The notes under the pieces: generated by a model
Seen by the model: the letters and a program-made list of their open reading frames with translations, nothing else
What the model was told of the DNA's origin: nothing
Database searches by the model: none
Assembly (NCBI GenBank): GCA_919902735.1
Contig: CAKKRM010000324.1
Coordinates: 1 to 39,764, forward strand
Reading direction: 5' to 3'
DNA length: 39,764 nucleotides
Source: Anaerolineales bacterium
Lineage (GTDB): Bacteria; Chloroflexota; Anaerolineae; Anaerolineales; Villigracilaceae
In this document: piece after piece, positions 1 through 39,764 of the stretch
Layout of the letters: each line of letters opens with the position of its first letter
Position numbering within the stretch: position 1 is the stretch's first letter
Translations under genes and position numbers: made by a program

Positions 1-392
1 GGCGTGGAGAAATCAACTTTCTCGGCGCGCTCGGCGGTGATGGTGATGCCATCGGCGGCGATGTCGAACTCAGCCTGGCCGGTGCCGCCCATTACAGCCA
101 CAATCGTATCCCAGCTTGTTTGCACAAAAACAGGCTTGCAATTCAGCCGCTTGCACGCTTCGGCAAACAGATCGTAATCGTACCCGACGCCCGTCCCAGT
201 TGCCTCGTCGATGAAGTTGAACGGATTGTAGGCGTTCTCCACCGCAATCCGAATTTCCCGGCCGCCCAGGTCGGTCAGTCCGCCGGTAGAGGGGGCGGGC
301 GCTACGGGCGCTTCCGTGGCTGGTGTGCCACAAGCGGCAAGTACGAGGGAGGCCAGAACGAGCAGGCTGGCTAGCGTAAACAGTTTTTTCAT
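1..392 (-). CDS. Amino-acid ABC transporter substrate-binding lipoprotein, N-terminal part
   Basis: Partial gene; it runs off the left edge and only the first 130 codons are present. The start follows a strong GGAGG site. The product opens with KK and a hydrophobic stretch ending in the lipobox LVLAAC (Cys21), then a low-complexity Ala/Pro/Thr linker, as in lipoproteins anchored to the outer face of the membrane. From about residue 45 the sequence (REIRIAVENAYNPFNF, then GYDYDLFAEACKRL, then FDIAADGITITAERAEKVDF) matches the family 3 periplasmic binding fold used for polar amino acids such as glutamine. Permease and ATPase genes would be expected just outside the window. It is transcribed away from the SCP2/AOR unit. 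The family is secure; the ligand is not determined. Confidence 0.9.
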   Translation of the reverse strand, partial: MKKLFTLASLLVLASLVLAACGTPATEAPVAPAPSTGGLTDLGGREIRIAVENAYNPFNFIDEATGTGVGYDYDLFAEACKRLNCKPVFVQTSWDTIVAVMGGTGQAEFDIAADGITITAERAEKVDFST

Positions 393-419
393 TTGCTCCT
401 CCAAGAGAAATAAAAATTG

Positions 420-458
420 GGCAATTATTAAATTGCCACGGGATGATCCCATCCCGTG
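420..458. promoter_or_regulatory. Two adjacent hairpins in the leader of the binding-protein gene
   Basis: GGCAATT (420-426) pairs with AATTGCC (431-437), and CACGGGATG (437-445) pairs with CATCCCGTG (450-458). The pair sits between the candidate promoter and the ribosome binding site of the transporter gene. It could be an operator, an mRNA-stabilising 5' hairpin or an attenuator. No known riboswitch class is recognised. Confidence 0.4.
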
Positions 459-463
459 CTTTA

Positions 464-492
464 AGCATAGACTATTTTTTTCATTTGTGCAA
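464..492 (-). promoter_or_regulatory. Sigma-70-type promoter for the binding-protein gene
   Basis: Read on the minus strand, TTGCAC (487-492) is followed after 17 bases by TATGCT (464-469). The predicted transcript start falls at about 457, at the edge of the inverted repeat 437-458, so the 5' leader of the binding-protein mRNA would begin with two hairpins. Sequence match only. Confidence 0.55.
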
Positions 493-554
493 GGATATTT
501 TGGCATATATTTCAAATGGTACAATTGCATCAAATTCTGTTTGGAGGCGGCATC

Positions 555-965
555 ATGTCTGCAATTTTTCCCAGTGAAGAATGGTTGAAAGAGCTGGAAG
601 TTAAACTGAATTCGGATGAAAAATACAGGGAGATCGCAAGGAATTGGGAGGGGGATTTGTTCTTCAACATCGAACCTGAAGGCAATTTGAAGGAACCGCT
701 CCGCTTCTACCTGGACCTGTGGCATGGGGCGTGCCGAAAAGTGGACTACAACCCTGAGGCATCCGCTTACCCAAAACCAACCTTCACGTTGACCGCAAGC
801 TACAACAACATCACCGCCGTGTTGTCCGGTAAGCTGAATCCCATGACGGCCATGATGACCATGAAACTCAAGGTGCATGGCAGCATGGGCTACATGATGC
901 GAAATGTGCCCACCGTGCTGGACTTTGTCCGCGTGGCGGGTGAGGCGACGGAAGAAATTTTGTAA
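555..965 (+). CDS. SCP2-like sterol-carrier-fold protein
   Basis: Small cytosolic protein of 136 residues with the SCP2 fold, a hydrophobic-cavity lipid or acyl-chain binding domain. The diagnostic part is the C-terminal half: GKLNPMTAMMTMKLKVHGSMG followed by a helical end, the place where SCP2-like proteins carry a G-x2-P-x-x-A-x-x-x-G-K-L-K-x-x-G motif. The start at 555 is chosen because GGAGG lies just upstream; an in-frame ATG at 516 would add 13 residues but has no ribosome site. A TACAAT box lies near 517-522 as a possible -10 element. The gene precedes AOR 1 by 70 bases on the same strand, so the two may be co-transcribed. Ligand unknown. Confidence 0.7.
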   Translation: MSAIFPSEEWLKELEVKLNSDEKYREIARNWEGDLFFNIEPEGNLKEPLRFYLDLWHGACRKVDYNPEASAYPKPTFTLTASYNNITAVLSGKLNPMTAMMTMKLKVHGSMGYMMRNVPTVLDFVRVAGEATEEIL

Positions 966-969
966 TTCA

Positions 970-1018
970 TTGAAAGTTACAGGTTGAAGGTTGCAGGTTT
1001 GAACTTTCAACCTTCAAC
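970..1018. repeat. Imperfect inverted/tandem repeat before AOR 1
   Basis: GTTGAAGGTT (983-992) pairs with AACCTTCAAC (1009-1018), and TTGAAAGTT (970-978) alternatively pairs with AACTTTCAA (1002-1010). The unit AACCTTCAAC recurs again up to the AOR start. The repeat fills nearly the whole gap between the SCP2-like gene and AOR 1, and leaves AOR 1 without a recognisable Shine-Dalgarno sequence. Confidence 0.6.
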
Positions 1019-1036
1019 TTGCCAACCTTCAACCCA

Positions 1037-2860
1037 ATGCAACCCATCCTCAAAATAAACCTCACTACCGGCACAACTGAAGAATTCATCATTCCCAAAG
1101 AATGGGAGCGTGACTTTCTTGGCGGCGCATCGCTTGCGGCGCGGATTTTGTATCCGTATCTCACGAAGGAACTTGATCCGCTTTCACCTGAGTCTTCTTT
1201 GCTATTTATCAACGGGCCATTGACTGGTACCTCAGGGCCGACCACAGGCCGTTTTGTGATTTGTGGAAAAAGCCCCGCCACCAACCTTTGGGCTGAATCA
1301 AATATCGGCGGGTTTTGGGGGCCTGAACTTCGCAAAGCAGGGTACGACGGTTTGTGGATCACAGGAAAAGCTCAAAGCCCGGTATATGTCTGGATCGAAG
1401 AAGGCAGGTTTGAGATTAGGAACGCGGCGAATGTTTGGGGGAAGGATGTCTATCAGACGCAGGGAATTGTCAAAGAGGAAATCGGAGTCAAAGGTGCGCG
1501 AGTCGCAGTGATTGGGGAGGCGGGGGAGCGCGGCGTTTTGTACGCTTCCATTTGTTGTGACCATGGCCGCATGGCGGGGCGCACTGGACTCGGCGCTGTG
1601 ATGGGGTCGAAGAATCTCAAAGCCATCGCAGTGTATGGTACTAAGAAAATTATGGTCGCGCACGAGGAGCAATATGCGGCATTGCGGTCCGAGTCGAACC
1701 GTACGCTCAAGCAGAGTAACGAGACCAAATTTTTTCACGAGCTAGGCACGGGGGGAACGGCTAATTTTTTTGAGTATATGGGTTCGATGCCGTCGAAATA
1801 TTATCACCAGGGTTCGTTCCCGAACGTGGATAATATCTCTGGCGCAAAAATGGCCGAGTCTATTTTAGTTGGGTATCACGCCTGCCAGGGATGTGTGATC
1901 GCATGCGGGCGTGTGGTGAAGTTGGATGATGGCGCGAAACGCAAGGGGCCAGAGTGGGAAACAATCGTTGGATTTGGGCCAAATTTATTGAATGACGATC
2001 TGGCGGAAATTACCCGCCTGGGCGAGTTGTGTGACCGCTATGGCATGGACACGATCAGTACATCCAACACGATTGGACTCGCGTTTCATCTTTTTGAGTT
2101 GGGCAAATTAACCACGCAGGATACTGGCGGGCTTGAGTTGAAGTGGGGGGATGTGCTGGCTGTGAGGCAATTGATTAAGATGATTGCGCGGCGGGAAGGG
2201 ATCGGCGAGTTGATGGCAAAGGGCGCGCGCCAATTTGGCGCGGCCTTCGATGCGGAAGGTGAAGCGGTGCAAGTGAACGGACTCGAAGTCGCCTATCACG
2301 ATCCGCGCGGCGTTTCAGGGATGGCATTGTCGTACGCGACCAGTCCGCGTGGTGCGTGTCACAATCAATCGGATTATTTCATGGTGGAGTTGGGTCATAT
2401 CGAAGAGCGAATTGGCATCACCTACTTTGACCGTCACGCTCAGGCGGAAAAGTCGGGGAACGTTGCGAAACACCAGAATTGGCGCACGATTTCCAACGCC
2501 TTCGTGATGTGCATCTTTGCGACGATTGACCCGAACGAACAGGTGAGTTTAATCAATGCGGCCTGCGGTTACGAATGGACTCTGGAAGAAATGATGCTGT
2601 CTGGCGAACGCGGCTGGAATCTCAAGCGCGCCATTAACAACCGCATGGGACTCACTCGCGCGAACGATAAGCTCCCCAAGGCGTTTCTTGAGCCGTACAA
2701 CGAAGGCGGCGCGGCTGGCTTTGTGCTGGATTTCCAAGCCATGCTGGCGGCGTATTATGAAGCCCGCGGCTGGGATTGGGAAACAGGCAAGCCGACGAGA
2801 GAAAAGCTGCTGGAGTTGGAGCTAGGGGATGTGGCGGAGGAGTTGTGGAAGGGAGGATGA
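1037..2860 (+). CDS. Tungsten/molybdenum aldehyde ferredoxin oxidoreductase (AOR family), complete
   Basis: Full-length AOR-family enzyme of 607 residues, which oxidises aldehydes (or a related substrate) to carboxylic acids with ferredoxin as acceptor, using a bis-pterin W/Mo centre and one 4Fe-4S cluster. Residues 1-200 are the pterin-binding N-terminal domain (INLTTG, FINGPLTGT, GRFVICGKSP, WGPELRKAGYDGLWI). Cluster ligands are C283-x2-C286-x3-C290 plus C510 in the AACGYEW segment. ATG 1037 is preferred over the in-frame TTG at 1019 because families of this type start shortly before the KINLTTG strand. Neither has a good ribosome site, since a repeat lies immediately upstream. The substrate cannot be predicted: AOR, FOR, GAPOR and uncharacterised subfamilies share these motifs. 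A second, different AOR lies at the right end of the window. Confidence 0.92.
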   Translation: MQPILKINLTTGTTEEFIIPKEWERDFLGGASLAARILYPYLTKELDPLSPESSLLFINGPLTGTSGPTTGRFVICGKSPATNLWAESNIGGFWGPELRKAGYDGLWITGKAQSPVYVWIEEGRFEIRNAANVWGKDVYQTQGIVKEEIGVKGARVAVIGEAGERGVLYASICCDHGRMAGRTGLGAVMGSKNLKAIAVYGTKKIMVAHEEQYAALRSESNRTLKQSNETKFFHELGTGGTANFFEYMGSMPSKYYHQGSFPNVDNISGAKMAESILVGYHACQGCVIACGRVVKLDDGAKRKGPEWETIVGFGPNLLNDDLAEITRLGELCDRYGMDTISTSNTIGLAFHLFELGKLTTQDTGGLELKWGDVLAVRQLIKMIARREGIGELMAKGARQFGAAFDAEGEAVQVNGLEVAYHDPRGVSGMALSYATSPRGACHNQSDYFMVELGHIEERIGITYFDRHAQAEKSGNVAKHQNWRTISNAFVMCIFATIDPNEQVSLINAACGYEWTLEEMMLSGERGWNLKRAINNRMGLTRANDKLPKAFLEPYNEGGAAGFVLDFQAMLAAYYEARGWDWETGKPTREKLLELELGDVAEELWKGG

Positions 2861-2912
2861 ATTGAGGATTATGGCTGTGCTATAATTTCAACAGCATGGA
2901 AGGTAAATCGCT

Positions 2913-3263
2913 ATGGCTGACAATGCAAAACGATGGACTGTTCAAGACCGTGACGGCAATTCGATTTACCTGACGGAAGAACGATGGCAACATGTTACGG
3001 ATTCCGACAATCACCCTGAAATGGAAGATTACGAAGAATATTTAAAAACAACTTTGCAAAAAGGACGACGACAACAGGAACCTCTCAACCCGCGTAAATA
3101 TCGCTACATACATATGTTTGATGATTTGGTAGGTGATTTTAATCATCTCGTGGCTATTGTCTTGTTCGGATTGGATGTCACTGAGCAGGGTGATACCGAG
3201 TCAAATAATTTTGTAGCGACAGCCTTTCTAAAATATATTCGCCAGAAAGGCGATAAAAAATAA
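2913..3263 (+). CDS. Small nuclease-like protein, first gene of a toxin-antitoxin-like pair
   Basis: A soluble protein of 116 residues, preceded by GGAAGG at 2898 and by a TATAAT box at 2881-2886. The pattern YLTEERWQHV...HPEM...YLKTTLQKGRR...P resembles phage and toxin-type BECR-fold RNases and the DUF4258-like group, in which a conserved His lies in an LT-x-ER-W-x-H core; that assignment is inference from motif shape. The stop overlaps the start of the DUF2283 gene by one base (TAATG), implying translational coupling. Small nuclease-fold genes directly coupled to DUF2283 genes recur in bacteria and resemble toxin-antitoxin operons. The pair ends in a strong terminator and stands apart from AOR 1. 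An alternative is a stand-alone conserved hypothetical without toxicity. Confidence 0.5.
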   Translation: MADNAKRWTVQDRDGNSIYLTEERWQHVTDSDNHPEMEDYEEYLKTTLQKGRRQQEPLNPRKYRYIHMFDDLVGDFNHLVAIVLFGLDVTEQGDTESNNFVATAFLKYIRQKGDKK

Positions 3264-3637
3264 TGACAAATTCAACTTATTCCTACGATAAAGAAGCGGA
3301 TGTGTTATATATCTCGTTTTCGCCAGGCGAAAAGCCGACTGCCGCAGTGGAGTTGAACGAAAACATCCTTTTACGGTTCAACCGCGCTGAGAAACGCGCA
3401 ATTGGCTTGACACTAATGGATTTTTCCGTGCTGGTGCAACTCACAACATTAGGCCCGCGCAGTTTTCCTTTGAGTGGCTTGAAAGACCTTGAACCTGAAT
3501 GGCAGGAGACGGTGATTGAAATTATCACTTCTCTGCCCGTCAATCAGATTTTGAAGGTTTCCAGTTATATGCCTTCGTCTGCCGAGATCGTGCCGATTAC
3601 TTCTGTGGAAAAACCGCCAATCATGGTGGCGGTATAA
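3263..3637 (+). CDS. DUF2283 family protein, putative partner/antitoxin
   Basis: The first 60 residues show the DUF2283 signature: YSYDKEADVLYISFSPGEK, then a short strand, then NILLRFN, then AIGLTLMDFS. DUF2283 proteins are small beta-rich proteins often encoded next to small nuclease or toxin-like genes. The remaining 60 or so residues (LSGLKDLEPEWQETVIEII and a Pro-rich end) are an extension of unknown role. Translation starts on the ATG that overlaps the stop of the upstream gene. A role as antitoxin rests only on context. Confidence 0.6.
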   Translation: MTNSTYSYDKEADVLYISFSPGEKPTAAVELNENILLRFNRAEKRAIGLTLMDFSVLVQLTTLGPRSFPLSGLKDLEPEWQETVIEIITSLPVNQILKVSSYMPSSAEIVPITSVEKPPIMVAV

Positions 3638-3643
3638 AGTGAC

Positions 3644-3674
3644 AAAAAAACGCCTTTTGAGTAGGGCGTTTTTT
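3644..3674 (+). terminator. Rho-independent terminator after the DUF2283 gene
   Basis: AAAAAACGCC (3645-3654) and GGCGTTTTTT (3665-3674) form a 10-bp stem with a 10-base loop and a T-run. The A-run on the left means it could also work for the convergent arfB transcript, although arfB already ends at 3738. Confidence 0.9.
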
Positions 3675-3737
3675 ATACTCTTTCAAGCCATTGAAGTGAA
3701 GCTGATTGAGTTGCAGAGCGTCGCATAAACACCCAAC

Positions 3738-4142
3738 TCATTCTTCAAAGCTTTTCTTATTCAGCCTTGTCTTCTTAACCTCACCCCGTTTCTTTTTCCC
3801 TTGCAGCCTTTTTTCTTTGGATGCTTTTGTGGGCTTCGTCTTGTGGCGAAGTTTTGGCTTCTCGCCTGCTTTACGGATCAGTTCATAAAATCGTTGGATG
3901 GCGTCTTCGCGGTTTTGTTCCTGCGTACGGTATTTCTTCGCTTCGAGGATGAGAACACCGTCAGCGGTGAGGCGTTTACCAGCAAGCAGAATCAAGCGTC
4001 CCTTTAGGTCTGAGGCGAGGGAGGGGGAGTTGACTACGTCAAAGCGCAGTTGGACGGCTGTCGCAACCTTGTTGACGTTCTGTCCGCCGGGGCCGGAAGC
4101 GCGGATATATTCGAGGGTGATTTCAGAATCGAGATTTTTCAT
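3738..4142 (-). CDS. arfB: Alternative ribosome-rescue factor ArfB (YaeJ/ICT1 type)
   Basis: Peptidyl-tRNA hydrolase that releases peptides from ribosomes stalled on non-stop mRNA. The GGQ motif lies at residues 19-21 in RASGPGGQNVNKVATAVQLRF, exactly the short RF-1-like catalytic domain without any codon-recognition domain. The C-terminal 45 residues are very basic (KAGEKPKLRHKTKPTKASKEK and onward), matching the ArfB tail that inserts into the empty mRNA channel. The length of 134 residues is typical. It ends 40 bases before the MFS gene start region on the same strand and is probably independent of it. Confidence 0.93.
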   Translation of the reverse strand: MKNLDSEITLEYIRASGPGGQNVNKVATAVQLRFDVVNSPSLASDLKGRLILLAGKRLTADGVLILEAKKYRTQEQNREDAIQRFYELIRKAGEKPKLRHKTKPTKASKEKRLQGKKKRGEVKKTRLNKKSFEE

Positions 4143-4181
4143 TTTTCCCGATTATACGTGGGGCACAGCAACGCTGTGCCC

Positions 4182-5504
4182 CTACTTGACTACCCTCGGC
4201 GCGAAGAACCATAAAATTGCGAGGATTAACCCTCCCACAAAAAATGGGACTGGCCCGCCAAAATATTGAAAGAGCACTCCGTAAAACAACGGGGCCACTG
4301 CATTGGCTGCGCTATACGCCGCAGTGGATACGCCCAGCGCGCCGCCAACTTCGCTTTTGTCGGCGGTTTTGGTAATGAGGCTGTTGATGGCGGGATGCAG
4401 TACGCCGCCACCCAATGCGGCTGGAATGCTGGCGACCATCAGCCAAAGGATGCCAAACCAGCTTTTTGCCGCTTCATCGGGCAGTTGAATGTTGATGCTT
4501 TGAATGGAGACGCGGAAGCTGCCTTGCCCTGCCATACTTTCGAGAACCTTTGCTTTTTCATACCAGGGGACGGGAATGGCGGGCGTGAGCGCGGTTCCGA
4601 TCAACCCGATGGCAAGCGCGCCAAGCCCCATGAGAACCAGCCAGCGGTCGCCTTTTATTTTTGACCAGCGCCCAACCAGCCCGCCTTGCACAACGATGAT
4701 CAAAACACCCGCCAGCGCAAAGAGACCCGACGTGTCGCGCGCGTCCATGCCGAGGCGGGTGAGGGTGAACAATGAAAAGAGTTGTTCGTAGCCGCCGAAG
4801 GCCACCTGATAGAAGAACATAATGATAAGAAGAAAGCCAATGGCAGGGCGGTTAAGGGCGTCTCGCAGGGCAGCGAAGGAAAATGGACGTCGTTTGCGCG
4901 ATGCTTCGGGATTTTCAACTTCTGTGTAGGTTTCCTTGAACCAAAACACCGTCAGTAAAATTGAGATGAGCGAGAATAGCGCGGCAGTGAATGCCACGGC
5001 GCGATAATTTTGTCCTGTGGAGGCGAGGACGATGAATGCGATGATGGGGCCAAGCACAAAGCCGACGCCAAAAGCTGCGCCGATGAGGCCCAGGCCCTGA
5101 GTGCGCGTCTGTTCGGTGGTGCTGTCTGCGACGGCCGCCTGCGCTGTGGCAATGTTTGCGCCAGAGAGACCGTCGATGATGCGGGAGACAAAAAGCAGGA
5201 AGAGTGAATCAGCAAACCCGAGCAGGATGAAACCCGCCAGAGTGCCGATCTGACTTGCGACCAAAATTGGTTTCCGTCCGAAGCGGTCTGACAGCCTTCC
5301 AAGGATGGGCGCGCCAATGAATTGCATGAAAGGATATGCGGCCTGCAAAATTCCGATCACCAATGGCGAAGAGCCAAAGCGCGCCGCATACAAAGGCAGC
5401 AGCGGAATGATGATCGAAAGCCCCATCAAGTCCACGAGGACGATGACGAGGACAGGCAGAATTTTTTTGAAATCAGGCTTTTCGGTTGTGGCTTCTGTCG
5501 GCAT
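4182..5504 (-). CDS. MFS efflux transporter, TetA/DHA1-like
   Basis: A 440-residue inner-membrane protein with about 12 hydrophobic segments. The cytoplasmic loop 2-3 carries MFS motif A as GRLSDRFGRKPIL, and the first helix (VLVIVLVDLMGLSIIIPLLPLY) is like that of drug:H+ antiporters of the TetA/DHA1 class. A soluble insert of about 45 residues (from PWYEKAKVLESMAGQG to DEAAKSWFG) lies between the eighth and ninth hydrophobic segments, longer than usual for this family. It lies downstream of korB on the same strand, separated by a palindromic repeat. Substrate unknown. Confidence 0.88.
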   Translation of the reverse strand: MPTEATTEKPDFKKILPVLVIVLVDLMGLSIIIPLLPLYAARFGSSPLVIGILQAAYPFMQFIGAPILGRLSDRFGRKPILVASQIGTLAGFILLGFADSLFLLFVSRIIDGLSGANIATAQAAVADSTTEQTRTQGLGLIGAAFGVGFVLGPIIAFIVLASTGQNYRAVAFTAALFSLISILLTVFWFKETYTEVENPEASRKRRPFSFAALRDALNRPAIGFLLIIMFFYQVAFGGYEQLFSLFTLTRLGMDARDTSGLFALAGVLIIVVQGGLVGRWSKIKGDRWLVLMGLGALAIGLIGTALTPAIPVPWYEKAKVLESMAGQGSFRVSIQSINIQLPDEAAKSWFGILWLMVASIPAALGGGVLHPAINSLITKTADKSEVGGALGVSTAAYSAANAVAPLFYGVLFQYFGGPVPFFVGGLILAILWFFAPRVVK

Positions 5505-5520
5505 AATTTCCTAAAACAAA

Positions 5521-5569
5521 CCCTCCCCCAAATCCGTTCTTTGGATTTGGGGGAGGGCAGGGAGGGGGG
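5521..5569. repeat. G-rich palindromic repeat, copy H1
   Basis: CCCTCCCCCAAATCC (5521-5535) pairs with GGATTTGGGGGAGGG, followed by the tail CAGGGAGGGGGG. It sits immediately after the korB stop codon and before the MFS gene. A second copy of the same family lies inside the R-M gene (32225-32276). Confidence 0.85.
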
Positions 5570-5570
5570 C

Positions 5571-6626
5571 TTAGAACATCAACGAGTTGATCTTGTCGAT
5601 CATTGCGCGCTCAGGCCGCAAATCCACTTCGGTGAGGCGGTTGAGGGGCGTATCCACCAAATTGTAGATGGATGTCAAATTCGGCTTGGTAGTATTCACA
5701 TACAGCAAACCCGTCACGAGCCAGTTATTGCGCTGGGCTTCTTCCATCACACGCAGAGCCTCGAAGCGGTTGGTGGGATCGTAGCCTCTTTCGAGATTCT
5801 TCAAAATGACCGTCGAGCCGTCGTGCATGGCAACTTCGCGGACTTCGCCATCTTCCATTTCGCGCTCGAGGATGATCTCGTTGCGCGGCGCGATGTAGGA
5901 AATTTCATGCAGGGGTTCTTCGTGATCCTTGCCCCAGGCATAGGAATGGAAGGCGTTTTCCTGGTTATTGAAAGTGACACACGGGCTGATAATATCCAGC
6001 ACGGCGATGCCATCATGCGCAAGCGCCACTTTGAGCAATTCCTTCACCTGCTTGGGGTTGCCCGCAAAGGAACGCGCCACGAGGGTCGCATTGGAAACGA
6101 GCGCTTCCATACAAATGTCAACGGGCATGTAGGGATTCTCGCCCTGCTTCTTCAATTGCAAGCCCCTTTCAGCGGTGGCAGAGAACTGGCCTTTGGTCAA
6201 ACCATACACGCCGTTATTCTCGACGATGTAGACCATGTTCACATTGCGGCGCATGATGTGCTTGAACTGACCCATGCCAATGCTGGCCGAGTCGCCATCG
6301 CCTGAAACGCCGATGCCTTTCATGCGCGCATCAGCAAACAACGCGCCCGTCGCAATGGACGGCATCCGTCCATGCAAGCTGTTGAAGCCGAAGGTGCGGT
6401 TCAGGAAATACGTGGGTGACTTGGATGAACAGCCAATGCCGCTGAACTTCATCACATCTTCGGGCACGATGTTCATTTCGTACAACGCGGTCACGATCTG
6501 GTTCGAGATCGAGTTATGTCCGCAGCCCTGGCATAACGTAGTAGGCGCGCCGCGATAATCATTTTTGGATAAGCCAGCGAGATTGACGTTTGCCGTCGCG
6601 CCAGCCATGGGGAGGGTTTCAGTCAT
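5571..6626 (-). CDS. korB: 2-oxoacid:ferredoxin oxidoreductase, beta (TPP-binding) subunit
   Basis: Beta subunit of a CoA-dependent 2-oxoacid:acceptor oxidoreductase, which binds thiamine diphosphate and a 4Fe-4S cluster and decarboxylates 2-oxoacids such as 2-oxoglutarate or pyruvate. The TPP motif begins with GDGDSASIGMGQ and ends at VENNGVYGLTKG. The Cys pair LCQGCGHN near residue 33 and the Cys of FSGIGCSSK are cluster ligands in this family, and a conserved third site is C in SPCVTFNN. The start ATG lies inside the end of korA (8-base overlap) with AAGGAGA as ribosome site, so the two are translationally coupled. The substrate (2-oxoglutarate, pyruvate or branched chain) is not resolved; the symbol is the conventional one for this two-subunit type. 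Confidence 0.9.
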   Translation of the reverse strand: MTETLPMAGATANVNLAGLSKNDYRGAPTTLCQGCGHNSISNQIVTALYEMNIVPEDVMKFSGIGCSSKSPTYFLNRTFGFNSLHGRMPSIATGALFADARMKGIGVSGDGDSASIGMGQFKHIMRRNVNMVYIVENNGVYGLTKGQFSATAERGLQLKKQGENPYMPVDICMEALVSNATLVARSFAGNPKQVKELLKVALAHDGIAVLDIISPCVTFNNQENAFHSYAWGKDHEEPLHEISYIAPRNEIILEREMEDGEVREVAMHDGSTVILKNLERGYDPTNRFEALRVMEEAQRNNWLVTGLLYVNTTKPNLTSIYNLVDTPLNRLTEVDLRPERAMIDKINSLMF

Positions 6627-8715
6627 ATTGGTTCTCCTTTATAGCTTTTAATAATTCTGCCCCTAAATGCTTAGCAAGGGTTTTGATCGCGGCTTGATTG
6701 AGGGAAGAATTGATTGTGGAAGTATTATGACTTCCCATAACAATGATTGAACCTGATACATTGCCAATCATGCTTATTGTTGAGTTCTTTTTTGAAGAGC
6801 TTTTAGTAGCTGTAGGCTTTACGCCTGGGATGCTTAATTTTGCACTCTTGCTTTTTAGAATTTTCACTAAAAACGCTAAATCTGATTTACTCTCTTTCTT
6901 ATTGTTTAATTTTTCAACCGCATCCTTTACCGCTACTGCTACTATTCCCTCACGAACCCACTTAGCCGCCGCAGGCAAACCGTCATGATACGCCACCGAC
7001 CTGAATTTAGACGCGTACTGAGAATATTCTGTCAGCAGGATTTGGTACATCTGTCCATCGCGGTTCATTTCTACAATGAAAATTTGATCATATTTTTCAA
7101 TGAACCTGGTGACTTCTTCCGTGAAAGGAATGGCGCGCACGCGCAGGAAATCTGCTTTGATGCCGTCTTCCTTGGCGAGATGATATTGCGCTTCAAGCAC
7201 CGCATTTTCCGTGGAGCCGTAGGCAATGATGCCAACCGTCGCGCCTTTGATCGGGTGATTGATAGGCTTGGGCATGTAACTTGCTGCATTGTAGTGCTTT
7301 ACCTTAAGGCGTTCCATGTTACGCATGTACGCATTGGAGTCTTCGGTATATTTTGCGTGTTCATCGTGGCCTGTGCCGCGGGTGAAGTACGCGCTCAGCG
7401 GATGCTTGTTGCCGGGGAGAGTGCGGTACGTAATGCCGTCGCCGTCTTTGTCGAGGTAGCGTCCCCAATTGCCTTTGATTTCTTCGAGGTCTTTTTCCCA
7501 GAGAATCTTGCCGCGATCCATCGGCGTTTCAGGATATTGGAAGGGCTTGCTCATCCATTGGTTCATGCCCATATCGAGGTCGCTTAATACAAAGATGGGA
7601 GTTTGTGCGCGTTCGGCGATGTCAAAGGATTGCCAGCCAAATTCAAAGCATTCGTACACATCACCGGGCAGCAGGATAATGGAATGTGAATCACCGTGAC
7701 CGATGAAATGGGTAAAAGTCAGGTCGCCTTGTGAGGTACGGGTGGGTAGGCCTGTGCTTGGGCCAATGCGTTGTACATCCCAAATGACCACAGGCACTTC
7801 TGCGTAATACGCCAGCCCTGCAAACTCAGTCATCAACGAGAGGCCGGGGCCGGAGGTGGATGTCATCGAGCGTAAACCTGCCCAGCCTGCGCCAATGGCC
7901 ATGCCGAGCGCGGCGAGTTCATCTTCTGCCTGCACAATGGCGTAGGTGTGTTTGCCGTCTTCACGTTTGCGGAGAACAGGCAAATAATCGTTCAAGCCTT
8001 CTGCCAACGAGGTGGCGGGGGTAATGGGATACCAGCCTGCAAATTGTACGCCGCCGAAAATGGAGCCGAGCGCGCCAGCGGTGTTTCCATCCGTCATGAT
8101 CAGTCCGTCAGTCTTATTCATGGCCTCAAGATGGTAGGGGTCTTTCTTTTCGAGATTAGTCTTTGCCCATTCCGCGCCAGCTTTCAAGGCGTTGAAGTTC
8201 ATGTCGATGGGTTTTTGTTTGCCCTTGAAGTGGAAGGTCAGCGCGGCAAGAATCTTATCCATATCCATGCCGATCATTTGAGCCAGCACGCCCACGTAGA
8301 CCATGTTGCCCACGAGGTCGCGATAATCCGTCGGCACATTCGGGTCGTTCTTGACGATGGACTTGATCGGCATCGGGTAGATGGCAACGTCTGTGCGGGG
8401 GATGGGCTGCTTGATATCGTCAGAGTAGAAAAATGCCCCGCCGGGCGTAACAGATGCCAGGTCCCGCACGAACGAATCGGGGTTGATCGCAATCACGATA
8501 TCGTTGGCATCCTGTCGCGCAATGAATCCATCCTTATTCACGCGGATGGTATACCACGTCGGCAAGCCTTGAATGTTGGAAGGAAAAAGGTTCTTGCCCG
8601 AAACAGGAATGCCCATCTTGAAAACCGAGCGCAGGATGGTGTTATTGGCCGTGGAACTACCGGAGCCGTTCTTTGTGCCAACAGTGATCGAAAAATCATT
8701 CACTATCTTGTTCAT
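6619..8715 (-). CDS. korA: 2-oxoacid:ferredoxin oxidoreductase, fused gamma-alpha subunit with unusual C-terminal extension
   Basis: Residues 1-195 are the gamma domain (GSGSSTANN, GNMVYVGVLAQM), and residues 205 to about 610 are the pyrimidine-binding and transketolase-C-like alpha domains (FAGWYPITPATSLAEGL, TSTSGPGLSLMTEFAGLAYY, GTGHDEHAKY, GIIAYGSTENAVLEAQ). This is the normal two-subunit KorA architecture. After WVREGIVAVAVKDAVEKLN comes a tail of about 80 residues: Lys/Ser-rich, then IGNVSGSIIVMGSHNTSTI, then a helix. It is encoded by clearly AT-richer DNA than the rest of the gene and is not part of the usual family. The ribosome site is GAGGAG. GntR lies upstream across a palindromic repeat. 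Confidence 0.9.
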   Translation of the reverse strand: MNKIVNDFSITVGTKNGSGSSTANNTILRSVFKMGIPVSGKNLFPSNIQGLPTWYTIRVNKDGFIARQDANDIVIAINPDSFVRDLASVTPGGAFFYSDDIKQPIPRTDVAIYPMPIKSIVKNDPNVPTDYRDLVGNMVYVGVLAQMIGMDMDKILAALTFHFKGKQKPIDMNFNALKAGAEWAKTNLEKKDPYHLEAMNKTDGLIMTDGNTAGALGSIFGGVQFAGWYPITPATSLAEGLNDYLPVLRKREDGKHTYAIVQAEDELAALGMAIGAGWAGLRSMTSTSGPGLSLMTEFAGLAYYAEVPVVIWDVQRIGPSTGLPTRTSQGDLTFTHFIGHGDSHSIILLPGDVYECFEFGWQSFDIAERAQTPIFVLSDLDMGMNQWMSKPFQYPETPMDRGKILWEKDLEEIKGNWGRYLDKDGDGITYRTLPGNKHPLSAYFTRGTGHDEHAKYTEDSNAYMRNMERLKVKHYNAASYMPKPINHPIKGATVGIIAYGSTENAVLEAQYHLAKEDGIKADFLRVRAIPFTEEVTRFIEKYDQIFIVEMNRDGQMYQILLTEYSQYASKFRSVAYHDGLPAAAKWVREGIVAVAVKDAVEKLNNKKESKSDLAFLVKILKSKSAKLSIPGVKPTATKSSSKKNSTISMIGNVSGSIIVMGSHNTSTINSSLNQAAIKTLAKHLGAELLKAIKENQYD

Positions 8716-8732
8716 GAAACTCCTCTATGTAT

Positions 8733-8816
8733 ATGTCGTTGCGAGGGCGCCAGCCCGAAGCAATCTCCTCGCGTTGGTGGGGATTGCTTCGCCGGAAGAG
8801 CGGCTCGCAATGACAT
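8733..8816. repeat. Palindromic repeat, family F copy 1
   Basis: Begins ATGTCGTTGCGAG and ends CTCGCAATGACAT, with inner inverted GAAGCAATC/GATTGCTTC segments. It occupies the gap between gntR and korA. Related copies lie at 37260-37347 and 38637-38725, and a fragment (GATTGCTTC...GCAATGA) lies near 14193-14213. Confidence 0.85.
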
Positions 8817-8825
8817 GGATTTTAA

Positions 8826-9521
8826 TTACGGACGCTGATACAAAAGGTCGGTATGCTTGACGAGCGCATCATACCCGACCTCGAATTGGTCATTGCAAAT
8901 TGACTCGACCATCACCTGATGGTATCTCCACACTTCCTGCAAATATTCATAGCCGCCCGCGAAGACATTCAGGCCAACGCCTTCATAGGCTTCCCAGTAG
9001 GCTTCGAGCACGCCGATCACGAATGGATTGTCAAGCCTGCTGAAAATAGTGAGGTGAAGTTTGCGATGCTCTTCGTGCGGCACCTGCACTCCCGAAAAAG
9101 CATCGGGACGCTGCGGCGTGCCGCGAATTTTGTCCCATGCGCGGGCGATGATGGCTTGCAGTTCCTGCTTATCGGATTCGGTCAACAGCTTGACGGCTTC
9201 ATACCAATACGCCGCCTCGAGATGATTACGCATTTCTGCAAACTTGCGAAAGTGATCGTTGTTCATTGCAAGCGCATACCCCAGGCTTTGACGGATGGCT
9301 GGTGTAAATGAATACTTCAATCTGCGTGTGCCTGTCTTCTGGCGCACTTCCACAAAGCCAAGCGCGCGGGCAACTTCAAGTTGTTCGCGCAGGGATGCCA
9401 GGCTGATATCCAATTCTTTGCTTAGTTCAGTTAAAGAGGGGAGGCCGTTCTCGGCTTCTGGATGTGCGGCCAGATAGCGAAGAAACTCAGAGATGTTCGG
9501 GGAAGTACGGTCACGCAGCAT
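8826..9521 (-). CDS. GntR-family transcriptional regulator with FCD-type effector domain
   Basis: A 231-residue regulator. Residues 15-70 form the winged helix (SLTELSKELDISLASLREQLEVARALGFVEVRQKTGTRRL), and residues 85-225 are an all-helical FadR/FCD-like ligand-binding domain, with candidate metal-site residues in RNHLEAAYW, HEEHRKLHLTIFSRLDNPF and WRYHQVMVESI. A perfect palindrome lies seven bases upstream of the start, so autoregulation is likely. It lies directly upstream of korAB on the same strand, which makes the oxidoreductase its probable target; this is inferred from context. No ribosome site is visible, so the transcript may be nearly leaderless. Confidence 0.88.
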   Translation of the reverse strand: MLRDRTSPNISEFLRYLAAHPEAENGLPSLTELSKELDISLASLREQLEVARALGFVEVRQKTGTRRLKYSFTPAIRQSLGYALAMNNDHFRKFAEMRNHLEAAYWYEAVKLLTESDKQELQAIIARAWDKIRGTPQRPDAFSGVQVPHEEHRKLHLTIFSRLDNPFVIGVLEAYWEAYEGVGLNVFAGGYEYLQEVWRYHQVMVESICNDQFEVGYDALVKHTDLLYQRP

Positions 9522-9527
9522 ATAAAT

Positions 9528-9546
9528 TGATTAATCCGATTAATCA
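9528..9546. promoter_or_regulatory. Perfect palindromic operator candidate for the GntR regulator
   Basis: TGATTAATC-C-GATTAATCA, two perfect 9-base arms around one central base, seven bases upstream of the gntR start. Size, symmetry and position fit a GntR-family operator. No second copy was noticed before korA. Confidence 0.7.
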
Positions 9547-9602
9547 CATTTTACGCCTCGTAAGGAGGAGTGTCAAGGTTTTTTTTAGTTCTCTTGCTGT
9601 AA

Positions 9603-9749
9603 CTCACCTTACGCACCGCCCATGATTCCCTCCCGAAGGACATCGGGACGATGTGAGCGGAGCGAAGGGTCTCTAAGATAGTCGTAGAGACCCTTCGCTA
9701 TCGCTCAGGGCGACATGACCCTAAAATACGCAAAACTGCGTAAGGTGAG
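9603..9749. mobile_element. Miniature inverted-repeat element, family D copy 1
   Basis: Terminal inverted repeats CTCACCTTACGCA (9603-9615) and TGCGTAAGGTGAG (9737-9749) are perfect over 13 bases. Direct 7-base duplications GCTGTAA flank the element at 9596-9602 and 9750-9756. The 147-bp body encodes nothing but holds another palindrome (about 9655-9717: GAGCGAAGGGTCTCT pairing with AGAGACCCTTCGCT, ending GGGCGACATG), which belongs to the same family as the repeat at 35093-35164. Confidence 0.85.
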
Positions 9750-9781
9750 GCTGTAATTGAAAAATCTCTGCAAAAAGATTT

Positions 9782-9918
9782 TGGCTCATGTGTAGACTCT
9801 GTGCAATAGATCAAATCCTTTTTTCGCGTCATTCGCCTCATTCGGAAAATTCGCGTTAAGTTTTTTGCTCTTTGAAAGCGCCGAGCATTCAGCCTGCACA
9901 CTCTTTACACATGAGCCA
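9782..9918. mobile_element. Miniature inverted-repeat element, family B
   Basis: Terminal inverted repeats TGGCTCATGTGTA (9782-9794) and TACACATGAGCCA (9906-9918) are flanked by AGATTT at 9776-9781 and 9919-9924, a probable 6-base target duplication. The 137-bp body is non-coding and contains a core with TTCGCGTCATTCGC and ATTCGCGTTAAG, similar to the core of the 163-bp family A elements although the ends differ. Confidence 0.8.
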
Positions 9919-9962
9919 AGATTTTGTAGTTTGGTTTATACTTACTTTGCGGAGGATACCTG

Positions 9963-10808
9963 ATGTCGAATTCGCCAGCACAGCCATCATCGCACGAAAA
10001 ATTTGACAGGGCGATCGGCCTTGTTTCCGGGCTTTTGGGGATTGTCAGTTTTTCCCGCGATTATCCTGAATTGGGGTTTTTGCTTTTAATTATTTTTGGC
10101 GTTGTTATTTTCCTTGTTTACCGAAACGATTTTGTCAGAATTGATTCGATTCAAGTCAACAGTCGGAGCGAAAAATTCGGGCTTATCTTTCGGGAATTAA
10201 TTATTAAGAAGGACGGGTTAATATTTGCCGCCCTGGGAATTGTAGTTTTATCTCTGGCTGTGCATTTTTTATATCGGGAGGTGTTTTTTCTCGTGAAAAA
10301 TGGGTGGGTTGAAGGGGCAGGCGTTAAGTATGAATTTGGAATGGGGCGAATACGCCTGGCCTCGCAGGATTATGATAAAAGGCTTGTGGATTTGCTGGAG
10401 AAAATAAACCCTGTTATCGGATTTGAACAAACCTATACCAGCGCCGGGGAAATATATCTTGGGACCCTTAGTTTTGAGACGGGGGATATTGATGTCGGGG
10501 ATGATTTAAATCCCGACGCAAATATCCGGGTTGAGGTGACTGGCTTTGACCCAAACAATAAATACGTTGACCCGATAGGGAATTTTGGGCCGAATAAAGA
10601 TGAAAGCGGGTATAAAAAATTCCTGATCAACGATGGATATACTCTGTTTGTGGCTTTTAACGATTGCCCCGCCAACCCCGAGTGTTACGTCCGAATTCAT
10701 GTAATATTGCAGGAGTCTTGGCCCCGGTTTTATCCGGTAAAGGCAACTTTATTTTTTTCGTACCTGGATAATGGTTCAAGCCGCTTTGGCGGGCTGGTTG
10801 CACCCTGA
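9963..10808 (+). CDS. Unrecognised membrane-anchored protein with large C-terminal domain
   Basis: A 281-residue product of unknown function, started after a GGAGG site. Two hydrophobic helices are visible at about residues 36-53 and 84-103, with a polar loop of 30 residues between them. They are followed by a soluble domain of roughly 175 residues with many alternating beta-type stretches (ETGDIDVGDDLNPDANIRVEVTG and similar) and three Cys near CPANPEC. By the positive-inside rule the C-terminal domain could be external, which is uncertain. The gene sits between two miniature elements on one side and a decayed restriction gene on the other, which suggests accessory DNA. Confidence 0.6.
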   Translation: MSNSPAQPSSHEKFDRAIGLVSGLLGIVSFSRDYPELGFLLLIIFGVVIFLVYRNDFVRIDSIQVNSRSEKFGLIFRELIIKKDGLIFAALGIVVLSLAVHFLYREVFFLVKNGWVEGAGVKYEFGMGRIRLASQDYDKRLVDLLEKINPVIGFEQTYTSAGEIYLGTLSFETGDIDVGDDLNPDANIRVEVTGFDPNNKYVDPIGNFGPNKDESGYKKFLINDGYTLFVAFNDCPANPECYVRIHVILQESWPRFYPVKATLFFSYLDNGSSRFGGLVAP

Positions 10809-11221
10809 AGAGGAAACAATAATATCCATTCAACTCATTCAACGATATTATGCAGACATTGAAAGGATCAAACATTACAGCGGTTCGCGCAATGAGTCTT
10901 CGCTGCGGAAGCCGTTTCAGGATTTGTTGGAGCAATACGCGCGCTCGAAGAATTTTGCGCTGGTTGCCGAAGTTGAATTGACCACGAAGAAAGGCACGCG
11001 GATTCGTCCTGATGGGGTGCGGCGTCCCTGCGGAGGTGTGGGAATATCGGCTGGGAACATATTCCGCGCTGGAGTGGATTTTGGAACGATACAAAGAGAA
11101 GAAGCCCAAAGACCCAACGATTGCGGAGAAGTTCAATACATATAAGTTCGCGGAGTATAAAGAGTCCGTGATTGAGTTGTTGGGGAGGGTGTGTAAAGTC
11201 AGTGTAGAGACGGTACCCTGA
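10771..11221 (+). pseudogene. Remnant of a type ISP restriction-modification enzyme
   Basis: Two short pieces of one large gene are joined in different frames. The first (to about 11020) reads QLIQRYYADIERIKHYSG, SLRKPFQDLLEQYARSKNF and KKGTRIRPDGV, the N-terminal nuclease-side segment of type ISP enzymes. The second (about 11025 to 11221) reads VWEYRLGTYSALEWILERY, KPKDPTI, FNTYKF and VCKVSVETV, the extreme C-terminus of the same family. The helicase, methyltransferase and target-recognition parts (normally well over 1000 residues) are missing, so an internal deletion plus frameshift is inferred. Its 5' end overlaps the end of the upstream membrane-protein gene. Confidence 0.75.
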
Positions 11222-11273
11222 CGGGCACACGTAAGGATATCCTGGGCGCGGTCATGAATTGCGGTTTTCCTTT

Positions 11274-11341
11274 TTAACGCAAAGCCGCCAAGCCGCAAAG
11301 ATTCAAGGGCTTTTTCTTCGCGCTTTTGCGACTTGGCGTTA
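11274..11341. repeat. Palindromic repeat, family C copy 1
   Basis: Starts TTAACGCAAAGCCGCC and ends GCGACTTGGCGTTAA, arms complementary with a few mismatches around a CT-rich loop. Same family as 12825-12953 and the core of the element at 14227-14376. No gene lies between 11222 and 11584; the rest of this gap is covered by the next two entries. Confidence 0.7.
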
Positions 11342-11394
11342 AGAATTCCATTCGGCAAAAGCGCATTTTATTCCCGCGGTCAGTATAATCAAGG

Positions 11395-11520
11395 AAATAC
11401 TATAGGACTTACGCAAGACCACAAGAACTGCCGCCAATTTACCCTGCGGGCACGATGTCGCGAATTCGCACGAATTATTCAAAAAATTAGCGGGAATTCG
11501 CGGTTAAAGATTTGTCCTGT
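11395..11520. repeat. Degenerate inverted-repeat element
   Basis: The left end ACTATAGGACTTACGC and a right end reading GTCCTGTACTATA are loosely complementary. The middle holds CGCGAATTCGC and GGGAATTCGCGGTTAA, reminiscent of the core in families A and B. No target duplication could be identified. It may be an old, eroded miniature element. Confidence 0.3.
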
Positions 11521-11525
11521 ACTAT

Positions 11526-11550
11526 AAACAGTTTTCGATTCATACTGTTT
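11526..11550. promoter_or_regulatory. Inverted repeat upstream of membrane-protein gene
   Basis: AAACAGT (11526-11532) and ACTGTTT (11544-11550) separated by 11 bases, 35 bases before the next start codon. Its size fits a small operator; nothing else supports it. Confidence 0.3.
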
Positions 11551-11584
11551 CATTCCTAATTTTATTGCCAGATGGAGGCGCCAG

Positions 11585-12772
11585 ATGATAACAAAAAAGA
11601 TTGCAAAAGACACGGACAATCCTTTGCAGGACTTTGATCCTTATCCCCTACGCATCGAGAAAAAAGCCATGGAAAAGTGGTATATCCCGGCTTTTCTCCC
11701 CTTTATCATCGCCAAGTTGATTGCGATCCCGATCTATTTGGCAAATGAACCTGAATCCATTCTACATATTGGCGAAGATGTCATTTATTTGTCGGTCCCC
11801 ATTGCTTTGAGTTTCGTGGTTCTGCTCTACAACGCGTGGATCAAACAGATACCTGATGTATTTCTAAAAATCAAGGGTCGATTTATCAAGCCTCGCGCAC
11901 AGGGTAAGATGCCAAAAAACTATGATCAGTTTTTGAGGGAATACCTGGCGGGCTTGCGCTCGCCTGCCCGATATGTTGTCACCCTGGTCTTTATTGCCTC
12001 CGTGTTTTATGTTCTGGTAAATATGTTTGCCATTCCGAATAGGGTGTCCAGCAATATCAAATCCATAACTTTGCAGGACAGCCTGGCGCTTTTCAAGTTT
12101 GCATACATTGCGGTCTTTTATATTATTTCACCAGTTATCTGGGCGTATCTGGCCGCGGTGGGAGCTTGGATTATGAGCGTGACGGGCTGGTATGTATGGA
12201 AGCTTCCAAGGGAGTTTGAGATTAAAGTCGAAGCCAGGCATCCAGATAAATGCGGCGGCCTGGGCTTTTTAGGCGCTTTCTGCCTGAGCTTTGCATTTCC
12301 GATACTGATCAGCACAGTATTTTTGGGTATCATGGGATTGGCAGGAGAGGTTGCGGGATTTCGCGTGTCAAGCGCGATCAGCGACGGGGCAGTCCTAGCC
12401 TTGATCTTTTTTGCAATGCCGCTTTTGTATTTCGCCTTCTTTGCTCCAGTGTGGGGAATCCATAACGAGATGGTTGTCAGGGGAAAAGAGTTTTTGGAAA
12501 CTGGCGCAAAATACATCAAGCAATTGGAGAAAAAAGTGGATGAGAGCATCGAAAAGGGGAATTTCAGCGGGGCAAAAGACCTCTCGTCAGAACTTGACTC
12601 GTTGGTGTCTTATTATTCGGGCCCTATTCCCGCCTGGCCGTTCGATAAAAACATCATTTTCAAATTCTTGTCGCCCCAAATTTTCCCCGTGCTTGGAATT
12701 GTTTTTAAACTGGATACCCTCACGCAAGGGAATCTAAAAGTATTCCTCGATTATCTTTTTCCTGTCAAATAA
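11585..12772 (+). CDS. Unrecognised polytopic membrane protein
   Basis: A 395-residue protein with a good GGAGG site. About six to seven hydrophobic segments are visible (roughly residues 32-53, 66-85, 129-152, 170-205 as one or two helices, 225-257 and 266-290). Between the fourth and fifth is the motif ARHPDKCGGLGFLG, a conserved His-Pro-Asp...Gly-Gly-Leu loop seen in uncharacterised bacterial membrane proteins. The C-terminal 100 residues are soluble, with a predicted coiled coil (FLETGAKYIKQLEKKVDESI) and a conserved-looking PAWPFD segment. No enzyme or transporter family is recognised. It stands alone between repeats. Confidence 0.6.
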   Translation: MITKKIAKDTDNPLQDFDPYPLRIEKKAMEKWYIPAFLPFIIAKLIAIPIYLANEPESILHIGEDVIYLSVPIALSFVVLLYNAWIKQIPDVFLKIKGRFIKPRAQGKMPKNYDQFLREYLAGLRSPARYVVTLVFIASVFYVLVNMFAIPNRVSSNIKSITLQDSLALFKFAYIAVFYIISPVIWAYLAAVGAWIMSVTGWYVWKLPREFEIKVEARHPDKCGGLGFLGAFCLSFAFPILISTVFLGIMGLAGEVAGFRVSSAISDGAVLALIFFAMPLLYFAFFAPVWGIHNEMVVRGKEFLETGAKYIKQLEKKVDESIEKGNFSGAKDLSSELDSLVSYYSGPIPAWPFDKNIIFKFLSPQIFPVLGIVFKLDTLTQGNLKVFLDYLFPVK

Positions 12773-12807
12773 TAAGCGCCGAACAACATCTTTTCGTTAG
12801 AAAGTGT

Positions 12808-12963
12808 CTGAAAACTACAAACCATTAACGCAAAGGCGCGAAGGATTCTTTGAAAAAGCTCGCAAAGAGAAGGAAAAATCGGCTTGTCAATCAAGATTTG
12901 ATTGGCTTTTATCAATATCGTAGCGCCTTAGCATCTCTGCGGCTTTGCGTTAAGAGTTTTCAG
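12808..12963. repeat. Nested palindrome, family C copy 2 with outer inverted repeat
   Basis: The inner arms TTAACGCAAAGGCGC (12825 on) and GCGGCTTTGCGTTAA (to 12953) match family C. A second inverted repeat CTGAAAACT (12808-12816) / AGTTTTCAG (12955-12963) lies outside them. No target duplication was found. It fills most of the 217-base gap between the membrane protein and the convergent SH3 gene; no gene is seen there. Confidence 0.6.
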
Positions 12964-12989
12964 CTTAGAGTTAAGAGCGTTGCTGAGAT

Positions 12990-13364
12990 CTACTCCTCAA
13001 TAATTCTTACGAACACATACTCCGCTTTTGCGCCGCTTGGGTTTGTCAGCGTGAAAGACTCAGGGAAAACGGGCGCGGGCGGTGGATTTGGTTCTTCAAT
13101 TTCCTTGAAGTTATCGCAAATGGGTACACCCTTGTGGACGTATGCCATCCATCCGCGCTCTGCCACGATGACGCCGTCCACTGAGGTGACTTTGAGCCAT
13201 TTGTCCCCTTTTTTCACTTCTGCGCCGTCAGCAGGGGCTTCCCAAATTTCATCGCCGACGATCAACTGTCCGCGGTTGTAAGAGGCGAAAACGCTCGCAG
13301 ATGTTTTGTGATCACTGCGCATTCTGGTTCCGCTTGTGATGGGGGTCATGCTGTATTGAGTCAT
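12990..13364 (-). CDS. SH3-like domain protein linked to GH25 lysozyme
   Basis: A 124-residue protein whose first 85 residues look like a bacterial SH3 domain (SGTRMRSDHKTSASVFASY, then GDEIWEA, then KGDKWLKVTSVDG, RGWMAYVHKG), a fold that binds cell-wall peptides. A Pro-rich linker (EEPNPPPAPVFP) and a short beta-rich end follow. There is no signal peptide. Its start overlaps the end of the GH25 gene by four bases (ATGA), so the pair behaves as a split catalytic plus wall-binding module. Confidence 0.65.
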   Translation of the reverse strand: MTQYSMTPITSGTRMRSDHKTSASVFASYNRGQLIVGDEIWEAPADGAEVKKGDKWLKVTSVDGVIVAERGWMAYVHKGVPICDNFKEIEEPNPPPAPVFPESFTLTNPSGAKAEYVFVRIIEE

Positions 13365-14113
13365 GAGATTCTCCTGTACTCCACCAAAGTGTTTCCAAAT
13401 TTTGCGATGACGGTGGCTGGTTGTTGCGTAGTTGGATAACGCGCGAGAAATTCCGCTTCATTTCCTTTGAAGTAGTTTAGGTCAATATTTTTGCTTTCCA
13501 CGCCGAATAAGGTTCCGTCGCCGTTGTCGGTGAATTGCCAATAGGTCCAATCGTCCCAAATGGGTGGGACGCGGGGCGCGTCTGTGTTGTAAGCTGCGAT
13601 CCACAATGGATGTTGGGAGAAATACGTTATGCCCGCCGCAAATTCCTGCCAGTAATAATAGCCGGTATATATGCCCAGCTTTTTATTTGGGAGCAAAACC
13701 TTAAGCCGCTCCATGAAATTGAACCAGTGCCGCCAGCCTGTGAAAGCCCCGCCGTAGCGGTCTTCAAAGTCGCACCATAATTCCATTTCGCCGGGGTCAT
13801 TGCCGAGGACTTCAACCCATTTCTCTGCCTGGCGTTTTGGGTTGGCGCGGCTGTCATAAAACCAGTAGGAGCCTCGCAGTAACCCTGCCTGTTTTGCGCC
13901 CCGCCACGAGGTTTTGAATTTGATATCCTCCCAAAGATTCTGCCCTGCGCGGATGATGACTCCGCGAGTCATTTGCGCCATTTTTTCAAAGTTGATGGCT
14001 TGCGGGGTGGTCGGGTCATCCTGCCAGAAACTGATATCAGGCAGTTTGAACGATGTAAGGAAATATTCCTTTGGCGGCTGGATGGAAGGGGTGGGTTGAT
14101 GTTGTATGTCCAT
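13361..14113 (-). CDS. Glycoside hydrolase family 25 (lysozyme-like) protein
   Basis: The GH25 fold is indicated by KLPDISFWQ (Asp26), GVIIRAGQ, GSYWFYDSRANPKRQAEKWVE, ELWCDFED (Asp115 and Glu117, the catalytic DxE pair), KLGIYTGYYYWQEF, PLWIAAYN and YWQFTDNG...IDLNYF. The enzyme class cleaves the MurNAc-GlcNAc bond of peptidoglycan. ATG 14113 is chosen over the in-frame TTG at 14131. There is no signal peptide, which is typical of phage endolysins that need a holin or of proteins released by lysis. No other phage genes are nearby. The adjoining SH3 gene probably supplies wall binding. Confidence 0.85.
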   Translation of the reverse strand: MDIQHQPTPSIQPPKEYFLTSFKLPDISFWQDDPTTPQAINFEKMAQMTRGVIIRAGQNLWEDIKFKTSWRGAKQAGLLRGSYWFYDSRANPKRQAEKWVEVLGNDPGEMELWCDFEDRYGGAFTGWRHWFNFMERLKVLLPNKKLGIYTGYYYWQEFAAGITYFSQHPLWIAAYNTDAPRVPPIWDDWTYWQFTDNGDGTLFGVESKNIDLNYFKGNEAEFLARYPTTQQPATVIAKFGNTLVEYRRIS

Positions 14114-14160
14114 GATTTTTGAAGTTGCCAAGTTTATTATAAATGTACTTAATCGAAAGA

Positions 14161-14182
14161 GCGACTTCGTAACCGAAGTCGC
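14161..14182. promoter_or_regulatory. Perfect hairpin upstream of the GH25 gene
   Basis: GCGACTTCG-TAAC-CGAAGTCGC, a 9-bp stem with a 4-base loop. No T-run follows. It could be part of an eroded repeat, since a fragment of family F lies immediately to the right (about 14193-14213). Confidence 0.4.
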
Positions 14183-14226
14183 TTATAAGGGGATTGCTTC
14201 ACCGCGCGCAATGATAAAGTTAGTTA

Positions 14227-14376
14227 CTGACCTTACGCACGGAAGAACTCTTTGCCGAAAATTTTAACGCCAAGCCGCAAAGACGCGAAGTTTTATTTCC
14301 CTTTGGGCCTTCGCGTCTTTGCGTTAGATGTTTTGGGCAAGTATCCCACCCTGCAGAGCGGACTGCGTAAGGTGAG
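14227..14376. mobile_element. Miniature inverted-repeat element, family D copy 2
   Basis: Ends CTGACCTTACGCA (14227-14239) and TGCGTAAGGTGAG (14364-14376) match copy 1 except for one base. Perfect 7-base duplications TTAGTTA lie at 14220-14226 and 14377-14383. The 150-bp body contains a family C palindrome (TTAACGCCAAGCCGCAAAG...CGTCTTTGCGTTA) instead of the palindrome found in copy 1. The right duplication contains the stop codon of the cytochrome gene. Confidence 0.85.
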
Positions 14377-14859
14377 TTAGTTATTCAACGCGCCCTGATT
14401 GACCCAGTCTATGATGAGTTGAAGTTCCTGGGGGGTAACGGGGTCGCCGCGGTTGGGCATTTCACGCTCGACGATCAATTGCACGAGCAGGCTGTCTTCT
14501 GCATTGCCGGGTTCCAGCACAGGGCCGTTGCGTGAACCTGCGAAGATATTTTCGTAGGTTTGCAAGTCGAGGCCTTCTTTTTTTCGTTCAACGCCGTGGC
14601 ATTTAATACAGCGGGTATCCAGGATGGGTTTGACATCATTTAAGAAACTGACTGCGCTGGGTGTTTTTTCAATGATGGGCGTTTCTGTCGCGGTTGGAAT
14701 ATCCACGGTGGCGGCGGGGGGTTGAATCGGCTGGGAAACTGCCTGGGTTGGCGTGGCAGGTTGAGGCGTGGCAAGAGGCGCGCGAAGCGATTCTCCACAG
14801 GCGGAAAGTGCAACTGCAAGAACGACTAAAGTGAAAGCGCGTAAAATCTGTTTTTTCAT
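14377..14859 (-). CDS. Heme-c lipoprotein (PSC1/planctomycete-type cytochrome domain)
   Basis: A 160-residue exported lipoprotein with signal peptide and lipobox LSAC (Cys21), then a Pro/Thr linker to about residue 65, then one heme-binding motif CIKCH (84-88) in FLNDVKPILDTRCIKCHG. This is the start of the cytochrome domain widespread in planctomycetes and Chloroflexota. The likely distal ligand is Met in EREMPNRGDP, followed by LTPQELQLIIDWVNQGA-like sequence that closes the family. It would carry electrons at the outer face of the membrane. The ribosome site is AAGGA. A miniature element has inserted exactly at the stop codon, and its target duplication regenerates the TAA. Confidence 0.88.
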   Translation of the reverse strand: MKKQILRAFTLVVLAVALSACGESLRAPLATPQPATPTQAVSQPIQPPAATVDIPTATETPIIEKTPSAVSFLNDVKPILDTRCIKCHGVERKKEGLDLQTYENIFAGSRNGPVLEPGNAEDSLLVQLIVEREMPNRGDPVTPQELQLIIDWVNQGALNN

Positions 14860-14952
14860 ATTGTCCTTTGAATATTTTTTGCATAGTTACTTGAGAAGAG
14901 GATGGGGGAATTATGTAATTTCTTACATGCGCAGGTATCCTGTGTTTTTTTT

Positions 14953-15115
14953 CATGGCTTTTCCAAGGTCGCTTGACATCTTTTTAATTTTGTAGCAAGG
15001 CTTAACGCGAAAAACGCAAATCAGGCAAATTTACGCGAAAATAAATGAAAAATTCGCGCCTTTCGCTTTTTCGCGGAATTCGCGTTAAGATTTTCCTGAC
15101 CTTGGAATAGCCATG
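14953..15115. mobile_element. 163-bp miniature element, family A copy 3 (inverted)
   Basis: Ends CATGGCTTTTCCAAGGTC and GACCTTGGAATAGCCATG, flanked by perfect 10-base duplications TGTTTTTTTT (14943-14952 and 15116-15125). The length is identical to copies 1 and 2, but the sequence has diverged and the orientation is reversed. The shared landmarks TTAAGATTTTCCTGAC and GTCGCTTGAC sit at the same distances from the ends. There is no coding capacity. It accounts for the 14860-15207 gap. Confidence 0.85.
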
Positions 15116-15207
15116 TGTTTTTTTTTGAAAAATATGGGAAGTCTGTGCAAGGTAAGGTATAATCAAATTTGCCGCGCGTTAGGCGAAAATTCATTTCAAG
15201 GCTGAGT

Positions 15208-16776
15208 ATGGCAGGCGCATTTAAACTTCCCAACGAATATTGGTTGTCCGTTCAAGTCACCCCACAAGACGTTGAAAATCTACACACCTTTCTCTTCGAG
15301 CGTGAGACGCCGTCTACAGCGCGCGATCTTGCCTCCGAGTTTGTCGAGGCGCATATCCGCGTGGAGCGCGACGCCGCAGAGAGCAGGCAAAAAGCTGCCG
15401 GCCAAAGTTTTCTGCCGAAGGAAAAATATGAGATCGGCAACGAGCTTGTTTTCCCCGCATTGGATTGGAAACATGGAAAGGTGATTTCCGTGCGCCCGGG
15501 CGCGAACCCATCCATAAATGATTTTGATGTGCTCACGGTTGAAATGGAAGACAGCGCCGAGCGCATGTTTGCGGCCAGGTTGGGCTCGCACCTTTTGAAT
15601 GATGCGCCCATCTCCCTGCCCGAAAGCGATGAAGTGAGCGCCGCTTCCATTTTGCGGGAACATGGCGATGCGATTGAAATGAAGCTTGAAGCCGCATTCG
15701 AGGCGGATGAAGGACTCGTGCGTATCGCAGGCCGCTGGTTCCCGCGTGCGTTGCTGATCGACATCAACCAGGGGCAGTTAAATCTTGCCGAAGCCGTGTT
15801 GGATATATCCGGTGGCGAGCCTTTGCCCGCCGAAGCGTTGATAAAGGATATCGAACTTCCCGCCGGTGTGAACTCAAAACTGGCCGAATTTTCTTTAAAT
15901 TATGCCTTGCAGGATGACGACCGCTTTGACGAGGTCGGCCCTGCCGGCCAGGTGTTGTGGTGTTTGCGCCGCCTCGAACCTGATTATGTGCGGGATGTGC
16001 CCCCGCCCTTGCGTTATATCGAGATCGAGCATGACCGCAGTCAATTAACCCCTGCGATGAAAAACCTCGAATCACAACTGGATGATGAGTTGACTCCGTC
16101 CGAAGAGCTTGACTCTCGCGAAGAGATTTCCTCGATCACGATCTCGCTCATCTATCCCCACCTCCGCGCAGGGACATTGCCCATGTCGCCGCGGGCGCGC
16201 AAGTTGTTCCCGACAGCCTACGAAACGGAACGCGTGCGCTTCACCCTTGTAGACGGCAAGACAAAACAGCGCATTCCCGCCTGGGTAGTTTTACGGCATG
16301 GATATGTCTTTGGCCTGCGCGAATGGTACAAGGCGCACCAATTAATTCCTGGGTCGCTGGTTCAGTTGCGAAAAGGGGGGCAGCCCGGCGAAGTGATCGT
16401 GGAAGTGAAAAACCAACGCTCCTCGAAGGATTGGGTGCGTACCGTCATGATCGGCAACGATGGCGGATTTGTTTTTGCCATGCTCAAGCAGCCGATCACT
16501 GCTGAATTCAACGACCGCATGGTCATCCATGTGCCTGATTTCAAAACATTGGATCCCGTTTGGGAAAAGAAGCGCGCGTTTGAAGATTTGGTTTTACTGG
16601 TGATGCGCGAATTGACAAAATCCAACCAGCAGGGGCATGTACATGCGCAGGAATTATATGCCGCGGTCAACCTCATCCGCCGTGTGCCGCCTGCGCCCCT
16701 GTTTACCCTGCTTGCATCCAGCCCTGCCTTCAAGCATGTAGGCGATTTACACTTCCGCCTTGACGAGGAGGTTTAA
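15208..16776 (+). CDS. Unrecognised 522-residue protein, first gene of a coupled pair
   Basis: No family is recognised. ATG 15208 is preferred over an in-frame start at 15169 because AAGG precedes it. The protein is soluble and acidic, with no membrane segment. The N-terminal 70 residues are helical; residues 80-125 look like a small beta-barrel (KYEIGNELVFPALDWKHGKVISV). A central region carries TPAWVVLRHGYVFGLREWY-like sequence, and the last 75 residues (FEDLVLLVMRELTK, VHAQELYAAVNLIRRVPPAPLFTLLAS, FKHVGDLHFRL) resemble a winged-helix fold. The stop overlaps the start of the next gene (TAATG), implying joint synthesis. A DNA-binding or regulatory role is possible but only inferred from shape. 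Confidence 0.55.
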   Translation: MAGAFKLPNEYWLSVQVTPQDVENLHTFLFERETPSTARDLASEFVEAHIRVERDAAESRQKAAGQSFLPKEKYEIGNELVFPALDWKHGKVISVRPGANPSINDFDVLTVEMEDSAERMFAARLGSHLLNDAPISLPESDEVSAASILREHGDAIEMKLEAAFEADEGLVRIAGRWFPRALLIDINQGQLNLAEAVLDISGGEPLPAEALIKDIELPAGVNSKLAEFSLNYALQDDDRFDEVGPAGQVLWCLRRLEPDYVRDVPPPLRYIEIEHDRSQLTPAMKNLESQLDDELTPSEELDSREEISSITISLIYPHLRAGTLPMSPRARKLFPTAYETERVRFTLVDGKTKQRIPAWVVLRHGYVFGLREWYKAHQLIPGSLVQLRKGGQPGEVIVEVKNQRSSKDWVRTVMIGNDGGFVFAMLKQPITAEFNDRMVIHVPDFKTLDPVWEKKRAFEDLVLLVMRELTKSNQQGHVHAQELYAAVNLIRRVPPAPLFTLLASSPAFKHVGDLHFRLDEEV

Positions 16777-17219
16777 TGAGCCTATTAAAGCCCAGCACCA
16801 TAACACCGTTTCATATCGATTTTGAATGGTGGAAAAAAAATGAACGCGACTGGCACGTATTTCTACGGTCGTTATTGTGCCAGGAGCATCAGGACGCCTT
16901 CGCAAACATGGATGAAGACGAAATGATAGATTGGATCGACCCACAAACCGCGGAAGTAAAACCCGTCGACAGCGTTCAACATGCCCTGATGACCCATTGC
17001 GCCCTGCTCCCGGAATTCACCGGCGAACGAACCGCAATGGTCGAAGCGATCTTCCGAACTTTTTTGGTGAATGGAAACGTCCCCATGTCTGCTGAAGACC
17101 TTGGCAAGGGGTTGGGCAGACCCGCAGGCATCATCTTGAAAACCATTGCAGGCCCGCGCGTGTATCGCGGCTTGCGACCCTTCCAAATTCAGGAACCCGT
17201 CCACTCAGAGGGCGAGTAA
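16776..17219 (+). CDS. Unrecognised 147-residue protein, second gene of a coupled pair
   Basis: Starts on the TAATG overlap with the 522-residue protein. Soluble and acidic. Visible features: FHIDFEWWKKNERDWHVFLRSLLC near the start, an acidic segment DEDEMIDWIDPQTAEV, and a C-terminal half that could be a small winged helix (MVEAIFRTFLVNGNVPMSAEDLGKGLGRPAGIILKTI). The HID-x-WW and RDWH features look conserved, but no family is assigned. A miniature element is inserted directly after its stop codon. Tight coupling suggests both proteins form one complex. Confidence 0.55.
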   Translation: MSLLKPSTITPFHIDFEWWKKNERDWHVFLRSLLCQEHQDAFANMDEDEMIDWIDPQTAEVKPVDSVQHALMTHCALLPEFTGERTAMVEAIFRTFLVNGNVPMSAEDLGKGLGRPAGIILKTIAGPRVYRGLRPFQIQEPVHSEGE

Positions 17220-17225
17220 AATAAT

Positions 17226-17330
17226 CAGGACTTTCGCTTGTCATTCTCCCGAAGGACACACCTGCACTTGCGTGCTGGTGCAAGTGTCGGGAGGGTGACA
17301 TGCAAAACAAGAGGAGCGGGCGAAAGTCCT
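17226..17330. mobile_element. 105-bp miniature inverted-repeat element, family E
   Basis: Ends CAGGACTTTCGC (17226-17237) and GCGAAAGTCCT (17320-17330), flanked by AATAAT at 17220-17225 and 17331-17336 (6-base duplication). The body holds another palindrome, TGTCATTCTCCCGA...TCGGGAGGGTGACA, related to the GACAT-ended repeats at 9655-9717 and 35093-35164. It separates the upstream unit from the tRNA. Confidence 0.8.
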
Positions 17331-17341
17331 AATAATATATT

Positions 17342-17414
17342 GCCCCCGTAGCTCAATGGAGAGAGCAACTGCCTTCTAAGCAGGAGGTTCTGGGTTCGAA
17401 TCCCGGCGGGGGCG
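17342..17414 (+). tRNA. tRNA-Arg (anticodon TCT)
   Basis: Complete cloverleaf: acceptor GCCCCCG with CGGGGGC (17342-17348, 17407-17413), D arm GCTC/GAGC, anticodon loop CTTCTAA with anticodon TCT at 17375-17377, T arm CTGGG/CCCGG around TTCGAAT, discriminator G. CCA is not encoded. Reads AGA/AGG codons. It lies 41 bases before hsp20. Confidence 0.95.
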
Positions 17415-17454
17415 CTGAAAACGGCAAGAAAAGCGAATCAGAAGGAGAAAGCCC

Positions 17455-17853
17455 ATGCCAACCGTAATTCGCAAATCACGTGAAACGCTCACGGAGTTCC
17501 ATCGTGAAATCCTGCAAGCGGTTAGTTGGCAGGTGCGTTCGCATGTCTGGAGCCCTCCAACGGATGCCTACGAAACTGAAGAAGCGTTTATCGTGCGCAT
17601 GGAAATCGCGGGGATGCGCGAAGAAGACTTCCAAGTCATTCTTGAAAACGATGCTCTTCTCATCATGGGGTCGCGTTCCGACCTGCCCGAAAGACGGGCG
17701 TATCATCAAATGGAAATACGGTTCGGAAAATTTACAAACGCCATAAACCTGCCCGCGCCCGTCACTACGGATGAGGCGCTCGCAGAATACAAAGACGGCT
17801 TCCTGACCATCACCCTCCCAAAAACACACCCAAACCAGATCAAGGTTGAATAA
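17455..17853 (+). CDS. Small heat-shock protein, Hsp20/alpha-crystallin family
   Basis: A 132-residue ATP-independent chaperone that holds unfolding proteins. The alpha-crystallin domain covers about residues 35-128: SPPTDAYETEEAFIVRMEIAG, then MREEDFQVILENDALLIMG, then YHQMEIRFGKFTNAINLP, then the closing strand YKDGFLTITLPK. The C-terminal I-x-V style tail is short (PNQIKVE). A GAAGGAG site precedes the start. It is followed immediately by lon, so chaperone and protease probably share a stress-response transcript. No CIRCE or HAIR-like operator was seen upstream. Confidence 0.92.
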   Translation: MPTVIRKSRETLTEFHREILQAVSWQVRSHVWSPPTDAYETEEAFIVRMEIAGMREEDFQVILENDALLIMGSRSDLPERRAYHQMEIRFGKFTNAINLPAPVTTDEALAEYKDGFLTITLPKTHPNQIKVE

Positions 17854-17859
17854 AAAAAC

Positions 17860-20487
17860 ATGCCTGCGCAACGATGGCAATCCGGTATTCACGAATTTTT
17901 TCAAACGATCGGCGAAACCGACGAGGAATTAATGAACACATTTATGACGTCGGTCTTTTCGCGTTTTCAAAAAAATGACGACGCCTCCCCCGACCCGCAA
18001 ACTGATAAAAAAAACGAAGGGCAGAAATTCCCCGACACGCTTCCCATCCTGCCGCTGCGCGGGGTTGTCGTCTACCCCAACACCGCCGTCCCGCTGACGG
18101 TGGGGCAGGCGCGCTCCATCAAACTGGTGGACGATGTTGTCGGCGGCGACAAGCTCGTCGGCCTCGTCGCTGCATTAGACCCGGAAAAGGAAACCCCCGG
18201 CCCCAACGAACTGCACAAATTCGGCACAATTGCAACCGTCCATCGCCTGCTGCGCGCGCCGGATGGAACCGTCCGCCTGCTTGTGCAGGGCATGGAACGC
18301 TTCCGCCTGGGCGAGTTCGTCGAGGAAGAACCCTATTTAAAGGCGCGCATCCACCTTGCCCCTGAAACCGAAGAAACAAACATCGAGACAAACGCCCTCG
18401 CCCGCAATGCGCGTGACCAATTCCAGCAGATCACGCAGATGATTCCGTCCTTTCCCGATGAACTGGTCAACTCGATCACTTCGCTGGAAGACCCGCTTCA
18501 AACTGCATACACCATTGCCAACTTTCAGCGCATTGATCTGAAAGACGCCCAGGAAATCCTTGAGTTGGATTCCGTGTACGAAAAGCTGAAAAAATTGATC
18601 GGCCTGCTGGTGCGCGAAGCCGAAGTATTGCAGATCGGCCAGAAGATCCAGAACGAGGCGCGCGGCGAGATCGAAAAAGTACAGCGCGAATATTTCCTGC
18701 GCGAGCAGATGAAGGCCATTCAACGCGAATTGGGCGAGAAGGATGAGCAATCCGAAGAGACCGAGGAATTTCGTAAAAAAATCGAAGATGCGAAAATGCC
18801 CGAAGAAGCGTTGAAGCAGTCCAAAAGGGAGCTGGATCGCCTTTCCCGCCTGCCCAGCGCTGCCGCCGAGTACGGCGTCATCCGCACGTATTTGGATTGG
18901 CTGGTCACGCTTCCGTGGTCGAAATCCACACAAGATAATTTGGATATCGCGCACGCCCGCGAGATTTTGAACAAGGATCATTACGGCCTTGAGGATGTGA
19001 AAGACCGCATCCTTGAGTTTCTCGCCATTCGCAAACTTCGCCTCGACCGCAAGGATGAAAAAAAGGAAGAATCAACCGATGCCATTCGCCGCGAACGCGA
19101 AGGCGTGATTCTTTGCTTTGTCGGCCCGCCTGGCGTGGGGAAGACCTCGCTGGGACAATCCATCGCCCGCGCCATGGAACGGAAATTCATCCGCGCTTCG
19201 CTGGGCGGCGTGCGGGATGAAGCCGAAATTCGTGGACATCGCCGCACCTACATTGGCGCAATGCCAGGACGAATTCTGCAATCCCTGCGCCGCGTGGATT
19301 CAAAAAATCCTGTCTTCATGCTCGACGAAGTGGACAAGCTCACCAACGATTTCCACGGCGACCCTGCCTCGGCCCTGCTCGAAGTGCTAGACCCCGAACA
19401 GAACGGCGAATTTCGCGATAACTATCTCGAAGTTTCCTACGATCTTTCGCAGGTGTTCTTCATCACCACCGCCAACACATTGGAGACCATCCCGCGCGCG
19501 CTGCGCGACAGAATGGAGATCATTTTTCTTTCGGGGTACACGGAAAATGAGAAGACAGCAATTGCCCGCGGCTATTTGATCCCCCGTCAGGTGCGTGAGA
19601 ATAGCTTGCACGAAGATGAAATCAAATTTACAGATGAAGCCCTGCAAATGCTCGTGCGTCAATATACACGTGAGTCTGGCGTGCGAAACCTGGAGCGCAA
19701 GATCGGCGCGATCTGCCGCAAGGTCGGCACGAAAATTGCAGAGGGAAGCTCTGACAAATTCGAGATCACACCCAAACTCGTCGAAGAATATCTCGACCAT
19801 CCCATCTTCCTTGGGCCGGAAGAACTGAATAAACGCACCTCCATCCCCGGCGTGGTGCCCGGCCTCGCGTGGACCTCCTTTGGCGGCGAGGTTTTATTCA
19901 TCGAAACCACCGCCATGCCCGGCGGACGCGGTTTCCAGGTGACAGGCTCCGTGGGCAACGTCATGCAGGAATCGGCGCGCGCGGCATTATCCTACGTCCG
20001 TTCGCGCGCGGCCTCCTTGAAAATTCCAAATGAGTTTTTTGAAAAGTTCGATATCCACATGCACATCCCATCCGGCGCACAGCCAAAAGACGGCCCATCC
20101 GCCGGGGTGACAATGGCCACCTCCCTGGTCTCGCTGATCTCAGGCCGCAAAGCCAAACCGCAGATAGGCATGACCGGCGAAATCACTCTGCGGGGTCAGG
20201 TTCTTGCCATCGGCGGCGTCAAGGAAAAAGTGCTGGCGGCGCATCGCAACGGACTTACAACTGTGATTCTGCCCAAGTATAATGAGCCGGATATTGACGA
20301 CGTCCCGGACGAGATCAGAAAAACCATGAAGTTCATTTTCGCAGAGTCCGTGGACGATGTGATCAACGCCGCCCTGGAAAAAACAAAGGCCAAAGAAGAA
20401 CAACCTGCGAAACCTGCAAGAAAAAAAACCAAATCAACGAAGGCGAAAAAGAATGTCAAAGGCAAAAATACTGCTCGCAGAAGATGA
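17860..20487 (+). CDS. lon: ATP-dependent protease Lon (LonA)
   Basis: Cytoplasmic AAA+ serine protease that degrades damaged and regulatory proteins. N-terminal substrate domain from about residue 60 ([22 protein letters not shown]); coiled-coil segment ([18 protein letters not shown]); Walker [10 protein letters not shown] near residue 422; Walker [11 protein letters not shown]; catalytic dyad Ser747 in PKDGPSAGV and Lys788 in [10 protein letters not shown]. The tail is rich in Lys (about 30 residues), longer than usual. The start is uncertain: ATG 17860 has no ribosome site, while in-frame ATG 17932 follows GAGGAA and would remove 24 residues that look unlike Lon. The 3' end overlaps the response-regulator gene by 35 bases. 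Confidence 0.95.
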
Positions 20488-20818
20488 TGTGACCATGGTT
20501 TCGCTTTTAAAAACACTGCTCAAAATGGAGGGATTTGACGTGGTGGCCTTGCACGCAGACGCCGATGTTCCAGCCGCAGTGCGGCTGGAAAAACCGGACG
20601 TGCTTTTTATGGATGTGCATCTTTCCCGGCAAAGCGGCCTGGAAATTTTGGAAGAACTCCGCCGTTCCGCCGACACGAACAGTGTGCCCGTCGTCATGTC
20701 CTCCGGCGCCAGCGTAAAAGAAGAATGCATCCGCCGCGGAGCAAATGGATTTCTATTAAAACCGTTCATGCCCGACGACCTCATCTCGATCTTGAGACAA
20801 ACCATTCAATCTGCATGA
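20453..20818 (+). CDS. Single-domain response regulator (CheY-like receiver)
   Basis: A 121-residue stand-alone receiver domain with acidic pocket D11-D12, phosphorylation site D54 (DVLFMDVHL), Ser in VMSSG, and the conserved Lys103 in LLKPF. There is no output domain, so it must act by protein contact. The start lies inside the end of lon (different frame), and its stop overlaps the next start as ATGA. It is part of the tight chain lon, receiver, GNAT, mogA. No histidine kinase lies in the window. Confidence 0.9.
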
Positions 20819-21255
20819 CGACTCCGCAAGCCACCATTCGTGAATTTTCCTTCACAAATGATTATGATCATACCCTGGCGCTTTGGTACAGCATCGAAAA
20901 GGGAATGAATGTGGGGCGCTCGGATACGCCGCAAGAAATCCAGAAAAAACTCGAGCGCGACCCGGACTTGTTTTTGGTCGCAGAGATGGATAAAGAAATC
21001 ATCGGCACGATCATCGGCGCATTCGATGGCCGCCGCGGCATGATCTATCACCTTGCGGTCCACAAAAATTTTCGCGGGCGCGGCGTCGGCGCACTGCTTC
21101 TCACCGAAGTGGAGAAACGCTTGCAAGCCAAAGGCTGCCTCAAATGCCTCATGCACGCTCTCGACGATAACACCGAAGCCATCGAGTTCTACAAAAAACG
21201 CGGCTGGCATCATGCCAAGGAAGATATCGTCTTCGTAAAAGAATTTCCCCCATGA
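20815..21255 (+). CDS. GNAT-family N-acetyltransferase (RimI/YpeA-like)
   Basis: A 146-residue acetyl-CoA-dependent transferase. The acetyl-CoA loop is VHKNFRGRGVGALLLTEVEKRL (residues about 79-100), preceded by GTIIGAFDGRRGMIYHLAV and followed by the C-terminal NTEAIEFYKKRGW motif; together these match the YpeA/RimI-like branch. The start at 20815 is set by the ATGA overlap with the receiver gene; an earlier in-frame ATG would lie inside that gene. Its own end overlaps mogA by four bases. The acceptor substrate is unknown. Confidence 0.88.
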   Translation: MTTPQATIREFSFTNDYDHTLALWYSIEKGMNVGRSDTPQEIQKKLERDPDLFLVAEMDKEIIGTIIGAFDGRRGMIYHLAVHKNFRGRGVGALLLTEVEKRLQAKGCLKCLMHALDDNTEAIEFYKKRGWHHAKEDIVFVKEFPP

Positions 21256-21743
21256 TTCGATTTGGGATATTAACTCTTTCAGACCGCTCTTCAAAAGGCG
21301 AACGCGAGGACGCTTCCGGCCCCGCCCTCGCGCATCTCATCCGCGCTCAAGGCTGGTCGGTCGCCAAACAGCAGATCCTCCCCGACGAAGAATCCGCCAT
21401 CCGCGCCGCGTTGACCGAGTGGGCAGACAGCGGCGACTTCGACATCATCCTCACCACTGGGAGCACCGGCTTTGCCCAAAGAGACGTTGCCCCCGAAGCC
21501 ACGCGCGCCGTCATCCAACGGGATGCGCCCGGTCTCGCCGAAACCATGCGCGCAGAAAGTTTCAAGAAAACCCCGCATGCCATGCTCTCCCGCGCCATCG
21601 CCGGCATTCGCCGACGGACTCTCATCGTCAACCTGCCCGGCAGCCCCAAAGGCGCAGTGGAAAACCTGCAAACCATCCTCCCCGTTCTTCCTCACGCCGT
21701 TCAACTTCTCAAAGACGACCCCGCCTCCGAATCATCCCACTGA
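21252..21743 (+). CDS. mogA: Molybdopterin adenylyltransferase, MogA/MoaB type
   Basis: A 163-residue enzyme that adenylates molybdopterin before metal insertion, so it serves the W/Mo pterin enzymes such as the two AORs in this window. Seen: ILTLSDRSSKGEREDASGPAL, LTTGSTGFAQRDVAPEATRAVI (the MPT-binding TTGGTG-like loop), and LSRAIAGIRRRTLIVNLPGSPKGAVENL (the SRA/PG-x-P-GA motif). The start overlaps the GNAT gene by ATGA. MogA and MoaB cannot be separated by motif alone; the longer, C-terminally complete form here favours the biosynthetic enzyme. Confidence 0.9.
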   Translation: MIRFGILTLSDRSSKGEREDASGPALAHLIRAQGWSVAKQQILPDEESAIRAALTEWADSGDFDIILTTGSTGFAQRDVAPEATRAVIQRDAPGLAETMRAESFKKTPHAMLSRAIAGIRRRTLIVNLPGSPKGAVENLQTILPVLPHAVQLLKDDPASESSH

Positions 21744-21754
21744 TCACCGCTTAC

Positions 21755-21784
21755 TAGACACTGCCCTAATCTCATTGGTATAAT
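21755..21784 (+). promoter_or_regulatory. Promoter of efp
   Basis: TAGACA (21755-21760), an 18-base spacer, then a perfect TATAAT (21779-21784), 41 bases before the efp start. It lies immediately downstream of the mogA stop. Confidence 0.65.
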
Positions 21785-21825
21785 CCGCCCGCTCTAACAA
21801 AAATCACCTCTCAAGGAAAGCAAGC

Positions 21826-22383
21826 ATGATCGATGTAAATGAACTTCGCAAAGGCGTCACATTCGAGTTGGACGGCAATCTCTTAAAAGTGTTGGATTAC
21901 AGCCATAACAAAACAGGCCGTGGTAATGCCAATATTAAAGTGAAAGCCCGTAATTTGTTAACCGGCTCCACAATTGAACGAACATTCAGCTCCGGTCAAT
22001 CCGTTCAGGATGTCAGCCTGGATTTTGCCAACGTCTCGTATTTGTACAGCGATGGCGACCTGTACTACTTCATGGACAATGTAACTTTCGAACAGCCCGG
22101 CATCAAACAGGAATCGCTTGGCGAAAGCGCCCAATATCTCAAAGAAGGCATGGAAGTCAAACTGACCTTTTATAAAGGCGAAGCCATTGATATCGAGCTT
22201 CCCACCTCCGTTGACCTGAAAGTGGTCGAAGCCGAAATGGCCATTCGCGGCGACACCGCCACAGGCGTCACCAAGAAAGTCACCACCGAAACCGGTGTGA
22301 CCGTGCAATGTCCGAACTTCGTCAATGTCGGCGATACCATCCGCGTGGACACGCGCACAGGCGAATACGTTACCCGCGTGTAA
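21826..22383 (+). CDS. efp: Translation elongation factor P
   Basis: A 185-residue factor that relieves ribosome stalling at proline stretches. Three domains are visible: KOW-like N-terminal domain (VNELRKGVTFELDGNLLKVLDY), central OB domain (YLYSDGDLYYFMDNVTFEQ), and C-terminal OB domain ending NVGDTIRVDTRTGEYVTRV, the EF-P signature. The tip of the loop that reaches the P-site tRNA is KTGRGNA with Arg at position 32, not the Lys typical of EpmA-type EF-P. Arg32 is the rhamnosylated residue in EarP-type systems, but no EarP gene is in the window. It has its own promoter and an AAGGAAAG ribosome site. Confidence 0.95.
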   Translation: MIDVNELRKGVTFELDGNLLKVLDYSHNKTGRGNANIKVKARNLLTGSTIERTFSSGQSVQDVSLDFANVSYLYSDGDLYYFMDNVTFEQPGIKQESLGESAQYLKEGMEVKLTFYKGEAIDIELPTSVDLKVVEAEMAIRGDTATGVTKKVTTETGVTVQCPNFVNVGDTIRVDTRTGEYVTRV

Positions 22384-22392
22384 ACTGAACTT

Positions 22393-22722
22393 ATGAAAAC
22401 TCCCGCCGGGCGCGAATGCCCACACTTCTACGGCGATTATTATCGAGGCCGGAATGTGGAAGAATGCCGATTGTTGCACGCACAAGGACAGGCCTGGACG
22501 CCTGATCTTTGCAAAACCTGCCCTGTGCCCGATATTGCCCGCGCCAACTCCTGCCAGCACATGAAGTTGAAGGCAACCGTTGCGCGCCCAATCATCGCCA
22601 TCTTTCAACGCCGTGTGCAAGTGAGCGCATTTTGCGAAAAATCAAAGCGTGATGTTTTCGAGCCGCAAATCGGATGCGGGGAATGTCACGCCTTGCCATT
22701 TAAGTTTGAAGTAAAAGAATAG
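22393..22722 (+). CDS. Unrecognised Cys-rich small protein
   Basis: A 109-residue protein of unknown function with eight Cys: C9, C25, the pair C40-x2-C43, C54, C81, and the pair C95-x2-C98. Their spread over the whole chain (ECPHFYGDYYRG, EECRLL, LCKTCPVPDIARANSCQH, FCEKSK, GCGECHALPF) suggests one or two metal sites, Zn ribbon or Fe-S. It has no signal peptide or membrane segment. It starts nine bases after the efp stop and is probably co-transcribed with it, which hints at a translation-linked or general housekeeping role without proving one. Confidence 0.65.
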   Translation: MKTPAGRECPHFYGDYYRGRNVEECRLLHAQGQAWTPDLCKTCPVPDIARANSCQHMKLKATVARPIIAIFQRRVQVSAFCEKSKRDVFEPQIGCGECHALPFKFEVKE

Positions 22723-22750
22723 CCCCAGACTCCGGGGGAGTCTAACAACC

Positions 22751-23941
22751 ATGACGCTGACACTCCTGCTCGATCTCGACGATACCCTCCTCAATACAAA
22801 TTTACAGGCTTTCATCCCCGCGTATTTTCAGGCATTGTCCAGCGAACTTGCGCCGCACATCGCGCCAGATTTGATGCTCCGCGCCCTGCTTTCTGGCACG
22901 CGCCTGATGAGTGAAAGCGACGACTTTTCGCGCACCCTGAAAACGATTTTCGATGCGGAGTTCTTCCCGCAATTCAACATCTCCCGCAGTGAGCTTGAAC
23001 CTGCCATTGAAAATTTTTACGATAATATTTTCCCGAACCTGGCAGGGTTGACTTCGCAAATTCCCGAAGCAAAATTATTTGTAGATTGGGCGGTTTCCAA
23101 AGGCTATCGCATTGCGATCGCCACGGATCCGCTTTTGCCTCGCAAGGCCACGCATCATCGTTTGCGTTGGGCTGGCTTTGACCCCGAGCAGTTTGAACTT
23201 GTTTCAACCTTCGAATGTTTTCATTTCTCGAAAACGCATCCCGCTTATTACGCCGAGGTGTTGGGACGTATGGGCTGGCCTGAGGGGCCGGCGCTGATGG
23301 TGGGCAACGACATGGAGCGCGATATCCTCCCCGCGAAAATGCTTGGGCTGGCTGCATTTCACGTGGATGTAGAATCCGCTTCCAGTTTAGGACCGGAGGC
23401 GGGGGTGCGCGGCAATTTAGCTGATCTGCGTCTGTGGCTTGAGTCCGCCGATCCTTCATCCCTGATGCCATCCTTCAAAACGGTGGAATCAATTCAAGCG
23501 CTTCTCAGCGCCACGCCCGCCGTGTTAAATGGATTGCTGCACAGGCTGGATGGAAACTCGTGGTCGCGTAAGAGGACTCATGACGACTGGTCGCTGACTG
23601 AATTGATCTGCCATTTGCGGGATACCGAACGTGAGATTCACCACATGCAGATCAACCTGTTCAACGAACAAGACGAACCGTTTATCCCGCGCCCCGATAC
23701 GGGCGTGTGGGCCAGCCAGCGGGATTATTTGCACGAGGATGGCGGCCTGGCTTTGAAGGAATTTAATGAAGCCAGAGGCGAAACAATTCGTCTGCTAAAA
23801 AATATTAAGGTTGAAAATTGGAAACGAAAAGCTCGACATGCCATTTTTGGCCCAACAAACTTCCTGGAAGTAGCCAACTTTATTACAGACCACGACCGAA
23901 TGCACATTCAACAAGCCTGGGCGGCGCTGAAAAAAATCTGA
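22751..23941 (+). CDS. HAD-family hydrolase fused to a DinB-like domain
   Basis: A 396-residue two-domain protein. Residues 1-225 are a HAD phosphatase: LLLDLDDTLLN with nucleophile D8 and acid D10, the long helical cap, IAIATDPLLPRKA, and the acidic motif MVGNDMERDILPAKMLG. Residues about 240-396 are a DinB/YfiT-like four-helix domain (LLSATPAVLNGLLHRLDG, DDWSLTELICHLRDTEREIH, FITDHDRMHIQQAWAAL), with His candidates for a metal site in CHLRD, EIHHM and DRMHIQQ. Each domain is common alone. The fusion is unusual; DinB-like enzymes often transfer or hydrolyse thiol cofactors, so a substrate link is possible but unproven. Confidence 0.85.
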   Translation: MTLTLLLDLDDTLLNTNLQAFIPAYFQALSSELAPHIAPDLMLRALLSGTRLMSESDDFSRTLKTIFDAEFFPQFNISRSELEPAIENFYDNIFPNLAGLTSQIPEAKLFVDWAVSKGYRIAIATDPLLPRKATHHRLRWAGFDPEQFELVSTFECFHFSKTHPAYYAEVLGRMGWPEGPALMVGNDMERDILPAKMLGLAAFHVDVESASSLGPEAGVRGNLADLRLWLESADPSSLMPSFKTVESIQALLSATPAVLNGLLHRLDGNSWSRKRTHDDWSLTELICHLRDTEREIHHMQINLFNEQDEPFIPRPDTGVWASQRDYLHEDGGLALKEFNEARGETIRLLKNIKVENWKRKARHAIFGPTNFLEVANFITDHDRMHIQQAWAALKKI

Positions 23942-23981
23942 TTTTTGCGTGTCTTCCAGCCTGCCGCAGTGTTATATTGAT

Positions 23982-24010
23982 AACAAGGACAAGTTTAACT
24001 TGTCCTTGTT
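23982..24010. terminator. Perfect 14-bp palindrome between the HAD-DinB gene and fabF
   Basis: AACAAGGACAAGTT, one T, AACTTGTCCTTGTT. It lies 40 bases after the HAD-DinB stop and 40 bases before fabF. The following sequence TGTTAATT is only weakly T-rich, so it may be a terminator for the upstream gene or a dimeric-repressor operator for the fab genes; the sequence alone does not decide. Confidence 0.5.
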
Positions 24011-24049
24011 TGTTAATTCGCTTTAGACTGTGTAAAAGGAGAAACACGA

Positions 24050-25288
24050 ATGAGTAAACGTGTAGTCATAACAGGGTTGGGTTGTGTAAGCCCAGTTGGA
24101 AATAATGTAAAAGATACCTGGGATGCGTTGCTGGCAGGGAAGTCCGGCGCGGCGCCCATTACCGCATTTGATGCCAGCGCTCACAAAACAAAATTTGCCG
24201 CCGAGGTAAAAGGCTTTGACCCCGCCGCCTTGTTCGGTGTTCGCGATGCCCGCAAGATGGACCGCTTTACCCAATTTGCCAGCGCTGCCACACTGGAAGC
24301 GCTGGAACATGCCAATTTCAAAATTGACGAATCGAATCGTGACCGTGTCGGTATTTTGATCGGCACGGGCATTGGCGGGATCATCACCCTGCTGGAGCAG
24401 TATGACGTTTTGCGCGCGCGCGGCCCGGAGCGCGTCAGCCCGTTTCTCATCCCAATGATGATCTCGGATAGCGCGGCTGGCAATATTGCCATTCGCGTGG
24501 GCGCGCGCGGCCCCAATATGTCTTTGGCTACAGCCTGTGCCTCCGGCACGAATGCGTTGGGTGAGGCCGCTGAAATGATTCGGCGCGGCTCGGCGGATGT
24601 GATGATCGCGGGAGCCTCCGAAGCGGCGATCACTGCCGTCTCCATGGCTGGCATGAATGTGATGACTGCTCTTTCCACGCGCAATGATGACCCGCAGCGG
24701 GCATCGCGCCCCTTTGACAAGGACCGCGATGGATTCCTGATGGGGGAAGGTGCAGGGATCTTGATCCTTGAGTCTCTCGAACATGCGCAGGCCCGCGGCG
24801 CGAATATCCTTTGCGAGTTTGGCGGGTATGGAACCACTGATGACGCGCATCACATTTCTGCGCCCGCCGAAAATGGAGCAGGCGCGGCCATCTCCATGAG
24901 TCTCGCGCTTGAAAATGCCAGGCTTAAGCCCGCCGACATCGGCTATATCAATGCCCATGGCACATCCACCTATTTGAACGACAAGAGCGAAACCTCCGCC
25001 ATTAAAACCGTGTTTGGCGAACAGGCGTATAAAACCCCCGTTTCTTCCACCAAATCCATGACGGGCCACTTGTTGGGGGCGTCCGGTGCATTGGAGGGTA
25101 TCATCAGTGCGCTTGCGATCATAAATAACATATTGCCGCCAACAATCAATTACGAAACGCCTGACCCCGTCTGCGACCTGGATTATGTCCCCAACCAACC
25201 CCGCAAGACAGCCGTAAATAATGTCATGTCAAATTCTTTTGGTTTTGGCGGACATAATGCCACATTGATCATGACCCGCTTTCAATAA
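24050..25288 (+). CDS. fabF: 3-oxoacyl-[ACP] synthase II
   Basis: Condensing enzyme that elongates acyl-ACP with malonyl-ACP in fatty-acid synthesis. The Cys-His-His triad is present: Cys163 in ATACASGTNALGEA, His303 in NAHGTSTYLND, His340 in STKSMTGHLLGASG, and the closing glycine loop SNSFGFGGHNATL. The length of 412 residues is standard. The ribosome site is AAAGGAG. fabH follows after 10 bases, so the two condensing enzymes form one operon. Confidence 0.95.
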   Translation: MSKRVVITGLGCVSPVGNNVKDTWDALLAGKSGAAPITAFDASAHKTKFAAEVKGFDPAALFGVRDARKMDRFTQFASAATLEALEHANFKIDESNRDRVGILIGTGIGGIITLLEQYDVLRARGPERVSPFLIPMMISDSAAGNIAIRVGARGPNMSLATACASGTNALGEAAEMIRRGSADVMIAGASEAAITAVSMAGMNVMTALSTRNDDPQRASRPFDKDRDGFLMGEGAGILILESLEHAQARGANILCEFGGYGTTDDAHHISAPAENGAGAAISMSLALENARLKPADIGYINAHGTSTYLNDKSETSAIKTVFGEQAYKTPVSSTKSMTGHLLGASGALEGIISALAIINNILPPTINYETPDPVCDLDYVPNQPRKTAVNNVMSNSFGFGGHNATLIMTRFQ

Positions 25289-25298
25289 AGGAGAAAGA

Positions 25299-26402
25299 AT
25301 GCCATTCGCGCATATTACAGGTTGGGGCATCAGTGTGCCTGAGCCTGTTCTTACCAATGATGATATCGCCAAGATGGTGGACACCAATGATGAATGGATT
25401 CGCTCCCATACGGGCATTCGCGAACGCCACATTGCCCGCGAGGATCAGTTCCCATCCACGTTGGCGGTGGAAGCTGCCATCAAAGCCTTGCAGGTAGCCA
25501 ACCTTGCCCCAACCGAGCTGGATTTGATTATTTGCACCAGTTCGTCTCCGGAATATATTTTCCCCGCCACGGCCTGTCTCGTGCAAGATCAAATCGGCGC
25601 GACTAAGGCAGGCGCATTTGACCTGCTTGCCGCCTGTACTGGTTTCGTCTATTCCACAAATATGGCGGCGCAGGCCATCCGCAGCGGGTCGATCAAAAAC
25701 GCCCTGGTGATCGGTACCGAGACCCTCTCTCGTTTTGTCAACTGGAAAGACCGCAATACCTGCATCCTGTTTGGGGATGGAGCGGGTGCGTTTGTCTTGC
25801 AGGCCAGTGACAAACCCGGCGGGCTGCTTTCGGCTGTAATGCGCTCGGATGGCTCCGGCGCCAACTTGTTAACATTGCTTGGCGGCGGCGCGCGCCATCC
25901 CGCCACAGAGACAACCATCCACGAAGGCAAGCACTTCATCCAAATGGACGGCAAAGCCGTCTTCCGTTTTGCCACCCGCGTGATGGCGCAGGCCATAAAA
26001 GAATCTCTCGATTTGGCAGGCCTTAAGCTGGATGATGTTCAGTGGATCATTCCACACCAGGCAAACTACCGAATTATCGAAACGGCGGCAAAATACCTGA
26101 AAACACCGCTCGATAAATTTGTGATCAATATCGAAAAATATGGAAATACATCCACAGCCTCCATCCCAATCGCCACTGTGGAAGCGGTGCAAAATGGAAA
26201 GGTGAAACCCGGAGATAAGATAGCCTTCGTGGGTTTTGGGGCGGGCTTAACTTGGGGTGCGATGATCGTCGAATGGACCGGCCCCATCCCCGCAAAGAAA
26301 CACGTTCACCCCGAACAATATCGCCTCTTTGCCCGCCTGCGCTCGTTCGTCCGCCGCGCCATTCGCTTTATCGAAGGTTTTTTCTCGCGCAAGGAACTCT
26401 AA
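25299..26402 (+). CDS. fabH: 3-oxoacyl-[ACP] synthase III with C-terminal extension
   Basis: Initiating condensing enzyme, acyl-CoA plus malonyl-ACP. Catalytic Cys113 in LLAACTGFVYS, His253 in IPHQANYRII, and Asn in KYGNTSTASIP complete the Cys-His-Asn triad; the GFGAGLTWGAMIVEW end is the normal C-terminus. About 40 more residues follow (PAKKHVHPEQYRLFARLRSF and onward), basic and amphipathic, which standard FabH of about 320 residues lacks. They could associate with the membrane or a partner. It is co-transcribed with fabF and precedes tatA. Confidence 0.93.
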   Translation: MPFAHITGWGISVPEPVLTNDDIAKMVDTNDEWIRSHTGIRERHIAREDQFPSTLAVEAAIKALQVANLAPTELDLIICTSSSPEYIFPATACLVQDQIGATKAGAFDLLAACTGFVYSTNMAAQAIRSGSIKNALVIGTETLSRFVNWKDRNTCILFGDGAGAFVLQASDKPGGLLSAVMRSDGSGANLLTLLGGGARHPATETTIHEGKHFIQMDGKAVFRFATRVMAQAIKESLDLAGLKLDDVQWIIPHQANYRIIETAAKYLKTPLDKFVINIEKYGNTSTASIPIATVEAVQNGKVKPGDKIAFVGFGAGLTWGAMIVEWTGPIPAKKHVHPEQYRLFARLRSFVRRAIRFIEGFFSRKEL

Positions 26403-26460
26403 CTGATTTTTTTATTGAGTTGTGGTACGATTCAATTGAAATTCAATCAAGGAGTGTTAC

Positions 26461-26643
26461 ATGCTAGGTCTACCGCGTGGTTCAGAATGGATCATTATTC
26501 TTGTCATCGTCGTCCTGTTGTTTGGTCCAGGCCGAATTGGAAAAATTGCAGGCGAGCTTGGTCGCAGTATCAAATCTTTCCGGGAAGGGTTGGGGAACAA
26601 GGAAGAAGAAGCTGAAAAAACGGAAGACGAAGTAAAGAAATAA
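26461..26643 (+). CDS. tatA: Twin-arginine translocase subunit TatA/TatE
   Basis: A 60-residue protein with the TatA layout: a short N-terminal membrane helix (EWIIILVIVVLLFGPGRIGKI, with the FGP hinge), an amphipathic helix (AGELGRSIKSFREGL), then a charged tail EEEAEKTEDEVKK. It forms the pore-like part of the Tat export system. The ribosome site is AAGGAG. TatC is not in the window. It ends in a strong terminator shared with the convergent downstream gene. Confidence 0.95.
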   Translation: MLGLPRGSEWIIILVIVVLLFGPGRIGKIAGELGRSIKSFREGLGNKEEEAEKTEDEVKK

Positions 26644-26678
26644 TAAAAAAAGCCCTCCGATTTCGGAGGGCTTTTTTT
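26644..26678. terminator. Bidirectional rho-independent terminator
   Basis: A-run, AGCCCTCCG (26651-26659), loop ATTT, CGGAGGGCT (26664-26672), T-run. It sits between convergent tatA and the SPATA20-like gene, with A and T tracts on both sides, so it can serve both. Confidence 0.95.
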
Positions 26679-26683
26679 GCCTT

Positions 26684-28783
26684 TCAAAATTTTAGTTGTT
26701 CGATCAATGTTTGAAATTCAGTAGTGGGCTGCTTGCAGATAAACCCCTCGCAAACATAGGCAGTGGATTTATTTTCCATCAGCGCCCTGTCATTCAGCAG
26801 GGCAGGGGAATTTTCTTTTATTGGATGGGAGGAAGCGGCAGTTACCACGCCCGGTCTGTATTCTGCTCGAAGAGCATTCAGCATCCGCTGGAAGTTTTCA
26901 TCCTGCGCTTCGCCCAACACTGCCACCTGCTTCATCGTCCCCAAGGCATTCTCCGCCGCTGAAAGCCATCTCGCAAAGCCGAGCGGATAGCGTAGAACAT
27001 ACCCCGCAATCAACGTGAGCGACTTTTCTGCAATATCGCGATATCTTCCTTCGTCGGTGAACGCCGCCAGTTTGCTCAGCGCTTCGCAAGCCAGCGAATT
27101 CCCTGAAGGAGTGGCATTGTCTTGAATATCCTTTGGACGGATGAGAAGAGTCTCTCCGTCATTTGGCGTATCAAAGAAGCCGCCTTCGGGCGCGCTGAAG
27201 CGTTCGATCATTTCATCCGCAAGTTCCTTTGCGGAAGTGAACCATGTATTGTTGAAGTCTGTTTGGTACAACTCCAGCAAGCCTAAAATTAAAGCGGCAT
27301 AATCTTCGAGAAAAACTTCGTTCGTGGTTTTTCCATCGCGCCAGGCGCGGCGCAGTTTTCCACCGGGTCTTAATTCAGAAAGTAAAAACTCCGCGCTGCG
27401 CGTAGCCGCACTTAAGTATTCCCTCTGGAGTCGCACAGTTTGCTGTGTATTTTTTTCCTGTGTGTTTTCTGGCAGCAAGCTGTCAGACTCGAGAGTTAAT
27501 GCTCGTGCCGCCTCCGCAAATGCAGCAAGCATGAGGCCGTTCCATGCGGTGAGGATTTTGTCATCTGTGCCAGGGCGGGCGCGCATGGAACGCGCCGCCA
27601 AAAGCCTGGAATGAGACTCTGCCAGTTTTGCAGGAACAGCTTCCAGATTAAGTCCGAAGCGGGCGGCGAGGGAGGCGTCATCCATTTGGCGATGGAGAAT
27701 CGTTTTGCCTTCCCAATTCCCATCGGGGATGATTCCGTACGCCGCTTCAAAAAAATCAGAATCATTATTTAGCACGTTGCGAATTTCATTGAGAGACCAA
27801 ACATAAAACCTGCCTTCTTCGCCTTCCGAGTCTGCATCGAGCGAGGAATAAAAACCGCCTTGTTCGTGGGTCATTTCGCGGGCAATGAAATCGAGCGTTT
27901 CTTCAACGATGCGTTTGAAGGCGGGTTCTTTGGTGACCTGCCAGGCGTGCAAATACGCGCGGACGAGCAGGGCGTTATCGTAAAGCATTTTCTCGAAATG
28001 AGGCACGCGCCAAAGGTTGTCGGTGCTGTAACGTGAAAAGCCGCCGCCGACCACATCATACATGCCGCCGCGAGCCATGGCTTGCAAACAATGTTTGATA
28101 AGTTTGAGGGTTTCATCGTTTTTATTTGCAACGGAATGGTGAAGTAAAAATTCAAGCGCCATTGCCTGCGGAAATTTGGGCGCATCGCCCCAGCCGCCAT
28201 AGCCCCAATCGTAGGATTCCTGCATGGCTTTTGCAATTGCATCGAGATGTTCGAGCGCGAGGAAATCTTTGCTTTGATTTTTAACCTGCGTTTGCAAATG
28301 AGCGCCGACTTGCAGGCCAGTTTTTTCAACTTCACTTCTGTCGTTCTTCCAGGCGTTGGCGAGGCCGCTCAATACATCTTTGAAGGCCGGCATGTTGAAG
28401 CGGCGGACGGGTGGGAAGTATGTGCCTGCGTAAAATGGTTTCAAGTCTGGCGTGAGAAAAACGGACATGGGCCAGCCGCCTGAGCCTGTCATGGCGATGA
28501 CGGCTTGCATGTAAATCCCGTCGATGTCGGGCCGTTCCTCCCGATCCACTTTGATGTTGATGAAATCCTCGTTCATTAAGGTGGAGGTTTCGTCATCTTC
28601 AAAGGATTCGTGTGCCATCACATGACACCAATGGCAGGCGGCATAGCCAATGCTTAGGAAAATTGGTTTATCTTTTGTTCTTGCCTTGGAAAGAGCTTCT
28701 TCGCCCCATGGATACCAATCTACGGGGTTATTGGCGTGTTGGAGCAAGTAGGGTGAGTTTTCGTTGATTAGGTGATTTGGCAT
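26684..28783 (-). CDS. SPATA20/YyaL-like thioredoxin-domain protein (DUF255)
   Basis: A 699-residue cytosolic protein. Residues 1-165 are a thioredoxin-like DUF255 domain with the signature [19 protein letters not shown], then the C50-H-W-C53 redox motif in [18 protein letters not shown], then [14 protein letters not shown]. The rest is an (alpha/alpha)6 toroid resembling glycosyl hydrolase or GlcNAc epimerase folds ([65 protein letters not shown]). The family is conserved from bacteria to mammals, but its reaction is not established. Length and domain order are typical. It converges on tatA. Confidence 0.92.
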
Positions 28784-28904
28784 GGATAACCTGTAAGATG
28801 AATTTAAGATAATCGGTTTCTAACTGTACCACGTTGATGTTGTCCAATGCCGAATCATTTTGCCAGAAGACTTGCGTGCAATCAAGGGAATTGCGGCGGG
28901 TTTT

Positions 28905-29067
28905 CATGGCTGTAGCAAAGTCAGGAAAATCTTAGCGCGAAATACGCGAAATTGGCGAATGGACGCGAAAAAGGAAAAATTCGCGCTCTTTCGCTTTTTT
29001 CGCGGCGTTCGCGTTAAAACGACGCCATGAATTCAGAACCACGTCAAGCGACTTTGCAACAACCATA
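28905..29067. mobile_element. 163-bp miniature element, family A copy 1
   Basis: Ends CATGGCTGTAGCAAAGTC and GACTTTGCAACAACCATA are imperfect terminal inverted repeats, flanked by perfect 10-base duplications GGCGGGTTTT (28895-28904 and 29068-29077). The inside has palindromic CGCGAA-rich arms and no gene. It differs from copy 2 (33699-33861) at three inner positions only. It is inserted at the end of the hemerythrin gene, whose stop codon begins within the right duplication. It accounts for most of the 28784-29076 gap. Confidence 0.9.
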
Positions 29068-29076
29068 GGCGGGTTT

Positions 29077-29622
29077 TTAAGCGGCCGCGACTTGCGCGAG
29101 TTCGTGCGCAATGCGGAGATACTTTTCGTGGACTTCAGCCTCATGCTCGATATGATCAAAATCTGCCATTAGCTGTTGATGCTGTCTCGCAGGAATAATA
29201 TCGTCTGCCATCGGGAAAAGAACATGATCTTCCTTCTGGATATGCTCGCGTAGCAATGTGATGTAGTTCAACGCATTTTGAGCGATGTCTTGTACGGAGG
29301 CAGCGTCGCCTGCCTGAACTCGTTCTGCGCCTTCCAGTATGGCGCGTGTCAGGCGGCGACCTTCTTCATGTTCCTCCAAAAAAATGGATACAGGTTCCGC
29401 ATCCTGCGGCATCCCGTTCGCATCCATGGCGACAAAGAGAATCCCCTCCTCTTTTTTGTGATGACATCCATCGGCAAAATTCTTGATGAAGTCAACTGCC
29501 TTGAAAAAGAAATCCATTGGGATGCTTTGTCCCGCGGAAAGACGATTGGCGGCGGTCTCCAGCGAATCCAATACTTTTTCTATTACACGATGTTCTTCCA
29601 TTAATATTTCTGTGGCTTGCAT
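29077..29622 (-). CDS. Hemerythrin-like HHE domain protein
   Basis: A 181-residue four-helix di-iron protein for binding or sensing O2, NO or iron. Metal-ligand candidates are in register with the family: H11 in LMEEHRVIEKVL, H54-H55 and E58 in GCHHKKEEG, H85 in LEEHEEGRRLT, and H127 and H133 in LLREHIQKEDHVLFP. The middle segment MDANGMPQDAEPVSIFLEEH is typical of the cytosolic HHE group annotated as oxygen or NO-response proteins. The ribosome site is AAGGAG. In an anaerobe with AOR and 2-oxoacid oxidoreductases a protective role against oxygen is plausible. The end abuts a family A element. Confidence 0.9.
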   Translation of the reverse strand: MQATEILMEEHRVIEKVLDSLETAANRLSAGQSIPMDFFFKAVDFIKNFADGCHHKKEEGILFVAMDANGMPQDAEPVSIFLEEHEEGRRLTRAILEGAERVQAGDAASVQDIAQNALNYITLLREHIQKEDHVLFPMADDIIPARQHQQLMADFDHIEHEAEVHEKYLRIAHELAQVAAA

Positions 29623-29716
29623 GAGATTTTCTCCTTTATGAACCAGATAAACTTAATCAGGCTGGCATCTTAAGGCTGCCCAATGGATTGTGCTAGCGGA
29701 TAGTGGGGCGGGATGC

Positions 29717-29760
29717 TGCGGGTTATGCGTGGACTTAAGACTCTTGCGCAATGCCAACAT
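29717..29760 (-). pseudogene. Duplicated fragment of the R-M gene 3' region
   Basis: This 44-bp stretch matches 30871-30914 inside the R-M gene at 41 of 44 positions. Read on the minus strand it still encodes MLALRKSLKSTHNPQ, against MLALHKSLKSTHNPQ in the intact gene. Its ATG overlaps the rhuM stop (TAATG). It is therefore a leftover of a second R-M-type coding sequence, or of a duplication, directly after rhuM. Confidence 0.75.
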
Positions 29761-30752
29761 TATCGCTTCCTGCGCTGGAGTTTCTTTACTTCCTTATCGA
29801 AATCGCTTTCAAAGGTTCTATCTTGTTTCACGCGGAATTTTTCGTATTCCTGTTCCGCCAACGTTTTGGCGATTTCATGGCTGACTCTGCCCGCATTGTT
29901 CAGAATATCGTATTCGTTGAATTGCAAAAAAGCGTCCAGTTTTTTGATCCACTCCGTCATCTTCATGGGGATTTGGCGCGCGGCCTGGTTTTCAGCGTAA
30001 TCCAAATACATGCTGACGATTCGTTCCAATCCTTTGATTTCGTTTTCTTCCAAATAATTCTTTGCAATCGAAACATCGGATTTGAGTATTTTGCCTTTGG
30101 GCGCGTTTTTCCATGTCGTTAATCCCAGATGCGGTTTTTTTGCGCTGGCGCGTTCGGCGATGATCTCGGCGGCGGTTTTGCCTGTAATTGCCCAGTGCAG
30201 TTTGTTCTGCACGGTCTTGAAAAATAATAGTGTGACTTCGGCGTCTTTATCGTAATCAATACTGCATTGCTGGTAAATGTCGGTGATTTTTTGGTAAAAA
30301 CGGCGCTCACTGGCGCGTATTTCACGAATACGTTCCAGCAACTCATCGAAATAATCCACGCCGAATCGTTTGCCTTGTTTGAGGCGCTCATCGTCCAGCA
30401 CAAATCCCTTGATGATGAATTCTTTGAGCGTTTGCGTTGCCCAAATACGGAAGCGGGTAGCCTGTTCTGAATTGACGCGATAGCCGACAGAAATAATCGC
30501 GTCCAGGTTGTAGCAATTTGTCAGGTAATCTTTACCATCCTCAGCAGTTATTCGAATTTTTCGAATAACTGAATTCTTTTCCAATTCTCCGCTTTTGAAT
30601 ATCTCTTTGAGGTGATAGTTAATCGTTTGGATTTCAACATCAAACAAATCCGCCAACTGTTTTTGTGTCAGCCAGACGGTTTCGCCTTGATAATAGACCG
30701 CAACCCGTTTATTTCCTTCGGGTGAAGTGTAGAGAATGATCTCGTCGCTCAT
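29760..30752 (-). CDS. RhuM family protein (virulence RhuM/Fic-associated type)
   Basis: A 330-residue RhuM-family protein: IILYTSPEGNKRVAVYYQGETVWLTQKQLADLF, an N-terminal helix-turn-helix-like segment DVEIQTINYHLKEIF, SVIRKIRITAEDGKDYLTNCYNLDAIISVGYRVNS, RFRIWATQTLKEFIIKGFVLDDERLKQ, and GKTAAEIIAERAS. RhuM proteins often accompany type I and type II restriction systems and defence islands; their activity is not established. It starts three bases after the R-M stop and uses GGAGAA in that gene's end as ribosome site, so the two are co-transcribed. The complete reading frame suggests it is functional. Confidence 0.88.
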   Translation of the reverse strand: MSDEIILYTSPEGNKRVAVYYQGETVWLTQKQLADLFDVEIQTINYHLKEIFKSGELEKNSVIRKIRITAEDGKDYLTNCYNLDAIISVGYRVNSEQATRFRIWATQTLKEFIIKGFVLDDERLKQGKRFGVDYFDELLERIREIRASERRFYQKITDIYQQCSIDYDKDAEVTLLFFKTVQNKLHWAITGKTAAEIIAERASAKKPHLGLTTWKNAPKGKILKSDVSIAKNYLEENEIKGLERIVSMYLDYAENQAARQIPMKMTEWIKKLDAFLQFNEYDILNNAGRVSHEIAKTLAEQEYEKFRVKQDRTFESDFDKEVKKLQRRKR

Positions 30753-30755
30753 TGT

Positions 30756-33602
30756 TTATTCTCCTTTCACAATCTTTATTTCGTCTTCCGTCAACCCATA
30801 CAACTGATAAACCAACCCATCAATCGCCTTATCCACTGACTCGACCTCGCGCGTGAGACGATCTGCCTCCTGCGGGTTGTGCGTGGACTTAAGACTCTTG
30901 TGCAGTGCCAACATCCTCTCGACCAGCGAGACCATCTTGTCGTGCTGTACCTTTAGTAAATCTTCTTGGGGAAACGGTAAAGATAATATATCTTTTATCG
31001 TGACTTGCGGAAAGTCATCTTTTACTGCTTGGGTTACTTGCTTTATATACAAAAACGACAATAGTTTGCTGTTCAAAACTGCAAGTAGCACTTTCCCATT
31101 TATCCCTTGCGGAATTATCGAATATAGATTTTTATTGGTAATGAAAGTCTGGTCTGTTAAACAAGCCATTAACCGTTGCTGGCGATTAACAAGACGCCGT
31201 AACAGGACTCGCTCACTTTCAAACCAAATGGTTTCCTTTGGTTTTTCTTTTAGGTTCTCCCCAAACTCAACCCATCTTTCAATTTCCAGATTAATTCGAT
31301 AGCGGTAAACATCGCCTTCAAAGTAGCGATAATCTTTGTTTGAATCTTTTTTGTCGTGCAATAAATCTAAATCAAATAAAACACCACGACGCATAATAAC
31401 CACGTCTTTCAGTATTCTTGCGCTTGTCTTTTTTATACGATCAAGAATTTCCAAAGTCTCTGGATCAAGTACAAATTTGTTTCCATCAGTCTCACCCCAA
31501 TCTTTTTGCAAAACAAGTTTGTAATCTTTGATATCCATTGTCACTATTTTTTCCCGCTTGGGATAAGAGTATGTTTTTACCTTATGATCGTCACTTGCTT
31601 TTAAGTTTTCAATTACAAAGATTAACGTGTCGATATATGCGTCCTTGAATATATCAAAAGGTAACAATATCAAGTTTTCGATTTGGTAATTAAGTAAACG
31701 AGAGCGAAGTGCAGAGTATTGTGGACCTCCAGTCCAGCCTGACGGAACAATAAATGATATGCGCCCTTTTTCTTTTGAAACAGAAAGGGCTTTCTCAATA
31801 AAGCATGTGTAAACATCTTTTGTTGAACTAAACGTTTTATAAATCTTGCTGAAATACAAATCATCTTCTCGAGTGAACGACGCTCCATACGGCGGATTTC
31901 CCACCACAGCGTCAAACCCACCCTGAGCGAACACTTCGGGGAAAGCTGCTTTCCAATCAAAGGCATTCACGCGCGCGCGTTCTTCTTCATCCACCATCAA
32001 CTGTCCATCCCAATAATCGGGACCGATCAACGAATTGCCGCATTGGATGTTCCTGCCCAAGTCAGGCAAAATGCGTTCATCGAGATAGCTCAACTGTCCA
32101 GGGTCTTCGATCACTTTCAAGAGCAGGGAAAGTTTGGTCACTTCCACAGCCTGCGGGTCAATATCCACGCCGTAAATGTTGTTTAGCAAAATCTCTTTCT
32201 TCTTTTCAACGCTTAACTTCCAACCCCCTCCCTGCCCTCCCCCAAATTCGGAAGTGCGCCGAATTTGGGGGAGGGTGGTGACGACGGCGGGGTTCTTGCC
32301 CTTCGACCATTTTTCAGGGTCGTTGTTGATATACCAATCCAAATGCCAATCCAGCAAATATTGATACGCGCCCAAAAGGAAAGTTCCCGAACCGCAGGCG
32401 GGGTCAAGCAGTTTTAATTTCGCGGCTTCCTTCGGAGTCAGCCCCAGCAATAATTTTCCAAGTGTATTGACAATGATGGTGTAAACGATAAAGGTCGGCG
32501 TGTAATATACCCCGCCCGCCTTGCGGACTTCGGGCTTCTCCTCCACTTTTGCGTTTCCGCTCGCCGTCAGTCGAATCACCTTGCCCAAAAACTGCTCGTA
32601 GATCTGTCCCAAAATATCGGCGGGGATCAGCGCGAACACATACGGCGCGGGATAATACAAATCCTTGATGATGTCTTTCAGAACTTTATCGTCAATCTCC
32701 AGCCCCGTCGTAAAAGTATCCGCGCGCCCGCGTCCAGTTTCATTTTTGAAATGGAACAAACCAGAGTTATAGCGTCTGTCTGCTCTTTCAAAAAGTTTTT
32801 TCAGTTCATCATAAACATTTTCGCGCTTCGAGATTTCCTGCAATTGATATTCGGATTCATATCCGCGATCTTCGCAGATACGCAGGAAGATCATGCGGTC
32901 AATCGTCATTTGGACTGAATAATTCAAATCCGCTTCGCTCTTAACCTTGAGCTTGTTTCGCAAAGCGACATTTTTTGCCAACGCCTCACGCCAGCCTTCG
33001 ATCTCCGCCAGAAACGCCGAGTCTACTTCGGCAGTGCCTTTCTTCTTCGCTGCTGTATTCGCAAACTTATCAAATCCGCCCGTCATCACCGCGTCATGCG
33101 AAAAGATGGCCGCGATCTCATCCCACTTCTCGATGTAATCGGTGTAATGCAACAACATCACGCGCCCCGTTTTGACCGAGTCACTTACTTTGGGCTTGCT
33201 GCGACATTCATAAATAGCAAATTCTTCAAAGTCTGTCAAAATCCCCAACGGCAGTTTTGCCGACCAGACATAACGCTTTAATTGAAATGCAACTTCGGGA
33301 TTGGTTTCTATTCTTACCGAAGGCTTCTTTGCTTCCACAAAAAACTTGCGTTCCTTCCCAACCTTGAACGCATAATCCGGCGCTTTCTTCGCTCCCTCGA
33401 TCTCCAGCGAATCTTCGTGAATGACGTGCTTGTTCTCCTCGGAATATCCCAGCCTGTTGAACACGTCCCAGCCCAACGCCTCGAAGAACGGGTCCAAAAA
33501 TTCCCGCCGCAACTGCGTCTCGTTATACTTCCCCGTGCGATAGGCATCGCGGTGCAGTTCAAATCTTTCTACCAGTTGTTTGATGATGTCAGGCGCGGTC
33601 AT
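30756..33602 (-). CDS. Single-chain type IIG-like restriction-modification enzyme
   Basis: A 948-residue combined endonuclease and N6-adenine methyltransferase. The N-terminal domain has a PD-(D/E)xK site: D76, E90 and K92 in APDYAFKV...FFVEAKKP. A helical linker follows; then methyltransferase motif I DPACGSGTFLLGAYQYL near residue 400 and motif IV GNPPYGASF near residue 566; residues from about 700 on are a TaqI-C/Eco57I-like target-recognition region (ILKDVVIMRRGVLF, EKPKETIWFESERVLLRR, FITNKNLYSIIP). The end IDGLVYQLYGLTEDEI is typical. About 17 residues between motifs I and IV come from a palindromic repeat. The recognition sequence is unknown. Confidence 0.92.
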   Translation of the reverse strand: MTAPDIIKQLVERFELHRDAYRTGKYNETQLRREFLDPFFEALGWDVFNRLGYSEENKHVIHEDSLEIEGAKKAPDYAFKVGKERKFFVEAKKPSVRIETNPEVAFQLKRYVWSAKLPLGILTDFEEFAIYECRSKPKVSDSVKTGRVMLLHYTDYIEKWDEIAAIFSHDAVMTGGFDKFANTAAKKKGTAEVDSAFLAEIEGWREALAKNVALRNKLKVKSEADLNYSVQMTIDRMIFLRICEDRGYESEYQLQEISKRENVYDELKKLFERADRRYNSGLFHFKNETGRGRADTFTTGLEIDDKVLKDIIKDLYYPAPYVFALIPADILGQIYEQFLGKVIRLTASGNAKVEEKPEVRKAGGVYYTPTFIVYTIIVNTLGKLLLGLTPKEAAKLKLLDPACGSGTFLLGAYQYLLDWHLDWYINNDPEKWSKGKNPAVVTTLPQIRRTSEFGGGQGGGWKLSVEKKKEILLNNIYGVDIDPQAVEVTKLSLLLKVIEDPGQLSYLDERILPDLGRNIQCGNSLIGPDYWDGQLMVDEEERARVNAFDWKAAFPEVFAQGGFDAVVGNPPYGASFTREDDLYFSKIYKTFSSTKDVYTCFIEKALSVSKEKGRISFIVPSGWTGGPQYSALRSRLLNYQIENLILLPFDIFKDAYIDTLIFVIENLKASDDHKVKTYSYPKREKIVTMDIKDYKLVLQKDWGETDGNKFVLDPETLEILDRIKKTSARILKDVVIMRRGVLFDLDLLHDKKDSNKDYRYFEGDVYRYRINLEIERWVEFGENLKEKPKETIWFESERVLLRRLVNRQQRLMACLTDQTFITNKNLYSIIPQGINGKVLLAVLNSKLLSFLYIKQVTQAVKDDFPQVTIKDILSLPFPQEDLLKVQHDKMVSLVERMLALHKSLKSTHNPQEADRLTREVESVDKAIDGLVYQLYGLTEDEIKIVKGE
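32225..32276. repeat. G-rich palindromic repeat inside the R-M gene, copy H2
   Basis: CCCTCCCCCAAATTCGG pairs with CCGAATTTGGGGGAGGG, with the same CAGGGAGGGGG tail as copy H1 at 5521-5569. It is read in frame as LPQIRRTSEFGGGQGGG within the methyltransferase domain, adding residues without a stop. Confidence 0.88.
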
Positions 33603-33698
33603 ATTAAATCCTGTTCCTTATTCAAGAATCCCAATGATGCAAGTATACAGAATTATACATCCACACCTGCCGCGAAATTGAATATCCCGTGCAGCGTG

Positions 33699-33861
33699 CA
33701 TGGCTATTGCAAAGTCAGGAAAATCTTAGCGCGAAATACGCGAAATTGGCGAATGGACGCGAAAAAGGAAAAATTCGCGCTCTTTCGCTTTTTTCGCGGC
33801 GTTCGCGTTAAAACAACGCCATGAATTCAGAACCACGTCAAGCGACTTTGCAACAACCATA
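33699..33861. mobile_element. 163-bp miniature element, family A copy 2
   Basis: Ends CATGGCTATTGCAAAGTC and GACTTTGCAACAACCATA are flanked by 10-base duplications GTGCAGCGTG (33689-33698) and GTGCTGCGTG (33862-33871), one mismatch. Same orientation as copy 1 and nearly identical to it. It lies upstream of the R-M gene. The 33603-33982 gap also holds a TATAAT box on the minus strand (33652-33657) and the hairpins listed next. Confidence 0.9.
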
Positions 33862-33901
33862 GTGCTGCGTGTGCACGCAAAACATGTCAGGTAATCTGCT
33901 C

Positions 33902-33957
33902 CCTGCGCCGTCCTCGGCGCAGGAATTCCCTCGTCAAACGCCGCCGGAGACGGCGGC
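33902..33957 (-). terminator. Two GC-rich hairpins downstream of leuB
   Basis: CCTGCGCCG-TCCT-CGGCGCAGG (33902-33923) and GCCGCC-GGAGAC-GGCGGC (33940-33957). They follow the leuB stop in its direction of transcription. No T-run follows, so termination is possible but not typical. A 15-base direct repeat AATATCCCGTGCAGC occurs at 33681-33695 and 33968-33982 around this block. Confidence 0.4.
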
Positions 33958-33982
33958 TTCAGCGTAAAATATCCCGTGCAGC

Positions 33983-35065
33983 TCATCCCCCCGCATACTT
34001 TTGTATCTGTTCGACGACCATATCTCCCATTTGAGTGGCGCTGATTCCACTGCGCGCGTCGGCAGATTTGATCTGTCCGCTGGAGAGCAGATGCGCCACG
34101 CTGTCTTCGATGCGTTTTGCAGAGAATATTTCGCCGAGGTAGTCCAGCATCATGCTGACTGCCATGATCGCGCCGAGTGGGCAAGCCACGTTCTGTCCAG
34201 CAATATCGGGCGCAGAGCCGTGGATCGGCTCGAACATGGAGGTCTTGCCCGGGTGCAGGTTGGCGGATGCGGCAAGCCCTATCCCGCCCTGCAAAATGGA
34301 GCCGAGGTCAGTGATGATGTCGCCGTAGAGGTTGGTGGTCACAACCACATCGTAGCGTTCAGGCTGTTGGATCATCAACATTGTGAACGCGTCCACGTAG
34401 GCGTGATCCTGTTTGATGTCGGGATATTCCCTGCCGACTTCGGCGAAGGTGCGTGTCCAGATTTCCTGCGGGCGGATGGCGTTGGCTTTGTCCACCATGG
34501 TCAAATGACCGGGGCGATTGTGTTCCGAGGCGCGGGAACGTGCGAGTTCAAACCCGTAACGGATGGCGCGTTCGACTCCGATTCTTGTGTAGATGCTGGT
34601 GGAGGTCGCAACTTCATCCGCTGTGCCTTTTTTCAGGATGCCGCCGATCTGTGTGTATTCGCCTTCGGTGTTTTCGCGGATTACGGTGAAGTCAATGTCA
34701 GCGGGGCCTTTGCCTTTGATCGGGCAAAGCGCCTCAGCGTAGAGTTTGATCGGGCGCAGGTTAATGTACAGGTCAAGCCCGAAGCGCAAGCCGAGAATGA
34801 CCGAGCGTTCGACCAGTCCCACTTCCACATTGGGGTGACCGATTGCGCCGAGAAAGACCGCATCCAGGGTGCGCCATTCATCAATCACTTTGTCAGGCAC
34901 AAGTTCCTTTGTCTTGAGATAGTACGCGCCCGAATATGGATATTCGATGAAGTTGCAATCGAAGCTGCCGTCCTTCATGACTGCTTGCAAAACTTTCAAG
35001 CCTTCCGCCACAACATCCGGGCCAATTCCATCCCCGCTAATAACGCCGATGTTATATGTTTTCAT
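33983..35065 (-). CDS. leuB: 3-isopropylmalate dehydrogenase-like decarboxylating dehydrogenase
   Basis: A 360-residue NAD-dependent beta-decarboxylating dehydrogenase of the isopropylmalate/isocitrate/tartrate family. Seen: GVISGDGIGPDVVAEGLKVL, AVFLGAIGHP, INLRPIKLY, the substrate site REN in DFTVIRENTEGEY, Lys in TMVDKANAIR, metal site D in DAFTMLMIQ and NLYGDIITDLGSIL, and the nucleotide site PIHGSAPDIAGQ. The specificity loop reads VERSVILGLRFGLDLY, closer to actinobacterial-type LeuB than to the E. coli form; tartrate or methylmalate activity cannot be excluded. GGAGAAG precedes the start. It is the last gene of the AOR-leuC-fusion-leuB unit. Confidence 0.88.
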   Translation of the reverse strand: MKTYNIGVISGDGIGPDVVAEGLKVLQAVMKDGSFDCNFIEYPYSGAYYLKTKELVPDKVIDEWRTLDAVFLGAIGHPNVEVGLVERSVILGLRFGLDLYINLRPIKLYAEALCPIKGKGPADIDFTVIRENTEGEYTQIGGILKKGTADEVATSTSIYTRIGVERAIRYGFELARSRASEHNRPGHLTMVDKANAIRPQEIWTRTFAEVGREYPDIKQDHAYVDAFTMLMIQQPERYDVVVTTNLYGDIITDLGSILQGGIGLAASANLHPGKTSMFEPIHGSAPDIAGQNVACPLGAIMAVSMMLDYLGEIFSAKRIEDSVAHLLSSGQIKSADARSGISATQMGDMVVEQIQKYAGG

Positions 35066-35092
35066 TGATCTTCTCCGTTGGATACGATTAGC

Positions 35093-35164
35093 ATGTCATT
35101 CTGAGCGGAGCGAAGAATCCCTAAGATTATCGTAGAGACCCTTCGCTAACGCTCAGGGTGACAT
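35093..35164. repeat. Palindromic repeat, family G, between the fusion gene and leuB
   Basis: Begins ATGTCATTCTGAGCGGAGCG and ends CGCTCAGGGTGACAT. It matches the palindrome carried inside the element at 9603-9749 (GTAGAGACCCTTCGCTA segment in both). No gene in the gap. Confidence 0.85.
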
Positions 35165-35172
35165 GGATAAAG

Positions 35173-37242
35173 TTAGTTTAATTTTTCCGCAAGCCGTTCC
35201 TCTGCGTAAGCCAGCAACCCGCCCACGTCAATGATGCGGCGCAAAAAATCGGGGAAGGGCACGGCCTGGAACTGCGCGCCCGTCGTCAGGTTGCGGATGA
35301 TGCCCGCAGCTGGCTCGACTTCGATCTCGTCGCCTTCGCTGATGCCATCCACCGCCTGTGGACATTCGAGGATTGGCAAACCGATATTGATGGCATTGCG
35401 GAAGAAGATGCGCGCATACGATTTGGCGATGACCGCGGACACACCCGCGGCTTTGATGGTGAGCGGCGCGACTTCACGCGACGAGCCGCAGCCGAAATTT
35501 GAATCAGCGACAATGAGATCGCCGCGCTTCATCTTTTTGACAAAGTTCGGGTCGGCGTCTTCCATGCAGTAGAGCGCTAGTTCACGCGGGTCGGCGGTGT
35601 TGCAGCGGCGTGCGGGGATGATCGCGTCGGTATCCACGTTCCTGCCAAACTTCCACGCGTGACCGTGAATACGCACGCGCTCGCGCAGGTAATCCTTTTG
35701 CACCAGTCCGCTGGCATTGCGGGGTAGTACATCAAAGAATAGGATACGGTCCGGGCGGGCGTAATCAGGAAGGCGCGTTTCGGCAAAGGCAAGCACAATT
35801 TGTTTGGTGAGTTTTGCCCCTTCTTCAGGCACGATGCACGCGCAGGTCAACTCGCCGAAGATGATGTCCGGCACGCCAACCACTGCCGCGTCTTTGACTC
35901 CCGGGAGCGAACGCAAAACCATTTCAATGTTGCCGGGATAGATCTTAAATCCGCCGCGGATGATGACTTCATGCTTGCGCCCAACAATGCGAACGGGACC
36001 GTCCGCATCAATGATCGCGAGGTCGCCGGTGCGCAGCCAGCCTTCCTTATCAAGGATTTGTGCCGTGGCTTGGGGGTTTTCCCAATATCCTATCATGACG
36101 TTGTAACCGCGAGCGCAGAGTTCGCCTTCTTGACCATACGGCAGGGACTCGCCTTCGGCGTTGATCACTTTGAGTTCAATGTTGTCCAATGGGGTTCCGA
36201 CGGTTTCTGTTGCGGTGATAGGACCGTCATCAAACTGGGTCATTGTGACGGCGGGGGAGGCTTCGGTCAGTCCGTAACCGATCAGCAATTTGAAATCCAT
36301 TTCTTCGCGGGCGCGGCGCACAAGTTCGGGAGGACAGGGCGCGCCAGCCATAATTCCGGTGCGAAGAGTTGTGCAGGCGGACGAGTTAAAGTCCGCGTGA
36401 TTTAATTCGAGCGCGAACATGGTTGGCACGCCAGAGAGCACGGTAACGCCGCTCTCTTTGACCAGTCTCAAGGCTTCGCTGGGGCGGTAATGCGGCATAC
36501 AAACCAATTGCGCGCCTGAGATCGCGCAGGCAAGCGCGATGGCGGTAATGCCGAAAGTATTTGAAAACGGAATCGTGCCGAGGAAAATATCATCCGCTGT
36601 GCAATCCATCCGCGACGCGATATCCGCCGCGTTATGTACCAGGCCGCCGTGAGTCAAGATCGCGCCGCGCGGTTCGCCCGAACTGCCCAGCGAATGGATG
36701 ATCGCCGCGGCGTCGTATGGTTTTGCAACCGCTTGTACAAGCGACGCAGTGTCTTTCAGCAAACTGTCCCAGGAAATAACGCCGTTTTTTTTCTGCGGCC
36801 TGGATGCGGACATCGCGATCACAAAATTTAATTCGGGCAGGTTGGCGCGCAAATCCAACGCCATCTCGAGATGATCCATGCCGTTGAATTGTTTCGGGTC
36901 CGAGAAGGTGATCAGCGCTTTGGGTTTTGTTTTCATGAGACGCGCGAGCGCGTCGGCGCGGTCACGGCGCACATTGATCGGTACAAGGATCAAGCCCGCT
37001 TTGGCGGCGGCAAAGATCGTGATCACGTACGCGGGTGTGTTGGGCAATGTCACGGCGAGGCGATCTCCGGGCTGGAGTCCCAGTTCGCGCAGTCCCGCGG
37101 CGAGCGAGCAAGCCTGTAGTTCCACATCTGCATAAGACCAGCGTTCCCCGTTCAGGCGCAAAAAGGTCTGATTGGAGAAACGCGTTGCCTGCACGCTTAA
37201 TAATTCGCCGATGGTTGTGTTGTGAAAAGTTTCGTATGTCAT
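35173..37242 (-). CDS. Acyl-CoA synthetase (ANL)-LeuD fusion protein
   Basis: One open frame of 689 codons joins two complete enzymes. Residues 1-522 are an ANL-superfamily adenylating enzyme (GERWSYADVELQACSLAAGL; GYGLTEASPAV; GEGELC-type region YGQEGELCARGYNVMIGYW; GWLRTGDLAIID; GRKHEVIIRGGFKIYPGNIE). Residues 523-689 are the isopropylmalate dehydratase small subunit (HGHAWKFGRNVDTDAIIPAR; DSNFGCGSSREVAPLTIKA; SYARIFFRNAINIGLPILEC). The domains meet without a linker. The phosphate loop reads HSLGSSGEPRG instead of the usual SGTTGxPKG, and the final catalytic Lys is replaced by Leu in LPRNASGLVQK, so adenylation may be weak or lost. It lies between leuC and leuB, so the LeuD part surely pairs with LeuC; the role of the synthetase part is unknown. 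Confidence 0.88.
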   Translation of the reverse strand: MTYETFHNTTIGELLSVQATRFSNQTFLRLNGERWSYADVELQACSLAAGLRELGLQPGDRLAVTLPNTPAYVITIFAAAKAGLILVPINVRRDRADALARLMKTKPKALITFSDPKQFNGMDHLEMALDLRANLPELNFVIAMSASRPQKKNGVISWDSLLKDTASLVQAVAKPYDAAAIIHSLGSSGEPRGAILTHGGLVHNAADIASRMDCTADDIFLGTIPFSNTFGITAIALACAISGAQLVCMPHYRPSEALRLVKESGVTVLSGVPTMFALELNHADFNSSACTTLRTGIMAGAPCPPELVRRAREEMDFKLLIGYGLTEASPAVTMTQFDDGPITATETVGTPLDNIELKVINAEGESLPYGQEGELCARGYNVMIGYWENPQATAQILDKEGWLRTGDLAIIDADGPVRIVGRKHEVIIRGGFKIYPGNIEMVLRSLPGVKDAAVVGVPDIIFGELTCACIVPEEGAKLTKQIVLAFAETRLPDYARPDRILFFDVLPRNASGLVQKDYLRERVRIHGHAWKFGRNVDTDAIIPARRCNTADPRELALYCMEDADPNFVKKMKRGDLIVADSNFGCGSSREVAPLTIKAAGVSAVIAKSYARIFFRNAINIGLPILECPQAVDGISEGDEIEVEPAAGIIRNLTTGAQFQAVPFPDFLRRIIDVGGLLAYAEERLAEKLN

Positions 37243-37259
37243 GGGTCACTCTCTCTGTC

Positions 37260-37347
37260 TGTCGTTGCGAGGAGCGTTCTTGTTCTTCGCGACGAAGCAA
37301 TCTCCTTGTACGCGAGATTGCTTCGGGTTGACGCCCTCGCAATGACA
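37260..37347. repeat. Palindromic repeat, family F copy 2, between leuC and the fusion gene
   Basis: TGTCGTTGCGAGGAGCG at the left, CCTCGCAATGACA at the right, with inner GACGAAGCAATCTC and GAGATTGCTTCGG arms. Same family as 8733-8816 and 38637-38725. Confidence 0.85.
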
Positions 37348-37354
37348 TAATATT

Positions 37355-38611
37355 TTACAAATCCGCCGGTGAAATGATTCTTCCGGCAATGGCAGATGCG
37401 GCGGCGACATAAGGATTCGCCAGATATAGTTCGCTGGTAATGTGTCCCATGCGCCCGCGGAAGTTGCGGTTGCTGGTGGACACGCAGCGCTCGCCGGAGG
37501 CAAGCACGCCCATGTGACCGCCGAGGCAGGGTCCGCAAGTGGGCGTGCTGACGGAACATTCGGCTTCGATGAAGATTTCGATCAAGCCTTCGCGCAATGC
37601 GTCCATATAGACCTTTTGCGAGCCGGGGATGATCACCGTGCGGACGCGTGGATGTATCTTGCGCCCTTTGAGAATTTCCGCCGCCGCGCGCAGGTCTTCG
37701 AGGTTGCCGTTGGTACACATGCCGATCACCACCTGATTGATTTCCAATTCGTTTAATTCCGAAACTGGTTTGACGTTTTCAGGAATGAAAGGAACCGCGA
37801 CAAACGGTTCAAAATTGGATACGTCAATATCATAAACAGCAGAGTATTCCGCGTCTGCATCGCTTCGCAGATAGAGACCATCATCCCGTCCGCGTGTGTG
37901 CAGGTAGGCGCGGGTGGTTTCATCCGCCGCGAAGAGTCCCGCTTTCGCGCCTGCTTCGATTGCCATGTTCGCCATCGAGAAACGGTCATTCATCCGCATG
38001 GCTTCAACGGTTTCGCCTGTAAATTCCATGGCTTGATAACGCGCGCCTTCAACGCCGATGAGCGCGATGGTGTGCAGGATCAAATCCTTTCCGCCGACCC
38101 ATTTTGGTAATTTGCCATGATAAACAAACTTTACGCTTTCGGGAACTTTCATCCACATTTCGCCGATTGCCATCGCCACAGCCGCGTCGGTGGAGCCGAT
38201 GCCTGTGCCGAACGCGCCGACGAACCCGTGCGTGCAGGTGTGCGAATCTGCGCCTGCGATCAAATCGCCCGGCGCGACCAGTCCCTGCTCGGGCAGGAGA
38301 ATGTGCTGGATGCCAGCGCGACCCACATCATAAAAACGGATGCCGTGCCTGAGCGCGAACTCGCGGCATTGCTTGACGATCTCCGCGCTCTTGATATCTT
38401 TCGCGGGCGTGAAGTGATCCATCACGAAGAGCACCTTCTGCGGGTCGAAGACGCGCGCATTCCTGATCTTTTCAAATTCTTCGATGGTGACAATGGCGGA
38501 TAGTTCCGATGCCATCACCAGATCCACGCGGGCGTTGATGAATTGACCGGGGAATAATTCCTTTTGGTCGCATTTGGCGGCAAGTATTTTTTCAGCGAGA
38601 GTGTGTCCCAT
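37355..38611 (-). CDS. leuC: 3-isopropylmalate dehydratase, large subunit
   Basis: A 418-residue aconitase-superfamily large subunit, which with a LeuD subunit interconverts 2- and 3-isopropylmalate (or a related hydroxy-diacid). Seen: MGHTLAEKILA, VLFVMDHFTPAKD, LIAGADSHTCTHGFVGAFGTGIG, GMCTNGNLEDL, and CGPCLGGHMGVLASGERCVSTSNRNFRGRMG, which holds the 4Fe-4S Cys ligands (one Cys in the earlier DSHTCTHG or MCTNG motifs and the CGPC pair). The short length matches the archaeal/HacA-like type rather than the E. coli LeuC of about 466 residues, so homoaconitate-type substrates are possible. The ribosome site is AAGGA. Its small subunit is encoded next as part of a fusion. Confidence 0.92.
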   Translation of the reverse strand: MGHTLAEKILAAKCDQKELFPGQFINARVDLVMASELSAIVTIEEFEKIRNARVFDPQKVLFVMDHFTPAKDIKSAEIVKQCREFALRHGIRFYDVGRAGIQHILLPEQGLVAPGDLIAGADSHTCTHGFVGAFGTGIGSTDAAVAMAIGEMWMKVPESVKFVYHGKLPKWVGGKDLILHTIALIGVEGARYQAMEFTGETVEAMRMNDRFSMANMAIEAGAKAGLFAADETTRAYLHTRGRDDGLYLRSDADAEYSAVYDIDVSNFEPFVAVPFIPENVKPVSELNELEINQVVIGMCTNGNLEDLRAAAEILKGRKIHPRVRTVIIPGSQKVYMDALREGLIEIFIEAECSVSTPTCGPCLGGHMGVLASGERCVSTSNRNFRGRMGHITSELYLANPYVAAASAIAGRIISPADL

Positions 38612-38636
38612 AAATGGTTTCCTTTTGATATTTGGA

Positions 38637-38725
38637 CGTCATTGCGAGGAGGGCGCTCGTCCCGACGAAGCAATCTTCGTCACGGCGCTGGGGATTGCTT
38701 CGCCAAAGAACGGCTCGCAATGACG
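38637..38725. repeat. Palindromic repeat, family F copy 3, overlapping the end of AOR 2
   Basis: CGTCATTGCGAGG at the left and CTCGCAATGACG at the right, with inner inverted GACGAAGCAATC and GATTGCTTCGCC segments. Its right part is translated as the last 14 residues of AOR 2 and contains that gene's stop codon. Confidence 0.88.
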
Positions 38726-39764
38726 GTATTGAAATTATCTATCTCCGCGACTCTTTCAGGAGAGACTCGTCCTTCGTTATCCCAGCCGCGTTCCGCGTAA
38801 TATTCATCCAGCATGTTTTGGAATTGAGCGCGGTCTACATGATGCCCCTTTGTCTGGCGCGCGGGCATGGGTTCATCGAAGTATCGTTTGGGCAATGTAT
38901 CGTCGGCGCGCGTCAAGCCAAAATCCGCGTTGACGAGTCTTTCAGTGTCCAATGTGCGGCGTCCCACTTCACGCAAAGTCTCAGGCGTATATTCGAGTCC
39001 AGTCGCTGCCAAAACCAAATCACAAAATTCTTCGTAGCCCAATAAATGCGGACTGTTGAATCCGCGTGTGATAAACCTGCACACACCCAGGCAATCGCCC
39101 ACCGCGAAAATATCGTCGCCCCAGGCGATAATGAGTCCCTTGTCCTTGTAGCCCGTTGGGTCGGGATCATTGGCGCGCCCATAAATTTTTGCGCGTACTT
39201 CGTCGGGAAGTTTGAAAACTTCCAGCGTGGGACGGTTGCGTAAATGATCCGCGCCGCGGCTCGCCACTGCAATCCCCAATGCAAAACCTTTGAAGTAGCG
39301 GACATCATGTGGGTCGGACTGCGGCAAATTTTTCACGGCAATTAAATAATCATGCGCCTCGGGCGGAAAGTAACGTGCGGCTTGCGAACTCTCGGCGAGA
39401 ATATTTCCGAAGCCTCGCCGATAGGCGATGTCTTCAATCAGCGCATGGGCGGTTTCATAATCACCCCAGCGCAAAGGCGCGCCAGTCATCGAATCGTCGA
39501 TCAAGCCGCGCTGATACAGTTCCATTGCCCACGCGATGATCGTGCCCGTCGAAGATGCGTCCAATCCCAAATCGTTGACCAGATTATTTAAAATAATCAC
39601 CTGCTCAGTCGGAGCAATGCCAATATTCGCGCCGAGCAAACCAATCGTTGAATATTCGGGACCTTCGCCTCCCAATGTATTGCGATGACGACAATGTACA
39701 ATGCACGATGTGCACGCCATCATCTTGTCTGAAAACTTTTCAATCTCCTCGGCGTTGAGCGTGT
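38680..39764 (-). CDS. Aldehyde ferredoxin oxidoreductase family protein, C-terminal part (AOR 2)
   Basis: Partial: the start lies beyond the right edge and the last 361 or so residues are present. The cluster motif C-x2-C-x3-C is seen in MMACTSCIVHCRHRNT, followed by GPEYSTIGLLGANIGI, DLGLDASSTGTIIAWAMELYQRG and the pterin-domain end LDEYYAERGWDNEGRVSPERV. The fourth cluster Cys is in DCLGVCRFITRGF. It differs clearly from AOR 1. The final residues VIASRSLAKQSPAP are encoded by a palindromic repeat that also provides the stop, so the original C-terminus was probably altered. As first visible gene of the leuC-fusion-leuB unit it may act on a linked substrate. Confidence 0.88.
   Translation of the reverse strand, partial: TLNAEEIEKFSDKMMACTSCIVHCRHRNTLGGEGPEYSTIGLLGANIGIAPTEQVIILNNLVNDLGLDASSTGTIIAWAMELYQRGLIDDSMTGAPLRWGDYETAHALIEDIAYRRGFGNILAESSQAARYFPPEAHDYLIAVKNLPQSDPHDVRYFKGFALGIAVASRGADHLRNRPTLEVFKLPDEVRAKIYGRANDPDPTGYKDKGLIIAWGDDIFAVGDCLGVCRFITRGFNSPHLLGYEEFCDLVLAATGLEYTPETLREVGRRTLDTERLVNADFGLTRADDTLPKRYFDEPMPARQTKGHHVDRAQFQNMLDEYYAERGWDNEGRVSPERVAEIDNFNTVIASRSLAKQSPAP

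What the first reader, a model, noticed from the sequence alone, without database searches (positions are those of the whole stretch)
32225..32276. Palindromic repeat inserted in frame inside an R-M methyltransferase
A G-rich repeat of the same family as the intergenic copy at 5521-5569 (arms CCCTCCCCCAAAT / ATTTGGGGGAGGG and the same tail) is translated as LPQIRRTSEFGGGQGGG between methyltransferase motifs I and IV without breaking the frame. It shows a repeat creating protein sequence, similar in principle to Rickettsia palindromic elements.
Basis: partly seen in the sequence, partly recalled or inferred. Interest (0 to 1): 0.7.

Follow-up and report, generated by a model that had tools for sequence, protein, structure and literature searches.

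The report
Palindromic repeats repeatedly overwrite protein loops
A short DNA palindrome sits in frame inside a DNA-modifying enzyme of a bacterium that is probably a Chloroflexota, and its relatives show that several distinct palindrome families keep taking over the same loops of ordinary enzymes, writing new pieces of protein.

Summary
A 52-bp hairpin-plus-tail element (32224-32275, minus strand) lies in frame in an intact 948-aa type IIG-like methyltransferase gene, at the tip of a predicted beta-hairpin where many homologues have a short loop. It belongs to a dispersed family (F1) matched in 49 of 57 genomes of the genus and 35 of 151 sampled genomes of the order. In-frame copies recur: 26 of 132 sampled copies lie in frame in identified genes, among them MurJ, HemB, PyrC, TlyA and methyltransferases. 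The window's own genome holds a second one, in a geranylgeranyl-reductase-family gene. The same loops are occupied in different species by different F1 copies, by a distinct C/G-tract family (F2) and, in PyrC, by an unrelated palindrome (F3). The PyrC loop needs at least 24 changes of state on a 46-row tree, the LLM-oxidoreductase loop at least 11 on 50 rows. Native residues are replaced, not merely interrupted. This works like Rickettsia palindromic elements; it lacks a constant GTAG/CGTC tag and any seen link to RAYT genes. How the elements move is not shown. New variant of a known kind.

The parts
32224..32275 (-). in-frame copy of the F1 palindromic element: hairpin with a 17-bp stem plus G-rich tail CAGGGAGGGGG; encodes TLPQIRRTSEFGGGQGGG with its edge codons
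   Evidence: predicted hairpin of 17 bp, -33 kcal/mol as RNA
30756..33602 (-). host gene: 948-aa type IIG-like restriction-modification methyltransferase (HSDR_N, N6_Mtase/Eco57I, TaqI_C)
5521..5568 (+). intergenic F1 copy directly after the stop codon of gene 5571-6626; read on the minus strand it is a hairpin followed by TTTGTTTT, terminator-like; 8 other species have a copy at this place
5571..6626 (-). TPP-enzyme / 2-oxoacid:ferredoxin oxidoreductase beta-like gene (called korB in my scripts, a recalled name), whose 3' end carries the intergenic copy
4182..5504 (-). MFS transporter gene downstream of the intergenic copy, same direction; also next to the copy in 5 of the 8 other species

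Best explanation
The segment is a copy of a dispersed, REP-like palindromic element (F1: C-rich arm CCCTCCCC(C)AAAT, variable upper stem and loop, complementary G-rich arm, asymmetric G-rich tail) that landed in a gene. Such C/G-tract elements hold few stop codons, so copies that land in a tolerant loop with a net length change divisible by three survive as new protein sequence; copies elsewhere in genes are purged (inferred). At such loops the native residues are then lost, copies decay, sometimes collapsing to about one arm, and other families move in, so the loop is overwritten again and again. Shown here: family, in-frame position, empty homologues, recurrence, replacement and decay. Inferred: tolerance, purging, and spread by a mobile mechanism, most likely trans-mobilisation of a hairpin element or copying by template switching.
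For: Family: pattern CCCTCCCCN{8,37}GGGGAGGG in 36 of 57 genus genomes, reversed-pattern control in 2 of 57; model R1 in 49 of 57 at E up to 0.01 and in 35 of 151 order genomes at E up to 1e-4, genus members included, 20 of 67 genera. In frame inside domains: MurJ, ALAD, FtsJ, Bac_luciferase, NTP_transf_3, MmeI_Mtase and Helicase_C matches run across the insert, as does a geranylgeranyl-reductase model. 26 of 132 sampled copies are in frame in identified genes. Same loops, different copies or families. At least 24 changes on the PyrC tree (46 rows) and 11 on the LLM tree (50 rows). Sister pair G031/G074: the largest difference inside either gene is the loop. Model: residues 444-459 have pLDDT under 50 between strands 440-442 and 461-463.
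Against: No mobilising enzyme is tied to F1: among 30 loci around Y1 transposase genes (30 of the 55 genomes that have them) one holds a weak F1 match; F2 and F3 were not tested there. No target-site duplication was noticed in the loops compared by eye, and native residues are missing at occupied loops, which simple insertion does not explain. All three reading phases are used (T of the 5' arm in codon position 1, 2, 3: 13, 7, 5 of 26, one unscored), so the element is not specialised for coding. Most genomes are drafts. Expression and activity are untested. The AlphaFold2 model is weak overall (mean pLDDT 68).
Confidence: 0.82

Rival explanations
1. The loop is an old, conserved part of the enzyme that happens to be G-rich and palindromic, with no mobile element involved.
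For: G021 and G072 (81-85% identical over their matched parts) have a similar loop, SLPQLRSSIGAGQGGG.
Against: Their DNA is a decayed copy of the same element; six genus members and several named homologues have a short loop instead; the same element occurs at many unrelated places.
Confidence: 0.04
2. The insertions are ancient and vertical: one event per gene, followed by divergence and loss.
For: G000, G021 and G072 share the methyltransferase copy; the copy next to gene 5571-6626 is at the same place in 9 species, the window's included.
Against: Distinct families sit in the same loop; states are scattered on both trees with at least 24 and 11 changes; sisters G009/G078 carry F1 versus F2 in PyrC and G031/G074 carry an F3 remnant versus F2.
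Confidence: 0.08
3. The hairpins are kept for an RNA function in the coding region (pausing, mRNA stability, or a G-quadruplex from GGGGGAGGGCAGGGAGGGGG).
For: The predicted hairpin is very stable and the 3' part matches a four-run G motif; inner-stem columns pair in 33 to 35 of 35 aligned copies, though these copies were picked by a pattern that demands matching arms; the intergenic copy looks like a terminator.
Against: Orthologues with native loops are common (17 of 49 PyrC, 38 of 50 LLM); decayed copies are kept as coding sequence; families differ.
Confidence: 0.12
4. Loop alleles spread between species by homologous recombination, so few true insertions underlie the many changes.
For: F3 and F2 loops in PyrC recur in similar form across species.
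Against: In the G031/G074 pair the flanks stay close to identical nearly up to the loop, so an imported tract would have to be little longer than the loop; inserts in the LLM gene differ in sequence between species.
Confidence: 0.2

Closest known systems
Rickettsia palindromic elements (RPE; Ogata et al. 2000 and 2002, seen only as described in passages of PMC10969869 and PMC3733652)
   Same: Palindromic repeats inserted in frame in many unrelated genes, adding translated segments; several families in one lineage.
   Different: The review describes RPEs of about 150 bp in Rickettsia; the F1 matches here span about 31-82 bp, are C/G-tract palindromes and lie in another phylum. Here distinct families reoccupy the same loop across species and native residues are replaced. 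No sequence comparison with RPEs was run.
Intragenic REPs with GTAG or CGTC tags (PMC3733652; section 15 in full and passages, some from the abstract, were read)
   Same: Small hairpins with one asymmetric end, mostly between genes, some inside genes; that paper notes different REPs at about the same site of recB in two Xanthomonas species.
   Different: No constant tag: 14 of 85 copies have GTAG, CGTC or a complement within 9 nt outside the stem; five of these (L028, L086, L104, L106, L116) share a longer repeated flank with CCGTC. No link to Y1/RAYT genes was found.
Coding palindromes in Nematomorpha mitochondrial genes (PMC6649704; only the start of the abstract in a search listing was seen)
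   Same: Inverted repeats embedded in protein-coding genes.
   Different: Animal mitochondria, inverted repeats up to 284 bp; no dispersed bacterial family.
Type IIG methyltransferases and relatives with solved structures: CamA, BrxX/PglX, BpuSI, MmeI
   Same: Fold and sequence of the host protein.
   Different: The top solved relative by sequence has a shorter stretch at the loop position (alignment).

Membership tests
Rickettsia palindromic elements | palindromic repeat present in many genomic copies | tested here: met
Rickettsia palindromic elements | in-frame copies in several unrelated genes with domains intact | tested here: met
Rickettsia palindromic elements | sequence homology to the described RPE families | not tested
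   no RPE sequence was fetched or compared
Rickettsia palindromic elements | host protein stays functional | not testable with these tools
   motifs DPACGSG and NPPY are intact; activity unknown
GTAG/CGTC REP | constant GTAG or CGTC tetranucleotide at one end | tested here: not met
   14 of 85 copies have any of these words or their complements within 9 nt of the stem; two far control windows hold 13 occurrences
GTAG/CGTC REP | association with RAYT (Y1_Tnp) genes | tested here: not met
   one weak match in 30 Y1_Tnp loci; 55 of 57 genomes have Y1_Tnp matches
MITE | target-site duplication | tested here: inconclusive
   occupied and empty loops compared by eye; native residues are replaced, no duplication noticed; no intergenic empty site was examined
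Type IIG restriction-modification enzyme | nuclease-like N terminus, N6 methyltransferase and TaqI-like specificity domain in one protein | tested here: met
   HSDR_N, N6_Mtase/Eco57I, TaqI_C; enzyme activity not tested

The most novel reading that the evidence does not exclude
Bacteria of this genus carry a standing process of loop overwriting: several distinct palindrome families are copied into, decay in and are replaced at a fixed set of loops of housekeeping enzymes, with removal of the native residues, so that palindromic DNA is a continuing source of new protein segments. The replacement itself may be an active step (hairpin-templated or transposase-driven exchange at the loop) rather than insertion followed by slow trimming.
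Probability: 0.3. Interest if true: 0.87.

Novelty: new variant of a known kind. Interest (0 to 1): 0.73.

Why it matters
Coding palindromes are best known from Rickettsia, obligate intracellular bacteria. Here they occur in what is probably a group of uncultured Chloroflexota with genomes mostly of 3-5 Mb, in core enzymes such as dihydroorotase, porphobilinogen synthase and MurJ, and the same loops serve as repeated landing sites for several families. With native, occupied and decayed orthologues side by side in dozens of species, the question whether selfish palindromes create tolerated or useful protein sequence becomes directly testable: natural pairs of enzymes exist that differ little outside the loop. 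It also warns that palindrome-derived peptides such as SPLPEGEGLGVR or LPKSNGFGEGRGG in predicted proteins can be real inserts.

Tried and rejected
RAYT link: 30 loci around Y1_Tnp matches were scanned with R1; one weak match, so a REPtron arrangement is not supported.

A coding-specialised element (one preferred frame) was considered and rejected: all three phases occur.

The 132-copy sample was made by hand: one entry per overlapping pair of matches, the same place fetched twice counted once, and matches weaker than about E 1.7e-4 dropped. L113 and L116 (decayed methyltransferase copies, both E 1.7e-4) were kept although other matches of like strength, for example L028:1471, L080 and L120, were dropped; without these two the count is 24 of 130. 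One search gave 35 element-ORF rows; 9 were left out: four antisense frames (L151, L175, L187, L088) and L145, L159, L163, L176 and L094, judged by eye and not scanned. L083 (PyrC of G036) is an in-frame case but lay below the limit of the 132 list and counts only in the PyrC table; L011 (own genome) was found later and is not in the 132. The window copy at 5521 lies in a long open frame but between genes, so it counts as intergenic.

Three PyrC loci (L247, L301, L307) were lost from the tree by the extraction pattern; they are in the 49-locus tally. Trees are 'quick' trees with many open forks (15 of 43 and 25 of 47 inner branches), so the change counts are minimum counts on those trees. F2 and F3 labels were set by eye from DNA and peptide. 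F2 pools two hairpin types (CCCTCTCCC.. and TTGACCTCACCCCCGGCCCC..) that may be separate, and F1 and F2 could be distant relatives; only F3 is plainly unrelated.

Papers: searches listed no paper on coding palindromes of Chloroflexota in the open PMC library; listings were capped and subscription papers could not be searched.

Full report
What is there. The window is contig C324 of a 4.26-Mb draft genome in 356 contigs. The tool does not name the genus. Of the 9 named records that encode a relative of the methyltransferase, 5 carry Anaerolinea or Anaerolineales titles, including the closest match (93% over residues 1-85). Since such genes move between lineages this is weak evidence; I take the host as probably Chloroflexota, Anaerolineales. 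The element at 32224-32275 reads, on the gene strand, as a hairpin with a 17-bp stem and an 11-nt tail. The copy at 5521-5568 has the same arms and tail. The arm motif is above chance in the window (6 sites, 1.23 expected, 0 of 100 shuffles).

The host gene. The 948-aa protein has HSDR_N, N6_Mtase/Eco57I and TaqI_C matches and resembles solved adenine methyltransferases, including CamA and BrxX by sequence and fold and BpuSI and MmeI by fold. Its motif residues are among the invariant columns. A 23-sequence AlphaFold2 model has low overall confidence (mean pLDDT 68), but residues 444-459 are under 50 between two short strands, 440-442 and 461-463, while the neighbouring blocks of ten residues (401-440 and 461-480) average 80-94. 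So the insert is most likely a disordered extension at the tip of a hairpin.

Empty and occupied homologues. 20 of 57 genus genomes have a homologue at E 1e-60 or better. At this loop G031, G033, G022, G074, G068 and G061 have a short loop (QxKxG type); G000 has F1; G021 and G072 a decayed F1; G017 a complete F1 in frame; G078 a short F1 (ACCTCCCCCAAGGTGGGGGAGG); G005, G002 and G071 a longer segment of other sequence; G029 an odd GC-rich loop in one copy; G003, G067, G077 and a second G029 copy a different loop of another subfamily; G076 and G006 were not read at this site. Among 8 named records, two Anaerolinea-titled ones, one of two Anaerolineales and the Phycisphaerae one have a short loop of similar kind; another Anaerolineales and a Deltaproteobacteria record differ somewhat; Syntrophorhabdus and Methanomicrobiales have long loops. 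None of the 9 named loci has an F1 match within the gene. The same gene carries further in-frame F1 copies at an N-terminal site in G017, G022 and G061 and at a C-terminal site in G078. Against the short loop the window enzyme gained 14 residues net and lost about four native ones, so this is replacement rather than clean insertion.

The family. An exact pattern found copies in 36 of 57 genus genomes, the reversed control in 2 of 57. A covariance model built from 35 copies found matches in 49 of 57 and in 35 of 151 genomes drawn from the order, genus members included, in 20 of 67 genera. Typical copies have a 5' C-tract (often lost), the inner hairpin CCCTCCCC(C)AAAT...ATTT(G)GGGGAGGG with a variable top, sometimes a mini-hairpin, and a G-rich tail. 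GTAG or CGTC words or complements lie within 9 nt of the stem in 14 of 85 copies.

In-frame copies are common. I fetched copies from the pattern and model lists and used 132 of them as a sample that leans towards high-scoring copies (what was dropped is told under Tried and rejected). 26 of these 132 lie in frame in identified genes (list; 24 of 130 without two weak, decayed copies). In MurJ, HemB (ALAD), TlyA (FtsJ), an F420-type LLM oxidoreductase, a YqeC/MocA fusion, an MmeI-like methyltransferase and a DEAD/DEAH helicase a Pfam match runs across the insert; a geranylgeranyl-reductase model does so too. For PyrC, NCBIfam matches lie on both sides, one running across. The rest were identified by alignment with orthologues, shared sequence or domains elsewhere in the protein. 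In the window's own genome a second in-frame F1 copy lies in the geranylgeranyl-reductase-family gene, in the same loop where G026 has another copy; the two proteins are 78% identical over 403 columns. All three reading phases are used.

The same loops are hit again and again. For PyrC, 49 loci with the loop in view fall into native 17, F1 3, F2 13, F3 4, F3 remnants 5 and other 7. F3 is the palindrome GACCTGACAGGT..ACCTGTCAGGTC; its exact pattern occurs in 45 of 57 genomes with no control match, and the F2 core CCCCTCTCC..GGAGAGGGG in 48 of 57, control in 2. Four of the 5 F3 remnants keep about one arm (GACCTGACAGGTC or GACCTGTCAGGTC in three, GACCTGACAGGTT in one), as expected from deletion across a hairpin. 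On a tree of 46 PyrC proteins without the loop at least 24 changes of state are needed. For the LLM enzyme 50 loci are native 38, F2 8, F1 4, with at least 11 changes. Sisters differ: G009 has F1 and G078 F2 in PyrC; G031 and G074 align at 92% over the PyrC locus and 86% over the LLM locus, gaps and intergenic stretches counted, and inside both genes the one large difference is the loop. In the LLM pair 18 native bases stand against 48 bases with the palindrome.

The intergenic copy. At 5521 the element lies directly after the stop codon of gene 5571-6626 and before an MFS gene read in the same direction. Eight other species have a copy next to the end of the orthologous gene (G017, G018, G019, G026, G036, G061, G073, G077), 5 of the 8 with the MFS gene beyond it. 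In the window and the 6 of these printed on the gene strand it is a hairpin followed by a T-rich stretch, and the G073 copy typed into one search shows the same, so it may serve as an intrinsic terminator (inferred; no terminator scan was run). Some copies are thus long kept, while loop copies turn over.

How it works. Shown: a dispersed palindrome family, in-frame copies within conserved domains, empty homologues, repeated occupation of the same loops by several families, replacement of native residues, and decay. Inferred: copies arrive widely, those that disrupt proteins are lost, and a few loops tolerate them; erosion and new arrivals then overwrite the loop. The copying mechanism is open. 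Y1/HUH transposases are present in 55 of 57 genomes but were not found next to F1. Template switching at hairpins and exchange by recombination remain possible.

Comparison with what is known. The principle is that of Rickettsia palindromic elements and of intragenic REPs (PMC3733652: section 15 in full and passages; PMC10969869: passages). PMC3733652 already lists many intragenic REPs, notes different REPs at about the same site of recB in two Xanthomonas species, and names Chloroflexi among phyla with GTAG repeats. What seems new is the host group for coding copies, the C/G-tract family without a constant tag, and the extent of recurrent multi-family turnover at single loops. My literature searches cover only open PMC papers.

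Noticed in passing
window 28905-29068 and 33699-33862: 164-bp direct repeats, 98% identical, flank the methyltransferase gene and the RhuM-family gene, with a partial inverted copy at 15069-15115; the pair may mark a mobile or recombining module.
   Followed up: partly
window 9654-9717 and 35102-35165: Two 64-nt copies (89%) of another palindromic repeat; in the first the arms are AGCGAAGGGTCTCTA and TAGAGACCCTTCGCT.
   Followed up: no
L028, L067, L086, L104, L106, L116: A subset of F1 copies shares a longer 5' flank (TTTTGATTTCAAACGCAACCGTCC and variants), so the hairpin may be part of a larger repeat there.
   Followed up: partly
L114 (G072:C11) 2001-2166: Three F1 copies in tandem with spacing near 58 bp.
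   Followed up: no
L116 (G021) and L113 (G072): The methyltransferase locus has F1 copies within longer repeats around it; G072 has an extra unit upstream compared with G021.
   Followed up: partly
L192 (G009) LLM loop: The F1 copy has matching changes on both arms (CCTCCGCC / GGCGGAGG), a compensatory change inside coding sequence.
   Followed up: no
L249, L293, L300, L306 PyrC loop: A further loop type, purine-rich (VSQVSSEERGKRKEGR and variants), without a clear palindrome, recurs in scattered species including the window's genome.
   Followed up: no
L342:5940-5987: In a named Anaerolineales record an F1 copy lies just after the end of the methyltransferase match (3001-5925).
   Followed up: no
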